Of a stretch of 64,000 nt of DNA, positions 1 to 64,000 are shown one piece after another (position 1 is the first letter of the stretch; each line of letters starts with the position of its first letter). Made by a program: the position numbers and the translations under genes. Location: the NCBI RefSeq assembly GCF_002294995.1, contig NZ_NSGF01000009.1, positions 124,001 to 188,000 on the forward strand. The letters run 5' to 3'. The notes below the pieces were generated by a model. It did no database searches, was not told the origin of the DNA, and saw nothing but the letters and a program-made list of their open reading frames with translations. Source of the stretch: Mesorhizobium sp. WSM3860 (lineage in GTDB: Bacteria > Pseudomonadota > Alphaproteobacteria > Rhizobiales > Rhizobiaceae).

Positions 1-1249
1 CGGTGAACAGCGTCTTGCCGAAGCGGCCCTCATTGTGGGCGATGAGATGGGAGGCCGCGCCCAGTATATGCGCGGTGGAACGGTAGTTGCGCTCCAGCCT
101 GATGATGGTGGCGCCGGGAAAATCCTTGTCGAAGCGCAGGATGTTGTCGACCTCGGCGCCGCGCCAGCCATAGATCGACTGGTCGTCGTCGCCGACGCAG
201 CAGATGTTGACGGTGCTGGCGCCAATCTCCCCCCTTGTGGGGGAGATGTCGCCGGAGGCGACAGAGGGGGGCGCTGTCCCGCCGGCCTTTCCGCCAGAAA
301 GATTGGAGGCGCCGCGATCCTTCGCGCCCCCCTCTGTCCTGCCGGACATCTCCCCCACAAGGGGGGAGATTGGCCTGCCGCCGGCGTCAGCGCCTTTGCG
401 CCCACCACTGGGCCGCTGCGCCAGCAGCCGCAGCCACATGTACTGCGCGGTGTTGGTGTCCTGGTACTCGTCGACCAGGATGTATTTGAACTTGCGATGA
501 TAGTCCTTCAGCACATCCGGATAGGCGCGGAAGATGCGGATCGGGTGATACAGTAGATCGCCGAAGTCGCAGGAATTCAGCGTCTGGAGCCGCTCCTGAT
601 AGGCCTTGTAGAGCTGGCGCCCCTTGCCGTTGCCGAAGCTGCGCGCGTCGCCTTCCGGAATCTCGTCGGGGCCAAGGCCCTTGTTCTTCCAGTTGTCGAT
701 CATCTGCGCGAAGGTCTTGGCCGGCCAGCGCTTGTCGTCCAGATTTTCGGCCTGGATCAGCTGCTTGATCAGCCGCACCACGTCATCGGTGTCGAGGATG
801 GTGAAATCGGATTTCAATCCGGCAAGCTCGGCGTGACGGCGCAAGAGCTTGACGCCGATCGAGTGGAAGGTGCCGAGCCAGGGCATGCCCTCGACATTCT
901 GCTCGCCGATCAGCAAGCCGATGCGCTGCTTCATCTCCCGCGCGGCCTTGTTGGTGAAGGTGACCGCGAGAATCTGCGAGGGGAAGGCCCTGCCGGTGGC
1001 CAGGATGTGGGCGATGCGCGTGGTGAGCACCCGCGTCTTGCCGGTGCCGGCGCCGGCCAGCACCAGAACCGGACCCTCCGTCGTTTCGACGGCCAGCCGC
1101 TGTTCGGGATTGAGGCCGTTGAGATAATCGGGCGCACGGTTCTGCGCGCTGCGGGCAGCCATGGCGCGCGCGGCAAGGCCGGATGGGGCGGCGGACCGCG
1201 CATTCGGTTCGTCAAAAAAAAAGGGCATGTCTTCCGAAAAGCCGGACAT
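1..1249 (-). CDS. uvrD: ATP-dependent DNA helicase UvrD/PcrA, N-terminal part (runs off the left edge)
   Basis: Superfamily 1 helicase that unwinds DNA 3' to 5' in nucleotide-excision and mismatch repair. The first 416 codons are here. Start ATG at 1249 gives MSGFSEDMPFFFDEPN; a second in-frame ATG (codon 30, 1162) lies nearer the conserved core. Visible motifs: QRLAVE Q-motif (about 50-55), Walker A AGAGTGKT (65-72), Walker B DEYQDTN (260-266) and motif III GDDDQSIYGWRGA from about 353. Between Walker B and motif III there is an extra stretch of about 51 residues (about 293-343) encoded by a palindromic repeat and read through in frame. Codons 10-12 lie in a run of nine T on the coding strand (1214-1222). 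The family call is firm; how the insert affects activity is unknown. Confidence 0.93.
   Translation of the reverse strand, partial: MSGFSEDMPFFFDEPNARSAAPSGLAARAMAARSAQNRAPDYLNGLNPEQRLAVETTEGPVLVLAGAGTGKTRVLTTRIAHILATGRAFPSQILAVTFTNKAAREMKQRIGLLIGEQNVEGMPWLGTFHSIGVKLLRRHAELAGLKSDFTILDTDDVVRLIKQLIQAENLDDKRWPAKTFAQMIDNWKNKGLGPDEIPEGDARSFGNGKGRQLYKAYQERLQTLNSCDFGDLLYHPIRIFRAYPDVLKDYHRKFKYILVDEYQDTNTAQYMWLRLLAQRPSGGRKGADAGGRPISPLVGEMSGRTEGGAKDRGASNLSGGKAGGTAPPSVASGDISPTRGEIGASTVNICCVGDDDQSIYGWRGAEVDNILRFDKDFPGATIIRLERNYRSTAHILGAASHLIAHNEGRFGKTLFT
222..373. repeat. Mosaic palindromic repeat inserted in frame within uvrD
   Basis: The outer 29 bases at 222-250 and 345-373 are exact reverse complements of each other. 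Further inward the arms continue as an imperfect inverted repeat, both carrying an ACAGAGGGGGGCGC core. On the uvrD strand it is translated without a stop, giving peptides such as ISPLVGEMSGRTEGG and, from the other arm, PPSVASGDISPTRGEIG. I recognise these peptides from Mesorhizobium proteins, which suggests a genome-wide repeat family. It encodes no transposase and resembles in concept the Rickettsia palindromic elements that insert in frame in genes. Confidence 0.85.
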
Positions 1250-1429
1250 CGCCCCCGAATGTAGTGATTCGGCAGCGAAAGGCCAGAAGTGTCTCCGTTT
1301 TGTTCTAGTTGTTCCTGTTCGGGGCCGCCTTGACAGGCGCAACTTGCGAGAGAAAGCTGCCAACAGGGCAGGGACGGCACCGTTGCCTGAGAGGCGCCGG
1401 AACCGCGCAACAGTCGAAGGAGTCTCGTC

Positions 1430-3742
1430 TTGGCTGTCACCATAACCTCCCTCGTCCTTTTGCTTATCGGCCTGGTCCTCGGCGGCGGCGGCATCTGGCT
1501 GGTAACCTTAGGCGGCAGCTGGTACTACCTGATTGCCGGACTGGCATTCCTGATCACCGCCTGGCTCATTTCGCGCCGCAAATCGACGGGGCTCTGGCTC
1601 TATGCGGCGATCGTGCTCGCCTCGCTGTGCTGGGCGGTATGGGAGACCGGCTTTGACTGGTGGCAGCTCGGCCCGCGCGGCGGCATCATCGTTCTCATCG
1701 CGCTCTGGCTGCTGACGCCATGGGCCAGGCGGGGATTCACCGGTCCCGACGGACGCGCGCCGCTCATTCTGGCGGTGCTCGCCTCGCTTGCGGTGGCCGG
1801 CTATTCGATGACCGCCGATCCGAAGGACATCGGCGGCACGCTCAACACCGAAAAGGTGACGCCGACGGCCAATCTCGGCGGCGACATGCCGGCGGGCGAA
1901 TGGCATTTCTACGGCCGTACGCCGTTCGGCCAGCGTTACTCGCCGCTCGATCAGATCACGGCGGATAATGTCGCCAAGCTACAGCCGGCCTGGACCTACC
2001 GCACCGGCGACGTGAAAGGTCCTGACGACATCGGCGAGACGACCTACCAGGTGACGCCACTCAAGGTCGGTGATGCGCTCTACATCTGCACGCCGCACAA
2101 TTTCGCCATCGCCATCGATGCCGCGACCGGCAAGGAAAGGTGGCGCTACGATCCAAAGATCAAGCTCGATCCCAACCGCCAGCACCAGACCTGCCGCGGT
2201 GTTTCCTATTATGCCGATGCCAAGATCGCAGCGGGCCAGCCCTGCGCGGAACGCATCTATCTGCCGACTTCGGACGCCCGGCTGATCGCCCTCGATGCCG
2301 CGAACGGGCAAGTTTGTCCGTCCTTCGCGGAAGGCGGCACGCTGAACCTGATGGCCAACATGCCCTATCCGAAGTCGGGCTATTATTACTCGACCTCGGC
2401 GCCGCTGATCCTCGCCGGCAAAATCATCGTCGGCGGCGCGGTCAACGACAATTATTCGACCGAGGAGCCGTCCGGCGTCATCCGCGCCTATGACGCCGGC
2501 ACCGGCGCGCTGTTGTGGAATTGGGATTCCGGCAAACCGGATCAGACGACGCCGCTGCCGGCGGGGCAGAAATACACCAATAACTCGCCCAACATGTGGT
2601 CAACGGCAAGCGCCGACGAGAAGCTTGGCTTGCTCTACGTGCCGCTCGGCAACCAGACGCCCGACCAGCTCGGCATGGGCCGCAGCGCCAGTGTCGAAAA
2701 ATTCTCCTCCTCGATTACCGCGCTCGACCTCAACACCGGACAGTTGCGCTGGGTGCGCCAGACCGTGCATCACGACCTGTGGGACATGGACGTGCCGGCG
2801 CAACCGACGCTGGTCGACATCACGACGGGTAGCGGCGTGGTGCCGGCACTGGTAGGGCCGACCAAGCAGGGCGATCTCTATGTGCTCGACCGGCGCACTG
2901 GGAAACCGATCATTCCGGTGAAGGAAGTGCCGGCACCGGGCGGAGCGATCGAAGGCGACCATACCTCGCCGACGCAGCCGTCGTCCGACCTGTCGTTCAA
3001 CCCGAAGCCGCTGACCGGCGCGGACATGTGGGGCATCACCATGTTCGATCAGCTGGCGTGCCGGATCGAACTGAAGAGACTGCGTTATGAGGGACGCTAC
3101 ACGCCGCCCTCGCTGCAGGGCACCCTGGTCTATCCCGGCAATTTCGGCGTGTTCAACTGGGGCGGCGTCGCGGTCGACCCGGTGCGGCAGGTGATGTTCG
3201 GCATGCCGACTTATCTCGCTTTCACGTCGAAGCTCATTCCGCGCGCGGACGTGCCGCCGCCAGGCGACACCAAGGGCAGCGAGCAGGGGCTCAACCGCAA
3301 CGAGGGCGCGCCTTACGCGGTGGTGATGGGACCATTTCTGTCGCCGCTCGGCATTCCCTGTCAGGCGCCGCCCTGGGGCTATGTCGCCGGCGTCGACCTG
3401 AGGACCGGCCAGATCGCCTACAAGCATCGCAACGGCACCGTCTACGACATGACGCCGCTGCCGCTGCCGCTCAAGGTCGGCGTTCCAGGCATCGGCGGGC
3501 CGATGATCACGGCCGGTGGCGTCGCCTTCCTCGGGGCCGCGGTCGACGACTATGTGCGCGCATATGACCTTACGACAGGCAAGCAGCTCTGGCGCGCGAG
3601 GCTGCCGGCCGGTGGCCAGTCGACACCGATGACCTACACGGTCGCCGACGGCCGCCAGTTCGTGGTCATCGTCGCCGGCGGCCACGGCTCGGTCGGCACC
3701 AAGCCGGGCGATTATGTGATGGCTTACACGCTGGCCAAGTAG
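1430..3742 (+). CDS. gcd: Membrane-bound PQQ-dependent glucose dehydrogenase (quinoprotein)
   Basis: Oxidises glucose and other aldoses to the lactone in the periplasm, passing electrons to ubiquinone. 770 residues, close to the roughly 800 usual for the family. Residues 1-130 hold about five hydrophobic segments forming the membrane anchor; the rest is a PQQ propeller domain with repeated Trp-docking-like blades (for example AIDAATGKERWRYD and ALDLNTGQLRWVRQ). Start is TTG at 1430 with GAAGGAG about eight bases upstream; no ATG serves better. No pqq biosynthesis gene is in the window, so whether the cell makes PQQ cannot be judged here. In rhizobia this enzyme drives gluconate production and phosphate solubilisation. 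The gene stands alone. Confidence 0.93.
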   Translation: MAVTITSLVLLLIGLVLGGGGIWLVTLGGSWYYLIAGLAFLITAWLISRRKSTGLWLYAAIVLASLCWAVWETGFDWWQLGPRGGIIVLIALWLLTPWARRGFTGPDGRAPLILAVLASLAVAGYSMTADPKDIGGTLNTEKVTPTANLGGDMPAGEWHFYGRTPFGQRYSPLDQITADNVAKLQPAWTYRTGDVKGPDDIGETTYQVTPLKVGDALYICTPHNFAIAIDAATGKERWRYDPKIKLDPNRQHQTCRGVSYYADAKIAAGQPCAERIYLPTSDARLIALDAANGQVCPSFAEGGTLNLMANMPYPKSGYYYSTSAPLILAGKIIVGGAVNDNYSTEEPSGVIRAYDAGTGALLWNWDSGKPDQTTPLPAGQKYTNNSPNMWSTASADEKLGLLYVPLGNQTPDQLGMGRSASVEKFSSSITALDLNTGQLRWVRQTVHHDLWDMDVPAQPTLVDITTGSGVVPALVGPTKQGDLYVLDRRTGKPIIPVKEVPAPGGAIEGDHTSPTQPSSDLSFNPKPLTGADMWGITMFDQLACRIELKRLRYEGRYTPPSLQGTLVYPGNFGVFNWGGVAVDPVRQVMFGMPTYLAFTSKLIPRADVPPPGDTKGSEQGLNRNEGAPYAVVMGPFLSPLGIPCQAPPWGYVAGVDLRTGQIAYKHRNGTVYDMTPLPLPLKVGVPGIGGPMITAGGVAFLGAAVDDYVRAYDLTTGKQLWRARLPAGGQSTPMTYTVADGRQFVVIVAGGHGSVGTKPGDYVMAYTLAK

Positions 3743-3906
3743 ACAAAGGTATCCGGACTTCAGAGGCCGAGATGGCGCCTCAGGCTAGGCACCTGACCCA
3801 GCACCTGATTGGTGAGGTCCGGGCCGGCGGTGTCGTCGCCGGTATATGACTGGACCGCGCGAGTTCCAACCCTATCTTGCGCGTCAAACAGCCGTCGAGG
3901 AGAGCC

Positions 3907-4809
3907 ATGACCCAACCTGTTGCCAAGCCCGTCATCACGCAGCCCATCATCACTCAGGCGATGATCGACGCCTATGACGAATACACGCATCTGACGCTCG
4001 ACCGGCGGCGCTTCATGGAGCAATTGACCAGGCTCGCCGGATCGGGTGCCGCGGCTGCCGCGATCGCGCCGATGCTGGCGGCGAATTCGGCCCAGGCGGC
4101 GATCGTCGCCGAGGAGGATCCAAGGGTGAAGGGCGAAGACATCACCTATCCCGGCAGCAGCGGCGAGATGAAGGGCTATCTGGTCAAGCCGGCGAACCAG
4201 TCTGGCAAACTCGGCACAGTGATCGTGATCCATGAGAACCGAGGGCTCAATCCGCATATTCGCGACGTCGCCCGGCGCGTGGCGCTGGAAGGCTTCGTCG
4301 CGCTGGCGCCGGACTTCCTGTCGCCGCTAGGCGGCACGCCCGCCGACGAGGACAAGGCGCGCGACATGTTCGGCAAGCTCGATGCCGCTCAAGTCGCGGC
4401 CGACGGCGTCGCGACGGTCGCCTATCTCAAGGCTTACCAAGACAGCAACGGCAAAGTCGGCGCGGTCGGCTTCTGCTGGGGCGGCGGCACCGTGAACACG
4501 CTTGCCGTCAGCGCGCCGGACCTCAGCGCCGGTGTGGCCTATTACGGCATGCAGCCGAAGGCCGAGGATGTGCCGAAGATCAAGGCGGCGCTGCTGTTGC
4601 ATTATGCCGGGCTGGACGAGCGCATCGACGCCGGCATCGACGCCTACAGGAAGGCCCTCGATGCCGCGCATGTCGAATACACCGTCTATGTCTATGACGG
4701 CGTCAACCACGCCTTCAACAACGACACCTCGGCCGCGCGCTACGACAAGAAGGCGGCCGATCTGGCCTGGGGGAGGACGGTCGCCTTCCTTAAGCAGAAG
4801 CTGGGATAA
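3907..4809 (+). CDS. Dienelactone hydrolase family protein with Tat-type signal
   Basis: Alpha/beta hydrolase of the dienelactone hydrolase family, 300 residues. The catalytic triad is visible: Cys190 in GFCWGGG, Asp237 in AGLDERID and His268 in GVNHAFNND. Residues 31-65 read LDRRRFMEQ followed by a hydrophobic Ala-rich segment ending ANSAQA, a twin-arginine export signal placed unusually far in (about 30 residues precede it). Start chosen at ATG 3907 because AGGAGAG lies just upstream; a GTG 30 bases earlier lacks a ribosome site. Probably a periplasmic hydrolase; the substrate is not predictable, and chlorocatechol degradation should not be assumed as no such pathway genes are adjacent. Confidence 0.85.
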   Translation: MTQPVAKPVITQPIITQAMIDAYDEYTHLTLDRRRFMEQLTRLAGSGAAAAAIAPMLAANSAQAAIVAEEDPRVKGEDITYPGSSGEMKGYLVKPANQSGKLGTVIVIHENRGLNPHIRDVARRVALEGFVALAPDFLSPLGGTPADEDKARDMFGKLDAAQVAADGVATVAYLKAYQDSNGKVGAVGFCWGGGTVNTLAVSAPDLSAGVAYYGMQPKAEDVPKIKAALLLHYAGLDERIDAGIDAYRKALDAAHVEYTVYVYDGVNHAFNNDTSAARYDKKAADLAWGRTVAFLKQKLG

Positions 4810-4818
4810 CACGATGAC

Positions 4819-5736
4819 CTAGGCATCGGTCGCTGGCTTGTGCGTCGCGACGCCAGTTACAACCAGCGCGATGCCGAGGCAATCGGTGAGGCTCGGAACC
4901 TGCCTGAGCACGACGACGCCGATGAGCGTTGCGCTGAGCGGCAAGAGCGATAGCATGAGCGCGAAGCTCGCGCGCGGCAGCCGCGCCATGGCGAGCTGGT
5001 CGCAGATATAGGGGATGACCGAGGAGCAGATGCCGACGCCGATGCCGGCGATCAGCAGTTGCGGGGCCGAGAAGGCTGGCAGCGCCTCGCTGAAGCCGAC
5101 CGGCAGCACGACGAGGAAGGCGATCGCCATGGCGGTACCGAGGCCGGCGATGCCGAGGCCGGTTCGGGCGATGCGGTGGCCCAAAACGATATAGCCGATG
5201 AACAGCGCGCCGTTGAGAAAGGCCCAGAACAGGCCGACGGGATCGCTGGACCATTTGACACCAATCAGCAGCAACGTACCGGCGGCGGCGATGGCGAGCG
5301 CCGCGAAATTGCCCGGGCTTCTGAGGCCGACCAGCGCGACGCCAATGGTGCCGACGAATTCGATCGCGGCGACCAGCGAGATCGGCAGGCGGTCGAGAGC
5401 CAGATAGAAGGAGCAGTTCATCACCGCCAGGCAGGCGCCGAAGGCCAACAGCAGCAGGCGGGCCGAGCGGTCGGCGTGCGTGAAAACCGTCCATGGCCTG
5501 GTAAGCGGCGCGAAGACGAGCGCGGCCGTGGCGATGCGCAGCCAGGCCATGCCGAGCACGCCAACCTGAGCGAACAGCAGCACGGCGAAGGCCGGCCCGA
5601 GATAGTGGAAGATCGCGCTGACGCAGAACCAGACATGTGGCGGCAGTGCATCGGCCGGTCCAGCGAGGGCGGGGCGCGCAGCGTCGATGTCGCTGCGGGC
5701 CCGGTTTGTCGGACGAACTTGCGCTTCAGTATTCAT
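4819..5736 (-). CDS. EamA/RhtA-type DMT exporter
   Basis: Drug/metabolite transporter with two EamA repeats and about ten hydrophobic segments over 305 residues; the N-terminal 35 residues are polar. The pattern (FHYLGPAFAVLLF and GTIGVALVGLRSPGNF) resembles RhtA-like amino-acid exporters. It is divergent from an Lrp/AsnC regulator 88 bases away, a common arrangement for amino-acid exporters controlled by their own Lrp sensor. Substrate is inferred only; threonine, homoserine or another amino acid would fit. Confidence 0.82.
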   Translation of the reverse strand: MNTEAQVRPTNRARSDIDAARPALAGPADALPPHVWFCVSAIFHYLGPAFAVLLFAQVGVLGMAWLRIATAALVFAPLTRPWTVFTHADRSARLLLLAFGACLAVMNCSFYLALDRLPISLVAAIEFVGTIGVALVGLRSPGNFAALAIAAAGTLLLIGVKWSSDPVGLFWAFLNGALFIGYIVLGHRIARTGLGIAGLGTAMAIAFLVVLPVGFSEALPAFSAPQLLIAGIGVGICSSVIPYICDQLAMARLPRASFALMLSLLPLSATLIGVVVLRQVPSLTDCLGIALVVTGVATHKPATDA

Positions 5737-5824
5737 AAGGTCATTATCGCAGGCGAACTTCGCGACTTATATGGATGATGAGCGATTCTGATCGCCGCTC
5801 ACCTTCTGAAGAAAAGAGAATTCT

Positions 5825-6301
5825 TTGAAACGCCTTCGAAATGAAAATGGCGATCTGGATGCGGCGGACCTGAAGATTCTGCGACTCCTGGAAAAGGATG
5901 CGCGCACCAGCACGGCGGAGTTGGCGCGCGCCGTCGGGCTCTCGGCGCCGAGCGTAGCCGAACGCATTCGCAAGCTGCAGGAGAATGGCGTGATCGAAGC
6001 CTATACGGTGAAGATCAATCCGGCGGCGCTCGGCATGAAGCTGTCGGCATGGCTCAGGATCCGGCCCGTGCCCGGGCAACTCGCCGTGGTGGCCGAGATC
6101 ATCCGCGACCTGACGGAAATCGCGCAGTGTGACCGGGTGACCGGCGAGGATTGCTTCATCGCGCTCGCGCATGTCGGCTCGGTGGCCGAATTGGAGCGGG
6201 TGATCGACAAAATCATCCCCTATGCGATGACCAACACCGCCATCATACAGTCGTCGCCGGTCGAGCCGCGCTCGCCGCTTGGCAATTTAAGGGAGCGCTG
6301 A
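5825..6301 (+). CDS. Lrp/AsnC family transcriptional regulator
   Basis: 158 residues. An N-terminal AsnC-type winged helix-turn-helix (about 10-65: LDAADLKILRLLEKDAR, then SAPSVAERIRKLQENGVI) is followed by a RAM/ligand-binding ferredoxin-like fold (about 75-150, with GEDCFIALAHV). Start is TTG 5825; an ATG nearby is out of frame. Probably controls the divergent EamA exporter in response to an amino acid. Its last 15 bases overlap the 3' end of the convergent small gene. Confidence 0.88.
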   Translation: MKRLRNENGDLDAADLKILRLLEKDARTSTAELARAVGLSAPSVAERIRKLQENGVIEAYTVKINPAALGMKLSAWLRIRPVPGQLAVVAEIIRDLTEIAQCDRVTGEDCFIALAHVGSVAELERVIDKIIPYAMTNTAIIQSSPVEPRSPLGNLRER

Positions 6302-6502
6302 AGGCTCAGTGTGACCGCGTCTCATGCGCGCCTGCTTGAGTATCGCGCGCCAGCGGATCATGTCGAAGGGGATGGGCTCGTTGTTGTTGGCGATGTGGAA
6401 GATCTCGTTGTTGACGTTCTTCAACGATCGCCAGAAATCATAGTCGGTGATGCGCGGATCGGCCGCCAACCGCTCCACTTCGACCTTGATGTCGGTTTTC
6501 AT
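6287..6502 (-). CDS. Small conserved-looking hypothetical protein (71 aa)
   Basis: Acidic/basic mixed 71-residue protein, MKTDIKVEVERLAADPRI, with an aromatic centre (DYDFWRSLKNVNNE). Start at 6502 has GAGGAC eight bases upstream; a start at 6517 is less well placed. Codon use resembles the neighbours and it fills an otherwise empty gap, so it is probably real. I do not recognise the family. It overlaps the end of the Lrp gene tail to tail. Confidence 0.6.
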   Translation of the reverse strand: MKTDIKVEVERLAADPRITDYDFWRSLKNVNNEIFHIANNNEPIPFDMIRWRAILKQARMRRGHTEPSALP

Positions 6503-6614
6503 GCACTGTCCTCGCACCGCATTCCGCCTGCCGCCCCGCGCGTAAACCCGGTGCGGCGGTTTTCGAACGCGCCACTGAGTCGTTCAACAGACTCAATCGG
6601 CTTGTTCACGTTAA

Positions 6615-6629
6615 AACCTTGGTAAGGTT
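6615..6629. promoter_or_regulatory. Palindrome AACCTT-GGT-AAGGTT with GTTAA flanks
   Basis: A perfect six-plus-six inverted repeat with a three-base spacer, flanked by GTTAA and TTAAC, so GGTTAA/TTAACC half-sites face outward. It lies between the thioesterase 3' end and the small hypothetical gene that is transcribed away from it. GGTTAA half-sites recall CtrA boxes of alphaproteobacteria, but the full TTAA-N7-TTAAC spacing is absent. Confidence 0.3.
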
Positions 6630-6648
6630 AACGCGGGTGTCCGGGTTT

Positions 6649-7134
6649 TCAAGCGCTCTTGCGTTTGATGCCGATCGAACGGCCGGCACGCTCCGGCATC
6701 GGCAGCGCGGCGTGGGCGGCGCGCATGGCTTCAACCTGTGCCATCACATCGGCCGGGAAGGGAGCGACCTTCGGCCCGGCCATGTCGACATGCAGCGCAA
6801 GCTGCTCGGACGTCGCGGCCAGCCATCCGTCGACGTGGCGAATCTCCTGATAGGCCCTCAGCCGCTTCTCGTCATGGTCGATGAGCTGGAAGGAGACCTT
6901 CACCTTGTGGTCGAGGTGAAGCTCCTGCACGTAGCAGACATGGACCTCGGCCGTGTAGATGGTGAGGCGGCGCTCCTTGGCATAGTTCGGCCCCATGCCC
7001 ATCAGCTCGAACGCCTCGTCCGAGCAGCGGTCGAACAGCACGTTGTAATAGGCCATGTTGAGATGGCCGTTATAGTCGATCCAGTTCTTCTCGATCGCCA
7101 TCGGGCTGGAAATGATCGGCGCGGGCATCGTCAT
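6649..7134 (-). CDS. Thioesterase family protein (4HBT hot-dog fold)
   Basis: 161-residue hot-dog thioesterase. The signature WIDYNGHLNMAYYNVLFDR near the N terminus holds the Asp/Asn-Gly-His catalytic region of 4-hydroxybenzoyl-CoA-type enzymes, and HVCYVQELHLDHKVKVSFQL fits the central helix and strand. Start ATG 7134 has AAGGAAAG upstream. Related proteins are associated with carnitine/betainyl-CoA metabolism in rhizobia; no carnitine gene is adjacent, so the substrate is open. Divergent from the FAD oxidase gene. Confidence 0.85.
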   Translation of the reverse strand: MTMPAPIISSPMAIEKNWIDYNGHLNMAYYNVLFDRCSDEAFELMGMGPNYAKERRLTIYTAEVHVCYVQELHLDHKVKVSFQLIDHDEKRLRAYQEIRHVDGWLAATSEQLALHVDMAGPKVAPFPADVMAQVEAMRAAHAALPMPERAGRSIGIKRKSA

Positions 7135-7196
7135 CTGGCTTTCCTTGATCGTCGCTGGACAGGGCGTGGCTGGTGAGGTTCTCTTCGCTCTGGCGC

Positions 7197-7233
7197 AAAT
7201 CCGGAGCTTCACTCTTTTCCTGGAATTGCTTTA
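7197..7233. repeat. Short intergenic repeat, copy 1
   Basis: Contains CTTTTCCTGGAATTGCT, shared in diverged form with sequences near 12,760-12,812 (opposite orientation), 24,733-24,794 and 51,340-51,428. All four sit between genes. The full family consensus appears to be a run with CGGAAAACCG followed by TTTTCCTGGAATTGC. Confidence 0.5.
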
Positions 7234-7290
7234 GGCATCATCCATAGCTGCATTACAAGAGTGGCCGCTGGTCCATTCGCGGAGGAATTC

Positions 7291-8703
7291 ATGGCTTTGA
7301 GCGACCTCAACCCCGTCGAGCGCAACGAGCAAGGCATCGCCGCCGCGCTCGGCATCCTCAAGCAGCGGTTCGGCGAGCGCTTTCAGACCGGCGAGGCGAT
7401 CCGCGACCAGCATGCGCACACAACGACCTACATCCCGACCCAGGCGCCGGACGGCGTCGTGTTCGCCGAAACCACGCCGGAAGTGCAGGAGATCGTGCGC
7501 ACCTGCGCCGCGCACCGCGTCCCGGTCATCGCCTTCGGCGTGGGCTCCTCGCTCGAAGGCCACACCAATGCGCCGGGCGGCGGCATCTCGATCGACACCT
7601 CTCGCATGAACCGCATCCTCTCGGTTAATCCGCAGGATCTCGACTGCACGGTCGAGCCCGGAGTGACACGCGAGGACCTCAACCGGCATTTGCGCGACAC
7701 CGGCCTGTTCTTCCCGATCGATCCCGGCGCCAATGCCTCGCTGGGCGGCATGGCGGCGACACGGGCGTCGGGCACCAATGCCGTGCGCTACGGCACGATG
7801 CGCGAGAACGTGCTGTCGCTAACCGCGGTGATGGCGGACGGCGAGGCGGTGACGACCGGCAAGCGGGCGAAGAAAAGCTCGGCCGGCTACGACCTGACGC
7901 GGCTTTTGGTCGGCTCGGAAGGCACGCTCGGCATCATCACATCACTGACGCTCAGGCTGCAGGGCATTCCGCAGGCGATCTCCGGTGGCGTCTGCCCGTT
8001 CCCGACCTTGGAGGCCGCATGCAACGCAGTGATAGCGACCATCCAGATGGGCATCCCGGTGGCGCGCATCGAACTGGTCAACGCGCTGCAGATGCGGGCA
8101 ATGAAGAATTATTCCAAGCTCGACTATCCCGAGAGCCCTTGCCTGTTCGTGGAGTTCCATGGCAGCGACGCCGGGGTCGCCGAACAGGCAGAGACTTTCG
8201 GCATGATTGCCGAGGAAAATGGTGGCGGGCCGTTCCTGTGGACCAGCGTCACCGAGGAGCGGACGAAGCTCTGGAAGGCGCGGCACGACGCCTACTGGTC
8301 GTCGCTGACGCTGCGCCCCGGCGCCAAGGGGCTTTCGACCGATGTCTGCGTGCCGATCTCGCGGCTTGCCGAATGCGTCACGGAGACCGAAGCCGACATT
8401 GCCGAAATGGGCCTGATCGCGCCCATCGTCGGCCACGCCGGCGACGGCAATTTCCACGTGCTGGTGCTGATGGATGTCGACAGCCCGCAGGAGATCGCGC
8501 TCGCCGAAAGATTCGTCGCGCGGCTCAACATGCGGGCGATCGCCATGGAAGGCACCTGCACCGGCGAGCACGGCATCGGCCAGGGCAAGGTGGGCTTCCT
8601 GCGCCACGAGCTCGGCCACGGCGTGGACGTCATGCGCACGATCAAGCAGGCGCTCGATCCGCTGAACATCATGAACCCCGGCAAGATCTTGCCGCGAGCC
8701 TAG
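7291..8703 (+). CDS. FAD-binding oxidoreductase, GlcD/D-lactate dehydrogenase (cytochrome) type
   Basis: 470 residues. N-terminal PCMH FAD domain (about 50-220, with FGVGSSLEGHTNAPGGG and DPGANASLGGMAATRASGT) and C-terminal FAD-oxidase domain ending in GHAGDGNFH (metal and substrate region) and TGEHGIGQGK, the standard signature of D-2-hydroxyacid dehydrogenases. The likely reaction is oxidation of D-lactate or a similar 2-hydroxyacid with electrons to cytochrome c or quinone. Start ATG 7291 follows GGAGGA; an upstream GTG (7261) is unlikely. No GlcE/GlcF subunits follow, so a stand-alone D-lactate dehydrogenase is more likely than glycolate oxidase. Confidence 0.87.
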   Translation: MALSDLNPVERNEQGIAAALGILKQRFGERFQTGEAIRDQHAHTTTYIPTQAPDGVVFAETTPEVQEIVRTCAAHRVPVIAFGVGSSLEGHTNAPGGGISIDTSRMNRILSVNPQDLDCTVEPGVTREDLNRHLRDTGLFFPIDPGANASLGGMAATRASGTNAVRYGTMRENVLSLTAVMADGEAVTTGKRAKKSSAGYDLTRLLVGSEGTLGIITSLTLRLQGIPQAISGGVCPFPTLEAACNAVIATIQMGIPVARIELVNALQMRAMKNYSKLDYPESPCLFVEFHGSDAGVAEQAETFGMIAEENGGGPFLWTSVTEERTKLWKARHDAYWSSLTLRPGAKGLSTDVCVPISRLAECVTETEADIAEMGLIAPIVGHAGDGNFHVLVLMDVDSPQEIALAERFVARLNMRAIAMEGTCTGEHGIGQGKVGFLRHELGHGVDVMRTIKQALDPLNIMNPGKILPRA

Positions 8704-8790
8704 AAGCCGGCGGTTGCAGCCGAATTGCCTCTTTATCGCCGCGCGGATGCGGGTAGAGTGCGGCTGACTTCAATCCTGGCTCGGGAGCCG

Positions 8791-11700
8791 ATGCTCGCTC
8801 GCCTGTTCGTGATCTTCGGTGGCCTGTTCGTGCTGGTGCTGTGCGCGGCGCTGGTGGTGCCGTATTTCATCGACTGGACCGGCTACCGCGCCGATTTCGA
8901 GCGCGAGGCGAGCACCATCCTCGGCCGCAAGGTGACCGTGAAAGGCGACGCGACGGCGCGGCTCTTGCCATTCCCATCGGTGACCTTCTCCAATGTCGAG
9001 GTCGCCGGCGGCCCGGGCGGCCAGCCGGCGATGACGGTCGAGACCTTCTCCATGGATGCTGAGCTTGCCCCTTTCCTGCGCGGCGAGCTGCTGATTTTCG
9101 ACATGCGGCTGGTGCACCCGAGGGCGACGATCGATGTCGCCGGAGACGGCACGGTCGACTGGGCCATCCGGCCTTCGACGCCCTTCGATCCCGGGCAGAT
9201 CGCAATCGAGAAGCTGACGGTCACCGAAGGGCAGATCGAACTGCGCCATGCCGCCGGCGGACGCAGCCATCTTATCTCCGAAATCGACTCGACCGTTTCG
9301 GCCAAGTCGCTCGCCGGCCCATGGCGAATGGACGGCTCGCTGCGCTTCGACGGCCTGCGGACGGAGGTCTCGGCCTCCACCGGCAGGGTGGAAGCCGACG
9401 GCCAGATGCGAGTAAGGCTGAGAGCCAACCCGGATGCCTATCCGCTCGTCATCGAGACAGACGGCAATGCCGGCATCGTCAAGGGCGCGGCGGTCTATTC
9501 CGGTCAGTTCAAGGTTTCGGCCTCTGACAAGAATGGGGCCGACAGGAGCTCGGCCGAATTGCGCGGCACTGACGGCGAGACTGTGAAGGTCCGCACCGGC
9601 AAGCCCGATCCCGGCTTCCGGCTGAACGGCAAATTCGCGCTCGACCATCAGAAGCTCGGGGTCGACGAATTCCGCTTCGAGACCGGGCCGCTTGACAATC
9701 CCTACACCGCCGACGGCAAGGCTTCGGTCGATCTCGGCCTAAAGCCGCATTTCTCCATCGAAGCGAGCGGCGCGCAGGTGCAGTTCGACGAGGCGGTGGG
9801 CTCATCCGCGGGTGCCGGATTGACGCTCGACCAGCGCATCGCGGCTTTCGAGCAGACGCTTCAGCACATGCCGAAGCCGACTATACCGGGCACGGTCGAG
9901 GTCAGGCTGCCGGCGGTAGTGGCGGGCGACACGACGGTCCGCGACGTGCGGCTCTCGGCGGAGCCGGTCAAAGGCGGCTGGTCGGTCAAGTCGCTTGCCG
10001 CGACGCTGCCGGGTCGGGCCACGCTCGAAGCCGACGGCATGCTGAGCGTCGAGGACCATTTCGGCTTCACCGGCTCCCTGCTGCTTGCTGTCGGACAGCC
10101 GTCCGGTTTCGCTGCCTGGCTGTCGAAGGATGTCGACGATGCGATCCGCCGTCTGCCGGCGGCGGGCTTCAAGGCCAAGGTCGATCTCAGCGAGAACCGG
10201 CAGTCGTTCAGCGACCTCGAGCTGATCCTCGGCAAGGCGAAATTCTCCGGCCGCATCGATTCGAGCCAGCCCGACGGCGCCAGGCCCTCGGTGCTGATGC
10301 AGCTGGAGGGCGGCGAGCTCGACGTCGACGGGCTGGCGGCCTTCGCCTCGATCTTCGTCAGCGATAAGGGCGCCAATCGCTTCTCCGATCGCGACCTCGA
10401 TTTCCAGATCAAGGCAGGCCCAGTCAGCGCGGCAGGGCTGACGGCCGACACGGTGGATACGGCGTTGAGGCTGCGTGAGGGCCTGCTCGAGATCGACCGG
10501 CTCTCGGTCGGCGGGCTCGCCGGCGCCTCGATCAGCGCCACAGGGCGCATCAAGGATTTTCCGGAAAGCCCAACGGGCAAGCTCGACGCATCCGTGGTGG
10601 CCGTCGATCTCAAGCCGCTCATCGATGTCGCAGCACAGCATTATCCGGACAATCAGATTCTGAAAGGCCTGGCTGACCGTGTTGCTGCCTATCCGGAGCT
10701 GTTCCAGGACGCCCGGATCGACCTGGTGACAAGTGCCGCCGACAATGGCGACGGCACCACCGGGGTCGCGCTCTCCGCGCAAGGCAAGGCCGGCGGTTCC
10801 GCCTTCTCGGCTTCGCTTTCGGGCAGGGGAACGCCGGATCGGCTTCTCGATGCGCCGGTATCGATCACCTTCAATGCGAGGAATGAGAACGCCGCCACGC
10901 TGCTTGCACTCTACGGCCTGCCGGCGCTGCCGCTCGGCATGCTTGGGCAGGCAACCACCGATATCACGGCGAAAGGCTCGCTGGGCGGCGGTCTGGCGAC
11001 CAGCTTCAACCTGACCGCGGACGACTTCAGGGCGAGCTTTGACGGGACAGTCGCCGAGACACAGCAAGGCGCGACCGCCAAGGGCAAGGTCAATCTCGAC
11101 GCCGCCGATATCGAGCCATGGCTGATGACGACAGGTGTCGGGCTGCCCGGGATGGGCACCGGCACGTCGGCTTCGCTCGCCGGCGATGCCGACTTCGGCA
11201 ATGGGCTTCTGGTGCTGAGCGGGCTCAGCGGCGCCATCAACAAGGCGGCTGTGTCCGGCGACGTCAACGCCGACATGAAAGACGGACTGCCGCATCTTGC
11301 CGGCGCGCTGGCGCTCGATGAGCTCGACCTCGATCCGCTGGCGGTGTCGCTGTTCGGCGACCAGTCGTTCCTGGCCGGGAAGGACGTTGGCTGGCCGACG
11401 ACGCCGTTCAGCCAGAAATCGACCCTGCCGTTCAGCGCCGATCTCGACCTCAACACGGCGGCCCTTGCAGCCGGACCGTTCGCGACCGCGCATGACGCGA
11501 CGCTGTCGCTGAAGCTCGACCGGGAAGGCGTCCATGTCTCGGACCTCAATGCCAAGCTCTATGGCGGCATGCTGACCGGCCTGTTCGAACTCAAGAACAC
11601 GGACGGCACCGGCCTGTTATCGGGTCAATTGAAGCTGGCGGGCAGTGATCTTACCGCAGTGCTGCCTGGCGCCGGAATCGGCGGCAGCGGCGACATTTCG

Positions 11701-12756
11701 GCCGCGCTGTCGACCAGCGGCAAGTCTGTTGATGCGATGATCGCCGCCCTGTCAGGGTCCGGCACGGCGGCGCTGAAGGGATTGACCGTCGCCGGCATCA
11801 ATCCCGATGCTTTTGCCCGCATCATCGCCAAGGCCGATGCAAGCGGACGCGACATTGATGCCGCCAAGACCGCCAGCTTCGCGCCTGAGATCGTCGGACA
11901 GGGAAGTTTCGCGGCCGGCAATACCGATATAGCCTTCACCGTTGCCAACGGCACGCTGCGGGCGCCGCCGATCAGCCTCGACAATCCGGCGGCGACGCTG
12001 TCGGCGGACGTCACCGCCGACCTCACTGCGAGCGCGGTGGCCGCCAAGGGGGCGATCACCTATCGACCGGGCGACGAGGCGCTGGTTGGCTCCGAACCGG
12101 CTGTGAACTTCAACCTTGCCGGCCAGATCGGGGCGACGTCGCTTCAGTTCGACAGTGCGCCGCTGGCGCAGTTCCTGACCCAGCGCGCGCTGGAGAAGGA
12201 GCAGCAGCGCGTCGAGGCGATGCAGGCGGCGCTGCTCGAGAAGCAGAGGCTGCGCCGCGAGGTGCGCTACTACGCTGCGCTGCAGGCGGAGCGCGACCGT
12301 GCGGCCGAGGAACTGCGCCGGCAAGAGGAAGAGGCGCGGCAGAAAGCCGAGGCTGAAGCCAGGGCGAAAGCCGAAGCGGAGGCGCAAGCTAAGGCAGAAG
12401 CCGAGGCGCAAGCCAAAGCGGAAGAAGAGGCAAGGGCAAGAGCGGAAGCCGACGCCAAGGCTCAGGCAGAGGCCGAGGCGCTCGCCAAGGCTGAGGCTGA
12501 TGCGAAAGCAGAGGCGGAGGCCGACGCCAAGGCAAAGGCCGAGCAACGGGCTGCTGCCGCTAAAGCCCAGGCCGAGGCCGATCGCAAACGTGCCGAGCAG
12601 GCGAGGCTGGAAGCCGAACGCAGGGCGGCTGAGCAGGCGCCAAAAGTCGACCAGTCGCTTCCCGGCGTCAACGACGGTTCGGTTCCAGAGCCGCCGAAGC
12701 CCAAGACCAATCCGTTTACGATCGACAACCTCTTGAAGTCCCTGGACGGTGGTTGA
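8791..12756 (+). CDS. AsmA family protein with Ala/Glu/Lys-rich C-terminal coiled coil
   Basis: 1,321 residues. One N-terminal membrane helix (MLARLFVIFGGLFVLVLCAA), then an AsmA domain with the typical IDWTGYRADFEREAS opening, a long beta-rich central body, an AsmA C-terminal domain (about 900-1,130) and, from about 1,160 to 1,285, a highly charged KAEAEA/QAKAEA tail predicted to be a long helix like that of TolA. AsmA-like proteins sit in the inner membrane, face the periplasm and are implicated in phospholipid transport to the outer membrane. Start ATG 8791 has CGGGAG upstream. The tail is encoded by degenerate tandem GCN-GAR/AAR codons and is a likely site of length variation. Confidence 0.88.
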   Translation: MLARLFVIFGGLFVLVLCAALVVPYFIDWTGYRADFEREASTILGRKVTVKGDATARLLPFPSVTFSNVEVAGGPGGQPAMTVETFSMDAELAPFLRGELLIFDMRLVHPRATIDVAGDGTVDWAIRPSTPFDPGQIAIEKLTVTEGQIELRHAAGGRSHLISEIDSTVSAKSLAGPWRMDGSLRFDGLRTEVSASTGRVEADGQMRVRLRANPDAYPLVIETDGNAGIVKGAAVYSGQFKVSASDKNGADRSSAELRGTDGETVKVRTGKPDPGFRLNGKFALDHQKLGVDEFRFETGPLDNPYTADGKASVDLGLKPHFSIEASGAQVQFDEAVGSSAGAGLTLDQRIAAFEQTLQHMPKPTIPGTVEVRLPAVVAGDTTVRDVRLSAEPVKGGWSVKSLAATLPGRATLEADGMLSVEDHFGFTGSLLLAVGQPSGFAAWLSKDVDDAIRRLPAAGFKAKVDLSENRQSFSDLELILGKAKFSGRIDSSQPDGARPSVLMQLEGGELDVDGLAAFASIFVSDKGANRFSDRDLDFQIKAGPVSAAGLTADTVDTALRLREGLLEIDRLSVGGLAGASISATGRIKDFPESPTGKLDASVVAVDLKPLIDVAAQHYPDNQILKGLADRVAAYPELFQDARIDLVTSAADNGDGTTGVALSAQGKAGGSAFSASLSGRGTPDRLLDAPVSITFNARNENAATLLALYGLPALPLGMLGQATTDITAKGSLGGGLATSFNLTADDFRASFDGTVAETQQGATAKGKVNLDAADIEPWLMTTGVGLPGMGTGTSASLAGDADFGNGLLVLSGLSGAINKAAVSGDVNADMKDGLPHLAGALALDELDLDPLAVSLFGDQSFLAGKDVGWPTTPFSQKSTLPFSADLDLNTAALAAGPFATAHDATLSLKLDREGVHVSDLNAKLYGGMLTGLFELKNTDGTGLLSGQLKLAGSDLTAVLPGAGIGGSGDISAALSTSGKSVDAMIAALSGSGTAALKGLTVAGINPDAFARIIAKADASGRDIDAAKTASFAPEIVGQGSFAAGNTDIAFTVANGTLRAPPISLDNPAATLSADVTADLTASAVAAKGAITYRPGDEALVGSEPAVNFNLAGQIGATSLQFDSAPLAQFLTQRALEKEQQRVEAMQAALLEKQRLRREVRYYAALQAERDRAAEELRRQEEEARQKAEAEARAKAEAEAQAKAEAEAQAKAEEEARARAEADAKAQAEAEALAKAEADAKAEAEADAKAKAEQRAAAAKAQAEADRKRAEQARLEAERRAAEQAPKVDQSLPGVNDGSVPEPPKPKTNPFTIDNLLKSLDGG

Positions 12757-12812
12757 AACGCAGTATTCCAGGAAAACTGCATAGCCTTTCCGAGCGGAAT
12801 CCTGGACAAGGC
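12757..12812. repeat. Short intergenic repeat, copy 2 (opposite orientation)
   Basis: The minus strand reads CTCGGAAAGGCTATGCAG then TTTTCCTGGAATACTGC, matching the repeat family near 7.2, 24.7 and 51.4 kb with several differences. It fills the gap between the AsmA gene and the convergent marR gene. Confidence 0.45.
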
Positions 12813-12850
12813 ACCCAGGACGCCGCGAGCACGGCGTTATGCGTCAGCGC

Positions 12851-13282
12851 TCAAACCGGCTCCTGCCGCGAAAGCAGGCGCTTGAGCATCGGCTCGATGC
12901 GCGCAAGCTCGTCGAGATGGGCGGCCGACAATTCGGCGAGACGGTCGTCGGCGAGAGGGGTGAGTTGCAGCAGGACGCGGCGGTGGTCGGCCTTGTCTTG
13001 ATCCCGCGCGACCAATCCGGCCTCGCTCAGCCGATTCACCAGTTCGACTGCGCTGTGGTGGCGGATGCGCAACCGCTCCGCCAGATCGCCCACTGCCACC
13101 GGCCCGCCGCCGGGATAACCCTTGATCGCCAGCAGCGCCTGGTGCTGGCGCGGGGTCAAGCCCGCCTCATTCGCCTGCAACTGGCTGAATTCAAGGAAGC
13201 GGCGGATCAGATAGCGGAACTCCGAAAGCCGCTGATAGTCGGCCTGGCTGATGGCGGGACGTGGTTTCTTCGGATGCGTCAT
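12851..13282 (-). CDS. MarR family transcriptional regulator
   Basis: 143 residues with the winged-helix core of MarR proteins: LTPRQHQALLAIKG, then VGDLAERLRIRHHSAVELVNRLSEAGLVARDQDKADHRRVLLQLT (wing with the conserved D-x-R). Start ATG 13282. Divergent from the ClC channel gene; a palindrome in the shared upstream region is a candidate operator. The ligand is unknown. Confidence 0.88.
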   Translation of the reverse strand: MTHPKKPRPAISQADYQRLSEFRYLIRRFLEFSQLQANEAGLTPRQHQALLAIKGYPGGGPVAVGDLAERLRIRHHSAVELVNRLSEAGLVARDQDKADHRRVLLQLTPLADDRLAELSAAHLDELARIEPMLKRLLSRQEPV

Positions 13283-13396
13283 GCCACGACTTATCGCCCT
13301 TTCCGGCCAAAGCTCAACTCTTATGAAAGCTCGGGGCCTGGCGCATCCATGACCAAAATGACGCGGAGCAACCGCCAAAAACGGCCTTGAAATATT

Positions 13397-13413
13397 ATAT
13401 CGTGTTACGATAT
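13397..13413. promoter_or_regulatory. Candidate MarR operator ATATCGT-GTT-ACGATAT
   Basis: Perfect seven-base inverted repeat with three-base spacer in the 185-base divergent region between marR and the ClC gene. Its size suits a winged-helix dimer. It would lie within coding sequence if the ClC gene began at the TTG at 13387, which supports the ATG at 13468. Confidence 0.55.
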
Positions 13414-13467
13414 GTAGCCGCCCGACAACCGGACGGTACCGCGCCGCCAGAAAGCTCAGGCTCCCCA

Positions 13468-15270
13468 ATGAAATCCGCTCATGCCGGAAACGGCCATCTC
13501 CGCGACTTCACCACCGATCCGCGGGTGCTCATTATCGCCGCCATCGCGGTCGTTGTCGCGACCGCGGGGCTGTTTGCCGGCATCGCGCTGTTGAAGCTGA
13601 TAAGGCTCGCCACCAACGTCGCCTATCTCGGCCAGTTCACCCTGGCCGAGCTCAGGCTCGAGGACACGCCGCTCGGCTATGCCGCTGTGCTGGTTCCAGT
13701 GATCGGCGCCCTGATCATCGGGCTGATGGCGCGCTTCGGCAGTGAAAAGATCCGCGGCCACGGCATTCCGGAAGCCATCGAAGCAATCCTGCTCGGCCGC
13801 TCGCGGCTCGACGCCAAAGTGGCGGTATTGAAGCCATTGTCGTCGGCGATCTCGATCGGGTCCGGCGGACCGTTCGGTGCCGAGGGGCCGATCATCATGA
13901 CCGGCGGCGCGATCGGCTCGCTGATCGCGCAGATGCTGCCGGTCAGCGACAATGAACGCAAGACATTGCTGGTGGCGGGCGCGGCGGCCGGCATGACGAC
14001 CGTGTTCGGCACGCCGATCGCGGCAATCATGCTCGCCGTCGAGCTGCTGCTGTTCGAATGGACGCCGCGCAGCTTCATCCCCGTCGCCGTTGCCGCCGTC
14101 GTCGCCGAAGTCGAACGCACCTTGCTGCACCTGCCGGGGCCGATCTTCCCGTTCTCGGGCAGCATGGAAGCGTCGGTTGCTGGATTGGGCGGCTGGGTGC
14201 TTGTCGGCATTGCCGCGGGCCTGCTCTCCGGCTTGCTGACGCAGATGGTCTATGCCTCCGAGGACGCCTTCCAGAAGCTGCCGATACACTGGATGTGGTG
14301 GCCGATGATCGGCGGTCTGGTGGTCGGTATCGGCGGATTGATCGAGCCGCAGGCGCTCGGTGTCGGCTACGATAACATCGCCAATATGTTGGATGGCCAT
14401 GTGCTGGCGGCGGCCGCGCTAACGCTTTTGGTGGTCAAGGCCATAATCTGGTCGGTGGCGCTGGGTTCGGGAACGTCGGGCGGCGTGCTGGCGCCGCTCT
14501 TGATCATGGGCGGCGCGATGGGCGCGGTGCTTGCCGGCATCCTGCCCGAGGCGACGCCCGGCTTCTGGCCGCTGCTGGCGATGGCCGCGACCATGGGCGG
14601 GACCATGCGCGCGCCGCTGACCGCGACCTTCTTCGCGGTCGAGCTCACCGGCAACACCCATATGCTGGTGCCGCTGATCGCGGCCTGCGCCACCGCCCAT
14701 GCCGTCACCGTGCTGTTGATGAGGCGATCGATCCTGACCGAAAAGCTGGCGCGGCGCGGACATCACCTCGTTCGCGAGTATCGCGTCGATCCCTTCGCGC
14801 TGACCAGGGTGCGCGAAGTGATGACGACCAAAGTCGAGAGCGTGCCTGCGACGATGACGCTGCACGGCGCGGCGGCATTCCTGACCGCGCCGGACACGCG
14901 CCATCCGAGTTTTCCTGTAATCGACGAAAATGGCCGTGTGCTCGGCCTCATCGACCCGCCAGCGATCCTGCGCTGGCGCCGCGCCGGCAAGCACCGCAAG
15001 ACGACGCTCGGCGAACTATTGGCCGGCAGCAAGGTCACGCTCGCCTATCCCGACGAATATCTGGAAGGGCTGTCCGACAAGCTGCTCCTGGCCAACGTCT
15101 CGCATCTGCCGGTCGTCTCGCGCGAGGACGCACGGCTGGTCGGCTATATCGGCTGGAAGGACCTGATGCGGGTGCGGTCGAAAAAGCAGGCCGAGGAACG
15201 CGACCGTTCGGCCCTGCTCAGCTTCGGGCAAAAGGGCAAGGCGCAGCAAAGCATCGGCGATCCGGTCTGA
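13468..15270 (+). CDS. ClC family chloride channel/transporter with C-terminal CBS pair
   Basis: 600 residues. Membrane part (about 20-430) with the ClC selectivity motifs GSGGPFGAEGP (near the first pore helix) and GSGTSGGVLAPLL; the C-terminal 130 residues form two CBS domains (REVMTTKVESVPATMTLHGA onward, then YLEGLSDKLLLANVSHLPVV). The Glu in GAEGP corresponds to the gating/proton glutamate of transporters, suggesting Cl-/H+ exchange. Start chosen at ATG 13468. Divergent from marR, which probably regulates it. Six bases separate its end from the convergent ribbon-helix-helix gene. Confidence 0.9.
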   Translation: MKSAHAGNGHLRDFTTDPRVLIIAAIAVVVATAGLFAGIALLKLIRLATNVAYLGQFTLAELRLEDTPLGYAAVLVPVIGALIIGLMARFGSEKIRGHGIPEAIEAILLGRSRLDAKVAVLKPLSSAISIGSGGPFGAEGPIIMTGGAIGSLIAQMLPVSDNERKTLLVAGAAAGMTTVFGTPIAAIMLAVELLLFEWTPRSFIPVAVAAVVAEVERTLLHLPGPIFPFSGSMEASVAGLGGWVLVGIAAGLLSGLLTQMVYASEDAFQKLPIHWMWWPMIGGLVVGIGGLIEPQALGVGYDNIANMLDGHVLAAAALTLLVVKAIIWSVALGSGTSGGVLAPLLIMGGAMGAVLAGILPEATPGFWPLLAMAATMGGTMRAPLTATFFAVELTGNTHMLVPLIAACATAHAVTVLLMRRSILTEKLARRGHHLVREYRVDPFALTRVREVMTTKVESVPATMTLHGAAAFLTAPDTRHPSFPVIDENGRVLGLIDPPAILRWRRAGKHRKTTLGELLAGSKVTLAYPDEYLEGLSDKLLLANVSHLPVVSREDARLVGYIGWKDLMRVRSKKQAEERDRSALLSFGQKGKAQQSIGDPV

Positions 15271-15276
15271 GGCCGG

Positions 15277-15504
15277 TCAAGATGCCTTGCCGCCGCGCTT
15301 TGCCCAGGCGAGCACGTAGAGTCTGAGCGCGGAGGAGAGGTTGGCGTCGCGGGTTCGCGTTTCGTCGATCTCGGCGACGAGGGCCGCGAGCGACAGCGAG
15401 CGCTGCGTCGCGATCGCCACCAAATCGTCGTAGAAGGGTTGCTCCAGGGAAAAACTGGTGCGGTGGCCGCGGATCGTCACCGAGCGTTTTTCGACAGCGG
15501 CCAT
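15277..15504 (-). CDS. Ribbon-helix-helix domain protein
   Basis: 75 residues: EKRSVTIRGHRTSFSLEQPF gives the N-terminal beta ribbon and YDDLVAIATQRSLSLAALVAEIDE the helices of an RHH_4-type fold. Third gene of the minus-strand sspB operon, seven bases after the DUF4169 gene. Such proteins are presumed DNA binding; target unknown. Confidence 0.82.
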   Translation of the reverse strand: MAAVEKRSVTIRGHRTSFSLEQPFYDDLVAIATQRSLSLAALVAEIDETRTRDANLSSALRLYVLAWAKRGGKAS

Positions 15505-15511
15505 CGGGCGC

Positions 15512-15709
15512 TCAGCGCCGGTCCGGATCGCCGGGCTTTTCGCGGCGATGGCCGTCCATGAATTTTTCCGTCCTGTCGGACGTCAGCCGGTCACGCTTGC
15601 GCTCGGCTTTGGAGCGGCCGTGCAAGGCCCGGTTTTCACCGGCCAGGCGTTCCTTCTCGATGCGCGCTTTGTGCTTGCGGGCCTGGCGGAGATTGACGAC
15701 CTCGCCCAT
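15512..15709 (-). CDS. DUF4169 family protein
   Basis: 65-residue, very basic protein, MGEVVNLRQARKHKARIEKE, typical of the short DUF4169 family found next to sspB in Hyphomicrobiales. Nine bases separate it from the sspB stop, so the two are probably co-transcribed. Function is not known. Confidence 0.82.
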   Translation of the reverse strand: MGEVVNLRQARKHKARIEKERLAGENRALHGRSKAERKRDRLTSDRTEKFMDGHRREKPGDPDRR

Positions 15710-15718
15710 TTCCCCGGC

Positions 15719-16255
15719 TCACTTTTTGCGAAAGGCGTCGAGCGAAACCACTTCGGCACCCTTGCCGCCGGTATCGGCGGCAGCCGGCTTCTTCTCGGCC
15801 TCGGTGGCCTTTTTCTTCGATTCCGGTTTCTTTTCGGTCACGACCGCGATCGGCAGTTCCGGGGCCGGCGCGGCATCATCATCTTCCACGGCATTGTCCG
15901 CCTTGACGTCGAATTCGAGTTCGAAATTCACCGAAGGGTCATAGAAACCGCGCACAGCGGAGAAGGGGATTTCGAGCTTTTCGGGCACGTCGGAAAACGA
16001 GAGTCCCACCTCGAAACCGGTGTCGGTCACCTTCAGGTCCCAGTACTGGAACTGGATGACGATGGTCATCTGCTCCGGATAACGCTCGCGCAGCCGCGAG
16101 GAGATGCGCACGCCCGGCGCGCCGGTCAGGAAGGTGATGAAGAAATGATGGTTGCCCGGAAGGCCGGTGCGCGCGACTTCGGCCAGGACCTTGCGCATGA
16201 CGCCGCGCAATGCCTCCTGGGCCAGAATGTCGTAGCGGATGTGGTCGTCGGCCAT
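15719..16255 (-). CDS. sspB: SspB-type ClpXP adaptor
   Basis: 178 residues. The SspB fold covers about 1-115 (IRYDILAQEALRGVMRKVLAEVA; HHFFITFLTGAPGVRIS; PEQMTIVIQFQYWDL), followed by an acidic then Lys/Ala-rich linker and a short C-terminal segment VVSLDAFRKK that would be the ClpX-binding tail. SspB delivers ssrA-tagged proteins to ClpXP; the ssrA gene lies about 2.3 kb away. Start ATG 16255; upstream in-frame codons are not conserved-looking. First gene of a three-gene minus-strand operon. Confidence 0.88.
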   Translation of the reverse strand: MADDHIRYDILAQEALRGVMRKVLAEVARTGLPGNHHFFITFLTGAPGVRISSRLRERYPEQMTIVIQFQYWDLKVTDTGFEVGLSFSDVPEKLEIPFSAVRGFYDPSVNFELEFDVKADNAVEDDDAAPAPELPIAVVTEKKPESKKKATEAEKKPAAADTGGKGAEVVSLDAFRKK

Positions 16256-16371
16256 GTGACGGTCGGGTTCCGTTGAATCGTCCGCATAGCTGTAATCAAG
16301 CTTGGGCGCGGCGTAAACCGCATATAGGCGCCGAAAGCTAAGGCCAAGAGGGCTGGCGGCGATTTGATCGC

Positions 16372-17055
16372 TCAGGCGTGGGCGAGGGCGGCCTGCCGGG
16401 CGGCTGGCGCTTTCTTCCTGCCGAAGGCGGCCAGGAAGGTGCGCACGCCATTGCTCGCTGACCGCAACACTTCTTCCTCCGTCGGTATGCCGCCGAGCAT
16501 GAAGGTTATCTGCAACTCGGCGTTGACGAGTGCGAGGAACTGGCGCGCCGCCACGTCCGGATCGCCGATCGAGAGGTGCCCGGCATAGGCAAGCCGCGCG
16601 AAGCGGGCGGCAAGCGCTGACCAGGTGCGGCCCGGTCCCTGTTCGCGCCACTCGGCAAAAAGCTCGGGATAGCGCTCGCCCTCGGCCTGGATCAGCTTGC
16701 GCAGGAAGCGGCCGTCGCGGTTGCAGATACAGTTGCGGTTCATGCGCACCGCGAAGGCGACAAGATCGGCTTCGAGATCGGCGGGCTGGTCGGGAAAGGT
16801 AGCAATGGTGGCGAAGATGCCGGCGTTGCAGCGCTCCGTCAGGTCGCGCACAACAGCCATGAACAGCTTTTCCTTGTCGCCATGATGATTGTAGACGGTC
16901 TGGCGCGAAACGCCGGCCTCGGCTGCGATCAGGTCGATATTGGCGCCGGCATAGCCTTCCCTGCAGAAGACCGAAGCGGCAGCATCAACCACCGATATGC
17001 GCTTGGCCTCATGGCTGCGTGGCGGGAAAGTGTCAGGAGAAACGCCGACCTTCAT
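16372..17055 (-). CDS. TetR/AcrR family transcriptional regulator
   Basis: 227 residues with an N-terminal TetR helix-turn-helix (RISVVDAAASVFCREGYAGANI, then SRQTVYNHHGDKEKLFMAVV) and a larger TetR_C domain. Divergent from the MFS exporter gene, with an inverted repeat between them, so it probably represses the exporter and is induced by an exported compound. Confidence 0.88.
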   Translation of the reverse strand: MKVGVSPDTFPPRSHEAKRISVVDAAASVFCREGYAGANIDLIAAEAGVSRQTVYNHHGDKEKLFMAVVRDLTERCNAGIFATIATFPDQPADLEADLVAFAVRMNRNCICNRDGRFLRKLIQAEGERYPELFAEWREQGPGRTWSALAARFARLAYAGHLSIGDPDVAARQFLALVNAELQITFMLGGIPTEEEVLRSASNGVRTFLAAFGRKKAPAARQAALAHA

Positions 17056-17083
17056 AAAAATTTATATAGCGATGATTGACGAA

Positions 17084-17101
17084 TTGGACAAGCCTGTCTA
17101 A
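17084..17101. promoter_or_regulatory. Candidate TetR operator TTGGACA-AGCC-TGTCTAA
   Basis: Inverted repeat with six of seven bases matched and a four-base spacer, between the divergent tetR and MFS genes. A further TTGTGGACA lies just downstream. The location 28 bases upstream of the tetR start fits autoregulation. Confidence 0.5.
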
Positions 17102-17264
17102 ATTTGTGGACACAATAAAGGGAAGTCCGCTCCCGGGAAACGACAGATTCGCGCTTTTTGAAGCGACGAATGAGTTCACTCCGGATGTCGGGGTTCCACG
17201 GGATGGAACGTCCTTGGGTAGACGCCGGACCACGGCGGCAACCAGATCCGAAAGAAGCCCTATC

Positions 17265-18470
17265 ATGAGTCCCAAATTCCTCCGCATCGCGGTCGTGCTC
17301 GGCTTGTTGTCAGCGATCGGCCCCTTCGCCATCGATATGTACCTTCCCGCGCTGCCTTCGATCGGTGAGGATTTGAAGGCTGGCACCGCCGCCGTGCAGA
17401 TGAGCCTTTTGATCTTCTTCCTATCGATGGGCTTCGGCCAGATCGTCGTCGGACCGATCTCGGACATGGTCGGGCGCAAGCTGCCGCTCTATGTCGGACT
17501 CGCGCTGTTCATGGTTGGCGGCGTCGGCTCGGCTATGGCGCCCAATATCGAGTGGCTGATCGCCTTCCGCTTCCTGCAAGGGCTCGGCGCCAGCGCCGGC
17601 ATGGCAGTGCCGCGCGCCATCGTGCGCGACCTGCACACCGGCAACGAGGCCGCCAAGCTGATGTCGCTGCTGATGCTGGTGTTCTCGGTGTCGCCTATTC
17701 TCGCGCCGCTCACCGGCAGCCAGATCATCGAGAGCTTCGGCTGGCGTGCCGTGTTCTGGACGGTCACGGGCGCCGCAGCCTTAGCCGCCATCCTGCTCGC
17801 GACCTCGCTGAAAGAGACGCGGCCGGTCGAGGAGCGCGCCGGCTCGTCCTTCGGGACGGCGCTTGCCGGCTACCGCTACCTGATGGGCGACCGCAACTTC
17901 CTCGGCCTTGTGGCGATCGCCGGCTTCGGCATTGCGAGCTTCTTCGTCTATCTGTCGAGTTCGTCCTTCATCCTGATCGACCATTACGGCCTGTCGCCGT
18001 CGGTCTACAGCGTGTTCTTCTCGATCAACGCGGTCGCCTTCATAGGCATGTCGCAGCTGACCGGGATGCTGGCTGATCGCTTCGGCTTGAAGCGGGTCGT
18101 GTGGGTGGCGGTGACCGGCTATGCCACGGTGATGGTGGCGCTGTTCGCGATCATGGCATCCGGTGTCGACCGGCTCGACGTGATGGCGGCGCTGCTCTTC
18201 GTCGGCTACGGCTTCCTTGGCCTGGTCATTCCGACCACCTCGGTGCTGGCGATGGAGGAGCATGGCGAGATCGCCGGCACGGCCTCGGCGCTGATGGGCA
18301 CGCTGCATTTCGCCATCGGTGCGCTGGCGATGGGCGTCGCCGGCATCTTCTTCGACGGCACGCCGTTGCCGATGGTGGCCGGCATCACGCTCTGCGCGGT
18401 GATCTCGTTCACGCTGGCCAAGGTCACGCTTGGCCGGGCTCGGGAAGCGGTGGAAGCGCCGGCGGAGTAA
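17265..18470 (+). CDS. Bcr/CflA-type multidrug efflux MFS transporter
   Basis: 401 residues, about twelve hydrophobic segments. AIGPFAIDMYLPALPSI in helix 1 and GPISDMVGRK in the loop between helices 2 and 3 are characteristic of the Bcr/CflA drug-resistance branch. Start ATG 17265 has AAAGAAG upstream; the open frame extends further up but that part overlaps the promoter region. Divergent from a TetR repressor. Substrate unknown. A strong terminator follows. Confidence 0.88.
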   Translation: MSPKFLRIAVVLGLLSAIGPFAIDMYLPALPSIGEDLKAGTAAVQMSLLIFFLSMGFGQIVVGPISDMVGRKLPLYVGLALFMVGGVGSAMAPNIEWLIAFRFLQGLGASAGMAVPRAIVRDLHTGNEAAKLMSLLMLVFSVSPILAPLTGSQIIESFGWRAVFWTVTGAAALAAILLATSLKETRPVEERAGSSFGTALAGYRYLMGDRNFLGLVAIAGFGIASFFVYLSSSSFILIDHYGLSPSVYSVFFSINAVAFIGMSQLTGMLADRFGLKRVVWVAVTGYATVMVALFAIMASGVDRLDVMAALLFVGYGFLGLVIPTTSVLAMEEHGEIAGTASALMGTLHFAIGALAMGVAGIFFDGTPLPMVAGITLCAVISFTLAKVTLGRAREAVEAPAE

Positions 18471-18493
18471 GAAGCGGATAATAGATCGGTAGA

Positions 18494-18516
18494 GGCCGGG
18501 ATTGCCCGGCCTTTTT
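18494..18516 (+). terminator. Intrinsic terminator after the MFS gene
   Basis: Perfect GGCCGGG/CCCGGCC stem with a four-base loop (ATTG), followed by TTTTT, 23 bases after the MFS stop. Confidence 0.85.
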
Positions 18517-18589
18517 CAGCCGTGGCAGGAACCGCGCGCATGCGCGCCAAGCAGGCCTTGGCCGTTCAGTTGACTTGGAAAGAAGAAGA

Positions 18590-18930
18590 AGAGGGAAGGT
18601 GGAGGTTTCTGTTGCCAGGTACCTCCGAACCCCGCCTAGAAGTGCGAACCGCTAGGACTTGATTTGAAGCGTTCGCGCCGCATTAAGCAGCGAGACGAGC
18701 TTCCGCATAGTTGTCGTTGGCAACTATAAGTTTAGCCCGATGACGGTGGTACAATGCCGGGCAAAAGTACGATCTTTACACCTTCGTCGATCCTATTTCG
18801 CCCCCAGCAAAAGCCGCTCCCTTTGGAAGAGCGGTTTTTGGTGGAGGCGCCGGGTACCGCCCCCGGGTCCGAACGGCTTATTGCATCGCCTGTTTATCGC
18901 CATAGTCGGTCAAGCCGACGAAGCGAATAT
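18590..18930 (-). ncRNA. ssrA: Circularly permuted (two-piece) tmRNA
   Basis: On the minus strand the tRNA-acceptor piece comes first and the coding piece second, the alphaproteobacterial order. The acceptor piece ends in CGCCTCCACCA, with the CCA at 18841-18839, preceded by a T-arm stem CCGGG/CCCGG. A 33-base spacer (18838-18806) folds into a hairpin. The coding piece starts GGGGGCGAAATAGGATCGACG at 18805, whose GGGGGCG pairs with CGCCTCC to make the acceptor stem. The reading frame at 18721-18683 encodes the degradation tag ANDNYAEARLAA and stop, with TAGTT just before the resume codon. The 3' end has a GGAGGT/ACCTCC hairpin (18626-18601) and a pyrimidine-rich tail. Outer ends are approximate. 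It rescues stalled ribosomes; tagged proteins go to ClpXP via SspB. Confidence 0.95.
18683..18721 (-). other. ssrA: tmRNA proteolysis-tag reading frame
   Basis: Twelve codons plus TAA inside the coding piece, translating to ANDNYAEARLAA. The C-terminal LAA is the ClpX-recognition end and the AND...Y part is the usual SspB-binding portion. Confidence 0.95.
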
Positions 18931-19125
18931 AGGGAGCGATCACGGAAAATGAAAGAGCCAAGTCGTGCTTGTCCCCTTAGCAAACTCGACAGCCGAGGGT
19001 TGACTTGCGCACTCACTCAATCGAAGCTCCGCCGGCGATGAGGAATATCCGACCTGGCGCACAAGTTGCGCGGCGCGCCACACGCCTCATCGATCGGATC
19101 CGTGGCGCCGACGAGGGGAAGTTTC

Positions 19126-19437
19126 ATGGCCGACTATCTTGCGGATGTGAAGAAATACGATGCAGGCGCCAGCGCCGATGCGGTCGAGAAGATCGTCAAG
19201 CATCTGGGCATCGCGCTCAGGAACCGCGATTCCTCCCTGGTCTCCTGCGCAGACCCGAAGGAGCTCGAGCGCGTCCGGGACAACTGGGTCGCCAAGAAGC
19301 TCGGCATTGCCGACGCCAAGAAGGCCGACGCCTCGATCGAGAAGGCCTGCAAGGCGATGGCCGCCGACAACACCAAAAGCCGCGTGACCTTCTATTATCT
19401 GGTCGCGAAGGACCTGGGCAAACTGGGTTCTCTCTGA
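19126..19437 (+). CDS. DUF2853 family protein
   Basis: 103 residues, MADYLADVKKYDAGASADAV, helical and Lys/Ala-rich, with one conserved-looking Cys-Ala-Asp-Pro-Lys loop (SCADPKELERVRDNWV). This pattern is that of the DUF2853 family, small cytosolic proteins of unknown function. Start ATG 19126 has GAGGGGA upstream. It stands alone between ssrA and thyA. Confidence 0.82.
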   Translation: MADYLADVKKYDAGASADAVEKIVKHLGIALRNRDSSLVSCADPKELERVRDNWVAKKLGIADAKKADASIEKACKAMAADNTKSRVTFYYLVAKDLGKLGSL

Positions 19438-19576
19438 GGCGCGGCCATCGGCAGCCGGCATGGCAACGTGCCGGCGCCGTGGATTTTCCGGCGCACGATC
19501 GACTCTGTAGGCTTTGGGTATTCGACCGACGGCCAGTCGGCTATGATCGCTTGTCATCCGAATCGAGGCCGAGCCG

Positions 19577-20371
19577 ATGCGCCAATATCTCGACCTGTTG
19601 AAGCATGTGCTGGAGAACGGCGCCGATCGCGGCGACCGCACCGGTACCGGCACGCGGTCGGTGTTCGGCTACCAGATGCGCTTCGACCTTTCGCGCGGCT
19701 TCCCGGTCACCACCACCAAGAAGCTGCATCTGAAGTCGATCATCCACGAGTTGCTGTGGTTCCTGGCCGGCGACACCAACATCAAGTATCTCAATGACAA
19801 CGGCGTCACCATCTGGGACGAATGGGCTGACGAGAATGGCGATCTCGGCCCTGTCTACGGCAAGCAGTGGCGTTCATGGCCGGATGGGCACGGCGGCGAG
19901 ATCGACCAGATCGTCGGCCTTCTCAAGGAGATACGCAGAAATCCCAATTCGCGCCGGCTGATCGTCTCAGCCTGGAATCCGGCGGAAGTGGAGGCGATGG
20001 CGCTGCCGCCCTGCCACTGCCTGTTCCAGTTCTACGTTTCGGAAGGCCGGCTCTCCTGCCAGCTCTACCAGCGCTCGGCCGACATTTTCCTGGGCGTGCC
20101 GTTCAACATCGCATCCTACGCCCTGCTGACCATGATGGTGGCGCAGGTCACGGGCCTGAAGCCTGGCGATTTCGTCCACACGCTCGGCGACGCGCATCTT
20201 TACTCGAATCATTTCGAGCAGGCGCGCGAGCAGATGCGGCGCACGCCGAAGCCGCTGCCGACGATGTGGATCAATCCGGATGTGAAAGATCTTTTTGCCT
20301 TCCGTTTCAAGGATTTCCGGCTCGAGAACTATTTTGCGGACGGCAATATCAAGGCGCCGATCGCGGTGTAA
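19577..20371 (+). CDS. thyA: Thymidylate synthase
   Basis: 264 residues, the standard length. Converts dUMP and methylene-tetrahydrofolate to dTMP and dihydrofolate. The nucleophile is Cys146 in [24 protein letters not shown] near residue 21 and [11 protein letters not shown] (about 125-135) bind phosphate; [17 protein letters not shown] follows. The last residues IKAPIAV match the folate-closing C terminus. folA is about 5.5 kb downstream on the same strand, separated by the mod locus. Confidence 0.97.
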
Positions 20372-20401
20372 GGCCCGGTCCACAACGCGCTCAAATCGTC
20401 G

Positions 20402-20608
20402 GTCAATCCCGACCATGACGTCGGAGGCCTTGATCACCGCGCAGGCAAGCTGGCCCCATTCCAGTTGCAGATCGGCAGCCGCTTCGTTTGCTGATCGAAG
20501 CGGTGACGAGGAGGCCGCCACCGATGTCGATCCTGACATGCGAGGTGGTCGCTCCCCTTGACGATTTCCGACGTTGCCCTTGAGGATATCGCGGGCGCTG
20601 ATCTTCGG
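20402..20608 (-). pseudogene. Decayed molbindin (TOBE/Mop molybdate-binding protein)
   Basis: Pieces of a Mop-type protein are readable in successive frames: KISARDILKGNV (from 20605), EIVKG, GATTSHVRIDIGGGLLVTASIS, and NEAAADLQLEWGQLACAVIKASDVMVGID. Moving between them needs three single-base insertions in the gene (in a GG, a GGGG and an AAA run), which together restore the first frame. The codon at the start position reads CCG instead of ATG and is preceded by TAG. So no intact protein can be made as written. It is divergent from modA. All indels are in short homopolymers, so sequencing error could explain some of the damage but not the lost start. Confidence 0.8.
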
Positions 20609-20708
20609 CTACCTCAGCCTCGCTGTATCGAACGGACTTCATCGTGGGCTGGTGGGACCCTGACGTACAACGGCGCCGAGCCTAAAAATCCTTTTCTTGT
20701 TATGTTCG

Positions 20709-20733
20709 TCCGGATATATCGAGTGGGCTCGAG
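20709..20733. promoter_or_regulatory. Possible Mo-box upstream of modA
   Basis: TATG, a seven- to eight-base spacer and GATATATCG just upstream of modA partly match the ModE-type half-sites seen perfectly at 23404-23434. One half is good, the other has mismatches, so this is tentative. Confidence 0.35.
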
Positions 20734-20765
20734 CCGAACGGATCTTCAGAAGAGGGAGAGGTTTC

Positions 20766-21560
20766 ATGACGGGCAAGAGTTTTGGATTGAAGGCGATCGC
20801 CATCGGCGGACTGACGGCAGCGTTGATGGCGGCTGTGCCGGCGGCTCACGCCAGAGACAAGGTGATCGTGTTCGCCGCAGCCAGCCTCAAGGACGCGCTC
20901 GATGCGGTCAACAAAGCCTGCGAGCCGGAAGTAGGCGAAGCGGCGATCATTTCCTATGCGGCAAGCTCGGCGCTGGCCAAGCAGATCGAAGGCGGCGCGC
21001 CGGCCGATGTGTTCGTGTCGGCCGACCTCGACTGGATGAAGTATCTCTCCGACAAAAAGCTGACTAGGCCAGACACCGAGGTGAAGCTGCTCGGCAACCA
21101 GATCGTGCTGGTGGCGCCGCAGGATTCCAAGGTCGAGACGAAGGTCGAGAAGGGCTTCGACCTCGCCGGGCTCATCGGCGACGGCCGGCTCGCCATAGGC
21201 GATTTCAAGGCGGTGCCCGCGGGCAAATACGGCAAGGCCGCGCTGGAGTCGCTGGGCGTCTGGTCCTCGGTCGAAGGCAAGATCGCGCAGGCCGAGAATG
21301 TCCGCGCCGCGCTCAAGCTCGTATCGACGGGCGAGGCCGCGCTCGGCATCGTCTACGCCACCGACGCGCATGCCGACAAGGGCGTGAAGGTCGTCGGCAC
21401 GTTCCCCGAGGATTCGCATCCGCCGATCATCTACCCGATTGCCCAGACGGCGGATTCGAAGGACAAGGATACGGCTGCCTTCCTGAAATGCGTCGAGTCG
21501 GCCAAGGCCGCCGCGCTCTTCAAGGAACAGGGTTTTACGGTGCTCGCGCCGAGCAACTGA
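20766..21560 (+). CDS. modA: Molybdate ABC transporter, periplasmic binding protein
   Basis: 264 residues with a signal peptide (about 1-29, ending PAAHA). VFAAASLKDALDAV and SYAASSALAKQIEGGAPADVFVSAD are the molybdate-binding signatures, with serines and the main-chain loop that hold the oxyanion. Start ATG 20766 follows GAGAGG. First gene of modABC; modB starts 19 bases after its stop. Confidence 0.94.
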   Translation: MTGKSFGLKAIAIGGLTAALMAAVPAAHARDKVIVFAAASLKDALDAVNKACEPEVGEAAIISYAASSALAKQIEGGAPADVFVSADLDWMKYLSDKKLTRPDTEVKLLGNQIVLVAPQDSKVETKVEKGFDLAGLIGDGRLAIGDFKAVPAGKYGKAALESLGVWSSVEGKIAQAENVRAALKLVSTGEAALGIVYATDAHADKGVKVVGTFPEDSHPPIIYPIAQTADSKDKDTAAFLKCVESAKAAALFKEQGFTVLAPSN

Positions 21561-21579
21561 GAAAGACCTTACATCGCAT

Positions 21580-22284
21580 ATGAACTGGCTGCTGGACCTC
21601 ACTCCCGACGAATGGAATGCGGTCCGGCTGTCGATCAAGGTGGCGACGGTGGCGATGATCGCCAGCCTGCCGCCCGGCATCTTGATCGCGCTCCTTCTGG
21701 CCCGGGGGCGGTTCTGGGGCAAGACCTTGCTCAACGGGCTGGTGCATTTGCCGCTGATCCTGCCGCCGGTGGTGACCGGTTATCTGCTGCTGCTCACCTT
21801 CGGCCGGCGCGGGCCGGCGGGCGCCTTCCTCGCCGAGCATTTCGGCCTCGTGTTTTCCTTCCGCTGGACGGGCGCAGCACTTGCCTGCGGGGTGATGGGT
21901 TTTCCGCTGATGGTGCGGGCGATCCGGTTGTCGATCGAGGCGGTTGACCGCAAGATGGAGGCGGCCGCCGGCACGCTCGGCGCCAATCCGGTCTGGGTAT
22001 TCGCCACAATCACGCTGCCGCTGATCCTCCCCGGCCTGATCGCCGGCGCGATCCTGTCCTTCGCCAAGGCGATGGGCGAGTTCGGCGCGACCATCACTTT
22101 CGTCTCCAACATTCCCAACGAGACGCAGACGCTGCCCTCGGCAATCTACACTTTCACGCAGGTGCCGGGCGGCGATCCCGGAGCGCTACGCCTGACGCTT
22201 ATTTCGATCGTCATCTCGATGGTGGCGCTGGTGGCCTCCGAAGTTCTGGCGCGGCGGATCGGCCAGAGGATGGACATCGAATGA
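21580..22284 (+). CDS. modB: Molybdate ABC transporter permease
   Basis: 234 residues, about five to six membrane segments, with the EAA-type coupling loop AAAGTLGANPVWVFATITLPLILPG near residues 128-150 and AKAMGEFGATITF typical of ModB/CysT. Overlaps modC by four bases (ATGA), indicating translational coupling. Confidence 0.94.
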   Translation: MNWLLDLTPDEWNAVRLSIKVATVAMIASLPPGILIALLLARGRFWGKTLLNGLVHLPLILPPVVTGYLLLLTFGRRGPAGAFLAEHFGLVFSFRWTGAALACGVMGFPLMVRAIRLSIEAVDRKMEAAAGTLGANPVWVFATITLPLILPGLIAGAILSFAKAMGEFGATITFVSNIPNETQTLPSAIYTFTQVPGGDPGALRLTLISIVISMVALVASEVLARRIGQRMDIE

Positions 22285-23393
22285 CGCTCTCGGTGGACAT
22301 CAGTCATCGCCTCGGCGATTTCGCCATCGACGCGAATTTCGAAAGCGCCGGCCGGCTGACGGCGCTGTTCGGGCCTTCGGGTTCGGGCAAGTCCACGCTG
22401 ATCAACCTGATTGCCGGGCTGATCCGGCCGCAAAAGGGACGCATCGCGGTCGACGGTCGCGTGCTGGTCGACACCGCCGCCGGTATCTTCGTGCCGATGC
22501 ACAAGCGACGGATCGGCATGGTGTTCCAGGATGCGCGGCTCTTCCCGCATATGAGCGTCGCCGGCAATCTGCGCTATGGCCGTTGGTTCACGCCGGTTGC
22601 CGAGCGCTACGCCAGCATGGATGCGGTGGTCGAACTCCTTGGCATCGGTCCTCTGCTCGACCGCCGGCCGGCGAAACTGTCGGGCGGCGAAAAGCAGCGC
22701 GTGGCGGTCGGCCGCGCCTTGCTCGCCAGCCCGAAGCTGCTTTTGATGGACGAGCCTCTCGCCTCGCTCGACGAGGCGCGAAAGGCCGAAATCCTGCCCT
22801 ATATCGAGCGGCTGCGCGACGAGACGAAGATCCCGATCGCCTATGTCAGCCATTCCGTCGCCGAGGTGGCGCGACTGGCGAGCGACGTGGCGGTGCTATC
22901 ACAAGGCAAGATCGCGGCTTTCGGCCCAACCGAGGTGATCATGCAGCGGCTCGACCTTTTGCCGGCGGAGGAGCGCGGCGAAGGCGGCGCGGTGCTCGAC
23001 ACCAGGGTGCTGCGTCACGACGAAGCTTTTGGCATGACCGTGCTCGGCTCGCCGGCCGGCGAGATCCGCGTGCCGCGCCTTCCAAGGCCGGCCGGCGCCG
23101 TGGTGCGGCTCCGCATCCGCGCCCGCGATGTCATGATCGCGACCGAGCAGCCGGTAGGCTTCAGCGCGCTCAACATACTGCCGGGGACGATCGCCGCGGT
23201 CAGGCCGGGCGTCGGGCCTACGGTGGAGATCGCCATCGACTGCAACGGAGCAACCGTGCTGGCGCGCATCACCGAACAGTCGAAGCAGAGCCTGCGGCTC
23301 GCGCCCGGCCGCGAGGTCTTCGCGGTGATCAAGACGGTGAGCTTTGACAGCGCGACGACAGGTGCTGCGCTGCCGGTGGAGGCCGATGGTTGA
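22281..23393 (+). CDS. modC: Molybdate ABC transporter ATP-binding protein
   Basis: 370 residues. Walker A GPSGSGKST (near 31-39), signature LSGGEKQR, Walker B LLLMDEPLASLDE and switch SHSVAEVARL are all present. The C-terminal 120 residues hold a TOBE domain (SALNILPGTIAAVRPGVGPTVEIAI), which binds oxyanion. This is the only intact TOBE domain left in the locus, since the separate molbindin is broken and the ModE lacks one. Confidence 0.95.
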   Translation: MTLSVDISHRLGDFAIDANFESAGRLTALFGPSGSGKSTLINLIAGLIRPQKGRIAVDGRVLVDTAAGIFVPMHKRRIGMVFQDARLFPHMSVAGNLRYGRWFTPVAERYASMDAVVELLGIGPLLDRRPAKLSGGEKQRVAVGRALLASPKLLLMDEPLASLDEARKAEILPYIERLRDETKIPIAYVSHSVAEVARLASDVAVLSQGKIAAFGPTEVIMQRLDLLPAEERGEGGAVLDTRVLRHDEAFGMTVLGSPAGEIRVPRLPRPAGAVVRLRIRARDVMIATEQPVGFSALNILPGTIAAVRPGVGPTVEIAIDCNGATVLARITEQSKQSLRLAPGREVFAVIKTVSFDSATTGAALPVEADG

Positions 23394-23403
23394 CGAAAGA
23401 GCA

Positions 23404-23434
23404 ATATCGCTATGTTGGTTTGGAATAGCGATAT
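23404..23434. promoter_or_regulatory. ModE operator (Mo-box), perfect inverted repeat
   Basis: Arms ATATCGCTAT (23404-23413) and ATAGCGATAT (23425-23434) are exact reverse complements with an 11-base spacer. The arms match the CGCTAT/ATAGCG halves of known ModE sites. It lies between the modC stop and the modE start, so it probably serves autoregulation of modE. Confidence 0.75.
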
Positions 23435-23478
23435 GGTGGCGGAGAGGTTAATCTCGGCATGATCGCAGAGGACAAGGG

Positions 23479-23820
23479 ATGCCATCGCTGAGTCTGCGGA
23501 TAAATCTCGACCCCGACGGACGAATTGGTCCGGGCAAGATCGAATTGCTGGAGCAGATCGCCGCCTTCGGCTCGATCTCGGCCGCGGCGCGCGGCATGGA
23601 GATGTCCTACAAGCATGCTTGGGACCTGGTCGAGGACATGAACCGGGTGTTCGGCAAGCCGCTGGTGGCGGCGCAGACCGGCGGCCGCAAAGGCGGCGGC
23701 GCGCAATTGACCGCGGTAGGCCTCGCCGTCGTCAGCCGTTTCAGAGCGATAGAGCGCGCGGCGGCTTCAGCGGCGGCCGTGCACATGCAGGCGTTGCAGG
23801 CCGAGATCGACGCCGGATAG
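23479..23820 (+). CDS. modE: Short ModE-type transcriptional regulator lacking the molybdate-sensing domain
   Basis: 113 residues, only the N-terminal winged helix-turn-helix of ModE: GPGKIELLEQIAAFGSISAAA, MSYKHAWDLVEDMNRVFG and GGRKGGGAQLTAVGL. The two Mop/TOBE sensor domains of E. coli ModE (262 residues) are absent. Adjacent to modABC and behind a perfect Mo-box palindrome. Short ModE forms are known in other bacteria; how this one senses molybdate is unclear. Confidence 0.85.
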   Translation: MPSLSLRINLDPDGRIGPGKIELLEQIAAFGSISAAARGMEMSYKHAWDLVEDMNRVFGKPLVAAQTGGRKGGGAQLTAVGLAVVSRFRAIERAAASAAAVHMQALQAEIDAG

Positions 23821-23915
23821 GCAGTAGGGGAGTAGGGGAAGGAGTAGGATGTGACATTCTGGAAAGTGTCTCAGGCCACGATCTCGCCCATACCCTTACT
23901 CCCTACTCCCCTAAC
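23821..23915. repeat. AGTAGGGG inverted-repeat element between modE and cobF
   Basis: AGTAGGGGAGTAGGG motifs on the left (from 23824) and their reverse complement CCCTACTCCCCTAAC on the right (23900-23914) bracket a unique centre. The right arm supplies the last codons and the TAG stop of cobF, so the element reaches into the gene. Confidence 0.6.
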
Positions 23916-24667
23916 TTCCTCAGCAGATAGGTGTCCATGATCCAGCCCTTTCTCCGCCGGGCTGCCTCACGGACCTTCTCGATTTCGGCGCCGACATCGC
24001 CGAGGCGACCGGAAAGGGTGATCTCGTCCGGCGTGCCGAGATAGGCGCCCCACTGGATGAAAACATCCTGGTTGGCCAGCGTGTTGAAGGCGCACTTGCC
24101 GTCCAGCATGACAACTGTGCTTCCGGCATTCGCGGGCAGGCCTTCCTCAGTCAGCCGGCGGCCGGTGGTGACCAGGATCGAATCGCCGATGCGGTTGAGC
24201 GCGGTCGCGTGGGCGGCGGCCAGCGCCTGGATCGCGGTTATGCCCGGAATGACCTCGAGCTCGAAATCGACATTGCCTCTGCGTCGCACGCGATCCACAA
24301 TGCGCAGCGCGCTGTCATAGAGCGAGGGGTCGCCCCAGATCAGGAACGCGCCGCAGCCGTCCTCGGCAAGCTCGTCGCGGATCAGCCCTTCATAGATTTC
24401 GGCGATCGCCTCGTGCCAGTCGTCGACGGTCACGCGATAGGACGATGTCGGCTCGGCCCGAACCGGGACGTCGAATTCGACGCGACGCGACTTCGGGTTG
24501 GTGACGAAGCGGTCGCAGATCTGTCGACGGAGTTCCGCGAGGTCGCTCTTCCTGGCGCCTTTGTCGGGAACGAACAGCACGTCGGCCCGGTTCAGGGCGT
24601 TGATGGCCTGTACGGTCATGTGGTCGGGATTGCCGGCGCCGATGCCGATGACGAAAAGCTTGCGCAT
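23903..24667 (-). CDS. cobF: Precorrin-6A synthase (deacetylating)
   Basis: 254 residues. SAM-dependent methyltransferase of aerobic cobalamin synthesis: methylates C1 of precorrin-5 and removes the acetyl group. MRKLFVIGIGAGNPDHMTVQAINAL is the conserved N-terminal motif of this tetrapyrrole methylase; WGDPSLYDSALRIVDRV and EVIPGITAIQALAAAH bind SAM. Start ATG 24667 has AGGAGA upstream. No other cob gene is in the window. Its last codons and stop lie in a repeat arm. Confidence 0.93.
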   Translation of the reverse strand: MRKLFVIGIGAGNPDHMTVQAINALNRADVLFVPDKGARKSDLAELRRQICDRFVTNPKSRRVEFDVPVRAEPTSSYRVTVDDWHEAIAEIYEGLIRDELAEDGCGAFLIWGDPSLYDSALRIVDRVRRRGNVDFELEVIPGITAIQALAAAHATALNRIGDSILVTTGRRLTEEGLPANAGSTVVMLDGKCAFNTLANQDVFIQWGAYLGTPDEITLSGRLGDVGAEIEKVREAARRRKGWIMDTYLLRKLGE

Positions 24668-24732
24668 AGGCGTTCTCCTGCCCGATCGGGCGGCCGGTGT
24701 CCAGACGGGGCAGGCAGGCACGCGGGAACGCA

Positions 24733-24794
24733 AAATTCACTCGTTTGGCGGAAACGCTCAACGCCTCTAGCTACTTCTCCCGGAATTGCTCTAG
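24733..24794. repeat. Short intergenic repeat, copy 3
   Basis: Contains CGGAAACGCTCAACGCC and CTTCTCCCGGAATTGCTCTAG, a diverged copy of the family seen at 7.2, 12.8 and 51.4 kb. It lies between cobF and the DUF4424 gene. Confidence 0.45.
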
Positions 24795-24842
24795 ATGGAG
24801 GCGCATCCGCATGATCCCGGTCATGCCGTCGAGAGGGGAGCT

Positions 24843-25856
24843 ATGTTACGCACTATCCTGACCGCAGCGCTGGCATTCTCGATTGCACCCGCCTCCGCCA
24901 ACGATTCCGTTGCCGAGCTGGGTACCGGCGGGCTGATCCTGTCGCGCAGCGATGCGGTTGCCATGGAGAGCGAGGATCTCTTCATCTCGCCGGAAAAGGT
25001 GACCGTCGACTACGTTTTTCGCAACAACACCGACAAGGACGTCAGCGCCATCGTCGCCTTCCCGATGCCGGACATCGAAGGCGACCCGAACGAGATGCCG
25101 GCCATCCCGGAAGCGCAAAGCGACAATTTCCTCGGCTTCGAGGTGACGATCGACGGCATCGACGCCAGGCCGCAGCTCGAACAAAAGGCGTTCGCGCTGG
25201 GTATCGACATCACCGCCGAACTCCAGGCGCAGAACGTGCCGCTCTATCCGTTCGGCGAGGGCGCCAAGGCGGCGCTGGCAAAGCTGCCCAAGGACGTCGC
25301 TGAGGATTGGGAAGATCGTGGCATCATCATCGAGGATACCGCCGATAACGGTTCGGGCATGCAAACCGCCTACGCGCCGTTCTGGCAGTTGCGCTCGACC
25401 TATTGGTGGCGCTCCACCTTCCCGGCCAGTAAACAAGTCCATGTCTCGCACCGCTACAAGCCGAGCGTCGGCGGCACGTCATCGGTCACCTTCTATTACG
25501 ACGGCAAGTTCCAGGGGCAGTACGACACTTACAAGACCCGCTACTGCATGGACGGCGCGTTCGAGAACACTGTGCGCAAGGCAGCGAAGGAAAATCCCGA
25601 CGGCTATCCGCAATATTTCGAGAGCCGCATCGCTTATATCCTGACCACCGGCGGCAACTGGGCGTCTGGCAGTATCGGCAAATTCAAGCTCACCATCGAC
25701 AAGGGCAGCCCAAAGAACCTGGTTTCCTTCTGCGGCGACAATGTCCGCAAGGTGGGTCCGACGACGTTCGAGATGACGGCCAGGGATTTTTATCCCGAGC
25801 ACGATATCGGCATCCTGCTGCTCAAGCCGTCGGACAATAGCGGGAACGGCGGCTGA
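24843..25856 (+). CDS. DUF4424 family secreted protein
   Basis: 337 residues with a cleavable signal peptide (MLRTILTAALAFSIAPASA). After it, DSVAELGTGGLILSRSDAVAMESEDLFIS is the characteristic start of DUF4424 proteins, followed by a beta-rich domain (VDYVFRNNTDKDVSAIVAFPMP) and two short aromatic stretches (YWWRSTFPASKQVHVSHRY). Predicted periplasmic; function unknown. ATG 24843 follows GAGAGGGGAG. Its TGA overlaps the folA start (TGATG), so the two are coupled. Confidence 0.85.
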   Translation: MLRTILTAALAFSIAPASANDSVAELGTGGLILSRSDAVAMESEDLFISPEKVTVDYVFRNNTDKDVSAIVAFPMPDIEGDPNEMPAIPEAQSDNFLGFEVTIDGIDARPQLEQKAFALGIDITAELQAQNVPLYPFGEGAKAALAKLPKDVAEDWEDRGIIIEDTADNGSGMQTAYAPFWQLRSTYWWRSTFPASKQVHVSHRYKPSVGGTSSVTFYYDGKFQGQYDTYKTRYCMDGAFENTVRKAAKENPDGYPQYFESRIAYILTTGGNWASGSIGKFKLTIDKGSPKNLVSFCGDNVRKVGPTTFEMTARDFYPEHDIGILLLKPSDNSGNGG

Positions 25857-26374
25857 TGGACATCGCGATCTACGTCGCCATTGCCGAGAACGGCGTCATC
25901 GGACGCCAGGGCGGGCTGCCGTGGCGGCTTTCCAGCGACCTGAAGCGCTTCAAGGCCGACACGATGGGCAAGCCGATCATCATGGGCCGCAAGACCTATG
26001 AGGGCATCGGCCGGCCGCTGCCCGGCAGGCTCAACATTGTTGTGACGCGAGCCGGAGACTGGCGCGCCGAGGGCACCGAAGTCGCCCATTCGCTCGACGA
26101 AGCGATCGCGCTGGCCAAGGTGCGCGGCCGCTGCATGGCAGGTGCCGAGGAGATCTGCGTGGTCGGCGGCGGCGAGATCTATGCCCAAGCCCTGCCGCTA
26201 GCCGATCGTCTCCATGTCACGCATGTACTGGCTCGGGTCGATGGCGACGCCCATTTTCCGCCGATCGACCCGGCGATCTGGCGGATCGTCCGATCCGAGG
26301 ATTTCCCGGCGGGCGAAAAGGACAGCCACGCCACACGCTATACCGTTTACGAGCGTCGCGGCGACGGTCACTGA
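25856..26374 (+). CDS. folA: Dihydrofolate reductase
   Basis: 172 residues. Reduces dihydrofolate to tetrahydrofolate with NADPH, regenerating cofactor used by ThyA. AIAENGVIGRQGGLPWRLSSDLKRFKADTMGKPIIMGRKTYEGIGRPLPGR carries the active-site Trp and Asp, and EEICVVGGGEIYAQALPLADRLHVTHV the NADPH site. The ATG overlaps the stop of the DUF4424 gene. Confidence 0.96.
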   Translation: MDIAIYVAIAENGVIGRQGGLPWRLSSDLKRFKADTMGKPIIMGRKTYEGIGRPLPGRLNIVVTRAGDWRAEGTEVAHSLDEAIALAKVRGRCMAGAEEICVVGGGEIYAQALPLADRLHVTHVLARVDGDAHFPPIDPAIWRIVRSEDFPAGEKDSHATRYTVYERRGDGH

Positions 26375-26464
26375 CGAGGACAAAGGGTCGCTGACGGCTC
26401 AAATCGCAGGCGCGCGTAGCGGATCGCGTTGAAAGCGCGTCACGGCGTCCCTATAGAAGAACGA

Positions 26465-26580
26465 GGGTACAGCGCCACGCTTCCAACCGGACGCGCAAGA
26501 AGGTCGCCGTAAAACTTTGATTTGGCGCATGATTCCTTTCCGAAAACCGATATCGGTTTTCGGGGTCATGCGCTAGGATC
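26465..26580. repeat. Large mosaic palindromic repeat between folA and hflK
   Basis: Core is a perfect 24-base palindrome at 26540-26563 (half: CCGAAAACCGAT), nested in a wider inverted repeat GCGCATGA (26525-26532) and TCATGCGC (26566-26573). Upstream GACGCGCAAGAAGGTCGC and AAAACTTTGATTTG are probably part of the same element. It resembles intergenic mosaic elements of rhizobia and could fold as RNA. Confidence 0.8.
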
Positions 26581-26620
26581 GCGCCGCAAGGCCTGAGGGA
26601 ACCGAAGCGAAAGGACATTC

Positions 26621-27718
26621 ATGCCCTGGAACGACAAGAGCGGTGGCGGCGGCCCATGGGGCGGCGGCGGCAATCAGGGACCCTGGGGGCAGGGACCGAA
26701 AGGCCCGAGCGGCCCGCCCGGTTCGCCTCCCGATCTCGAGGACATTATTCGCCGCGGCCAGGACAGGCTGCGGCGCGCTCTTCCGGGAGGCGGCGGCGCC
26801 AGCCCGGCCGTCCTCGGGCTGATCGCGCTCGCGCTCGTCGTGCTTTGGGCCTTCAAGGCCATCTATACCGTGCAGCCTGACGAGGTCGCGGTCGAATTGC
26901 GCTTCGGCAAGCCGAAGGCCGAGCTCTCGCAGCCGGGCCTGCATTTCCACTGGTGGCCGATCGAAACGGTCGAAACGGCAAAGATCTCCGAGCAGCTCGT
27001 CAGCATCGGCGGCGGGGCGAGCAGCGGTTCCGGGCTGATGCTCTCCGGCGACCAGAACATCGTCAATGTGCAGTTCTCGGTCGCCTACCAGGTTTCCGAT
27101 CCAGGGGCCTACCTTTTCGATGTCTCCGATCCCGACGGCATGCTGACGCAGGTGGCCGAAAGCGCCATGCGCGAGGTCGTTGGCCGGCGCCCGGCGCAGG
27201 ATATTTTCCGCGACGATCGCCAGGGTATCGCCACTTCGGTGCGTGAGATCGTCCAAAACACGCTCGACGGTTACAAGACGGGTCTGCAAGTCAACGCAAT
27301 CTCCATCGAGGACGCAGCACCGCCGCGCGAGGTCGCCGATGCCTTCGACGAGGTGCAGCGCGCCGAGCAGGACGAGGACAAGTTCGTCGAGCAGGCCAAT
27401 CAATATTCCAACCAGAAGCTCGGCCAGGCGCGCGGCGAGGCGGCCCAGATCCGCGAAGATGCCGCCGCCTACAAGAACCGGGTCGTGCAGGAAGCCGAAG
27501 GTGAGGCGCAGCGCTTCGTTTCGGTTTACAACGAATACGCCAAGGCGCCCGACGTGACGCGTAAGCGCCTTTACCTGGAAACGATGGAGAGGATCCTGAA
27601 GGACTCGAACAAGGTCGTCGTCGAGCAGGGCAACGGGCAGGGTGTGCTTCCCTATCTGCCGCTGCCGGCACTGCAGCCCAAGGTGCCGCCCGCGCCTGGG
27701 CTGGGAGGTAACCAGTGA
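26621..27718 (+). CDS. hflK: FtsH protease modulator HflK
   Basis: 365 residues. A Gly/Pro-rich N-terminal cytoplasmic tail (about 1-60: GGGGPWGGGGNQGPWG), one transmembrane segment (about 66-83), then a band 7/SPFH domain (TVQPDEVAVELRFGKPKAE to about 250) and a charged helical part. With HflC it forms a membrane complex that restrains FtsH. RBS AAAGGA precedes the ATG. The TGA overlaps the hflC ATG (TGATG), so they are translationally coupled. Confidence 0.95.
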   Translation: MPWNDKSGGGGPWGGGGNQGPWGQGPKGPSGPPGSPPDLEDIIRRGQDRLRRALPGGGGASPAVLGLIALALVVLWAFKAIYTVQPDEVAVELRFGKPKAELSQPGLHFHWWPIETVETAKISEQLVSIGGGASSGSGLMLSGDQNIVNVQFSVAYQVSDPGAYLFDVSDPDGMLTQVAESAMREVVGRRPAQDIFRDDRQGIATSVREIVQNTLDGYKTGLQVNAISIEDAAPPREVADAFDEVQRAEQDEDKFVEQANQYSNQKLGQARGEAAQIREDAAAYKNRVVQEAEGEAQRFVSVYNEYAKAPDVTRKRLYLETMERILKDSNKVVVEQGNGQGVLPYLPLPALQPKVPPAPGLGGNQ

Positions 27719-28680
27719 TGGCCAACCGTCTTCCCCTCATCGCGGTCATCGCGGCCGTCCTTCTGTTTCTGCTCTATTCCTCGGTGTTCGTCGTCAAAGC
27801 GGGCGAGCAGGCGATCGTGCTGAGGTTCGGCGAGATCATCGACGTCAAGACCGAGCCGGGCATCTACTTCAAGGCGCCATTCGCCTTCTTCGATGCCGAC
27901 AGCGTTCAGACGATCGAGAAAAAAGTGATGCGCTTCGACCTCGACAATATCCGCGTCCAGGTCTCCGGCGGCAAGTTCTACGAGGTCGACGCCTTCATCG
28001 CCTACCGCATCTCGGATCCGCGCACGTTTCGCGCGGCGGTGTCGGGGCAGGTGGAACTCGCCGAAGCCCGGCTGAAGACGCGTCTGGATGCGGCCCTGCG
28101 CCGTGTCTACGGCCTGCGCGACTTCGAGGCGGCACTTTCCGAAGAACGCGGCGTCATGATGCGCGACGTGCGCGACCAGCTGCGCCCGGATGCGACGTCG
28201 CTCGGCCTCGACATCGAGGATGTGCGCATCCGCCGGACGGATCTGACCGCCGAAGTATCGCAACAGACCTACGACCGGATGAAGGCCGAACGCCTGGCGG
28301 AAGCCGAGCGGCTGAGGGCTCGCGGCAACGAGCAGGCGCAACGCATCAAGGCCAGGGCCGACCGCGAGGTCGTCGAGATCATCGCCGAGGCGCAGAAGGA
28401 ATCGGAGATCCTGCGCGGTGAGGGCGAGGCGCAGCGCAGCGCCACCTTTGCTGAAGCCTATAAGCGGGATCCGGGCTTCTTCGATTTCTATCGCTCGATG
28501 AATGCTTACGGCACGGCCTTGGACAACACCGGAACCACCATGGTGCTGTCGCCCAACTCCGAGTTCTTCCGCTTCTTCCGCGATCCGGAAAGCAAGCCCG
28601 AGCCCGGACAACCGGGGGCATCGCAGTCCGCGCCTGCAGCGCCGGCAGCCCCCGCCACGCAACCCGGCACCGCCCAGTAG
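27718..28680 (+). CDS. hflC: FtsH protease modulator HflC
   Basis: 320 residues: N-terminal anchor (RLPLIAVIAAVLLFLLYSSVFVV), SPFH domain (VKAGEQAIVLRFGEIIDVKTEPGIYFKAPF), then a charged helix (MKAERLAEAERLRARGNEQAQRIKA) and an Ala/Pro-rich tail. Partner of HflK. GTG at 27715 is an alternative start, but ATG 27718 overlapping the hflK stop is preferred. Confidence 0.95.
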   Translation: MANRLPLIAVIAAVLLFLLYSSVFVVKAGEQAIVLRFGEIIDVKTEPGIYFKAPFAFFDADSVQTIEKKVMRFDLDNIRVQVSGGKFYEVDAFIAYRISDPRTFRAAVSGQVELAEARLKTRLDAALRRVYGLRDFEAALSEERGVMMRDVRDQLRPDATSLGLDIEDVRIRRTDLTAEVSQQTYDRMKAERLAEAERLRARGNEQAQRIKARADREVVEIIAEAQKESEILRGEGEAQRSATFAEAYKRDPGFFDFYRSMNAYGTALDNTGTTMVLSPNSEFFRFFRDPESKPEPGQPGASQSAPAAPAAPATQPGTAQ

Positions 28681-28686
28681 CGGGCG

Positions 28687-28872
28687 GTGCAGGACTTCCT
28701 CGCGGCTATCGGCCTGGTCCTCGTCATCGAGGGCCTGGTCTATGGCGGGTTTCCGGCTCTGGCCAGGAAACTGGCGGCGGAGGTGCTGTCGTTGCCGGAG
28801 AATGTGCTGCGGATCGGCGGATTGGCTGCAATCGGCATCGGCGTCGCCATCGTCTGGCTGGTTCGCGGCTGA
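28687..28872 (+). CDS. DUF2065 small membrane protein
   Basis: 61 residues, almost all two hydrophobic helices (FLAAIGLVLVIEGLVYGGF and VLRIGGLAAIGIGVAIVWLV). DUF2065 proteins are regularly encoded after hflC in proteobacteria. GTG start at 28687, six bases after the hflC stop. Confidence 0.85.
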   Translation: MQDFLAAIGLVLVIEGLVYGGFPALARKLAAEVLSLPENVLRIGGLAAIGIGVAIVWLVRG

Positions 28873-28896
28873 TGAAATTCCTTGGTGCCGAGGCGA

Positions 28897-28927
28897 TTGA
28901 CGATTTATCTTCCGCCAATAGCTATAG
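28897..28927 (+). promoter_or_regulatory. Candidate degP promoter
   Basis: TTGACG (28897-28902) followed at 17 to 19 bases by AGCTAT/CTATAG. It lies between the DUF2065 gene and degP and would give degP its own 5' leader containing the hairpin at 28968-28996. Confidence 0.35.
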
Positions 28928-28967
28928 CCGCAAACGTGCCTTATTTCTTGCCAACATGAATTGGGCG

Positions 28968-28996
28968 GGCGCCTTTGCGGAAGCGCCTTTCTTTTT
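28968..28996 (+). terminator. Terminator-like hairpin just upstream of degP
   Basis: GGCGC/GCGCC stem (28968-28972 and 28983-28987) with a 10-base loop and TTTCTTTTT, ending about 22 bases before the degP ATG. It may end the hflKC operon transcript or act as an attenuator for degP. Confidence 0.5.
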
Positions 28997-29017
28997 CAAA
29001 AACGCCGGGAGGCCACG

Positions 29018-30529
29018 ATGATATCCGACACCCTGTTGCGCGCGGCGCGGCGCACGTTTTTCGCCGGTGCCACCGCATTCGTCGTCGGCATAATTGCCGT
29101 CCCGTCCTTCGTCACGCCGACGATCGCCTCTGACGCGCCGCCTTCCGTCGCCGACCTCGCCGAACGCCTGCTCGGCGCGGTGGTCAACATCTCGACCTCG
29201 CAAACCGTCAAAGGCACGGAAGGCCCCGGTGCGGTGCCGATGCCGCAACTTCCGGAAGGCTCGCCCTTCCAGGACTTTTTCGATGACTTCTTCAAGAACC
29301 GCGGCGGCGACAAGGGCGGCGGGCAGAAGGTGCAGTCGCTTGGCTCCGGCTTCGTCATCGATGCCGAGCAGGGCATCGTCGTTACCAACAATCACGTCAT
29401 CGCCGATGCCGACGACATCGAGGTCAATTTCTCCGACGGCGTGACGCTGAAGGCGACGCTTGTCGGCACCGATACAAAGACCGACGTCGCGTTGCTGAAG
29501 GTCGATCCGAAGGGCCACAAATTGACGGCGGTGAAGTTCGGCGATTCGACCAAGATGCGCGTCGGTGACTGGGTGATGGCGATCGGCAATCCGTTCGGTC
29601 TTGGCGGCACGGTCACGGTCGGCATCGTCTCGGCGCGCAACCGCGACATCAATTCCGGCCCCTATGACGACTTCATCCAGACCGACGCCGCCATCAATCG
29701 CGGCAATTCCGGCGGTCCGCTGTTCAACAGCAGCGGCGAGGTCATCGGCATCAACACGGCGATCATCTCACCTTCGGGCGGCTCGATCGGCATCGGCTTT
29801 TCCATTCCCTCGCAGCTCGCGGCGGGCGTCGTCGAGCAGCTGCGCCAGTTCGGCGAGACACGGCGCGGCTGGCTTGGCGTGCGCATCCAGCCAGTGACGG
29901 ACGACATCGCCGAAAGCCTCGGCATGGCGACGGCCAAGGGCGCGCTGGTGGCCGGCGTCATCAAGGGCGGGCCGGTTGACAACGGCACGGTCCAGGCCGG
30001 CGACGTCATCATCAAGTTCGACGGCAAGGACATCCACGAAATGCGCGACCTGCCGCGCGTCGTCGCCGAAAGCCCTGTCGGCAAGGCGGTCGACGTCGTG
30101 ATTGTGCGCAAGGGCGTCGAGCAGACAGTGAAGGTGACGCTCGGCCGACTCGAGGACGGCGAGAAGCTGGCCAGCGGCGAGAACGGCAGTACCGAGGAGG
30201 ACAAGGGCGACAAGGCGGCTCCTGTGTCGACGGCTTCTGTGCTCGGCATGACCGTTGGCGAGCTCAACGACCAGACCAGACAGAAATTCGGCATCGCGGC
30301 CGATGTGTCGGGCGTGGTCATCACCGACGTCGTCAAGGATTCGGCCGCCGCCGAACGCGGCATCCAGCCCGGTGAGGTGATCACCGAGATCGCGCAGGAA
30401 TCGGTCGGCACGCCGAAGGACGTCATGGACCGGATCGGCGCGTTGAAGGAGCAGGGGCGCAAGAACGCTCTGCTGATGCTCGCCTCGAAGTCCGGCGAGT
30501 TGCGCTTCGTGACGATCCGGATGGACTGA
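29018..30529 (+). CDS. degP: DegP/DegQ-type (Do family) periplasmic serine protease
   Basis: 503 residues. N-terminal signal/anchor (about 1-37), trypsin-like protease domain with triad His126 (TNNHVIAD), Asp156 (KTDVALLK) and Ser231 (GNSGGPLFN), then two PDZ domains (about 290-390 and 410-500). Degrades or chaperones misfolded envelope proteins. Start ATG 29018 after GGGAGG. Fourth in the hflK-hflC-DUF2065-degP cluster, with a terminator after its stop. Confidence 0.95.
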   Translation: MISDTLLRAARRTFFAGATAFVVGIIAVPSFVTPTIASDAPPSVADLAERLLGAVVNISTSQTVKGTEGPGAVPMPQLPEGSPFQDFFDDFFKNRGGDKGGGQKVQSLGSGFVIDAEQGIVVTNNHVIADADDIEVNFSDGVTLKATLVGTDTKTDVALLKVDPKGHKLTAVKFGDSTKMRVGDWVMAIGNPFGLGGTVTVGIVSARNRDINSGPYDDFIQTDAAINRGNSGGPLFNSSGEVIGINTAIISPSGGSIGIGFSIPSQLAAGVVEQLRQFGETRRGWLGVRIQPVTDDIAESLGMATAKGALVAGVIKGGPVDNGTVQAGDVIIKFDGKDIHEMRDLPRVVAESPVGKAVDVVIVRKGVEQTVKVTLGRLEDGEKLASGENGSTEEDKGDKAAPVSTASVLGMTVGELNDQTRQKFGIAADVSGVVITDVVKDSAAAERGIQPGEVITEIAQESVGTPKDVMDRIGALKEQGRKNALLMLASKSGELRFVTIRMD

Positions 30530-30564
30530 CTCCAGAAAGCCCGGTAACAGGTTGATTTTGCAAT

Positions 30565-30592
30565 AAAGGGCGGCTAGCGAGCCGCCCTTTTT
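30565..30592. terminator. Strong terminator after degP, overlapping the GNAT gene end
   Basis: GGGCGGC/GCCGCCC perfect stem with a six-base loop and T5 on the plus strand; the minus strand carries TTTATT, so it can work both ways. The TAG of the minus-strand GNAT gene is in the loop. Confidence 0.85.
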
Positions 30593-31146
30593 CGCGCCTG
30601 CCAGTCCTCGCGCGACAGCCTGTACAGCACATGCCGCTTGAGGTGAGGGTGGCTGTCCGGCACGGCGGGATGGTCGAAGTGGGCGCCCGGGTCGGCGCGC
30701 ATGCCGAGCCGCTTCATGACGGCGATCGAGCGATGGTTTTCGGCGACGGCAAAGGAGACGATTTCGTCCAGCTCCAGCGTTTCGAAACCGAAGCCGAGCC
30801 AGGCCTCGGCCGCCTCGGTGACATAGCCCTTGCCCCAGAATTCCGGGGCTAGCCGCCAGCCGATCTCGATCGTTCCGGCAGCCAGGACGTCGATATCCTC
30901 GGTTCCGAACAATCCGACGAAGCCGATGCATTCGCCGGTGGCGGCAATCTCGGCCGCGGCGAAGCCGTAGCCGTCCGCATCGATCCAGGCCCGGACCTCG
31001 TCCATTTTGGCATCCGCCGCGGCGCGGTCGCGGCGGAACGGAAAAAATTCCATTACGCGCTCGTCCGAGTTGATGCGATGGAAGAGCGCGCGGTCGCGCT
31101 CTTCCCAATTGCGCAGGATGAGGCGCTCGGTGCGGATCGGCTTCAT
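30574..31146 (-). CDS. GNAT family N-acetyltransferase (RimJ/RimL-like)
   Basis: 190 residues: MKPIRTERLILRNWEERDRALFHRINSD start, EIGWRLAPEFWGKGYVTEAAEAWLGFGFE as the acetyl-CoA loop, and FAVAENHRSIAVMKRLGMR. This pattern is of enzymes acetylating N-terminal or side-chain amines. Its ATG overlaps the serB stop (ATGA), so it is co-transcribed with serB. Substrate unknown. Confidence 0.85.
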   Translation of the reverse strand: MKPIRTERLILRNWEERDRALFHRINSDERVMEFFPFRRDRAAADAKMDEVRAWIDADGYGFAAAEIAATGECIGFVGLFGTEDIDVLAAGTIEIGWRLAPEFWGKGYVTEAAEAWLGFGFETLELDEIVSFAVAENHRSIAVMKRLGMRADPGAHFDHPAVPDSHPHLKRHVLYRLSREDWQARKRAAR

Positions 31147-32030
31147 TGCACGAATTCGCCCTGGCGATAGCCTTGGAGGTAGAGCAGCGCGGTCAGATCG
31201 CTGTGGTCGATGCGGATCCTTGCCTGCTCAGCCACCGCCGGCTTGGCGTGGAGGGCGACGCCGGTGCCGGCAAGGCGGATCATGTCGAGGTCGTTGGCGC
31301 CGTCGCCCACGGCAACTGCATCGGCCGTCGTCAAGCCGAACCTCGCCGCGATGTCGAGCAGCGCCTCGGCCTTGGCGGCGCGGCCGAGGATAGGCTCGGC
31401 CACCGTGCCGGTGAATTTGCCGCCGTCCTCGATCAGCCGGTTGGCGCGGTTCTCCTGGAAGCCCAGCATTGCGGCGATGCGGCTGGTGAAGACGTCGAAG
31501 CCGCCTGAGACGAGCGCCGTCCAGGCGCCGTTGGCGCGCATGGTCAGCACCAGCGTGCGGCCGCCGGCGGCCAGCGTCAGCCGGTTGGCGATGATGCGGT
31601 CGACCACCGCCGTGTCGAGGCCCTTGAGCAAGGCGACGCGCTCGCGCAAGGCCGGCTCGAATGCGATCTCGCCATTCATCGACCGCGCCGTGATCGCAGC
31701 GACGTGCTCCTTGACGCCGATCTCGTCTGCAAGCTCGTCGATGCATTCCTGGTCGATCATCGTCGAATCCATATCGGCGAGCAGGATCTTCTTCCTCCTG
31801 CCTTCAGCCGGCTGGACGATGATGTCGACCGGCTCGGAGGCCAATGCCGCGCGCAGATTGGCCGTCAATTCGCCGATGTCAGGCGTCTCCGGCAAAACCA
31901 GATCGCAGGCGACATCTTCGGCCAGCCAATGAACGGCGCTTGCGCCGGCCGCTCGCGAGGCGATATTCGCAAGCGGGACCGACACTCGGCGGTCTTTGGG
32001 ATTGGACACAAGCGTGGCGATCAGCGGCAT
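31143..32030 (-). CDS. serB: Phosphoserine phosphatase
   Basis: 295 residues. N-terminal regulatory-like region (about 1-80), then the HAD phosphatase core: DMDST motif with Asp86 and Asp88 (KILLADMDSTMI), SGGFDVFTSRIA, and VGDGANDLDMI for Mg2+. Final step of serine synthesis. Start ATG 32030 (34 bases from the divergent miaA GTG). Confidence 0.94.
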   Translation of the reverse strand: MPLIATLVSNPKDRRVSVPLANIASRAAGASAVHWLAEDVACDLVLPETPDIGELTANLRAALASEPVDIIVQPAEGRRKKILLADMDSTMIDQECIDELADEIGVKEHVAAITARSMNGEIAFEPALRERVALLKGLDTAVVDRIIANRLTLAAGGRTLVLTMRANGAWTALVSGGFDVFTSRIAAMLGFQENRANRLIEDGGKFTGTVAEPILGRAAKAEALLDIAARFGLTTADAVAVGDGANDLDMIRLAGTGVALHAKPAVAEQARIRIDHSDLTALLYLQGYRQGEFVQ

Positions 32031-32064
32031 CGAAAATTCCGGCAGGCAGGCGGGCAAAGGCCGC

Positions 32065-32964
32065 GTGAAAAACGCGATCCTGATAGCGGGGCCGACCGCC
32101 AGCGGCAAGTCGGCGCTGGCGCTGGACATCGCCGAGCGCAAGGGCGGCGTCATCGTCAACACCGATTCCATGCAGGGCTATTCGGTTCTTGACGTCCTGA
32201 CGGCGCGTCCGAGCGCGGCCGAAACGGCGCGCGTGCCGCATTATCTCTACGGCCACGTGCATCCTTCGACAGCCTACTCGACCGGCGCCTGGCTGCGCGA
32301 CGTCACCGGGCTGATCGCGGAAGGCATTTTGTCCGGCCGGCCGGCTGTCTTCGTCGGCGGCACGGGGCTTTATTTCCGCGCTTTAGCCGAAGGCATCTCG
32401 GACATGCCCGACATTCCGTCGTTGGTACGTGAGCGCTGGCGCTACGAGCTCAAGGAACAAGGGGCGGAACGGCTGCACCGCATACTGATGCATGAGGATT
32501 CGGCTGTCGCCATGCAGCTCCGGCCGACCGACGGCCAGCGCATTGTGCGGGCGCTCGAGGTGCTCGACGCGTCGGGCCGGTCGATCCTTGAATGGCAGGC
32601 GGCTCGCGGCCAGCCCCTCATCGACCGCGACAGCGCGACCTTCCTGGTGATCGAGCCGGATCGCGGCGAACTGGTGACGCGTATCGGGGCGCGTTTCGAT
32701 CAGATGCTGGACAAGGGCGCGCTCGACGAGGTCAGGCAGCTGATGGCGCTCGACCTCGATCCGAACCTGCCGGCGATGAAGGCGATCGGGGTGCGCGAGC
32801 TGCAGGCTGCGATGGCCGGACACATGAGCTTTCCCGAAGCGATTGAGCGAGCCAAAATCGCCACACGCCAATATGCCAAGCGGCAAACGACCTGGTTCAG
32901 ACACCAGCTGGGACCGGAGTGGCAAAGGTTACGCCCGGGCGAGAGATGGTCAATCCCGGACTGA
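32065..32964 (+). CDS. miaA: tRNA dimethylallyltransferase
   Basis: 299 residues from GTG 32065. P-loop GPTASGKS at residues 9-16, DSMQGYSVLDVLTARPS (substrate tRNA recognition), VGGTGLYFRALAEG and RQYAKRQTTWFRHQ near the end. Transfers dimethylallyl to A37 of tRNAs reading U-starting codons. An upstream in-frame ATG (31996) would overlap the start of serB; GTG 32065 avoids this and places the P-loop at the usual distance from the N terminus. Confidence 0.94.
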   Translation: MKNAILIAGPTASGKSALALDIAERKGGVIVNTDSMQGYSVLDVLTARPSAAETARVPHYLYGHVHPSTAYSTGAWLRDVTGLIAEGILSGRPAVFVGGTGLYFRALAEGISDMPDIPSLVRERWRYELKEQGAERLHRILMHEDSAVAMQLRPTDGQRIVRALEVLDASGRSILEWQAARGQPLIDRDSATFLVIEPDRGELVTRIGARFDQMLDKGALDEVRQLMALDLDPNLPAMKAIGVRELQAAMAGHMSFPEAIERAKIATRQYAKRQTTWFRHQLGPEWQRLRPGERWSIPD

Positions 32965-33000
32965 TGGAATGCGATTTGAATCAGGGGCTTGGAATTGTGA

Positions 33001-33879
33001 GTGCAGCTTCCCGTGACGGTTGTCGGGTTAACCGTCCGTAAGGTCTGGCATGCCATAACGACGACGGTCGCAGTACCGCGGGGCGTTATGCGTTTTCACA
33101 AGGCGGAATCCGCGTTTTTCGTCTTTATCTTCGTGATCCTGGCCGCTGGCCTGGTGACCTTCCACGCCTATGGCCAATTGCAGGATATCGCGACCGATCT
33201 CGACACCGCATCGCGTCTCGACAGAATCGCTTATCTCAACAAATTGCTGTTCGTGACCGGTGCGCTGCTGGCGGCTGCCTTGTTTTTCGGGACCTTCTTC
33301 ATCTACCCGCTGATCCGCGGCCAGGTGAGGGAAGAGGGCAAGTTGCGCGCCATGACGGTGTCGCTGAGCGCCCGTTCGCAAACGCTCGAGCAAGCAGCGC
33401 TCACCGACGGCCTGACCGGAATGCAGAACCGCCGCTACTTCGACGACGCGTTGCGGGAATATCTCGACGAGTTCGGCCGCATCGACAGGCCGGTGGGCCT
33501 GATGATCCTCGACCTCGATCATTTCAAGCAGGTCAACGATACGCATGGCCATGATGTCGGCGACGAAGTTCTTCGGTCCGTCGCGCAGTGTGTACGGGGC
33601 ATGACGCGCTATCACGATGTGGTGGCGAGGCTTGGCGGCGAGGAGTTCGCCGTGGTGACGCCCAACATGGATGCGGAACTGCTCGCGCGGTTCGCCGAGC
33701 GCATCCGCAAAGCGATCGCGAACCTGTCGATCCTGTCGGGCAATGTGCGGCTGAAGGTCACCACCAGCGTCGGCCTCGCCGTCTGGGACCGCAAGGAGAG
33801 CGCCGAGGACTTCTATCGCCGGGCGGACCGGCAGCTCTACGAGGCGAAGAAGCAGGGCCGCAACCGAGTCTGCGCCTAA
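33001..33879 (+). CDS. Membrane-anchored diguanylate cyclase (GGDEF)
   Basis: 292 residues if GTG 33001 is used (ATG 33088 is an alternative giving 263). Two hydrophobic segments (FFVFIFVILAAGLVTFHAYG and LLFVTGALLAAALFFGTFF) flank a short periplasmic loop, then a GGDEF domain (about 130-290) with LTDGLTGMQNRRYFDDAL, DHFKQVND and the active site GGEEF at 212-216. The RxxD inhibitory site (R203, D206) is intact five residues before it, so product inhibition is expected. No sensory domain beyond the small loop. Confidence 0.9.
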   Translation: MQLPVTVVGLTVRKVWHAITTTVAVPRGVMRFHKAESAFFVFIFVILAAGLVTFHAYGQLQDIATDLDTASRLDRIAYLNKLLFVTGALLAAALFFGTFFIYPLIRGQVREEGKLRAMTVSLSARSQTLEQAALTDGLTGMQNRRYFDDALREYLDEFGRIDRPVGLMILDLDHFKQVNDTHGHDVGDEVLRSVAQCVRGMTRYHDVVARLGGEEFAVVTPNMDAELLARFAERIRKAIANLSILSGNVRLKVTTSVGLAVWDRKESAEDFYRRADRQLYEAKKQGRNRVCA

Positions 33880-34046
33880 AATTCCGAAGACGAATTCATG
33901 AGGCCGGGCGCCTGACGCGGCTTTCTCAACTTCCGGTGCTCACGGACTGAATGTCCGCTCCGCTCCGGCTTTTCGAAAGCCACGCCATTCGATCCGGCCT
34001 GATGAATTCCCTTTCGGAATTTGGCAGTGCCTCCGCCGTCGGTCGA

Positions 34047-35876
34047 TCAATCGTTCTGCTGGCGCATGCCGAAGGTCGAGGGCCTCAGGCCGTAGCGCAT
34101 GTCGAAATCGTCGTCCGGCTGCACGCGCGGCGCCGATGGCTTGCGGTAGTCGGGGTCGCCAGCCTGGCGCCCGGTATCGACGGCCTCGGCAAACGCTATC
34201 GACTGCTGCGGTTTCGGCACGTTGCGCAGCCGCTCGACAATTCCGGCGAGATCGACATCGTCGCCGGCCTCTGCGGGCAGGGCCTGCTCCCGCTTCGATG
34301 TCCCGGGAATGAATTCCTGGGACAGCTTCTCGAATTTCAGCCGCATGGTCGTCGCCACGCCTTCGCCGAATGCGATCGCTTCGCGCTGGCCCATCGAGGA
34401 CAGGAACGCAAGCGTCGAGGCCGAGGAATCGGCAATCGCCGAGCGGATGATCGCCTGGTCCTGCTCGTTGGCGAGCCGCATGGCGAAGAAGGTCGAGCAT
34501 TGCGACAGGATGGTCGGATCGAGCTCGCCTGGACGCTGAGTTACAACGCCGAGATAGCAGCCATATTTGCGGCCTTCCTTGGCGATGCGCGACAAAGCGT
34601 GCCTGGTCGGCGCGAAGCCGAGGCGCGGATCGGCAGGCATGTAGCGGTGCGCCTCCTCGCAAAGCAGGAGCAGCCGCAGCCGGCCCTCGCTCCAGAGCGC
34701 AAGGTCGAAGGCGAGACGCGCCAGCACCGAGCAGACCGAATTGACGACCTCGGACGGCATGCCCGCCATCTCGAAGCAGGTCACCGGACGCCCGTGGTTC
34801 GGCACGCGGAAGATGTTGCCGATCGTCTCGTGGATGGTGTCCTCGATCAGCCGCGAATTGAACATGAAACGGTAGCGCGGGTCGGAAGCGGCGGATTCGA
34901 TGCGCGTCCTCAGCGACTTCAGGGTTGGGCGATCATTCTTGCTTTCGAGCAGACCCATGCGCTCGTCGATTTGCTTGAGCAGATCGGCGATGCGGTAAGG
35001 CACCGGCGTGTCCGCCGTCAGCGCATCGCTGCCGCGCCTGATGTAGCTGCCGGAACTTGGGTTGCGATAGAGGTTCTTGGCGGCCGGGATGAGGTCGCGC
35101 AAGACGTCGACTTCGTCCGGAACGGTCTCGCGACCGCGAAACAAAACTTCAGCCAATTCTTCCAGCCTGAACATCCAGAACGGCAGGTCGAGCGTCTTGG
35201 AATCGACCTTCACGCAGTATTCCGGAAGCGAGGCGGCAAACTCGTTGTGCGGGTCGAGGATCAGCACGCGCAGATCGGGCCGCGCCTCGATCGATTTGCG
35301 CAACAGCAGCGAGACAGCCGTGGATTTACCGACGCCGGTCGTCCCGACAATGGCGAAATGGCGCGCCAGCGTGTCGTCGACAGCGATGTTGGCGTCGATC
35401 GCCTCGTCCTGGGACAGCGTGCCGACGGTCATCGAATGGCGGCCGGCGAGATCGTAGACGGCCTGCAGGTCGCGGCTGCGGATACGGTGGGCAACCGCGC
35501 CGATATGCGGATAGGTGGTGATGCCGCGGTCGAAGACCGGTTTGGCGCCGGGCTCGGCACCGTCGCGCACCTCGCCGATCAATTCGATGCTGACCTCGAT
35601 TGCGTTCTGGCCCTCATTGCTCCAGGCGCGGTCAGACTTGCCGATCGCATAGACAAGGCCGACGGTGCGCGTCGCGCCAAGGTTGATGGAAATCATCTTG
35701 CCGACGGTCCACAGGCCGGTGACCGTGCCTTCGGCATCCTCCGCGTAGGCGCTGATGGTGGCGCGCGCACCGTCGCATTGCACGACATTGCCCAGAATGC
35801 GCTTGTCGCTCTGCTGGGCATCGCGGCGCTCCTGCGACGTCGGCTCCCCAACGGACGCTTCGCGTTCAACAAACAT
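34047..35876 (-). CDS. HerA-type ATPase (DUF87, FtsK/VirB4-like fold)
   Basis: 609 residues. N-terminal beta-barrel HAS-like domain (about 20-120), Walker A GTTGVGKST (178-186), ILDPHNEF (206-213), Walker B LLLLCEEAH (402-410) and an arginine-finger-type TQRPGELDPTILSQCSTFFAMRL. Bacterial HerA proteins form hexameric pumps for DNA; some act with nucleases in repair or defence. No NurA, Sir2 or other nuclease partner is adjacent: neighbours are a diguanylate cyclase and an XRE regulator. Likely a housekeeping DNA translocase, but the role is open. Confidence 0.85.
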   Translation of the reverse strand: MFVEREASVGEPTSQERRDAQQSDKRILGNVVQCDGARATISAYAEDAEGTVTGLWTVGKMISINLGATRTVGLVYAIGKSDRAWSNEGQNAIEVSIELIGEVRDGAEPGAKPVFDRGITTYPHIGAVAHRIRSRDLQAVYDLAGRHSMTVGTLSQDEAIDANIAVDDTLARHFAIVGTTGVGKSTAVSLLLRKSIEARPDLRVLILDPHNEFAASLPEYCVKVDSKTLDLPFWMFRLEELAEVLFRGRETVPDEVDVLRDLIPAAKNLYRNPSSGSYIRRGSDALTADTPVPYRIADLLKQIDERMGLLESKNDRPTLKSLRTRIESAASDPRYRFMFNSRLIEDTIHETIGNIFRVPNHGRPVTCFEMAGMPSEVVNSVCSVLARLAFDLALWSEGRLRLLLLCEEAHRYMPADPRLGFAPTRHALSRIAKEGRKYGCYLGVVTQRPGELDPTILSQCSTFFAMRLANEQDQAIIRSAIADSSASTLAFLSSMGQREAIAFGEGVATTMRLKFEKLSQEFIPGTSKREQALPAEAGDDVDLAGIVERLRNVPKPQQSIAFAEAVDTGRQAGDPDYRKPSAPRVQPDDDFDMRYGLRPSTFGMRQQND

Positions 35877-36004
35877 CGGTTACCTGTCCCATTCCCGTCG
35901 AGGTCAAAGCTATCCAATCGGGGTTAAAGCGGCGTGAGGTCGGATGGTGTAGGGCCCGTTAAGCCACTCGCGAAAATTCGATCGAACAGCCTCTTCCGTC
36001 ACCG

Positions 36005-36044
36005 CGAATTTTCGATATATTGGATGAATGACTGATATATCGAA
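36005..36044. promoter_or_regulatory. Inverted repeats around the XRE gene start
   Basis: TTCGATATAT (36011-36020) and ATATATCGAA (36035-36044) are exact reverse complements with a 14-base spacer holding the ATG at 36028. CGAATTTTCG (36005-36014) is the reverse complement of CGAAAATTCG at 35971-35980. A repressor bound here could block its own translation start region and transcription. Confidence 0.5.
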
Positions 36045-36594
36045 CGACATCACCTCCACGATCGGCAGACGAATACGCTCCGAGCGTGATTTGCGGGGAT
36101 GGTCGCTGGCCGAACTGGCCGAGCGTTCCGACGTTTCCAAGGCGATGCTGAGCGCCGTGGAGCGCGGCATGACAAGTCCGACCGCGGCGCTCCTCGTGCG
36201 CATCGCGTCGGCTTTCAGCATGACGCTCTCTGCGCTGATTGCCCGCGCCGAAATGCAGCGCGGCAGTGTGTCCCGCAAGGACGAGCAGCCGGTGTGGCAG
36301 GATCCGGCGACCGGCTATGTGAGGCGGCATCTGTCGCCGGCAACGCAAATGCCGCTCGAGTTGATCCGGGTCAGTCTGCCGGCAGGCGCCAAGGTCGATT
36401 TCCCGGCATCGTCCTATACCTTCATCAAGCAGCAAATCTGGCTGATCGGCGGCCGCCTGGACTTCACCGAAGGCGATGTCGTCCACAGGCTGGAGCCGGG
36501 CGATTGCTTGGCGCTCGGCGCGCCGTCGGACTGCACCTTCCATGCTCCGGGACCGGAAGCCGCCGAGTATCTGGTGGCGCTGGTCCGGGGCTGA
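36028..36594 (+). CDS. XRE family regulator with C-terminal cupin domain
   Basis: 188 residues. Helix-turn-helix at about 8-62 (IGRRIRSERDLRGWSLAELAERSDVSKAMLSAVERG) and a cupin domain at about 95-185 (LPAGAKVDFPASSYTFIKQQIWLIGGRLDFTEGD). Members of this class often control small-molecule catabolism or antibiotic resistance. Divergent from the HerA gene and five bases upstream of the small hypothetical gene. Confidence 0.87.
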   Translation: MTDISNDITSTIGRRIRSERDLRGWSLAELAERSDVSKAMLSAVERGMTSPTAALLVRIASAFSMTLSALIARAEMQRGSVSRKDEQPVWQDPATGYVRRHLSPATQMPLELIRVSLPAGAKVDFPASSYTFIKQQIWLIGGRLDFTEGDVVHRLEPGDCLALGAPSDCTFHAPGPEAAEYLVALVRG

Positions 36595-36598
36595 TCGC

Positions 36599-36907
36599 AT
36601 GGCACGCCGGCCTGGACGCTCCCACAATGGCGGGCCACCTCTCGACGACTACGAAGGTCCGCCCTGGGGCAAGGGCGACGCCTACATCTTTCTCGCCTGG
36701 CGCGCCGCCCACGACAAAGCCTGGAAGGCGCCGAGCCACGCCGTCATGCTGATGCGGCTGGAAAAGGCCGAGCAGCTTGGGCTCACCTATGAGGAATACA
36801 CGCTCGAGATCCTGGAGCGCGGGCGGCACCTCAGCGAGGACGATACCGCGCGTATCGCGGAAATCCAAAGGGCGCGGCGCCGAAGACGCAGCAGTCATTT
36901 CGAATGA
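36599..36907 (+). CDS. Small hypothetical protein with N-terminal HNGGPPL motif
   Basis: 102 residues: MARRPGRSHNGGPPLDDYEG, then an aromatic region (GDAYIFLAWRAAHDKAWKAPS) and a charged helix ending in a run of Arg. The SHNGGPPLD motif recurs in short rhizobial proteins, but I know no function. ATG 36599 is five bases after the XRE-cupin stop, so co-transcription is likely. Confidence 0.6.
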   Translation: MARRPGRSHNGGPPLDDYEGPPWGKGDAYIFLAWRAAHDKAWKAPSHAVMLMRLEKAEQLGLTYEEYTLEILERGRHLSEDDTARIAEIQRARRRRRSSHFE

Positions 36908-36944
36908 CCGCGGCCCGACACCTCATCACCTGGAGACCACCGAC

Positions 36945-37571
36945 ATGAACCCCCTTGAAATCAGGGCGTTGAACGACGACGCAAAAACCAGCGGGATGCT
37001 CGCCGACCTGCTGATCGAGACAGTCGCCGCCGGCGGATCAGTGAGCTTCATGCATCCGCTGTCTCCCGATGCGGCCCATGAGTTCTGGCGCAAATCGCTC
37101 GCTGCCGCGACGCGCGGGGAACGGGCGGTGCTGGGCGCATGGGCTGGCGAGACGCTTGTCGGCACCGTCACGCTTCTTCTCGACTGCCCGCCCAACCAAC
37201 CGCACCGCGCCGAGATCGCCAAGCTGATGACCCGCCTCGACTATCGCGGCCAAGGTATTGCAACCCGTCTTGTGCGGGCCGCCGAGGACCTTGCGGTCGA
37301 GAAAGGACGCACCCTGCTGGTGTTGGACACAGCAAGCGAAGAGGGGGCCGCCGGCCTTTACGAAAAACTCGGCTTCTCGCTGACCGGCGAGATTCCGGAC
37401 TTTGCGCTGAAACCCCATGGTGGGCTCACCGGCACGCTCATCTATTGGAAGCGGATAGGGAGCCGGCCCAAGCGCTATCCTGAAATGCTGGCGAGACGCG
37501 ATAAAAGCCAGCGGCGAAAATCCTGTTCGGCGCCGGACATCCGCGACGACGATGGCCATGTCAGGAAGTGA
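36945..37571 (+). CDS. GNAT family N-acetyltransferase
   Basis: 208 residues. Acetyl-CoA loop MTRLDYRGQGIATRLVRAAEDLA and GAAGLYEKLGFSLTGEIPDFALK identify a GNAT. The last about 35 residues (from [13 protein letters not shown]) extend beyond the usual end and overlap the 3' part of the convergent LysR gene by 97 bases. Start ATG 36945; substrate unknown. Confidence 0.83.
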   Translation: MNPLEIRALNDDAKTSGMLADLLIETVAAGGSVSFMHPLSPDAAHEFWRKSLAAATRGERAVLGAWAGETLVGTVTLLLDCPPNQPHRAEIAKLMTRLDYRGQGIATRLVRAAEDLAVEKGRTLLVLDTASEEGAAGLYEKLGFSLTGEIPDFALKPHGGLTGTLIYWKRIGSRPKRYPEMLARRDKSQRRKSCSAPDIRDDDGHVRK

Positions 37572-38359
37572 CCCGATGGGCTCGAAAGCTCGAAATTGGA
37601 AAGCCTGACAAGTAGATTGTCGTCGAGCGCGGTGTCGATGAGCGGCCGCGAGCCCAGCAGCGCTCCGGCGCCGGCCTTCGCCGCTTCCATCGCGGCGACA
37701 AAACTGTCGAAGCGATGCGAGCGTTGGGAGTGTCCGGCAAGGCCGGAGGCTGCGAACCATTCCGCCCACATCTCGCGCGCGCCCGCCACCAGCAGCAGCG
37801 GCAGGGATGTCCATTCGGCATTTCCGGCCAGGGTCGGCGCCGCGACCGGGACAAGCCGCTCGACCGTCAACCGATCGGCGTCGCGCCCGGGAAAGGAACC
37901 GTTGCCGAAGCGGATGTCGAGCGTCGAGCCCGGCTGGTCGTAGTCCGTCGGCCGATGGATTGTCACGAGATCGAGCCTGATCCACGGCAGCTCCTTTGTG
38001 AGATCGGAAAGAGCCGGGACCAGCACCAGCAGCGCGAAGGAGATCGGAACGCGAATGGTGACGGTTTGCAAGACGCGTGGCTCGAACAACTCGCTCGTGC
38101 TGCTACCGATGATCGCGAATGCCGACTGGATGTGGGGAAGATAGGCGGCACCCTCCGGCGATAACGCCACACCGCGGGCCAGCCGCGCGAACAGTCTCGT
38201 CTTGAGGCGCTCTTCCAGAAAGCGGATGTGCTGGCTGACGGCGGCTTGCGTGAGCCCGAGCTCGGCGGCCGCGGCGGTGAAATTCGACAGGCGCGCAGCC
38301 GCTTCGAAACTGCGCAGCCAGTCGAGCGGAGGCATGGGATCGGCAGCTTTTCCAGTCAT
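37475..38359 (-). CDS. LysR family transcriptional regulator
   Basis: 294 residues. N-terminal winged HTH ([58 protein letters not shown]) and a co-inducer-binding domain. Divergent from tmpA, with a palindrome in the gap, so it is the probable activator of the phosphonate genes. Overlaps the GNAT gene at its 3' end. Confidence 0.88.
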
Positions 38360-38389
38360 TAGGTTTTTGGCGGCATTGGCTGAAAAACA

Positions 38390-38403
38390 ATAATTTGAAT
38401 TAT
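38390..38403. promoter_or_regulatory. Candidate LysR site ATAATT-TG-AATTAT
   Basis: Six-base inverted repeat with two-base spacer in the 110-base divergent region between lysR and tmpA. AT-rich dyads of this type are typical LysR binding sites. It overlaps the earliest possible tmpA frame and so supports the downstream start. Confidence 0.5.
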
Positions 38404-38469
38404 GCCTTCGGCAAGGACAGCATGCAATCGATTCCGCGGCGACGGCCCGAAGACGGGAGTTTCAGAAAC

Positions 38470-39621
38470 ATGCTGACGAGAGCAACCCTTGGCGACGAAG
38501 GACGAACGATAGCGCTTGGCTGGGACGACGGAACGTGCAGCCGCTTCCATGCCGTGTGGCTGCGCGACAACGCACTGGACAACAGGACGCGCAGCGCCGG
38601 CAACGGCCAGCGGCTGATCACCATTCTGGACATTCCGGCCGGGACACGAATCGGCGCGGCCTCGATCAAGAGCGAGGCGCTGGTGGTCACGTTCCTGCCT
38701 GAAGACAAGACCGTCAGTTTTCCCGCAAGCTGGCTTCGCGCCCATACTTACGACCGCGAAGAGAATCGGCAGCCCGGCTGGACGGGCAGCGACATTCGGC
38801 CGTGGACCAAGGCCACGATGCAGAGTTCGGTGCCGCGCGCGGCCTATCTTGAGGCCAGGCACGACAGGAATGTTCTGCGGCAATGGCTAACGGCGGTGCG
38901 GAGCTGTGGCTTTGCCATCATGGACGGTCTGCCGGCCGAATCCGGGGCATTGTGCAAGGTGGCCGACCTCTTCGGATACATCAGGGAGACCAATTACGGG
39001 CGCTGGTTCGAGGTGCGCGCCGAGGTCAATCCGAACAATCTCGCCTACACCAATCTCGGCCTGCAGGCGCATACCGACAATCCCTACCGCGACCCGGTGC
39101 CGACGCTGCAGATCCTGGCCTGCATCGAGAATACGGTGGAAGGCGGCGAATCCAGCGTCGTCGACGGGTTCGCGGTGGCGGCCGCGCTGCAGGCGGAGAA
39201 TTCGGAAGGCTTCCGGTTGCTTTCCTCCTTCCCGGCGCGCTTCGAATATGCCGGCTCATCGGGTGTGCGGCTGCAGTCGAAGCGCCCGATGATCGAACTC
39301 GGGCCCGATGGCGAGCTCATCTGCGTCCGCTTCAACAACCGCACGCTGGCGCCGACCGTCGACGTGCCGTTCGCCGAAATGGACGCTTACTACGCTGCCT
39401 ATCGCCGGTTCGCCGAACTGATCGAGGAACCGGCCTTCGAGGTGACCTTCAAGCTCGAGGCGGGCCAGTCCTTCATCGTCGACAACACGCGCGTCATGCA
39501 TGCGCGCAAGGCCTTTTCCGGCAGCGGCAAGCGCTGGCTGCAGGGCTGCTACGCCGACAAGGACGGCCTGCTGTCCACGCTGGCGGCAATCGAACACGAT
39601 TTCAGAGAGGCTGCCGAATGA
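38470..39621 (+). CDS. tmpA: Fe(II)/2-oxoglutarate dioxygenase, probable 2-(trimethylamino)ethylphosphonate hydroxylase (TmpA-like)
   Basis: 383 residues. gamma-Butyrobetaine-hydroxylase-type N-terminal domain (about 10-95, with [11 protein letters not shown]) and a TauD catalytic domain with iron ligands His201, Asp203 (LQAHTDNP) and His344 (RVMHARKAF). The Cys cluster that binds zinc in the N-terminal domain of butyrobetaine hydroxylases is replaced here (DNALDN). The pairing with a PhnZ-like HD oxygenase points to TmpA rather than carnitine synthesis. Start at ATG 38470 with GGGAG ten bases upstream. Overlaps tmpB (ATGA). The call is by analogy to Leisingera TmpA; a butyrobetaine or other substrate is possible. 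Confidence 0.72.
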
Positions 39622-40208
39622 ATCCGAATGAACTGAACACCGGCAACATCGTCGAGTTCATCGCGGACATCTTCGAGCGCCGCGGCGCGGAATCCTATCT
39701 CGGCGAGCCCGTCACCATGTCCGAGCATATGCTGCAGGGCGCGTGGCTAGCCGAGCAGGATGGCGCGCCGGAGGAGCTTGTGGCTGCGGCGCTGCTGCAC
39801 GACATCGGCCACTACACCAGCGAGTTCGGCACCTATTCGCCCGACGACATCGAGGACAAGCACCACGACGAGGCGGGCGGCGAGGTGCTGGCGCCCTTCT
39901 TTCCGCCGGTCATCGTCGAATGCGTCAGGCTGCATGTTGCGGCCAAGCGTTATCTCTGCGCCACCGATCCGAGCTATTTCGGCAAGCTGTCGCCGGCCTC
40001 GGTCCACACGCTGTCGCTGCAGGGCGGGCCGATGAGCGCAGAGGAGGTGGCGGAGTTCCGCAGCAATCCGTTCCATGAGGAAGCCGTGCGGGTGCGCATC
40101 TGGGACGAGGGTGGCAAGGTCGCCAACATGAAGACGCGCGCCTTTCGCGACTACGTGTTCTTGCTGGAGCGCGTGGTGGAAAAATTTGCGGCCCAAAGGG
40201 CGATGTGA
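39618..40208 (+). CDS. tmpB: HD-domain mixed-valence diiron oxygenase (TmpB/PhnZ-like)
   Basis: 196 residues. PhnZ-type ligand set by spacing: Tyr27, Glu30, His37, His61-Asp62 and His65 (LLHDIGHY), His83 (KHHDEA), His106 and Asp163 (RIWDEGGK). PhnZ splits the C-P bond of 1-hydroxy-2-aminoethylphosphonate; TmpB does the same on the trimethylated analogue, releasing glycine betaine and phosphate. The start overlaps the tmpA stop, so the two are made together. The family call is firmer than the exact substrate. Confidence 0.8.
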
Positions 40209-40220
40209 TCTCAGATCACA
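40204..40220. promoter_or_regulatory. Palindrome TGTGATCTCAGATCACA at the end of tmpB
   Basis: Perfect dyad (eight-base arms, one central base) overlapping the tmpB TGA. It resembles a CRP/FNR-type site but with seven instead of six bases between TGTGA and TCACA. It could act on the downstream ilv promoter region 170 bases away or as a transcript end. Confidence 0.35.
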
Positions 40221-40390
40221 GGCGCTGCTCGAGGTGTCGCCGCGCCGCCGAAGCCAGAGATGTTTTCTTGGCAACATCGTTGCGTCTCGACATACGCGGC
40301 AAAATGCGTTGCCGGCAACCCGGCGAGGCGTGTGGTGCTGGCGGCATGAACAATCCGCGCCGCTGAACAATGAGATCGACAGATTGGCCG

Positions 40391-40419
40391 TTGACAGCGG
40401 CGCGGAACCGACCTTATTG
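40391..40419 (+). promoter_or_regulatory. ilvIH promoter
   Basis: TTGACA (40391-40396), a 17-base spacer and TTATTG (40414-40419). Expected transcription start about 40426, only about three bases before the leader ATG. Confidence 0.6.
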
Positions 40420-40428
40420 TCCGCGCCC

Positions 40429-40479
40429 ATGAAAACAGCACTCATTCTCGTAGGCTGGCGCGTGGGCAAGGCGGTGTAA
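40429..40479 (+). CDS. ilvL: ilv leader peptide (16 aa, near-leaderless)
   Basis: ATG at 40429 encodes MKTALILVGWRVGKAV and TAA at 40477. Nine of 16 residues are Ala, Leu, Ile or Val, with Leu-Ile-Leu-Val in a row, the usual control codons for a branched-chain attenuator. It sits between a good promoter and a terminator upstream of ilvI. Translation would begin close to the RNA 5' end, as known for the trp leader of Sinorhizobium. Confidence 0.72.
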   Translation: MKTALILVGWRVGKAV

Positions 40480-40513
40480 CCGCCGGGCGAAAACCTCCCA
40501 TGCGCATCCCACA

Positions 40514-40537
40514 GGCTCCCTCGGGGGCCTTTTTTAT
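40514..40537 (+). terminator. ilvIH attenuator terminator
   Basis: GGCTCC with GGGGCC in a CTCG tetraloop stem (one G-T pair), followed by T6. It lies 35 bases after the leader stop and 64 bases before ilvI. A separate GGCGGT/ACCGCC hairpin spans the leader stop (about 40469-40483) and may act as pause structure. Confidence 0.7.
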
Positions 40538-40600
40538 TGCCCAAAACCCAACTAAACGACCAGCAAATCGCCAGACGGCGAACAGTACGGGACCAGACCG

Positions 40601-42382
40601 ATGAGCAACGGACAGAACGAGCGGCGCGAAATGACGGGTGCCGAAATGGTGGTGCAGGCGCTGAAGGACAACGGCGTCAAGCACGTCTTCGGCTATCCGG
40701 GCGGCGCGGTCCTTCCGATCTATGACGAGATCTTCCAGCAGGATGAGGTCGAACACATTCTGGTCAGGCACGAGCAGGGTGCCGGCCATGCGGCGGAAGG
40801 CTATGCGCGCTCGACCGGCAAGGCCGGCGTGCTGCTGGTCACGTCCGGTCCAGGCGCAACCAATGCCGTCACGCCGCTGCAGGACGCGCTGATGGATTCC
40901 ATCCCGCTGGTGTGTCTCACCGGTCAGGTGCCGACTTCGCTGATCGGCTCCGACGCCTTCCAGGAATGCGACACCGTCGGCATCACGCGCCCCTGCACCA
41001 AGCACAATTGGCTGGTGAAGGACGTCAACGAGCTCGCCGCCACCATCCATGAGGCCTTCCATGTCGCGACCACCGGCCGCCCCGGCCCGGTTGTGGTCGA
41101 CATTCCCAAGGACGTGCAGTTCGCCAAGGGCATTTACGTGCCGCCGCAGACAGCGCCGCGCACCAGCTATCAGCCGAAGGTGCAGGGCGATCTGGAGAAG
41201 GTGAAGGCTGCCGTCGAGCTGATGGTCGGTGCCAAAAAGCCGATTATCTATTCGGGCGGCGGCGTCATCAATTCCGGTCCGGAAGCCAGTCATCTGCTGC
41301 GCGAGCTGGTCGACCTCACCGGCTTCCCGATCACCTCGACGCTGATGGGCCTCGGTGCTTATCCGGCATCGGGCAAGAACTGGGTCGGCATGCTCGGCAT
41401 GCATGGCACCTACGAAGCCAACATGGCCATGCATGACTGCGACGTGATGATCTGCATTGGCGCGCGCTTCGACGACCGCATCACCGGCCGGCTGACCGCG
41501 TTCTCGCCGAACTCGAAGAAGATCCATATCGACATCGATCCGTCCTCGATCAACAAGAACGTCCATGCCGACGTGCCGATCCTGGGCGATGTCGGCCGCG
41601 TGCTGGAAGATCTGGTGCGGCTGTGGCGGGCGACCGCCAAGGCCGACAAGAAGGCGCTCTATCCATGGTGGGAGCAGATCGCGAAATGGCGCGCGCGGGA
41701 CTCGCTCGCCTATAGGATGAACAACGACGTGATCATGCCGCAATATGCGATCCAGCGGCTCTATGCGCTGACCAAGGACATGGACACCTACATCACCACC
41801 GAAGTCGGCCAGCACCAGATGTGGGCGGCTCAGCACTATCACTTCGACAAGCCCAACCGCTGGATGACCTCGGGCGGCCTGGGCACGATGGGATATGGCC
41901 TGCCGGCGGCGCTCGGCGTCCAGATCGCTCATCCGAACGCGCTGGTCGTCGACATCGCCGGCGACGCTTCGGTGCAGATGACGATGCAGGAGATGAGCTC
42001 GGCGGTGCAGTACGAAGCGCCGATCAAGATCTTCATCCTGAACAACCAGTATATGGGCATGGTGCGCCAGTGGCAGCAGCTGCTGCACGGCAACCGGCTG
42101 TCGCATTCCTACACCGAGGCGATGCCGGATTTCGTCAAGCTGGCGGAAGCCTATGGCGGCCACGGCATACGCTGCGACAAGCCGGACGAGCTGGATGACG
42201 CGATCCGCGAGATGATCTCGGTGAAGAAGCCGGTGCTGTTCGACTGCCGCGTGGCGACTTTGGCCAACTGCTTTCCGATGATCCCGTCGGGCAAGGCGCA
42301 TAACGAGATGCTCCTGCCTGACGAGGCGACCGACGAGGCGGTGGCCAACGCAATCGACGCCAAGGGCAGGGAACTGGTGTAG
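40601..42382 (+). CDS. ilvI: Acetolactate synthase, large (catalytic) subunit
   Basis: 593 residues. Converts pyruvate (or pyruvate plus 2-oxobutyrate) to acetohydroxyacids. Catalytic Glu in VRHEQGAGHAAEGYARSTGK, central FAD domain, and the TPP motif GDASVQMTMQEM ending in NNQYMGM. ATG 40601. First gene of ilvIH; expression likely set by the upstream attenuator and leader peptide. Confidence 0.97.
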   Translation: MSNGQNERREMTGAEMVVQALKDNGVKHVFGYPGGAVLPIYDEIFQQDEVEHILVRHEQGAGHAAEGYARSTGKAGVLLVTSGPGATNAVTPLQDALMDSIPLVCLTGQVPTSLIGSDAFQECDTVGITRPCTKHNWLVKDVNELAATIHEAFHVATTGRPGPVVVDIPKDVQFAKGIYVPPQTAPRTSYQPKVQGDLEKVKAAVELMVGAKKPIIYSGGGVINSGPEASHLLRELVDLTGFPITSTLMGLGAYPASGKNWVGMLGMHGTYEANMAMHDCDVMICIGARFDDRITGRLTAFSPNSKKIHIDIDPSSINKNVHADVPILGDVGRVLEDLVRLWRATAKADKKALYPWWEQIAKWRARDSLAYRMNNDVIMPQYAIQRLYALTKDMDTYITTEVGQHQMWAAQHYHFDKPNRWMTSGGLGTMGYGLPAALGVQIAHPNALVVDIAGDASVQMTMQEMSSAVQYEAPIKIFILNNQYMGMVRQWQQLLHGNRLSHSYTEAMPDFVKLAEAYGGHGIRCDKPDELDDAIREMISVKKPVLFDCRVATLANCFPMIPSGKAHNEMLLPDEATDEAVANAIDAKGRELV

Positions 42383-42459
42383 CGGCAGGCAGCGTCTGCG
42401 GCGGGAAGCCGTGTGGAAACAGAAAATTAGCGCCAAAGTTTGAAATCGAGATTCAGGTC

Positions 42460-43032
42460 ATGAACGCACAGCTCCAGCCGACCGGCTCCGCCTATTTCAT
42501 CGCCAAGGAAACCGAGAAGCCGGAAACGCACACGCTTTCCGTGCTGGTCGACAACGAACCGGGCGTGCTTGCCCGCGTCATCGGCCTGTTCTCGGGGCGC
42601 GGCTACAACATCGAAAGCCTCACGGTGTCCGAGACCGAGCACGAGAAGCATCTGTCACGCATCACCATCGTGACGCGTGGCACGGCGCATGTGCTGGAGC
42701 AGATCAAGCACCAGCTCGAGCGCATCGTGCCGGTGCACCGCGTGGTCGATCTCACCGTGCGCTCGCACGAGCTCGGCCAGGAGCGGCCGCTGGAGCGCGA
42801 GCTTGCGCTTGTCAAGGTCGCCGGCAGCGGCGACGCCCGCGTCGAGGCCCTGCGATTGGCCGACGCCTTCCGCGCTTCGGTCATCGATGCCAACACCGAG
42901 CATTTCATCTTCGAGATCACCGGGAAGGGCTCGAAGCTCGACCAGTTCATCGCCATCATGAAGCCGCTCGGCCTGGTCGAGATCTGCCGCACCGGTGTCG
43001 CAGCCATGAACCGCGGCCCGCAGGGCATGTAG
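42460..43032 (+). CDS. ilvH: Acetolactate synthase, small (regulatory) subunit
   Basis: 190 residues with an N-terminal ACT domain (THTLSVLVDNEPGVLARVIGLFSGRGYNIESLTVS) that binds valine, and an ALS_ss C-terminal domain. Confers feedback inhibition on IlvI. 77 bases after ilvI. Confidence 0.96.
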   Translation: MNAQLQPTGSAYFIAKETEKPETHTLSVLVDNEPGVLARVIGLFSGRGYNIESLTVSETEHEKHLSRITIVTRGTAHVLEQIKHQLERIVPVHRVVDLTVRSHELGQERPLERELALVKVAGSGDARVEALRLADAFRASVIDANTEHFIFEITGKGSKLDQFIAIMKPLGLVEICRTGVAAMNRGPQGM

Positions 43033-43148
43033 GCGCGCCACCACCGCTCCGACTGCTTCGAATTCTTCTCGCTGGTCCGGCAGTCGCCCGTCCGTGGCTT
43101 TTGCGTCTGCCGAAAAAGGACAATATAACTGACCTATCCGGGGAGGAT

Positions 43149-43748
43149 ATGATGTCCGTCAATGCGTTCCTTGCACTCTTGGTCTATGCCTTCGTGACGT
43201 CGATCACGCCGGGGCCTAACAATCTCATGCTGCTGGCCTCCGGCGTCAATTTCGGGATCGTCAGAACGGTTCCGCACATGCTGGGCATCAGCATCGGCTT
43301 TCTGGTTCTGCTGCTGGCCGTCGGCTTCGGACTCGGCGCGGTGCTGACAGCGTTTCCGGCGCTGCACACGGCGCTTAAAATCGCCGGCGCCGCCTACCTG
43401 CTCTATCTCGCCTGGAAGATCGCCATGTCGCGCTCGATGAGCGACAAGGGCGGAGCGGAGGCGCGGCCGATGCGCTTCATCGATGCCGCCGCGTTCCAAT
43501 GGGTCAATCCCAAGGCATGGGTGATGGCGATTACCGCCATGGCCGTCTACACCAATCCGGATCATCCGTTCGTCTCGGTGGCGCTGATTTCGATCGCCTT
43601 CACCATCGTCAACCTGCCCAGCGTTTCCGTGTGGGCCGGGTTCGGCACCGCGCTGCGCGGCTTCCTTTCAGATCCCGTGCGCCTGAAATGGTTCAACATC
43701 GGAATGGGTCTGCTGCTCGCAGCTACGCTCTGGCCGATGCTGCGTTAA
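43149..43748 (+). CDS. LysE family translocator
   Basis: 199 residues, six hydrophobic segments; AFVTSITPGPNNLMLLASGVNFG is the LysE/RhtB signature. GGGAGGA at 43141 places the start at ATG 43149 or, better spaced, 43152. Exporter of an amino acid or derivative, substrate unknown. It follows ilvH on the same strand but at a distance of 116 bases. Confidence 0.87.
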   Translation: MMSVNAFLALLVYAFVTSITPGPNNLMLLASGVNFGIVRTVPHMLGISIGFLVLLLAVGFGLGAVLTAFPALHTALKIAGAAYLLYLAWKIAMSRSMSDKGGAEARPMRFIDAAAFQWVNPKAWVMAITAMAVYTNPDHPFVSVALISIAFTIVNLPSVSVWAGFGTALRGFLSDPVRLKWFNIGMGLLLAATLWPMLR

Positions 43749-43785
43749 GGGTCTTTCAGGCTGACCGCCACGGCACGTCAGCCGG

Positions 43786-43804
43786 CTGCACAACCATTGT
43801 GCAG
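43786..43804. promoter_or_regulatory. Palindrome CTGCACAA-CCA-TTGTGCAG
   Basis: Perfect eight-base arms and three-base spacer in the gap between lysE and the RND genes. Best explained as an operator for a TetR- or MarR-class repressor of the efflux pair; no such regulator gene is adjacent. Confidence 0.5.
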
Positions 43805-43946
43805 TGCACATTAAATCTTCGTAATGCCGCGTTTTGGCCCTTTTCCGCCAAAGCCTTGTCCTATCTATTCGGCGAAATTCGCGGCAACGGCCGTGAAATG
43901 AGCTGAGAATAGACCACCGGTTTCGGCGTGTCGGATAGAGGGCCTG

Positions 43947-45224
43947 TTGTCGATGCGCGGAAAAATCGCCTTTACAGTCGTTGCTCTGGCCTGCCTTGCA
44001 GGGGCCGGCCTTTATCTGTCGCCCACCACGATGGGCAGGGTGCAGCAGCTGATCTCCGGCCAGCAGGCCGACGCAGCCGGCGCCGATACGTCCAAGGCAT
44101 CGGGCAGCCAGAAGGGCGGCGCGGGCGGCGCGCGTTCGGCCTCGATCGTTTCGGCAACCGCGACGACAGCCGATTTTCCGATCCGCCGCTACGCAATCGG
44201 CTTCGTCTCCTCGCCGTCCGTGGTCAGCGTGAATGCCCGTGTCTCCAGCCAGATCGTGTCGATCGCGGTGAAGGACGGGCAAATGGTCAAGGCCGGCGAT
44301 CTTCTCTTCTCGCTCGATGACCGCGCGCTGAAGGCGCAGCTTGCCAAGGACCAGGCGACGCTCGTCAAGGACCAGGCCCTGCTGGTGAGCGCCACGGCGG
44401 ATCTTCAGCGCGCCAAGGACCTTGTCGCCAAGCAGGCTGGCACGCAGCAGACTTACGACCAGGCACTGGCGGCGCAGAAGGCCGCGGCCGCTACCATCGA
44501 TGCCGACAAGGCGACGATCGATGCCGATACGGTCCAGTTGAGCTACGCGACCATCAGCGCGCCCATCTCAGGCAGGCTGGGAGCGGTCAACGTCTCGGTC
44601 GGCGATCTCGTCACCACCAGCAACGGCTCAAGCACCACGACGCCGCTTGTGACCATCACGCAGATGGACCCGCTGCAGGTGAATTTCACTCTGCCGGAGA
44701 GCAACCTTGCTTTATTGCACAAGGCGTTGGCGAGCCCACAGCAAGGGGACGTGACGCTGACCAAAGACGGCGATCCCACGCCGATCGGCAAGGGCACACT
44801 CGATTTCGTCGATTCCAGCGTCGACACCGCCTCCGGCACCATCGCCACGCGGGCGAGCATACCGAACTCGGATCTTTCGCTTTGGCCGGGGCAGTATGTG
44901 AACGTCATCCTTGATGCCGGCACCATGCCGCAAATGACCTCGGTGCCGACGGTCGCGGTGCAGCCGAGCCAGAAAGGTCCCTTCGTCTACGTGGTCAAGC
45001 CGGACAACACGGTCGAGATGCGGCCGGTGCAGGTGGCGCTGACGGAGGGCGATAACAGCGCCATCAGCCAAGGCCTCAAGCGCGGCGAGAAGGTGGTGGT
45101 CGAAGGCCAGACAAGGTTAAAGGACGGCGCGGCGGTGCATGAAGGCAAGACCGCGAGCAACAGCGGCGATCAAAATTCGCCTAAGGTCGCGGAAGCCGAC
45201 AAGGCCGGCGAGGCGCGCCCATGA
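43947..45224 (+). CDS. RND efflux periplasmic adaptor (membrane fusion protein)
   Basis: 425 residues from TTG 43947 (ATG 43953 is equally possible). N-terminal signal/anchor (RGKIAFTVVALACLAGAGLYL), then lipoyl halves (VNARVSSQIVSIAVKDGQMVKAGDLLF; ATISAPISGRLGAVNVSVGD) around a coiled coil and a beta-barrel. Couples the inner-membrane RND pump to an outer-membrane channel. Overlaps the pump gene by four bases (ATGA). No outer-membrane factor gene follows. Confidence 0.9.
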   Translation: MSMRGKIAFTVVALACLAGAGLYLSPTTMGRVQQLISGQQADAAGADTSKASGSQKGGAGGARSASIVSATATTADFPIRRYAIGFVSSPSVVSVNARVSSQIVSIAVKDGQMVKAGDLLFSLDDRALKAQLAKDQATLVKDQALLVSATADLQRAKDLVAKQAGTQQTYDQALAAQKAAAATIDADKATIDADTVQLSYATISAPISGRLGAVNVSVGDLVTTSNGSSTTTPLVTITQMDPLQVNFTLPESNLALLHKALASPQQGDVTLTKDGDPTPIGKGTLDFVDSSVDTASGTIATRASIPNSDLSLWPGQYVNVILDAGTMPQMTSVPTVAVQPSQKGPFVYVVKPDNTVEMRPVQVALTEGDNSAISQGLKRGEKVVVEGQTRLKDGAAVHEGKTASNSGDQNSPKVAEADKAGEARP

Positions 45225-48200
45225 TTTCCGAATTCTGCATACGAAAGCCCGTCGCCACGCTGCTGATGTCGTTCGCCCTCGTGCTGGGCGGACTGTTCGC
45301 TTACAAGTTCCTGCCGGTTGCGGCGCTGCCCAGCGCGGAGTTCCCGGTGGTGAATGTCTCGGCCCAACTGGCAGGCGCTTCGCCGGAGACCATGGCGACC
45401 TCGGTCGCGACGCCGCTGATCAAGCAGTTCGCAACCATTGCCGGCATCGATTCGATTTCGACAACCAACTCGCTGGGCCAGACCTCGATCGCCATCCAGT
45501 TCGTGCTTAACCGCGACATCGACGCGGCCGCCGCGGACGTTCAGGCAGCCATCGCACGCACGCAAAAATCGCTGCCGCCGCAAATGACGGCGCCGCCGAG
45601 CTATCGCAAGGTCAATCCGGCCGATGCGCCGATCCTTCTGATGTCGCTGGTCAGCGACACCGTACCACTCACCGACCTCGACGCATTCGCCGAAAACGTC
45701 ATCTCGCCCTCGCTATCGACTATCGATGGCGTTGCGCAGGTTTCGATCTACGGACAGCAAAAATATGCGGTGCGCATCCAGATCGATCCGACCGCGCTCG
45801 CCGCGCGCGGCATCTCGATCGATCAGTTGCAGACGGCCGTGGCCTCGGCCAACAGCAACACGCCGCTCGGCGTGCTGCAGAACGACAAGCAGCAGCTGAC
45901 GATCACGGCCAACACTCAGCTGATGAATGCCGCCGATTTTTCCAACATTATCATCGCCACCAAGAATGGCCATCCGGTGCGGCTGGGCGAGGTCACGCGC
46001 GTTATCGACTCGGTCGAAACCACGACGACGGCGAGTTTTTATGATGGCACGCGCGCCATCATCATGGCCGTGCAGCGCCAGCCCGACGCCAATACGGTCG
46101 ACGTCGTCGACAAGGTCAAGGCGATGCTGCCGTCCTTCCAGGACCAGATGCCGGCTGCCGCGAGCATCAAGCTGCTCAACGACCGTTCCACCTCGATCCG
46201 CCAGGCCGTCGACGACGTGCAGTTCACGCTGCTCCTGACCATCGCGTTGGTGGTGATGGTGATCTTCGTGTTCCTGCGCCGCGTCACGGCAACGATCATC
46301 CCCGCGGTGGCCGTGCCGATCTCGCTGATCGCGACCCTCGGCGCGATGTTCCTGTTCGGCTTCTCGATCGACAACATCTCACTGATGGGTCTGACGCTGG
46401 CCGTCGGCCTCGTCGTCGACGACGCAATCGTCATGCTCGAAAACATCTTCCGCCACATGGAAGAGGATGGGCTGTCGGCTTTCGACGCCGCGCTCAAGGG
46501 CGCGCGCGAGATCGGCTTCACCATCATATCGATTTCTATTTCGCTGGTGGCGGTGTTCATCCCCGTGCTTCTGATGGGCGGCGTCATCGGTCGCATCTTC
46601 AACGAATTCGCCGTCGTGGTGACGGTCGCCATCCTGGCGTCGATGTTCGTGTCGCTGACCCTGACGCCGATGCTATGCTCGCGACTTTTGTCGGTGACCA
46701 AGGCTGATCGCGAGGCGCATGCTGACGGTCACAGACATGATCTCATCACGCGTGGCTATGACTGGATCCTGAGCTTCTGCCTCCGCCACACCTTCCTGGT
46801 GTTCCTGGTCTTCGTCGGCACCGCGGCGGCCTCTGTCTGGCTGATCCAGGTTTCGCCGAAGGGCTTCTTCCCGCAAGAGGACATAGGCCAGATCTCGGTA
46901 ACCACCATCGCCCGCCAGGACATCTCCTTCGACGCGATGACGAAGCTGCAGGGCCAGGTTGCCAACGTCTTCGCGCATTCGCCTTACGTCGATCACGTCG
47001 CGTGGTCGGTGGGCAGCGGCAACAATGCGCTCAATCAGGGACAGTTGTTCGTGCAACTGAAGGACAAGGACAAGCGTCCCGACATAGAGAAGGTGCTTTC
47101 CGATTTGAGGCGGCAGCTGTCCAGCGTCGCCGGCATCGAAACCTATATGCAACCGGTGCAGAATCTCAGGCTCGGCTCGCGCTCCTCGGCCAGTGCCTAT
47201 CAGCTGGTCGTCCAAGGCCTCGATAACGGCGCGACGGACGCTTGGGCGCAGAAATTGAATGACGCCATGGCCGCCGATCATAAATTCTTCACCGACGTCA
47301 CGAGTGATCTGCAGAACAACGCGCTGCAGGCGTCGCTGGTCGTCGATCGGGACAAGGCCGCTCAGCTCGGCATCGACACAGACACGCTGCGCTCGGCGCT
47401 CTATGGTGGCTTCGGCACCGATCAGGTCTCAACCATTTTCGGCTCGGCCGACAGTTACGAGGTCATCACCGAGCTCGATCCGAAGATCGAATGGTCACCG
47501 GAGCGCATGCTGGCCATTCAGGTGAGAACGGCGAGCGGCAGCCTCGTGCCCCTCGGTGCGTTCGCCCGGGTCGATCGCACGGCCGGCGCCTTGACGGTCA
47601 ACCAGCTTGGCCAGTTGCCGGCGGTGACGATCTCCTACAACCTGCCGCAGGGCGTCTCGCTCGGCGACACGGTGACCCGCATCAACCAGCTCAAGGACCA
47701 GATCGGCATGCCGCAGGCGATCGGCACCACCTTCGCCGGCACGGCCAAGACGTTCCAGGATTCGCTTGCCAACCAGGGGCTGCTGATCGGGGGCGCAATT
47801 CTCACAATCTACATTGTGCTCGGCATGCTCTACGAGAGCTTCATCCATCCGCTGACCATTCTGACGGGCCTGCCATCGGCGGTACTGGGCGCGGTGGTTG
47901 CATTGCGGCTCTTCGGCATGGACCTGTCGGTCATAGCCGTGATCGGCATCCTGATGCTGATCGGCATCGTCAAGAAAAACGGCATCATGATGATCGACGT
48001 GGCGCTCGAGTTGAGGCGCGACGGCATGTCGGCGGTGGACTCCATCCACAAGGCCTGCCTGATGCGTTTCCGGCCGATCATGATGACGACGCTGGCGGCC
48101 TTGATGGGCACGTTTCCGATCGCGCTCGGCACCGGCGCCAGCGCCGAGCTGCGCCAGCCGCTCGGCGTTGCGGTGGTCGGCGGCTTGCTCGCATCCCAGG

Positions 48201-48379
48201 CGCTGACCCTGTTCGTCACACCGGTCATCTATGTCTATTTCGAGCATTTCTCCGGGTGGCTGCTCAGCTTCACCTCGAAGAAAAGCCGGCCGGACCTGCA
48301 TGCAATCGAGCCGGTCGAGCAGCGCTCGCTCTTCGACCCCGGAGAAAATGCCGAACCGAAAAAGTTGGCGGCCGAATAG
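45221..48379 (+). CDS. RND efflux transporter permease (HAE-1-like)
   Basis: 1,052 residues, standard for AcrB/MexB-type pumps. Twelve membrane helices, two large periplasmic loops. SIDNISLMGLTLAVGLVVDDAIVMLEN contains the Asp-Asp proton relay of helix 4; GIVKKNGIMMIDVALE and RPIMMTTLAALMGTFPIALG mark the second half. The sequence is of the MdtBC/CusA-distant AcrB-like multidrug branch, but the substrate cannot be read. Coupled to the adaptor. Confidence 0.93.
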   Translation: MISEFCIRKPVATLLMSFALVLGGLFAYKFLPVAALPSAEFPVVNVSAQLAGASPETMATSVATPLIKQFATIAGIDSISTTNSLGQTSIAIQFVLNRDIDAAAADVQAAIARTQKSLPPQMTAPPSYRKVNPADAPILLMSLVSDTVPLTDLDAFAENVISPSLSTIDGVAQVSIYGQQKYAVRIQIDPTALAARGISIDQLQTAVASANSNTPLGVLQNDKQQLTITANTQLMNAADFSNIIIATKNGHPVRLGEVTRVIDSVETTTTASFYDGTRAIIMAVQRQPDANTVDVVDKVKAMLPSFQDQMPAAASIKLLNDRSTSIRQAVDDVQFTLLLTIALVVMVIFVFLRRVTATIIPAVAVPISLIATLGAMFLFGFSIDNISLMGLTLAVGLVVDDAIVMLENIFRHMEEDGLSAFDAALKGAREIGFTIISISISLVAVFIPVLLMGGVIGRIFNEFAVVVTVAILASMFVSLTLTPMLCSRLLSVTKADREAHADGHRHDLITRGYDWILSFCLRHTFLVFLVFVGTAAASVWLIQVSPKGFFPQEDIGQISVTTIARQDISFDAMTKLQGQVANVFAHSPYVDHVAWSVGSGNNALNQGQLFVQLKDKDKRPDIEKVLSDLRRQLSSVAGIETYMQPVQNLRLGSRSSASAYQLVVQGLDNGATDAWAQKLNDAMAADHKFFTDVTSDLQNNALQASLVVDRDKAAQLGIDTDTLRSALYGGFGTDQVSTIFGSADSYEVITELDPKIEWSPERMLAIQVRTASGSLVPLGAFARVDRTAGALTVNQLGQLPAVTISYNLPQGVSLGDTVTRINQLKDQIGMPQAIGTTFAGTAKTFQDSLANQGLLIGGAILTIYIVLGMLYESFIHPLTILTGLPSAVLGAVVALRLFGMDLSVIAVIGILMLIGIVKKNGIMMIDVALELRRDGMSAVDSIHKACLMRFRPIMMTTLAALMGTFPIALGTGASAELRQPLGVAVVGGLLASQALTLFVTPVIYVYFEHFSGWLLSFTSKKSRPDLHAIEPVEQRSLFDPGENAEPKKLAAE

Positions 48380-48443
48380 GCCGCCGGCCCTGGCACAAGG
48401 CGCCGAGCTTGCGAGGGCGTGCGCACGATCGTAATCTTGCGCC

Positions 48444-49049
48444 ATGTCCCATCATCACGACCACGACAACGAGCTCGATCCCTTTGCGGCGCGCGTGCGC
48501 GCATTGGAAACGATCCTTACCGAAAAGGGGCTGATCGATCCGGCGGCCATCGACGTCATCGTCGATAGCTACGAGACGAAAATCGGCCCACGCAACGGCG
48601 CCAGGGTGGTGGCGAAGGCCTGGAGCGATCCGGCCTATGCCGAATGGCTGAAGCGCGACGCGACGGCGGCAATCGCCTCGCTCGGCTATACCGGCCGCCA
48701 GGGCGAGCACATGCAGGCGGTGTTCAACACGCAAGAGATGCACAACCTCGTCGTCTGCACGCTCTGCTCCTGCTATCCGTGGTCCGTGCTCGGCCTGCCG
48801 CCGGTCTGGTACAAGGCGCCGCCCTATCGTTCGCGGGCTGTTATCGATCCGCGCGGCGTGCTTGAGGAGTTCGGTCTGACCTTGCCCGCCGGCAGGAAGA
48901 TCCGCGTCTGGGATTCGACGGCCGAGCTTCGCTACCTGGTGGTGCCGATGCGGCCGGATGGCACCGAAGGCTGGAGCGAGGAGCAACTCGCCGGCCTGGT
49001 CAGCCGCGATGCGATGATCGGCACAGCACTCGCCAACGCGCCGGAATGA
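48444..49049 (+). CDS. nthA: Nitrile hydratase alpha subunit, cobalt type
   Basis: 201 residues. Metal-binding claw Cys105-Thr-Leu-Cys108-Ser-Cys110 ([10 protein letters not shown]); Thr in the second position is typical of Co-dependent enzymes, Ser of Fe-dependent ones. A His-rich start (MSHHHDHD). Hydrates nitriles to amides together with the beta subunit. No amidase gene follows. Confidence 0.95.
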
Positions 49050-49062
49050 AGGGGGAGCCCAG

Positions 49063-49722
49063 ATGAACGGGCCACAGGATCTCGGCGGGCAGATGGGCTT
49101 CGGCCCGGTCGCGCCTGAAAAGGATGAGCCCTATTTCCACGCCGAGTGGGAAAGACGGGCGCTCGGGGTGACACTGACGGCCGGCGCCATGGGCGCCTGG
49201 AACATCGACGAGAGCCGGCATGCGCGGGAATCATTGCATCCGCCCGACTACTATGCGTCCAGCTACTATCAGATCTGGATCAAGGCTCTGGAAGCACTTT
49301 TGCAGCGCCATGGTTTCGTCAGCGAGCGCGATCTCGCGGCCGGCAAGGCGGTCGATCCGGCGGCGACACCCAAACGCGTGCTGAAGGCTGCCGATGTGCC
49401 TGCCGTGCTCGCCAAGGGCGGGCCTTGCGATCGTCCTGTGGCTACGCCGGCGCGCTTCCAGGCGGGCGACCGCGTGCGGACGAAGAATTTCAGTCCCACC
49501 GGCCACACGCGCCTGCCGCGCTACGCGCGCGGCAAGAACGGCATGATCGAGGCGGTGCGCGACGGCTTCGTGTTCCCCGACAGCAACGCGCATGGCAAGG
49601 GCGAGAACCCGCAATGGGTCTATACGGTGGTTTTCGACGGAGCCGAGATCTGGGGTGAGGGCGCCGATCCGACGCTTGTGGTCTCAATCGATGCCTGGGA
49701 GAGCTATCTTGAGCCGGCATGA
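49063..49722 (+). CDS. nthB: Nitrile hydratase beta subunit
   Basis: 219 residues. N-terminal helical part (MNGPQDLGGQMGFGPV, with EKDEPYFHAEWERRALGVTL) and a C-terminal SH3-like barrel (FQAGDRVRTKNFSPTGHTRLPRYARGKNGMIEAV). 13 bases after nthA; overlaps the accessory gene. Confidence 0.94.
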   Translation: MNGPQDLGGQMGFGPVAPEKDEPYFHAEWERRALGVTLTAGAMGAWNIDESRHARESLHPPDYYASSYYQIWIKALEALLQRHGFVSERDLAAGKAVDPAATPKRVLKAADVPAVLAKGGPCDRPVATPARFQAGDRVRTKNFSPTGHTRLPRYARGKNGMIEAVRDGFVFPDSNAHGKGENPQWVYTVVFDGAEIWGEGADPTLVVSIDAWESYLEPA

Positions 49723-50059
49723 GGCCGAACTGCCGGACGGTTTCGACGATCCGGTGTTTGCCGAGCCATGGCAGGCGGAAGCCTTCGCCATAACGATCGC
49801 GCTGCACGACAAGGGGGTGTTTTCGTGGAGCGAATGGGCGGACGCCCTGTCCGCCGAAGTGAAGAAGCCGGACGCCGCGAGCGACGGCCACGACTATTAC
49901 GAACATTGGCTGGCAGCGCTGGAAAAGCTGCTGTCGACAAAGGGCGTTGCCGGCAAGCACGAGATCGATGCGCTCGCGGCCGCCTGGGAGCGTGCCGCGC
50001 ACGCCACGCCGCACGGCAAGCCGATCCTGCTGGAGAACGATCCCGGAGCCCTCCGGTAG
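49709..50059 (+). CDS. Nitrile hydratase accessory protein (activator)
   Basis: 116 residues: DGFDDPVFAEPWQAEAFAITIALHDKGVFSWSEWADALSAEV, similar to the beta-subunit N terminus, as in the P14K-type activators that deliver cobalt and mature the alpha subunit. Start is probably TTG 49709 (after GGGAGAG), overlapping nthB by 14 bases; no suitable ATG is in frame. Confidence 0.8.
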   Translation: MSRHEAELPDGFDDPVFAEPWQAEAFAITIALHDKGVFSWSEWADALSAEVKKPDAASDGHDYYEHWLAALEKLLSTKGVAGKHEIDALAAAWERAAHATPHGKPILLENDPGALR

Positions 50060-50199
50060 CTCGGACTCAAGCTGCGTTCCCTTTACGTTCTTGGTTGCGC
50101 CTGATAGCGTGCCGAGCTGATAACGAACGAGACCGTCACCGATGCCGGTGATGGCACGCCAACCTTGTATTTCGCTCGCGAATCCGGTCTGTCGCGCTG

Positions 50200-51327
50200 A
50201 TGGAATTCTCTCCTCAACAGGACGAGGCTTTGAAGGCGGTCGGCCGCTGGCTGAAGGACGGGCGGCCGCAGATCTTCCGCCTGTTCGGCTATGCCGGCAC
50301 CGGCAAGACGACGCTTGCGCGCTATTTCGCCGAGCACGTCGACGGGCAGGTGCAATTCGCGGCGTTCACCGGCAAGGCTGCGCAGGTGCTGCGCTCCAAG
50401 GGAGCGATCAACGCTCGCACCATTCATTCGCTGATCTACAGGCCGAGAGGCGAGGAATCGGTCGAGGACGAGGTCACGGGCAAGACCTCGATCTCGCCGA
50501 CCTTTGCGCTCAACCGGCAAAGCCCGATCGCGCGCGCCAAGCTGGTCGTCGTCGACGAATGCTCCATGGTCGACGAGCAGCTAGGCCGCGACCTGATGAG
50601 CTTCGGCACGCCGATCCTGGTGCTGGGCGATCCAGCCCAGCTGCCGCCGATCTCCGGCGGCGGCTTCTTCACCGAGCACGAGCCGGATGTGCTGCTCACC
50701 GAGATTCATCGCCAGGCGCGCGACAACCCGATCATCCGGCTGGCGCTCGACGTGCGCGAAGGCCGCGAGTTCATGCACGGCGACTACGGCACGGCGCAGG
50801 TGATCGGCAGGGAAGGGGTCACGCAGGATCTGGTGATGAAAGCCGATCAGGTGCTGGTCGGCACCAACCGCACGCGGCGGCGCTACAACCAGCGCCTGCG
50901 CGAACTGAAGGGCTTTACCGCCGATTATCCGCAGGCCGGCGACAAGCTGGTTTGCCTGCGCAACGATCCGGCCAAGGGGCTGCTCAACGGATCGCTGTGG
51001 AAAGTGATGACCTCGTCGCGCGAGACGGTGAAGCCCGGCATCAACCTGCTGGTCTCGCCGGAGGAGGACGATCCCGACCGCGGCGTTGCCAAGATCAAGC
51101 TGCTGAAGGCGGCGTTCGAGGATCCGGATGCCGAGATTCCATGGCAGCAGAAGAAGCGGTTCGATGATTTCGACTACGGCTATGCGCTGACCGCGCACAA
51201 GGCGCAGGGCTCGCAGTGGAACGCCGTCGTGCTGTTCGACGAGAGCTGGGCCTTCAAGGAGACCCGGCAGCGCTGGCTCTACACGGCCATCACGCGTGCG
51301 GCCGAGCGGCTGACGATCGTGCGATAG
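50200..51327 (+). CDS. RecD-like ATP-dependent DNA helicase (UvrD_C2 family)
   Basis: 375 residues, superfamily 1B core. Walker A GYAGTGKTT (about 30-38), FTGKAAQVL, Walker B VVVDECSMVDEQL, GDPAQLPPI, HRQARDNPI, and C-terminal motifs GYALTAHKAQGSQWNAVVLF and YTAITRAAERLTIV. It lacks the extra domains of true RecD. Phage-derived Dda/RecD2-like activity in replication-fork or repair work is possible; single stand-alone gene. Confidence 0.88.
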   Translation: MEFSPQQDEALKAVGRWLKDGRPQIFRLFGYAGTGKTTLARYFAEHVDGQVQFAAFTGKAAQVLRSKGAINARTIHSLIYRPRGEESVEDEVTGKTSISPTFALNRQSPIARAKLVVVDECSMVDEQLGRDLMSFGTPILVLGDPAQLPPISGGGFFTEHEPDVLLTEIHRQARDNPIIRLALDVREGREFMHGDYGTAQVIGREGVTQDLVMKADQVLVGTNRTRRRYNQRLRELKGFTADYPQAGDKLVCLRNDPAKGLLNGSLWKVMTSSRETVKPGINLLVSPEEDDPDRGVAKIKLLKAAFEDPDAEIPWQQKKRFDDFDYGYALTAHKAQGSQWNAVVLFDESWAFKETRQRWLYTAITRAAERLTIVR

Positions 51328-51339
51328 AGCGGTTCACCG

Positions 51340-51428
51340 GTTCAGGAAAACGCTAAACCCCTCTACCTCCTTGTTTTGGCGCAATTTCGACCGGAAAGCC
51401 GTTCACACTTTTCCTGGAAATTGCTCCG
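51340..51428. repeat. Short intergenic repeat, copy 4
   Basis: Has GACCGGAAAGCCGTTCACAC and CTTTTCCTGGAAATTGCT; same family as the elements at 7.2, 12.8 and 24.7 kb. Between the helicase gene and the convergent STAS-like gene. Confidence 0.55.
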
Positions 51429-51434
51429 GTCCGC

Positions 51435-51833
51435 TTATTCTGCCGGCCTCGCATCGAGCCATTGCCAGGCCGCGGCCCCGTCGTGACTGGTGAAATGCCG
51501 GAATTCGAACGGCAGAACCTTCGGAAAGAAGTCGCCGACAACCGATGCCCAGCGCGGCTCGCCGATAGCTGCGCAACGGACGACATGCTCCAGCGCGTCG
51601 GCCACACCTTGCCGCAGTGTCTCTTGCGAGATGTTGGCCCAATCGACGCTCTCCTCGTCAGTCAGCCGCACCAGCACGTCGATCCTCGGGTGCAGGGCAT
51701 AGGCAGCTTCCAACAGGCCGAACAGGTTTTCCGCATCCGCCGGCGAGACATCACCGACGACATCGATGGCAAAAAGCGCGTCACGGTTGGTTTCAATGCG
51801 GCGTATCGCCGGCACGGCTTCTAGGAAATTCAC
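51435..51833 (-). CDS. STAS/SpoIIAA-like family protein
   Basis: 132 residues from GTG 51833 (AAGGA at seven bases upstream). [43 protein letters not shown] matches the SpoIIAA-like (DUF3478-type) fold, widespread small proteins of unknown role. Divergent from pdxJ. Confidence 0.7.
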
Positions 51834-51945
51834 TGGCAAATCCTTGTGTTGGCCATCGGCTAGTCTCTGGAACACCGGAAACCCACTATCTGTTCCCTGC
51901 AAAGGCGCTATAGATGCCCGCCAAAACCAAGCTGGATGCCAATTC

Positions 51946-52686
51946 ATGCCTGCAAAGCTTTCGGTCAACCTCAACGCCGTCGCCATGCTGCGCAATCGCC
52001 GCGACCTGCCATGGCCGAGCGTCACGGGGCTGGGGCGCATCGCTCTTGCCGCCGGCGCGCATGGGTTGACGGTCCATCCACGTCCCGATGAGCGGCATAC
52101 GAGACATTCCGACCTGCCGGAGATCAGGGCGCTGATCGACGATGAGTTCCCCAAGACGGAGTTCAACATCGAGGGGTACCCGACCGAGGATTTCCTGGTG
52201 CTTGTCGAGAAGAACCAGCCGGAGCAGGTGACACTGGTGCCCGACGATCCGGCGCAGGCGACGTCGGACCACGGCTGGAACTTCGTCGCGCAGGCCGCGT
52301 TCCTGACACCGATCGTCAAGCGGCTGAAGAAGGGCGGGTTTCGCGTGTCTTTGTTTTCCGACGCCGATCCGGCCGGCGTGAATGCCGCGCGCGATACCGG
52401 CGCCGACCGGATCGAGCTCTATACCGGGCCCTATGGCGGTTACCATTCCGATTCCGCCAAGGCGGCCAAGGAATTGGAAAGACTGGGAAAAACCGCGGAC
52501 GCGGCACTCGCGGCGGGGCTCCAGGTCAATGCCGGCCACGATTTGACTGTGAACAACCTGCCTGCATTGATCAAACGCATCCCAGCATTGGCCGAAGTAT
52601 CGATCGGACATGGGTTGACAGCGGATGCGCTGGAGTATGGCATGGCCGGCACGGTTGGGCGGTTCTTGAAGGCCTGCGGATGGTAG
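51946..52686 (+). CDS. pdxJ: Pyridoxine 5'-phosphate synthase
   Basis: 246 residues. Condenses 1-deoxyxylulose 5-phosphate and aminoacetone 3-phosphate to pyridoxine 5'-phosphate. [22 protein letters not shown] start, [17 protein letters not shown] with the catalytic His, [17 protein letters not shown] and [12 protein letters not shown]. Start ATG 51946. Confidence 0.95.
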
Positions 52687-52770
52687 GGCGAGGAAGCCTT
52701 GGCGTAGCTCCGGCGTGTCCCGCGCTTTGCGGCAGTCTCGGAGCGTGGCGAATGTGATGAAGTGGGGTTC

Positions 52771-54684
52771 ATGGTGCTAGCCAACGCCAGCGAAACAGAA
52801 TCCCTCGAACGTTCGGGCCATGCCGAAGCCGAGCGGCAGCACAGCACCAAGGTTCTCATGCTTGGCGCGCTCGGCGTCGTCTACGGCGATATCGGCACCA
52901 GCCCGATCTACGCCTTTCGAGAGGCTCTCCATGCTTCAGGGGGAGTGGTTGCCCGCAACGATGTGCTCGGCGTGCTGTCGCTGATCGTCTGGGCGCTCAC
53001 CATAATCGTCACGATCAAATATGTCGCCTTTGTGCTGAGGGCCGACAATAAGGGCGAGGGCGGCACGCTGTCGCTGATGGCGCTGGCACGCAGCGCCTAT
53101 CCGCAGGGCTCCAGCCTTATCCTGGTGATCGGTCTCTGCGGCGCGGCCCTCTTCTTCGGCGATTCGATCATCACGCCGGCGATCTCCGTGCTTTCGGCGG
53201 TTGAAGGCCTGGAAGTCGTCACGCCGGCGCTCGATGCCTATGTCGTTCCGATCACGCTCGTCATCCTGGCGGTGCTGTTCGCCGTGCAGCGTTTCGGCAC
53301 GGGCAAGGTGGCGGCAGTGTTTGGGCCCATTACGGCGACATGGTTCGTGGCGATCGGTGTCGCCGGCCTCTATCATATCGTTGACGATTGGTCCGTCCTG
53401 CTGGCGATAAACCCCTATTACGCAGTCTATTACCTGGCCACCACGCCGACGGGTGCATTCGTCACCGTCGGCGCGGTTTTCCTGGCGGTCACCGGTGCCG
53501 AGGCGCTCTATGTCGACCTTGGCCATTTCGGCCGCAAGCCGATCGTGCTGGCCTGGTTTTCCATCGTTTTCCCTTGCCTGCTCCTTAACTATTTCGGGCA
53601 GGGCGCCTTCGTGCTCTCGCATGGCGGCAAGCCGACCAACCCGTTCTTCCAGATGCTTCCCGAATGGGCGCTGATGCCGATGGTCGGCCTGGCAACGGCG
53701 GCGACAGTCATCGCCAGCCAGGCGGTGATCTCCGGCGCCTTCTCGCTGACCCGGCAGGCGGTGCAGCTCAACCTTCTGCCGCGCATCGAGGTCCAGCACA
53801 CATCCGAGATGCAAAGCGGCCAGATCTATATGCCGAGGGTCAATCTGCTGGTCGCGCTCGGCGTGATGCTTCTGGTCGTCGGCTTTGGCAGCTCGAGCGC
53901 GCTCGCCTCAGCCTATGGCATTTCGGTGACCGGGGAGATGCTGATGACGACGTTCCTCTTGTTTGTCGTCATGCGCTGGCTCTGGAAATGGCAGCTGGCG
54001 CTCGCATTGGCGCTGGCGCTGCTCTTCGGCGTCATCGACCTCGGCTTCTTCTCGGCCAATGTCGTCAAGATGGTCGAAGGCGGCTGGGTGTCGATCACTG
54101 TCGCTTCGATCATGGGGCTGATCATGTGGACCTGGATTCGCGGCACCCGCTACCTGTTCGACAAAACGCGCCGCAACGAGATCCCTCTCGACTTCCTGGC
54201 GATGAACCTCCTGAAGAAGAAGCCGCAGCTGGTGTCCGGCACCGCCGTGTTCCTGACCAGCGATCCGATGAGCGCCCCGACCGCGCTGATGCACAGCCTG
54301 AAGCACTACAAGGTGCTACACGAAAAGAACGTCATCCTTTCCGTGGTGACGGCGCCGCAGCCGGTGGTGCCGGATAGCGAGCGGGTGAAGATGGAGACGG
54401 TCAACGACCTGTTCATGCGGGTGACGCTGACCTTCGGCTACATGGAGCAGCCGAACATCCCGCGCGCGCTGGCGATCTGCCGCAAGCAAGGCTGGAAGTT
54501 CGACATCATGACGACGTCCTTTTTCCTATCGCGGCGCTCGCTGAAGGCCTCACCCAATTCCGGCATGCCGATCTGGCAGGACAGGCTGTTCATCGGGCTT
54601 GCGAAGACAGCGGCGGATGCGACGGAGTATTTCCAGATCCCCACCGGGCGCGTGGTCGAGATCGGCACTCAGGTCGCGATCTGA
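52771..54684 (+). CDS. kup1: Kup-type low-affinity potassium transporter (copy 1)
   Basis: 637 residues. [30 protein letters not shown] is the Kup/HAK/KUP signature, with about twelve membrane helices and a soluble C terminus (about 475-637). Start ATG 52771. Its C-terminal third is about 98 % identical in protein and highly similar in DNA to the next gene, while the rest is more divergent. Confidence 0.95.
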
Positions 54685-54832
54685 CCCTTCAAGCATCCAC
54701 GTTGTGCCATAGATTTGAATGGATCTCTGCAGGTCGACCTCTGCACTGGTGGCATGGGAGCCCTAACGCCAGGGCACTTGATATTGCACTGCAGCAAGCG
54801 TAGAGCACCGCGCATTTTATCGGAGTGTCGTC

Positions 54833-56749
54833 ATGGCCCTTGCCAATGGTGCTGAGGAAGAACCCGTCGAGCAAACGGGGCATCCGGAAATAGAACAGCA
54901 CAGCACCAAGGTGCTGATGCTGGGTGCGCTGGGTGTCGTCTACGGCGATATCGGCACCAGCCCGATCTACGCGTTCCGCGAGGCGCTGCACGCTTCGTCC
55001 GGTGGCGACGTTGCCAACCGCGCCGACATTCTCGGGGTGCTGTCGCTGATTATCTGGTCGCTCACCATCACGGTCACCGTAAAATACATCATGTTCGTGC
55101 TGCGCGCCGACAACCGCGGCGAGGGCGGGGTGCTGTCGCTGATGGCGCTAGCGCGCGGCAGCTTCCCAACGCGTTCAGCGATCATTCTCGGCATCGGCAT
55201 TATCGGGGCGTCCCTGTTCTTCGGCGATGCGGTGATCACGCCAGCCATCTCGGTGCTTTCCGCGGTCGAAGGCATGAATGTGGTGACGCCAGCCTTTCAG
55301 CCTTACGTGGTGCCGCTGACGTTGCTCATCCTCGCTCTGGTTTTTGCGGTGCAGCGGTTCGGCACCGGCGGCGTCGCCCTCGTATTCGGTCCGGTGACCG
55401 CCATATGGTTCCTCGCCATCGGCCTTTCCGGGCTCGAACACATCATCGAGGATCCAGAGATCCTGTGGGCTATCAGCCCGCATTACATCGTCGCCTTCCT
55501 GATCAATTCGCCCGACGTTTCCTTCGTAACCATCGGCGCGGTGTTTCTGGCTGTCACCGGCGCCGAGGCGCTCTATGCCGACCTCGGCCACTTCGGCCGG
55601 AAGCCGATTGTGCTGGCGTGGCTGGCGATCGTGTTTCCCTGCCTGCTCCTGAACTATGCCGGGCAGGGTGCCTATGTGCTTGCCCAGAACGGCACGGTCG
55701 GCCATCCGTTCTTCGAGATGAACGAGGGCTGGGCGCTTATCCCGATGGTAGTGCTGGCGACGGCAGCGACGGTCATCGCCAGCCAGGCTGTGATCTCCGG
55801 CGCTTATTCGCTAACCCGGCAGGCGGTGCAGCTCAACATGCTGCCGCGGCTGGAAATCCTGCATACGTCGGAGAAACAGTCGGGTCAGATTTACATGCCG
55901 CGCGTCAACATGCTGCTGGCATTGGTGGTGATGCTTCTGGTGGTGGGCTTCGGCGAATCCAGCAAGCTGGCCTCGGCCTACGGTATCTCGGTGACCGGCA
56001 ATATGCTGGTGACGACGACGCTGCTGTTTGTCGTCATGACGCGCATCTGGAAATGGAACATCTGGCCGGCGGTCGCGCTGACGGCATTGTTCGCGCTGAT
56101 CGATGTCGGCTTCTTCGCTTCCAACATCGTCAAGGTGTTCGAGGGCGGCTGGGCGTCGCTCGCCGTGGCCTTTGCCATCATCCTGGGCATGTGGACCTGG
56201 ATCCGCGGCACTCGCTACCTGTTCGACAAGACCCGCCGCAACGAGATCCCGCTCGACTTCCTGGCAGCGAACCTTTTGAAGAAGAAGCCGCAGCTGGTGT
56301 CGGGGACCGCGGTATTTCTCACCAGCGATCCGCTGAGCGCGCCAACCGCGCTGATGCACAGTCTGAAGCACTACAAGGTGCTGCACGAAAAGAACGTCAT
56401 TCTGTCCGTGGTGACGGCGCCGCAGCCGATGGTGCCGGACAGCGAGCGGGTGAAGATGGAGACGGTCAACGAGCTCTTCATGCGGGTGACGCTCACCTTC
56501 GGCTACATGGAGCAGCCGAACATCCCGCGCGCGCTGGCGATCTGCCGCAAGCAAGGTTGGAAGTTCGACATCATGACGACGTCCTTCTTCCTGTCGCGGC
56601 GCTCGCTGAAGGCCTCGCCCAATTCCGGCATGCCGATCTGGCAGGACAGGCTGTTCATCGGCCTTGCGAAGACAGCGGCGGATGCGACAGAGTACTTCCA
56701 GATCCCGACCGGGCGCGTCGTCGAGATCGGTACGCAGGTCGCCATTTGA
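54833..56749 (+). CDS. kup2: Kup-type potassium transporter (copy 2)
   Basis: 638 residues, same architecture as the preceding gene and 148 bases after it. Membrane part shares roughly two thirds to three quarters of residues with copy 1; the segment from [20 protein letters not shown] to the end is nearly the same. GGAGTGTCGTC precedes the ATG at 54833. Tandem duplicates with homogenised 3' ends. Confidence 0.95.
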
Positions 56750-56784
56750 GCGGCTGCAACGCCTAGAGGGGCGGGGAGGCGGGC

Positions 56785-57825
56785 ATGGGCGGTGAGTTGG
56801 TGCTCGTTACCGGCGGCTCCGGGTTCCTCGGCGCTCACTGCGTTCTAGCCCTTTTGCAGGCAGGCTACCGCGTCCGCACAACAGTGCGATCCGCCAAGCG
56901 CGAAGCCGATGTTCTCGCCATGCTGAAGGTCGGCGGTGCCGAGCCGGGCGATGCGCTTTCCTTCGCCTATGCCGATCTGATGACCGACGCCGGCTGGCCG
57001 GAAGCGGTCGCGGGATGCCAGTCCGCTCTTCATGTCGCTTCGCCGTTCCCGCCGGGCGTGCCGAAGCACGAGGACGATCTGATCGTTCCTGCGCGGGAGG
57101 GTGCGCTGCGCGTCCTGCGGGCCGCGCGCGATGCCGGCATCAAACGGGTGGTGCTCACCTCGTCCTTTGCGGCCATCGGCTATGGCCAGACGCCAGTTCC
57201 CGGCAGTCCGTTCACGGAAGAGAACTGGACCAAGCTGGCGGCCAGGGTGAGCGCCTATGTGAAGTCGAAAACGCTGGCGGAACGTGCGGCCTGGGATTTC
57301 ATTGCCAGCCAGGGCGGAGCGCTGCAGTTGGCAGTCGTCAATCCGGTCGGGATCTTTGGACCGGTCCTGGGGCCGGATCATTCGACCTCGACGGACTTCA
57401 TCAAGCGCTTGCTGGACGGCGAGATGCCGGGTCTGCCGCGCATGGTGTTCGGCGTTGTCGACGTGCGCGACGTGGCGGATCTGCATCTGCGCGCCATGAC
57501 CAGTCCCGCCGCCAAGGGCGAGCGGTTCCTGGCCATCAGCGGCGATTTCATGACGACGCTGGAAATCGCACAGACCCTGAAGGCGCGGCTGGGCAGCGTT
57601 GCGTCGCGCGTTACGACGAGAATGCTGCCGGACTGGCTGGTCCGGACCGTCGGACTGTTCGACGGGCAAGCGGCTCAGATCGTGACGGAATTGGGCAAGG
57701 CCAGGAACGCAACGGGGGCCAAGGCCATGCGCGTGCTCGGCTGGGCGCCGCGATCGCGCGAAGAAGCGCTCGTCGCCACCGGCGAAAGCCTGGTCCGGCT
57801 CGGATTGCTCAAAAAGTCGAGGTGA
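56785..57825 (+). CDS. NAD(P)-dependent aldehyde/dihydroflavonol-4-reductase-like SDR
   Basis: 346 residues of the extended short-chain dehydrogenase type. LVLVTGGSGFLGAHCVLALLQAGYRVRTTVRS is the NAD(P)-binding Rossmann motif (near residues 5-35); AYVKSKTLAERAAWDFI holds the catalytic Tyr-x3-Lys. GGGGAGG precedes the ATG at 56785. Reduces small aldehydes or ketones; substrate unknown. Confidence 0.87.
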   Translation: MGGELVLVTGGSGFLGAHCVLALLQAGYRVRTTVRSAKREADVLAMLKVGGAEPGDALSFAYADLMTDAGWPEAVAGCQSALHVASPFPPGVPKHEDDLIVPAREGALRVLRAARDAGIKRVVLTSSFAAIGYGQTPVPGSPFTEENWTKLAARVSAYVKSKTLAERAAWDFIASQGGALQLAVVNPVGIFGPVLGPDHSTSTDFIKRLLDGEMPGLPRMVFGVVDVRDVADLHLRAMTSPAAKGERFLAISGDFMTTLEIAQTLKARLGSVASRVTTRMLPDWLVRTVGLFDGQAAQIVTELGKARNATGAKAMRVLGWAPRSREEALVATGESLVRLGLLKKSR

Positions 57826-57826
57826 C

Positions 57827-57853
57827 GCGCCCGGGAGGGTATCTCCCAGGCGC
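57827..57853. terminator. Bidirectional hairpin between the convergent SDR and QorB genes
   Basis: GCGCC-C-GGGAG and CTCCC-A-GGCGC with a five-base loop. No T run on either side, so it is a weak terminator at best. Confidence 0.5.
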
Positions 57854-57860
57854 AGCGGGT

Positions 57861-58754
57861 TCAGCCGAGCAGGGCGGCTTTGTTCCCTTCCAGGAACTGC
57901 TTCAGCGTCTTCGGCTTGCGGCCCGACAACGTCTCGATAGCGTCGGTCACCATGCCGATACGGCCGGAGCGTGTGTTGGCGTCGAAGGAAACAACGATGC
58001 GCGCAAAGTCCTCGGGAAGGCCAGCCGCCTTGACGCCCTCGGTCAAAGCCTCGTCAGGCAATTGGATGACCTCCAGCGGCTTGCCGGTGACTTCGCTCAC
58101 CAGAGCGGCAATTTCGTTCGTCGTGTAGGCATGCGGGCCGGTCAGCGTGTGGACGTGGCTCTCCGTCGAGCCGGAAGCGAGGCTCGCGGCAATCGCGGCG
58201 GCCATGTCGTCACGCGCGGCGTGCGCGATGCGCCCGTCGCCGGCCGACGTGTACCACTTGCCCGACGCAATGGCGTGCGGCAGCGCCATGAACAGGTTCT
58301 CCTGGTACCAGCCGTTGCGGAAGATGGTGTAGGCAATGCCGCTCGCCTTGATGGCCTGCTCGGTGCCGTAGTGGTCGCCGGCAAACAGCACCGGCGAGAC
58401 CGGCTCGGGATTGGGCATCGAGGTGTAGAGGAGGTGCGAGACGCAGGCCGCCTTGGCGGCGACGACCGCGGCCTGATGCTGCTTGAGGCGCCGATCGCTC
58501 TTCAGGTCGAGCTCACCGGTCGAGACGATCAGCACCCGGTCGGCGCCTTTGAATGCGCGCTCCAGCGAGGCCGGATCGTCGAAATCGGCCGGCCTGACGA
58601 CAATACCGAGGGCTGTCAGGTCGGCGAGATTTTCTGGATTGCGCGTGGTTGCGATGATATTTGCCGGCGCGACTTTCTGCGCATCGAGCAGATGGTTGAT
58701 CACGGCGCGGCCGAGATGGCCGGAAGCGCCGGTGACAAGGAGAACTTTGGTCAT
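57861..58754 (-). CDS. NAD(P)H:quinone oxidoreductase, NmrA/QorB type
   Basis: 297 residues. KVLLVTGASGHLGRAVINHLL is the NADPH site; LVTGASGHLGR with FRNGWYQENL and AHAARDDMAAAIAASL is typical of QorB/azoreductase-like SDRs that reduce quinones. Divergent from an HxlR regulator 168 bases away. Confidence 0.85.
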   Translation of the reverse strand: MTKVLLVTGASGHLGRAVINHLLDAQKVAPANIIATTRNPENLADLTALGIVVRPADFDDPASLERAFKGADRVLIVSTGELDLKSDRRLKQHQAAVVAAKAACVSHLLYTSMPNPEPVSPVLFAGDHYGTEQAIKASGIAYTIFRNGWYQENLFMALPHAIASGKWYTSAGDGRIAHAARDDMAAAIAASLASGSTESHVHTLTGPHAYTTNEIAALVSEVTGKPLEVIQLPDEALTEGVKAAGLPEDFARIVVSFDANTRSGRIGMVTDAIETLSGRKPKTLKQFLEGNKAALLG

Positions 58755-58797
58755 GGGAGGTTCCTGAAAATTGCGTGAAGGGCGGGTTTGAGTGGTA

Positions 58798-58812
58798 GTC
58801 TCAAAATGAGAC
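58798..58812. promoter_or_regulatory. HxlR operator candidate GTCTCA-AAA-TGAGAC
   Basis: Perfect six-base dyad with three-base spacer in the middle of the divergent qorB/hxlR gap. Fits a winged-helix dimer that controls both genes. Confidence 0.55.
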
Positions 58813-58921
58813 CAGCACTAAAATAAGAATTGACCCGAGGCCGTAAAGAAGGCAGTTTTTCGGAGGTAGGCACAGCCGGGGAACCACCGGCGGGTCGCCG
58901 CTTCGATCAATGGGTGTCGCA

Positions 58922-59332
58922 ATGGACAGCAAGATCTTCAATCTGAAATCGAAGCTCGAGGTCTACAAGGCCATGCCCGGCGGCGGCAATTTCGCCGACT
59001 GCCCTGTCCGCGACGTGATCCAGGGCATCAGCGGCAAATGGAGCTCGCTGCTGGTCATGGCCTTGGCCGAGAAGCCCTACCGGTTTGGGGAGTTGCGCCG
59101 CCTGGTGCCCGACATCTCGCAGCGTATGCTGACCCAGACGCTCTACGACCTGCAGCGCGACGGCTATGTGCATCGCGAAGTCTTTCCGACCAAGCCGCCG
59201 AGTGTCGAATACAGCCTCACCGATCTCGGCCGCTCGATGTTCGCGCCCTTGCAGATGCTGATCCAATGGGCCGAGCTCAACCACTATGCCGTTCGTGAGG
59301 CGCGCGTCGCGTTCGATGCCGCGCAGGCCTGA
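58922..59332 (+). CDS. HxlR family transcriptional regulator
   Basis: 136 residues from ATG 58922 (an upstream GTG gives 140). HxlR winged helix: [71 protein letters not shown]. The N-terminal Cys27 (ADCPVRD) is conserved in redox-sensing members such as QorR. Probably represses the divergent quinone reductase. Confidence 0.87.
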
Positions 59333-59418
59333 GCCTTTCCTCGCCAAGCGTCAAAGCGCCGGCTTGATCTGCCGCTTTCGGTGCGGGATTGTTTCCCGCC
59401 GGTTCGGGTTTGGGCGCA

Positions 59419-60714
59419 ATGGACAAAGCTTACGAGATCGCGATCGCCGGCGCAGGGCCGGCCGGACTGGCTGCCGCGCTCTATCTCGAGCGGGCGGGGC
59501 ACAAGGTCACCGTCTTCGAGCGCTTCGACGAGCCGAAGCCTGTCGGTTCGGGGCTGATGCTGCAGCCGACCGGGCTGTCGGTGCTCGCCGATCTCGGCTT
59601 GCTTGACGAGATTCTTTCGCTGGGGAGCCGTATCGAGCGGTTGCACGGCACCGATGCCAAAAGCGGGCGAACAGTGCTCGATGTCCGCTACGGTGCGCGC
59701 CGCGGCCGCCGCTTCGGTCTCGCGGTGCACCGTGCGGCGCTCTTCGGCGTACTCTATCGCGCTGCCCGGCGCGCGGACATTCGCATCGAAACCAATGTCG
59801 AGATCGACACGCTGGAGACGGGCGAGCGTGCGCGGCCGGTCTGCGCCAACGGAAGGCGGCTAGGCCCTTTCGACCTGGTCGTCGATGCCAGCGGCGCGCG
59901 CTCCAGGCTGCGGCACTGCCTTGGCGACACGGCGGTGCCGCGTCCGCTTACCTATGGCGCGTTCTGGGCCTCACTCGGCTGGCGCGACGGTTTTGGCGAA
60001 AAGGCGCTGCTGCAGCGCTACGACAAGGCAAGCATCATGGTCGGCGTGCTGCCGATCGGCCGGCCGGACCCTGGCGCCCGAGCCATGGCTGCCTTCTTCT
60101 GGAGCCTCAAGCCGGCCGAAGCGGAACAGGTGAGAGCCGAAGGCCTGGAGGCCTGGAAGGCGAAGGTGGTTTCGGTCTGGCCGGAATGCGAGGCCTTCAC
60201 CAGCCAGATCGACAGTTTCGAGCATCTCGCGCTCGCCCGCTACGGCCACCACACGATGAGGCTGCCGGCCGGCCGGCGGCTGGCGGTTATCGGCGACGCC
60301 GCGCATTCGACCAGCCCGCAGCTCGGGCAAGGCGCGAACATGGCGCTGCTCGACGCGGCAGCACTCAGCCATGCCCTGGCGCGAACGAGCGACATCGACG
60401 AAGCCTTGGAGAGCTATGCGAGGGCGCGCCGCTGGCACGTGCGGGTGTTCCAGGCGCTGTCATTGTCGTTGACGCCGTTCTACCAGTCGGACTCCGTCGT
60501 GTTGCCATTCGTGCGCGACCGGCTGGTGGCGGCGCTGGGGAAAATCCCGCCGGTGCCGCAGTTCCTCGCCGCCATGGTCGCGGGAACGGTGATCGACCCG
60601 TTCAGGCCGATCGGGCTTGCGGAATCGCAATGGGCTTTAGCCGGATCATCCGCGACAGATAGGATGCCTTTGCCTGCAGGAAGGCGTGCAGCCGCAGCGG
60701 ATAGTCCGGACTGA
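59419..60714 (+). CDS. FAD-dependent monooxygenase (PHBH fold)
   Basis: 431 residues. GAGPAGLAAALYLERAGHKVTVFER is the Rossmann FAD motif; DASGARSRLR and RRLAVIGDAAHSTSPQLGQGANMALLDA are the DG and GD motifs. Start ATG 59419. Hydroxylates an aromatic or related compound with NAD(P)H and O2; substrate unknown. Its last about 37 codons overlap the convergent GST gene by 113 bases. Confidence 0.85.
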   Translation: MDKAYEIAIAGAGPAGLAAALYLERAGHKVTVFERFDEPKPVGSGLMLQPTGLSVLADLGLLDEILSLGSRIERLHGTDAKSGRTVLDVRYGARRGRRFGLAVHRAALFGVLYRAARRADIRIETNVEIDTLETGERARPVCANGRRLGPFDLVVDASGARSRLRHCLGDTAVPRPLTYGAFWASLGWRDGFGEKALLQRYDKASIMVGVLPIGRPDPGARAMAAFFWSLKPAEAEQVRAEGLEAWKAKVVSVWPECEAFTSQIDSFEHLALARYGHHTMRLPAGRRLAVIGDAAHSTSPQLGQGANMALLDAAALSHALARTSDIDEALESYARARRWHVRVFQALSLSLTPFYQSDSVVLPFVRDRLVAALGKIPPVPQFLAAMVAGTVIDPFRPIGLAESQWALAGSSATDRMPLPAGRRAAAADSPD

Positions 60715-61321
60715 CAGCCTCCTTCACCGATTGCCGGTTGCTCAACGCCTTGCGCCAGGCCTGGACGAGAGGCTTTCCGTCCAGGATGCCGCAAGCGCCG
60801 ATCTCGTCGAACGTGTCGAAGTAGCGGAAGATCGGCCCGTAGACGGCGTCGACCAGCGAGAAGCCTTCCCCGGCGAACCATGGACCGCTCTGCCTTGCCG
60901 ACAGTTCCGCCTCGACACGCTCAAACATTTCCGACAAGCCGATGCTTTCCTTGAGGAAGAAGGCCTCATCGGCAGCGGAATAGAAGCGCCCGATGGCGTT
61001 GAGGATGGCCGAACCGAATTCGACCCAGGAGCGGTGCCTGGCCCGCATGAGGGGATCGGCCGGGTGCAACGGATTGGCCTCCGTCTCCTCGAGGAATTCG
61101 AGGATGACGGCGGATTCGAAAATGATCTGCTCCTTGCTGCCGTTTCGAACGCGGAGCAGCGGTACCTTGCCAAGCGGCGAGACAGTTTTGAACCAGTCCG
61201 GCTTGCTGGCGAGGTCGACATTGACGCGCTCGAACGGCACGCCCTTCTCGGCGAGCGCAATTGCCGCACGCTGGACGTAGGGGCAAAGGTGATGGCTGAC
61301 GAGGGTGAGCTTGGCCGTCAT
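60602..61321 (-). CDS. Glutathione S-transferase family protein
   Basis: 239 residues. N-terminal thioredoxin fold (LVSHHLCPYVQRAAIALAEKGVPFERVNVDLASKPDWF, with a Cys-Pro-Tyr-Val motif as in omega-class enzymes; KVPLLRV) and a helical C-terminal domain. ATG 61321 overlaps the Rieske gene stop by four bases, so it is the second gene of that operon. Confidence 0.88.
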   Translation of the reverse strand: MTAKLTLVSHHLCPYVQRAAIALAEKGVPFERVNVDLASKPDWFKTVSPLGKVPLLRVRNGSKEQIIFESAVILEFLEETEANPLHPADPLMRARHRSWVEFGSAILNAIGRFYSAADEAFFLKESIGLSEMFERVEAELSARQSGPWFAGEGFSLVDAVYGPIFRYFDTFDEIGACGILDGKPLVQAWRKALSNRQSVKEAVSPDYPLRLHAFLQAKASYLSRMIRLKPIAIPQARSA

Positions 61322-61626
61322 CTTATTCCCCAGGCATAGTTCAGCGCGCCGTCTTCGACGCGCGTCGACAGGAACATCAGGCGCGAGCCCGTCGGCGCCG
61401 GGCCTTCGAGGTGCTCGCCGCTTTCCAGGTCGAATCGGGCGCCATGCCACTGGCAGACGAACGCGCCGTCCTTGCAATCGAGCGGTCCGCCGAAATGCAG
61501 GCAGGCATTGGCCGCGGCGCGGATGCGCTCGCCGCTGCGCCAGACGTGGACCTCGCGGCCGAAGAAAGGCGCGATCAGGCTGCCGGTCTGCGGGATATCG
61601 GCCACTTTACAGATCTCATGTTTCAT
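61318..61626 (-). CDS. Rieske [2Fe-2S] ferredoxin-like protein
   Basis: 102 residues. Rieske ligands Cys-x-His (CLHFGG) and Cys-x2-His (CQWHG), 18 residues apart. Electron carrier to an oxygenase or a quenching protein; the closest oxygenase is the convergent FAD monooxygenase, not a Rieske oxygenase. AAGGAG upstream of ATG 61626. First gene of a Rieske-GST operon divergent from a MarR regulator. Confidence 0.88.
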   Translation of the reverse strand: MKHEICKVADIPQTGSLIAPFFGREVHVWRSGERIRAAANACLHFGGPLDCKDGAFVCQWHGARFDLESGEHLEGPAPTGSRLMFLSTRVEDGALNYAWGIR

Positions 61627-61641
61627 CGGGAACTCCTTATC

Positions 61642-61702
61642 GATGCAATTGCATCTATATGAATGCATTTGCATCGATCGTCAAGCTTGATGCAATTGCA
61701 TC
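61642..61702. promoter_or_regulatory. Three-copy operator array for the Rieske/MarR divergon
   Basis: GATGCAATTGCATC occurs exactly at 61642-61655 and 61689-61702, and a 12-of-14 copy (AATGCATTTGCATC) at 61662-61675. Centres are 20 and 27 bases apart. Each is a perfect or near-perfect palindrome of the kind bound by MarR dimers; the array covers the whole divergent promoter region. Confidence 0.75.
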
Positions 61703-61721
61703 TATCGGATAAAGTTCCTCG

Positions 61722-62177
61722 ATGACGAGAAGATCTCCTGCGCCCGAGGCCGTCAAAGCCTGGGGCCGCCTGATGCGCGTGTCGCGCCTTCTGGTCGAAA
61801 AGACCGAATATGCCCTGAAAGCCGCTGGCTTGCCGCCGCTCGCGTGGTACGACGTGCTGCACGAGCTTGCCGAGGCGGGCGAGGGCGGCTTGCGGCCGTT
61901 CGAGCTGATCGATCGCGTTCTGTTGGCGCAGTACAACGTGTCGCGACTGCTGGCCCGGCTGGAAGCGGATGGCCTGCTGGAAAAGCTGCCTGTCTCGGAT
62001 GACGGCCGTGGCCAGACAGTGCGCATCACGCCAAGCGGCCGGGAGATGCGCCGCCGCATCTGGGTGGTCTATGGCGCGTCCATAGCCGCACTGATGGGCG
62101 ACAAGCTTTCCGCCAAGGAGCTGGAAACGCTGGCTGCACTGCTCGGGCGGTTGCGCGATCCGTTGGTCGGCGGCTAG
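61722..62177 (+). CDS. MarR family transcriptional regulator
   Basis: 151 residues. LPPLAWYDVLHELAEAGEGGLRPFELIDRVLLAQYNVSRLLARLEADGLLEKLPVSDDGRGQTVRITPSG is the MarR winged helix. ATG 61722 begins 20 bases after the third operator palindrome, so it almost surely regulates itself and the divergent Rieske-GST genes. Confidence 0.88.
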   Translation: MTRRSPAPEAVKAWGRLMRVSRLLVEKTEYALKAAGLPPLAWYDVLHELAEAGEGGLRPFELIDRVLLAQYNVSRLLARLEADGLLEKLPVSDDGRGQTVRITPSGREMRRRIWVVYGASIAALMGDKLSAKELETLAALLGRLRDPLVGG

Positions 62178-62257
62178 CTCACGACTGTTTGTGCGTAGGT
62201 CAAATCATTTTTCGCCGCAGCCCCTTGCGTCGGAAACCGGAATGCGCGATAAGCCGA

Positions 62258-62272
62258 ACCGTAACGTACGGT
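62258..62272. promoter_or_regulatory. TetR operator candidate ACCGTA-ACG-TACGGT
   Basis: Perfect six-base arms with a three-base spacer, 35 bases upstream of the tetR start. Likely autoregulatory site. Confidence 0.55.
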
Positions 62273-62307
62273 ACTGATGTTATTGAGCGACTGGGAACGG
62301 GTCAAAG

Positions 62308-64000
<1,693 letters not shown>

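Follow-up and report, generated by a model that had tools for sequence, protein, structure and literature searches.

A probable near-leaderless attenuator before ilvIH in Mesorhizobium, and related copies of its Atu_C8 element before transporter genes

How might a rhizobial ilvIH operon, whose products make valine, leucine and isoleucine, be controlled by the short stretch of DNA that precedes it? The window that we analyzed is a 64,000-nucleotide stretch of Mesorhizobium sp. WSM3860, and the segment under study occupies its positions 40391 to 40537 (Table 1). It had been proposed, from the letters alone, that this segment is a branched-chain leader peptide and attenuator. On inspection of the sequence, the −35/−10 pair, the leader open reading frame (ORF), the hairpin with its run of six Ts and ilvI all lie where the original prediction put them. 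We find that the segment very probably is a cis-acting ilvIH leader working by ribosome-sensing attenuation, as had been suggested. The window element itself is an ordinary one, and its interest lies in the use of the same cassette before transporter genes outside the window.

Directly 5' of the ilvIH promoter (38395–40208) lie a dioxygenase gene and then a gene for an HD-domain protein. The dioxygenase scores 550 bits with the TmpA model (cut-off 400) and 507 with the gamma-butyrobetaine dioxygenase model (cut-off 415), and we assume that the two genes are perhaps a TmpA/TmpB-like pair. A LysE-type exporter and an RND efflux pair (adaptor and permease) follow ilvH at 43101–48379. Elsewhere in the window is an alphaproteobacterial tmRNA (18598–18958, minus strand; RF01849, 306 bits), which the permuted tmRNA model matches too.

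Table 1. Features of the ilvIH leader region, in window coordinates.
Feature	Position	Strand	Evidence or remark
−35 box TTGACA	40391..40396	+	promoter scan; TTGAC position kept across family loci
−10 box TATTGT	40415..40420	+	18 bp spacer from −35 box
Inferred RNA start, leaderless or 1–2 base leader	40427..40429	+	promoter spacing
Leader ORF, 16 codons, MKTALILVGWRVGKAV	40429..40479	+	TAA stop 40477–40479; family-wide coding evidence
Rfam RF02502 (Atu_C8) match	40431..40545	+	94.5 bits, gathering 50
Control codons CTC ATT CTC GTA (Leu-Ile-Leu-Val)	40441..40452	+	such runs are enriched in rare codons
Long stem, 5' strand GCGCGUGGG	40458..40466	+	9 pairs with 40497–40505
Inner hairpin GGCGGU-GUA-ACCGCC, contains stop codon	40470..40484	+	fold and covariation
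Long stem, 3' strand CCCAUGCGC	40497..40505	+	fold and covariation
Intrinsic terminator, 7-pair hairpin AGGCTCC-CTCG-GGGGCCT 40513–40530, T6 40530–40535	40513..40535	+
ilvI, acetolactate synthase large subunit	40601..42382	+	NCBIfam 1211 bits vs cut-off 974
ilvH, acetolactate synthase small subunit	42460..43032	+	NCBIfam 226 bits vs cut-off 119

The leader belongs to a known, widespread alphaproteobacterial switch before ilvIH. It is an ordinary member of the Rfam family RF02502, named 'Rhizobiales sRNA Atu_C8', and matches all 122 model positions (1–122) with an E value of 3.4e-19. At E ≤0.001, RF02502 was found in 100 of 199 genomes of the order, giving 103 matches. Note that it exceeds Rfam's own cut-off in just 28 of the 199 under strict filters, so most other matches rest on their E value and place. 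That place is consistent: 101 of the 103 lie about 2–143 bp 5' of ilvI on the same strand, and the remaining two precede a major facilitator superfamily (MFS) transporter gene. We conclude that this 'sRNA' family is mainly an ilvIH leader. Conservation of the leader, which the original prediction had made a test of its reading, is thereby borne out. Within the window's own family, RF02502 occurs in 381 of 394 genomes. Among the 13 genomes that lack it, 10 are ≤2.0 Mb, and the others are 2.4, 3.4 and 4.7 Mb and 77–81% complete. A class-wide search with our own model, scoring 14 candidates per genome, gave 5 of 240 genomes, a count that is not evidence of absence. A second weak match in the window's own genome (24.8 bits, L167) was rejected from its surroundings. 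Taken with the family match, the conserved peptide, promoter spacing and hairpins across the 103 elements place the layout beyond chance.

Transcription is predicted, from promoter spacing, to begin at or just before the leader ATG. The promoter (40391–40420) agrees with the consensus at 10 of 12 positions; one such site was found, against 0.1 expected in shuffled sequence. Eight bases separate the end of the −10 box (40420) from the ATG at 40429–40431. Positions 40426–40428 are all C, and the first purine 6–9 nucleotides past the −10 box is A40429, so a leaderless start at the A of the ATG fits equally with a three-base leader. The near-leaderless start that had been predicted is supported by comparison, and its three-base leader fits no better than initiation at the ATG itself. 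No Shine-Dalgarno (SD) sequence was found before the window's leader ORF.

Comparison among elements supports the near-leaderless arrangement. We searched for TTGAC within 100 bases 5' of the chosen start codon in the 103 order-survey elements. The box lies near, at −33 to −42, in 22 elements, all with ATG and only 2 with an SD-like tetramer; it lies at −48 to −75 in 71 elements (59 ATG, 12 GTG), with an SD-like tetramer in 49; and 10 have neither spacing. All eight order-survey elements from the window's family (f1), the window included, are of the near class, with TTGAC at −36 to −38. So are all 29 further family loci (L104–L132), with the box at −36 or −37 and the ATG at the same position; CCC stands directly 5' of the ATG in 17 of them. 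The uniform use of ATG in the near class agrees with the start-codon rule that the consulted part of PMC3616915 reports for leaderless Sinorhizobium meliloti RNAs. Across lineages, the two modes of initiation, one near-leaderless and the other longer-spaced and often SD-led, provide a natural experiment on ribosome–polymerase coupling.

The short ORF carries codons for the end products of the pathway, with a Leu-Ile-Leu-Val run in the window. A start codon (ATG in 88, GTG in 15) and an ORF with a run of at least two Ile, Leu or Val codons are present in 103 of 103 elements. The run reaches three or more codons in all but one of the 103, a length seen in 4.8% of shuffles (50 made per element and read by the same picker); the picker favors the longest Ile/Leu/Val run in real elements and shuffles alike. 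Codon choice within the runs is unusual. With the ilvI portions of these loci as the reference, GTA makes up 64% of Val codons in the runs versus 2% in ilvI, CTT 57% versus 8% of Leu codons and ATT 59% versus 15% of Ile codons. In the matched part of the window's own ilvI, none of 41 Val codons is GTA. Outside the run, the peptide differs widely among families. These comparisons strongly support coding constraint on the leader ORF, and they uphold its description as a branched-chain leader peptide.

Downstream of the control codons, a nine-pair long stem (40458–40466 with 40497–40505) encloses an inner hairpin and is followed by the terminator. We aligned 87 of the 103 elements for covariation. 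In the long stem, 93.3% of cells are paired and two-sided changes occur at seven of nine pairs. For the inner hairpin, in which the window's register is shifted in the alignment, four pairs were counted, with 81.2% of cells paired and two-sided changes at all four; for the terminator hairpin, 88.3% of cells are paired. Taken together, stem, inner hairpin and terminator reach 89.3% pairing, and their covariation score is 0.414 versus 0.228 for shuffles and 0.09–0.13 for slid alignments. Two-sided changes occur at 13 pairs, which is no excess over the 12.4 of shuffles. Folded as a single sequence, the window element beats its shuffles (z −2.6, with 1 of 200 equally good). The terminator is unremarkable taken alone, because two terminator-like sites were found within 40100–40800 where 0.7 were expected. 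It is nevertheless conserved, and it sits between the leader ORF and ilvI (40601), as the original prediction had it. Other pairings were set aside: the outermost pairs of the Rfam RF02502 structure were judged not general, as was a pairing between the AUG region and the U tract in the single-sequence fold (codon region versus U tract, rank 0.49, which is chance). Right after the T run (window 40536–40541), the 103 elements share the motif R-T-T-G-C-C, conserved at 77–93% per position; two segment pairs were tried, and neither gave it a pairing partner.

The original prediction expected folding to reveal an antiterminator pairing, and here our results diverge from it. We cut the nascent RNA before the terminator 3' arm and calculated the energy gained when the 5' arm pairs upstream. 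For Escherichia coli K-12 with the ribosome at the last control codon, the gain was a strong 9.3 (trp), 9.5 (thr) and 8.4 (leu) kcal/mol. The window gains just 0.1 to 0.6 kcal/mol, whichever of four stall codons and of three footprints is modeled (mononucleotide-shuffle rank 0.93–1.0). Across the family, the median gain is 2.3 kcal/mol with a mean rank of 0.74, and none of the 103 elements reaches a rank ≤0.05. Note that shuffle rank is a blunt measure: E. coli thr itself ranks at 0.08, and when the ribosome stalls on the first Leu codon of leu, the gain is 4.2 kcal/mol with a rank of 0.29.

Swap and covariation tests gave the same picture. The duplex between the stem 3' strand plus linker and the terminator 5' arm is less stable within its own sequence (−5.19) than with swapped (−5.99) or shuffled (−7.30) partners. 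The three real helices do score better in their own sequence (swap ranks 0.10–0.34), whereas 11 other segment pairs rank at 0.47–0.67, about chance or worse. Swapping is a weak test for segments that do not vary on either side. The ten top covarying column pairs all fall within the stem, the inner hairpin region or the terminator, and a pair joining the stem 3' strand to the terminator arm is absent from the 70 top-ranked column pairs. A stability test on full-length leaders with a stalled ribosome, in which the terminator was kept in 99% of the 103 elements, was abandoned because E. coli thr also retains its terminator at the energy minimum. Thus, neither folding, swapping nor covariation turned up a helix that would exclude the terminator on stalling, as the classical 1:2 / 2:3 / 3:4 scheme has it. 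The leader has the layout of an attenuator in which a classical 2:3 antiterminator was not found, which is absence of evidence and no proof of absence. The attenuation interpretation is right in kind and partly supported: the leader ORF, the control run and the terminator stand, and the antiterminator was not found. Its last step becomes a directly testable question.

A plausible sequence of events can nonetheless be drawn. A sigma70-like promoter would start the RNA at or just 5' of the AUG of the 16-codon peptide, and such near-leaderless initiation would let the ribosome track RNA polymerase closely. When charged Leu, Ile or Val tRNA is scarce, the ribosome would slow at CTC-ATT-CTC-GTA, just ahead of the long stem's 5' strand. 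With ample amino acids, it would reach the stop codon inside the long stem, and the terminator would end transcription; the short RNA thus set free, ~107 nucleotides in length, would be the 'Atu_C8 sRNA'. Comparison among elements establishes the promoter spacing, the coding constraint, the rare control codons, the stem, the terminator and the synteny with ilvI as shared sequence features; from these we infer leader translation, an amino-acid response, termination and readthrough.

How termination is relieved may differ from the textbook. Stalling might act through some other effect or factor, such as loss of the long stem, Rho/NusG or a stem-binding protein, with no alternative fold at all; we give this a little less than an even chance, and it is a variant of the cis-leader explanation, compatible with it. 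A strongly covarying stem adjoins the control codons, yet no mutually exclusive fold was found. Moreover, the stop codon at 40477 lies ~20 nucleotides 5' of the stem 3' strand at 40497, which would leave this strand free whether the ribosome has stalled or finished. Against this, folding tests may overlook kinetic, tertiary or non-nested pairings, and in some distant MFS leaders stem and terminator arm do overlap. Another account would give the hairpin the role of a constitutive partial terminator and the ORF no regulatory role. We consider it highly improbable, because the control run is biased in its codons, precedes the stem and is conserved in 102 of 103 elements.

The released RNA could instead be mainly a trans-acting sRNA, or its peptide could act in trans, with ilvIH control secondary. 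Rfam classes RF02502 as an sRNA, and S. meliloti rnTrpL begins at the trpL AUG and acts in trans according to the portion consulted of PMC7298713, an arrangement that looks alike here. However, 101 of the 103 copies in the order sit before ilvI, and the peptide outside its Ile/Leu/Val run varies widely between families. Synteny and a variable peptide fit a cis role better, and we regard a mainly trans role as unlikely. The cis-acting leader thus remains our preferred reading. With rnTrpL/peTrpL, the window shares a short ORF predicted to lie at the very 5' end, a terminator and the predicted release of a small RNA (PMC7298713, consulted in part), and its conserved promoter spacing fits an rnTrpL-like RNA start at the predicted position, 40427–40429; it differs in amino acids and gene, and its RNA start is predicted from the promoter.

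Other known systems resemble the window more or less closely. The E. coli trp, thr and leu operons have SD-led leader ORFs. They share with the window a control-codon leader peptide and an intrinsic terminator, but they have a strong 2:3 antiterminator and none was found in the window. RF02502 Atu_C8, a full-length match, has the same long stem, the same inner hairpin and the same terminator. Its Rfam description is that of a Rhizobiales sRNA, whereas we find it to be mainly an ilvIH leader with an ORF. Alphaproteobacterial ilvIH/ilvBN attenuators share the Ile/Val/Leu leader peptide, the terminator and the downstream ilvIH, and the window may differ from them in having no findable antiterminator and a start that looks near-leaderless.

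Branched-chain attenuation of alphaproteobacterial ilvIH is already published, and the general idea predates this work. Vitreschak and colleagues in 2004 reportedly predicted it for the single ilvIH operon of alphaproteobacteria. In the parts of the sources that we consulted, attenuation of Caulobacter ilvIH/ilvBN is described, with Tarleton et al. 1994 cited for ilvBN (PMC4117421); an S. meliloti 'ilvIH cis regulatory' element is listed, citing Vitreschak et al. 2004 (PMC2573895); and an 'ilvB leader peptide' of alphaproteobacteria is mentioned as previously described (PMC1273637). The main texts of S. meliloti Ribo-seq (PMC10117765) and transcription start site (PMC3616915) papers name no ilv gene, the consulted part of a rhizobial sRNA review (PMC7143759) mentions neither a leader peptide nor ilv, and PMC5913331 merely tabulates the RF02502 accession. 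Judged by titles and the opening of abstracts, with subscription papers mostly uncovered, no publication that our searches turned up equates RF02502 with the ilvIH leader or reports the MFS copies, a weak negative. Our survey ties the RF02502 'sRNA' family, the predicted attenuator and an MFS transporter family together.

Two RF02502 matches are present in 18 of the 394 family genomes. In 11 of them (G187, G376, G387, G399, G414, G442, G477, G489, G529, G537 and G561), the second copy lies 5' of an MFS gene, the match in G477 being weak (30.5 bits). With G127 of the order survey, the MFS copy is found in 12 genomes from seven genera and two families (MFS-linked copies: L032/L149, L007, L145, L147, L148, L154–L156 and L158–L161). 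Further MFS-linked copies are those at L168–L174 and L190. All 12 surveyed copies keep the TTGAC box, an ATG leader of 15–18 codons and the terminator (the L160 leader was identified by eye). Of the 12 peptides, nine carry either Val-Val-Val (read by eye in L160) or Ile-Val-Val/Leu-Val-Val. Examples of the cores are LVLVVV, MVVV and IVVV, and Ile-Ile-Ile-Val is found in L161. The L032 MFS protein scores 163 bits with the Bcr/CflA model, under the curated cut-off of 200.9, and more weakly with CmlA/FloR, so we term it Bcr/CflA-like only.

A profile built from seven of these MFS proteins detected at least 483 relatives among the genome contigs. Among the best 80 of these, eight have a match to our own model R1 directly upstream at E ≤3e-11: those of Rhizobium lusitanum, Mesorhizobium sp. 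WSM4311, Rhizobium sp. R634, R. sullae, two Rhizobiales isolates, Devosia ureilytica and one Devosia MAG. Five more distant loci (L176, L177, L178, L180 and L181) have a leader ORF and terminator by eye, with R1 at E >0.1 or no match. Three of their peptides contain at least three consecutive valines (MISLVVVRRKRRRAR, MKQIVVVVGERRLDR and MHLLNTVVVGARRPGR); L177 has just Ile-Val after its GTG start, and L176 just Val-Phe-Val. Inspection by eye of L175, L179 and L182–L184, also MFS relatives, found no such leader; L185–L209 were screened by script only, and L210–L247 by R1 only.

In the five distant leaders, the stem extends into the terminator 5' arm. In 17 of 20 settings, the upstream-pairing gain is 4.4 to 10.3 kcal/mol. 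The three exceptions, at 0 to 1.7, are L176, L180 and L181 with the ribosome on the last valine and a 13-base footprint; only 2 of the 20 settings attain a shuffle rank of 0.05. In these models, stem and terminator look mutually exclusive, which is suggestive at most. In the same test, the gain is 0 to 1.4 kcal/mol for L168 and 0 to 5.6 for L173, both closer MFS leaders, with no notable rank.

We lean towards the view that the ilvIH leader is a reusable cassette of promoter, near-leaderless and mostly valine-rich peptide, stem and terminator, and that in several alphaproteobacterial genera a complete copy has been placed before a Bcr/CflA-like MFS gene, and occasionally before an ABC exporter or a second ilvI. 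In this view, some more distant MFS relatives carry a valine-run leader whose stem overlaps the terminator arm. Moved before an MFS gene, the cassette would make that gene respond to valine shortage or stalled ribosomes, switching it on. If so, the MFS protein may be a valine or branched-chain importer misnamed as a drug pump, or alternatively an efflux pump responsive to compounds that inhibit branched-chain synthesis or translation. A tree of 56 elements, with support values left aside, did not separate one from several duplications giving rise to the MFS copies.

Second copies also precede other genes. In five genomes (G023, G260, G343, G503 and G570), the copy is 5' of a second, diverged ilvI. 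In G462, the copy (L157:1141-1260) is 5' of a 595-aa ABC-exporter-like gene, named by eye from its sequence, and in G549 it lies at a contig end. The copies before a second ilvI are L031/L146, L134, L137, L138 and L139, and the genes at L137 and L139 align to ilvI in two parts only.
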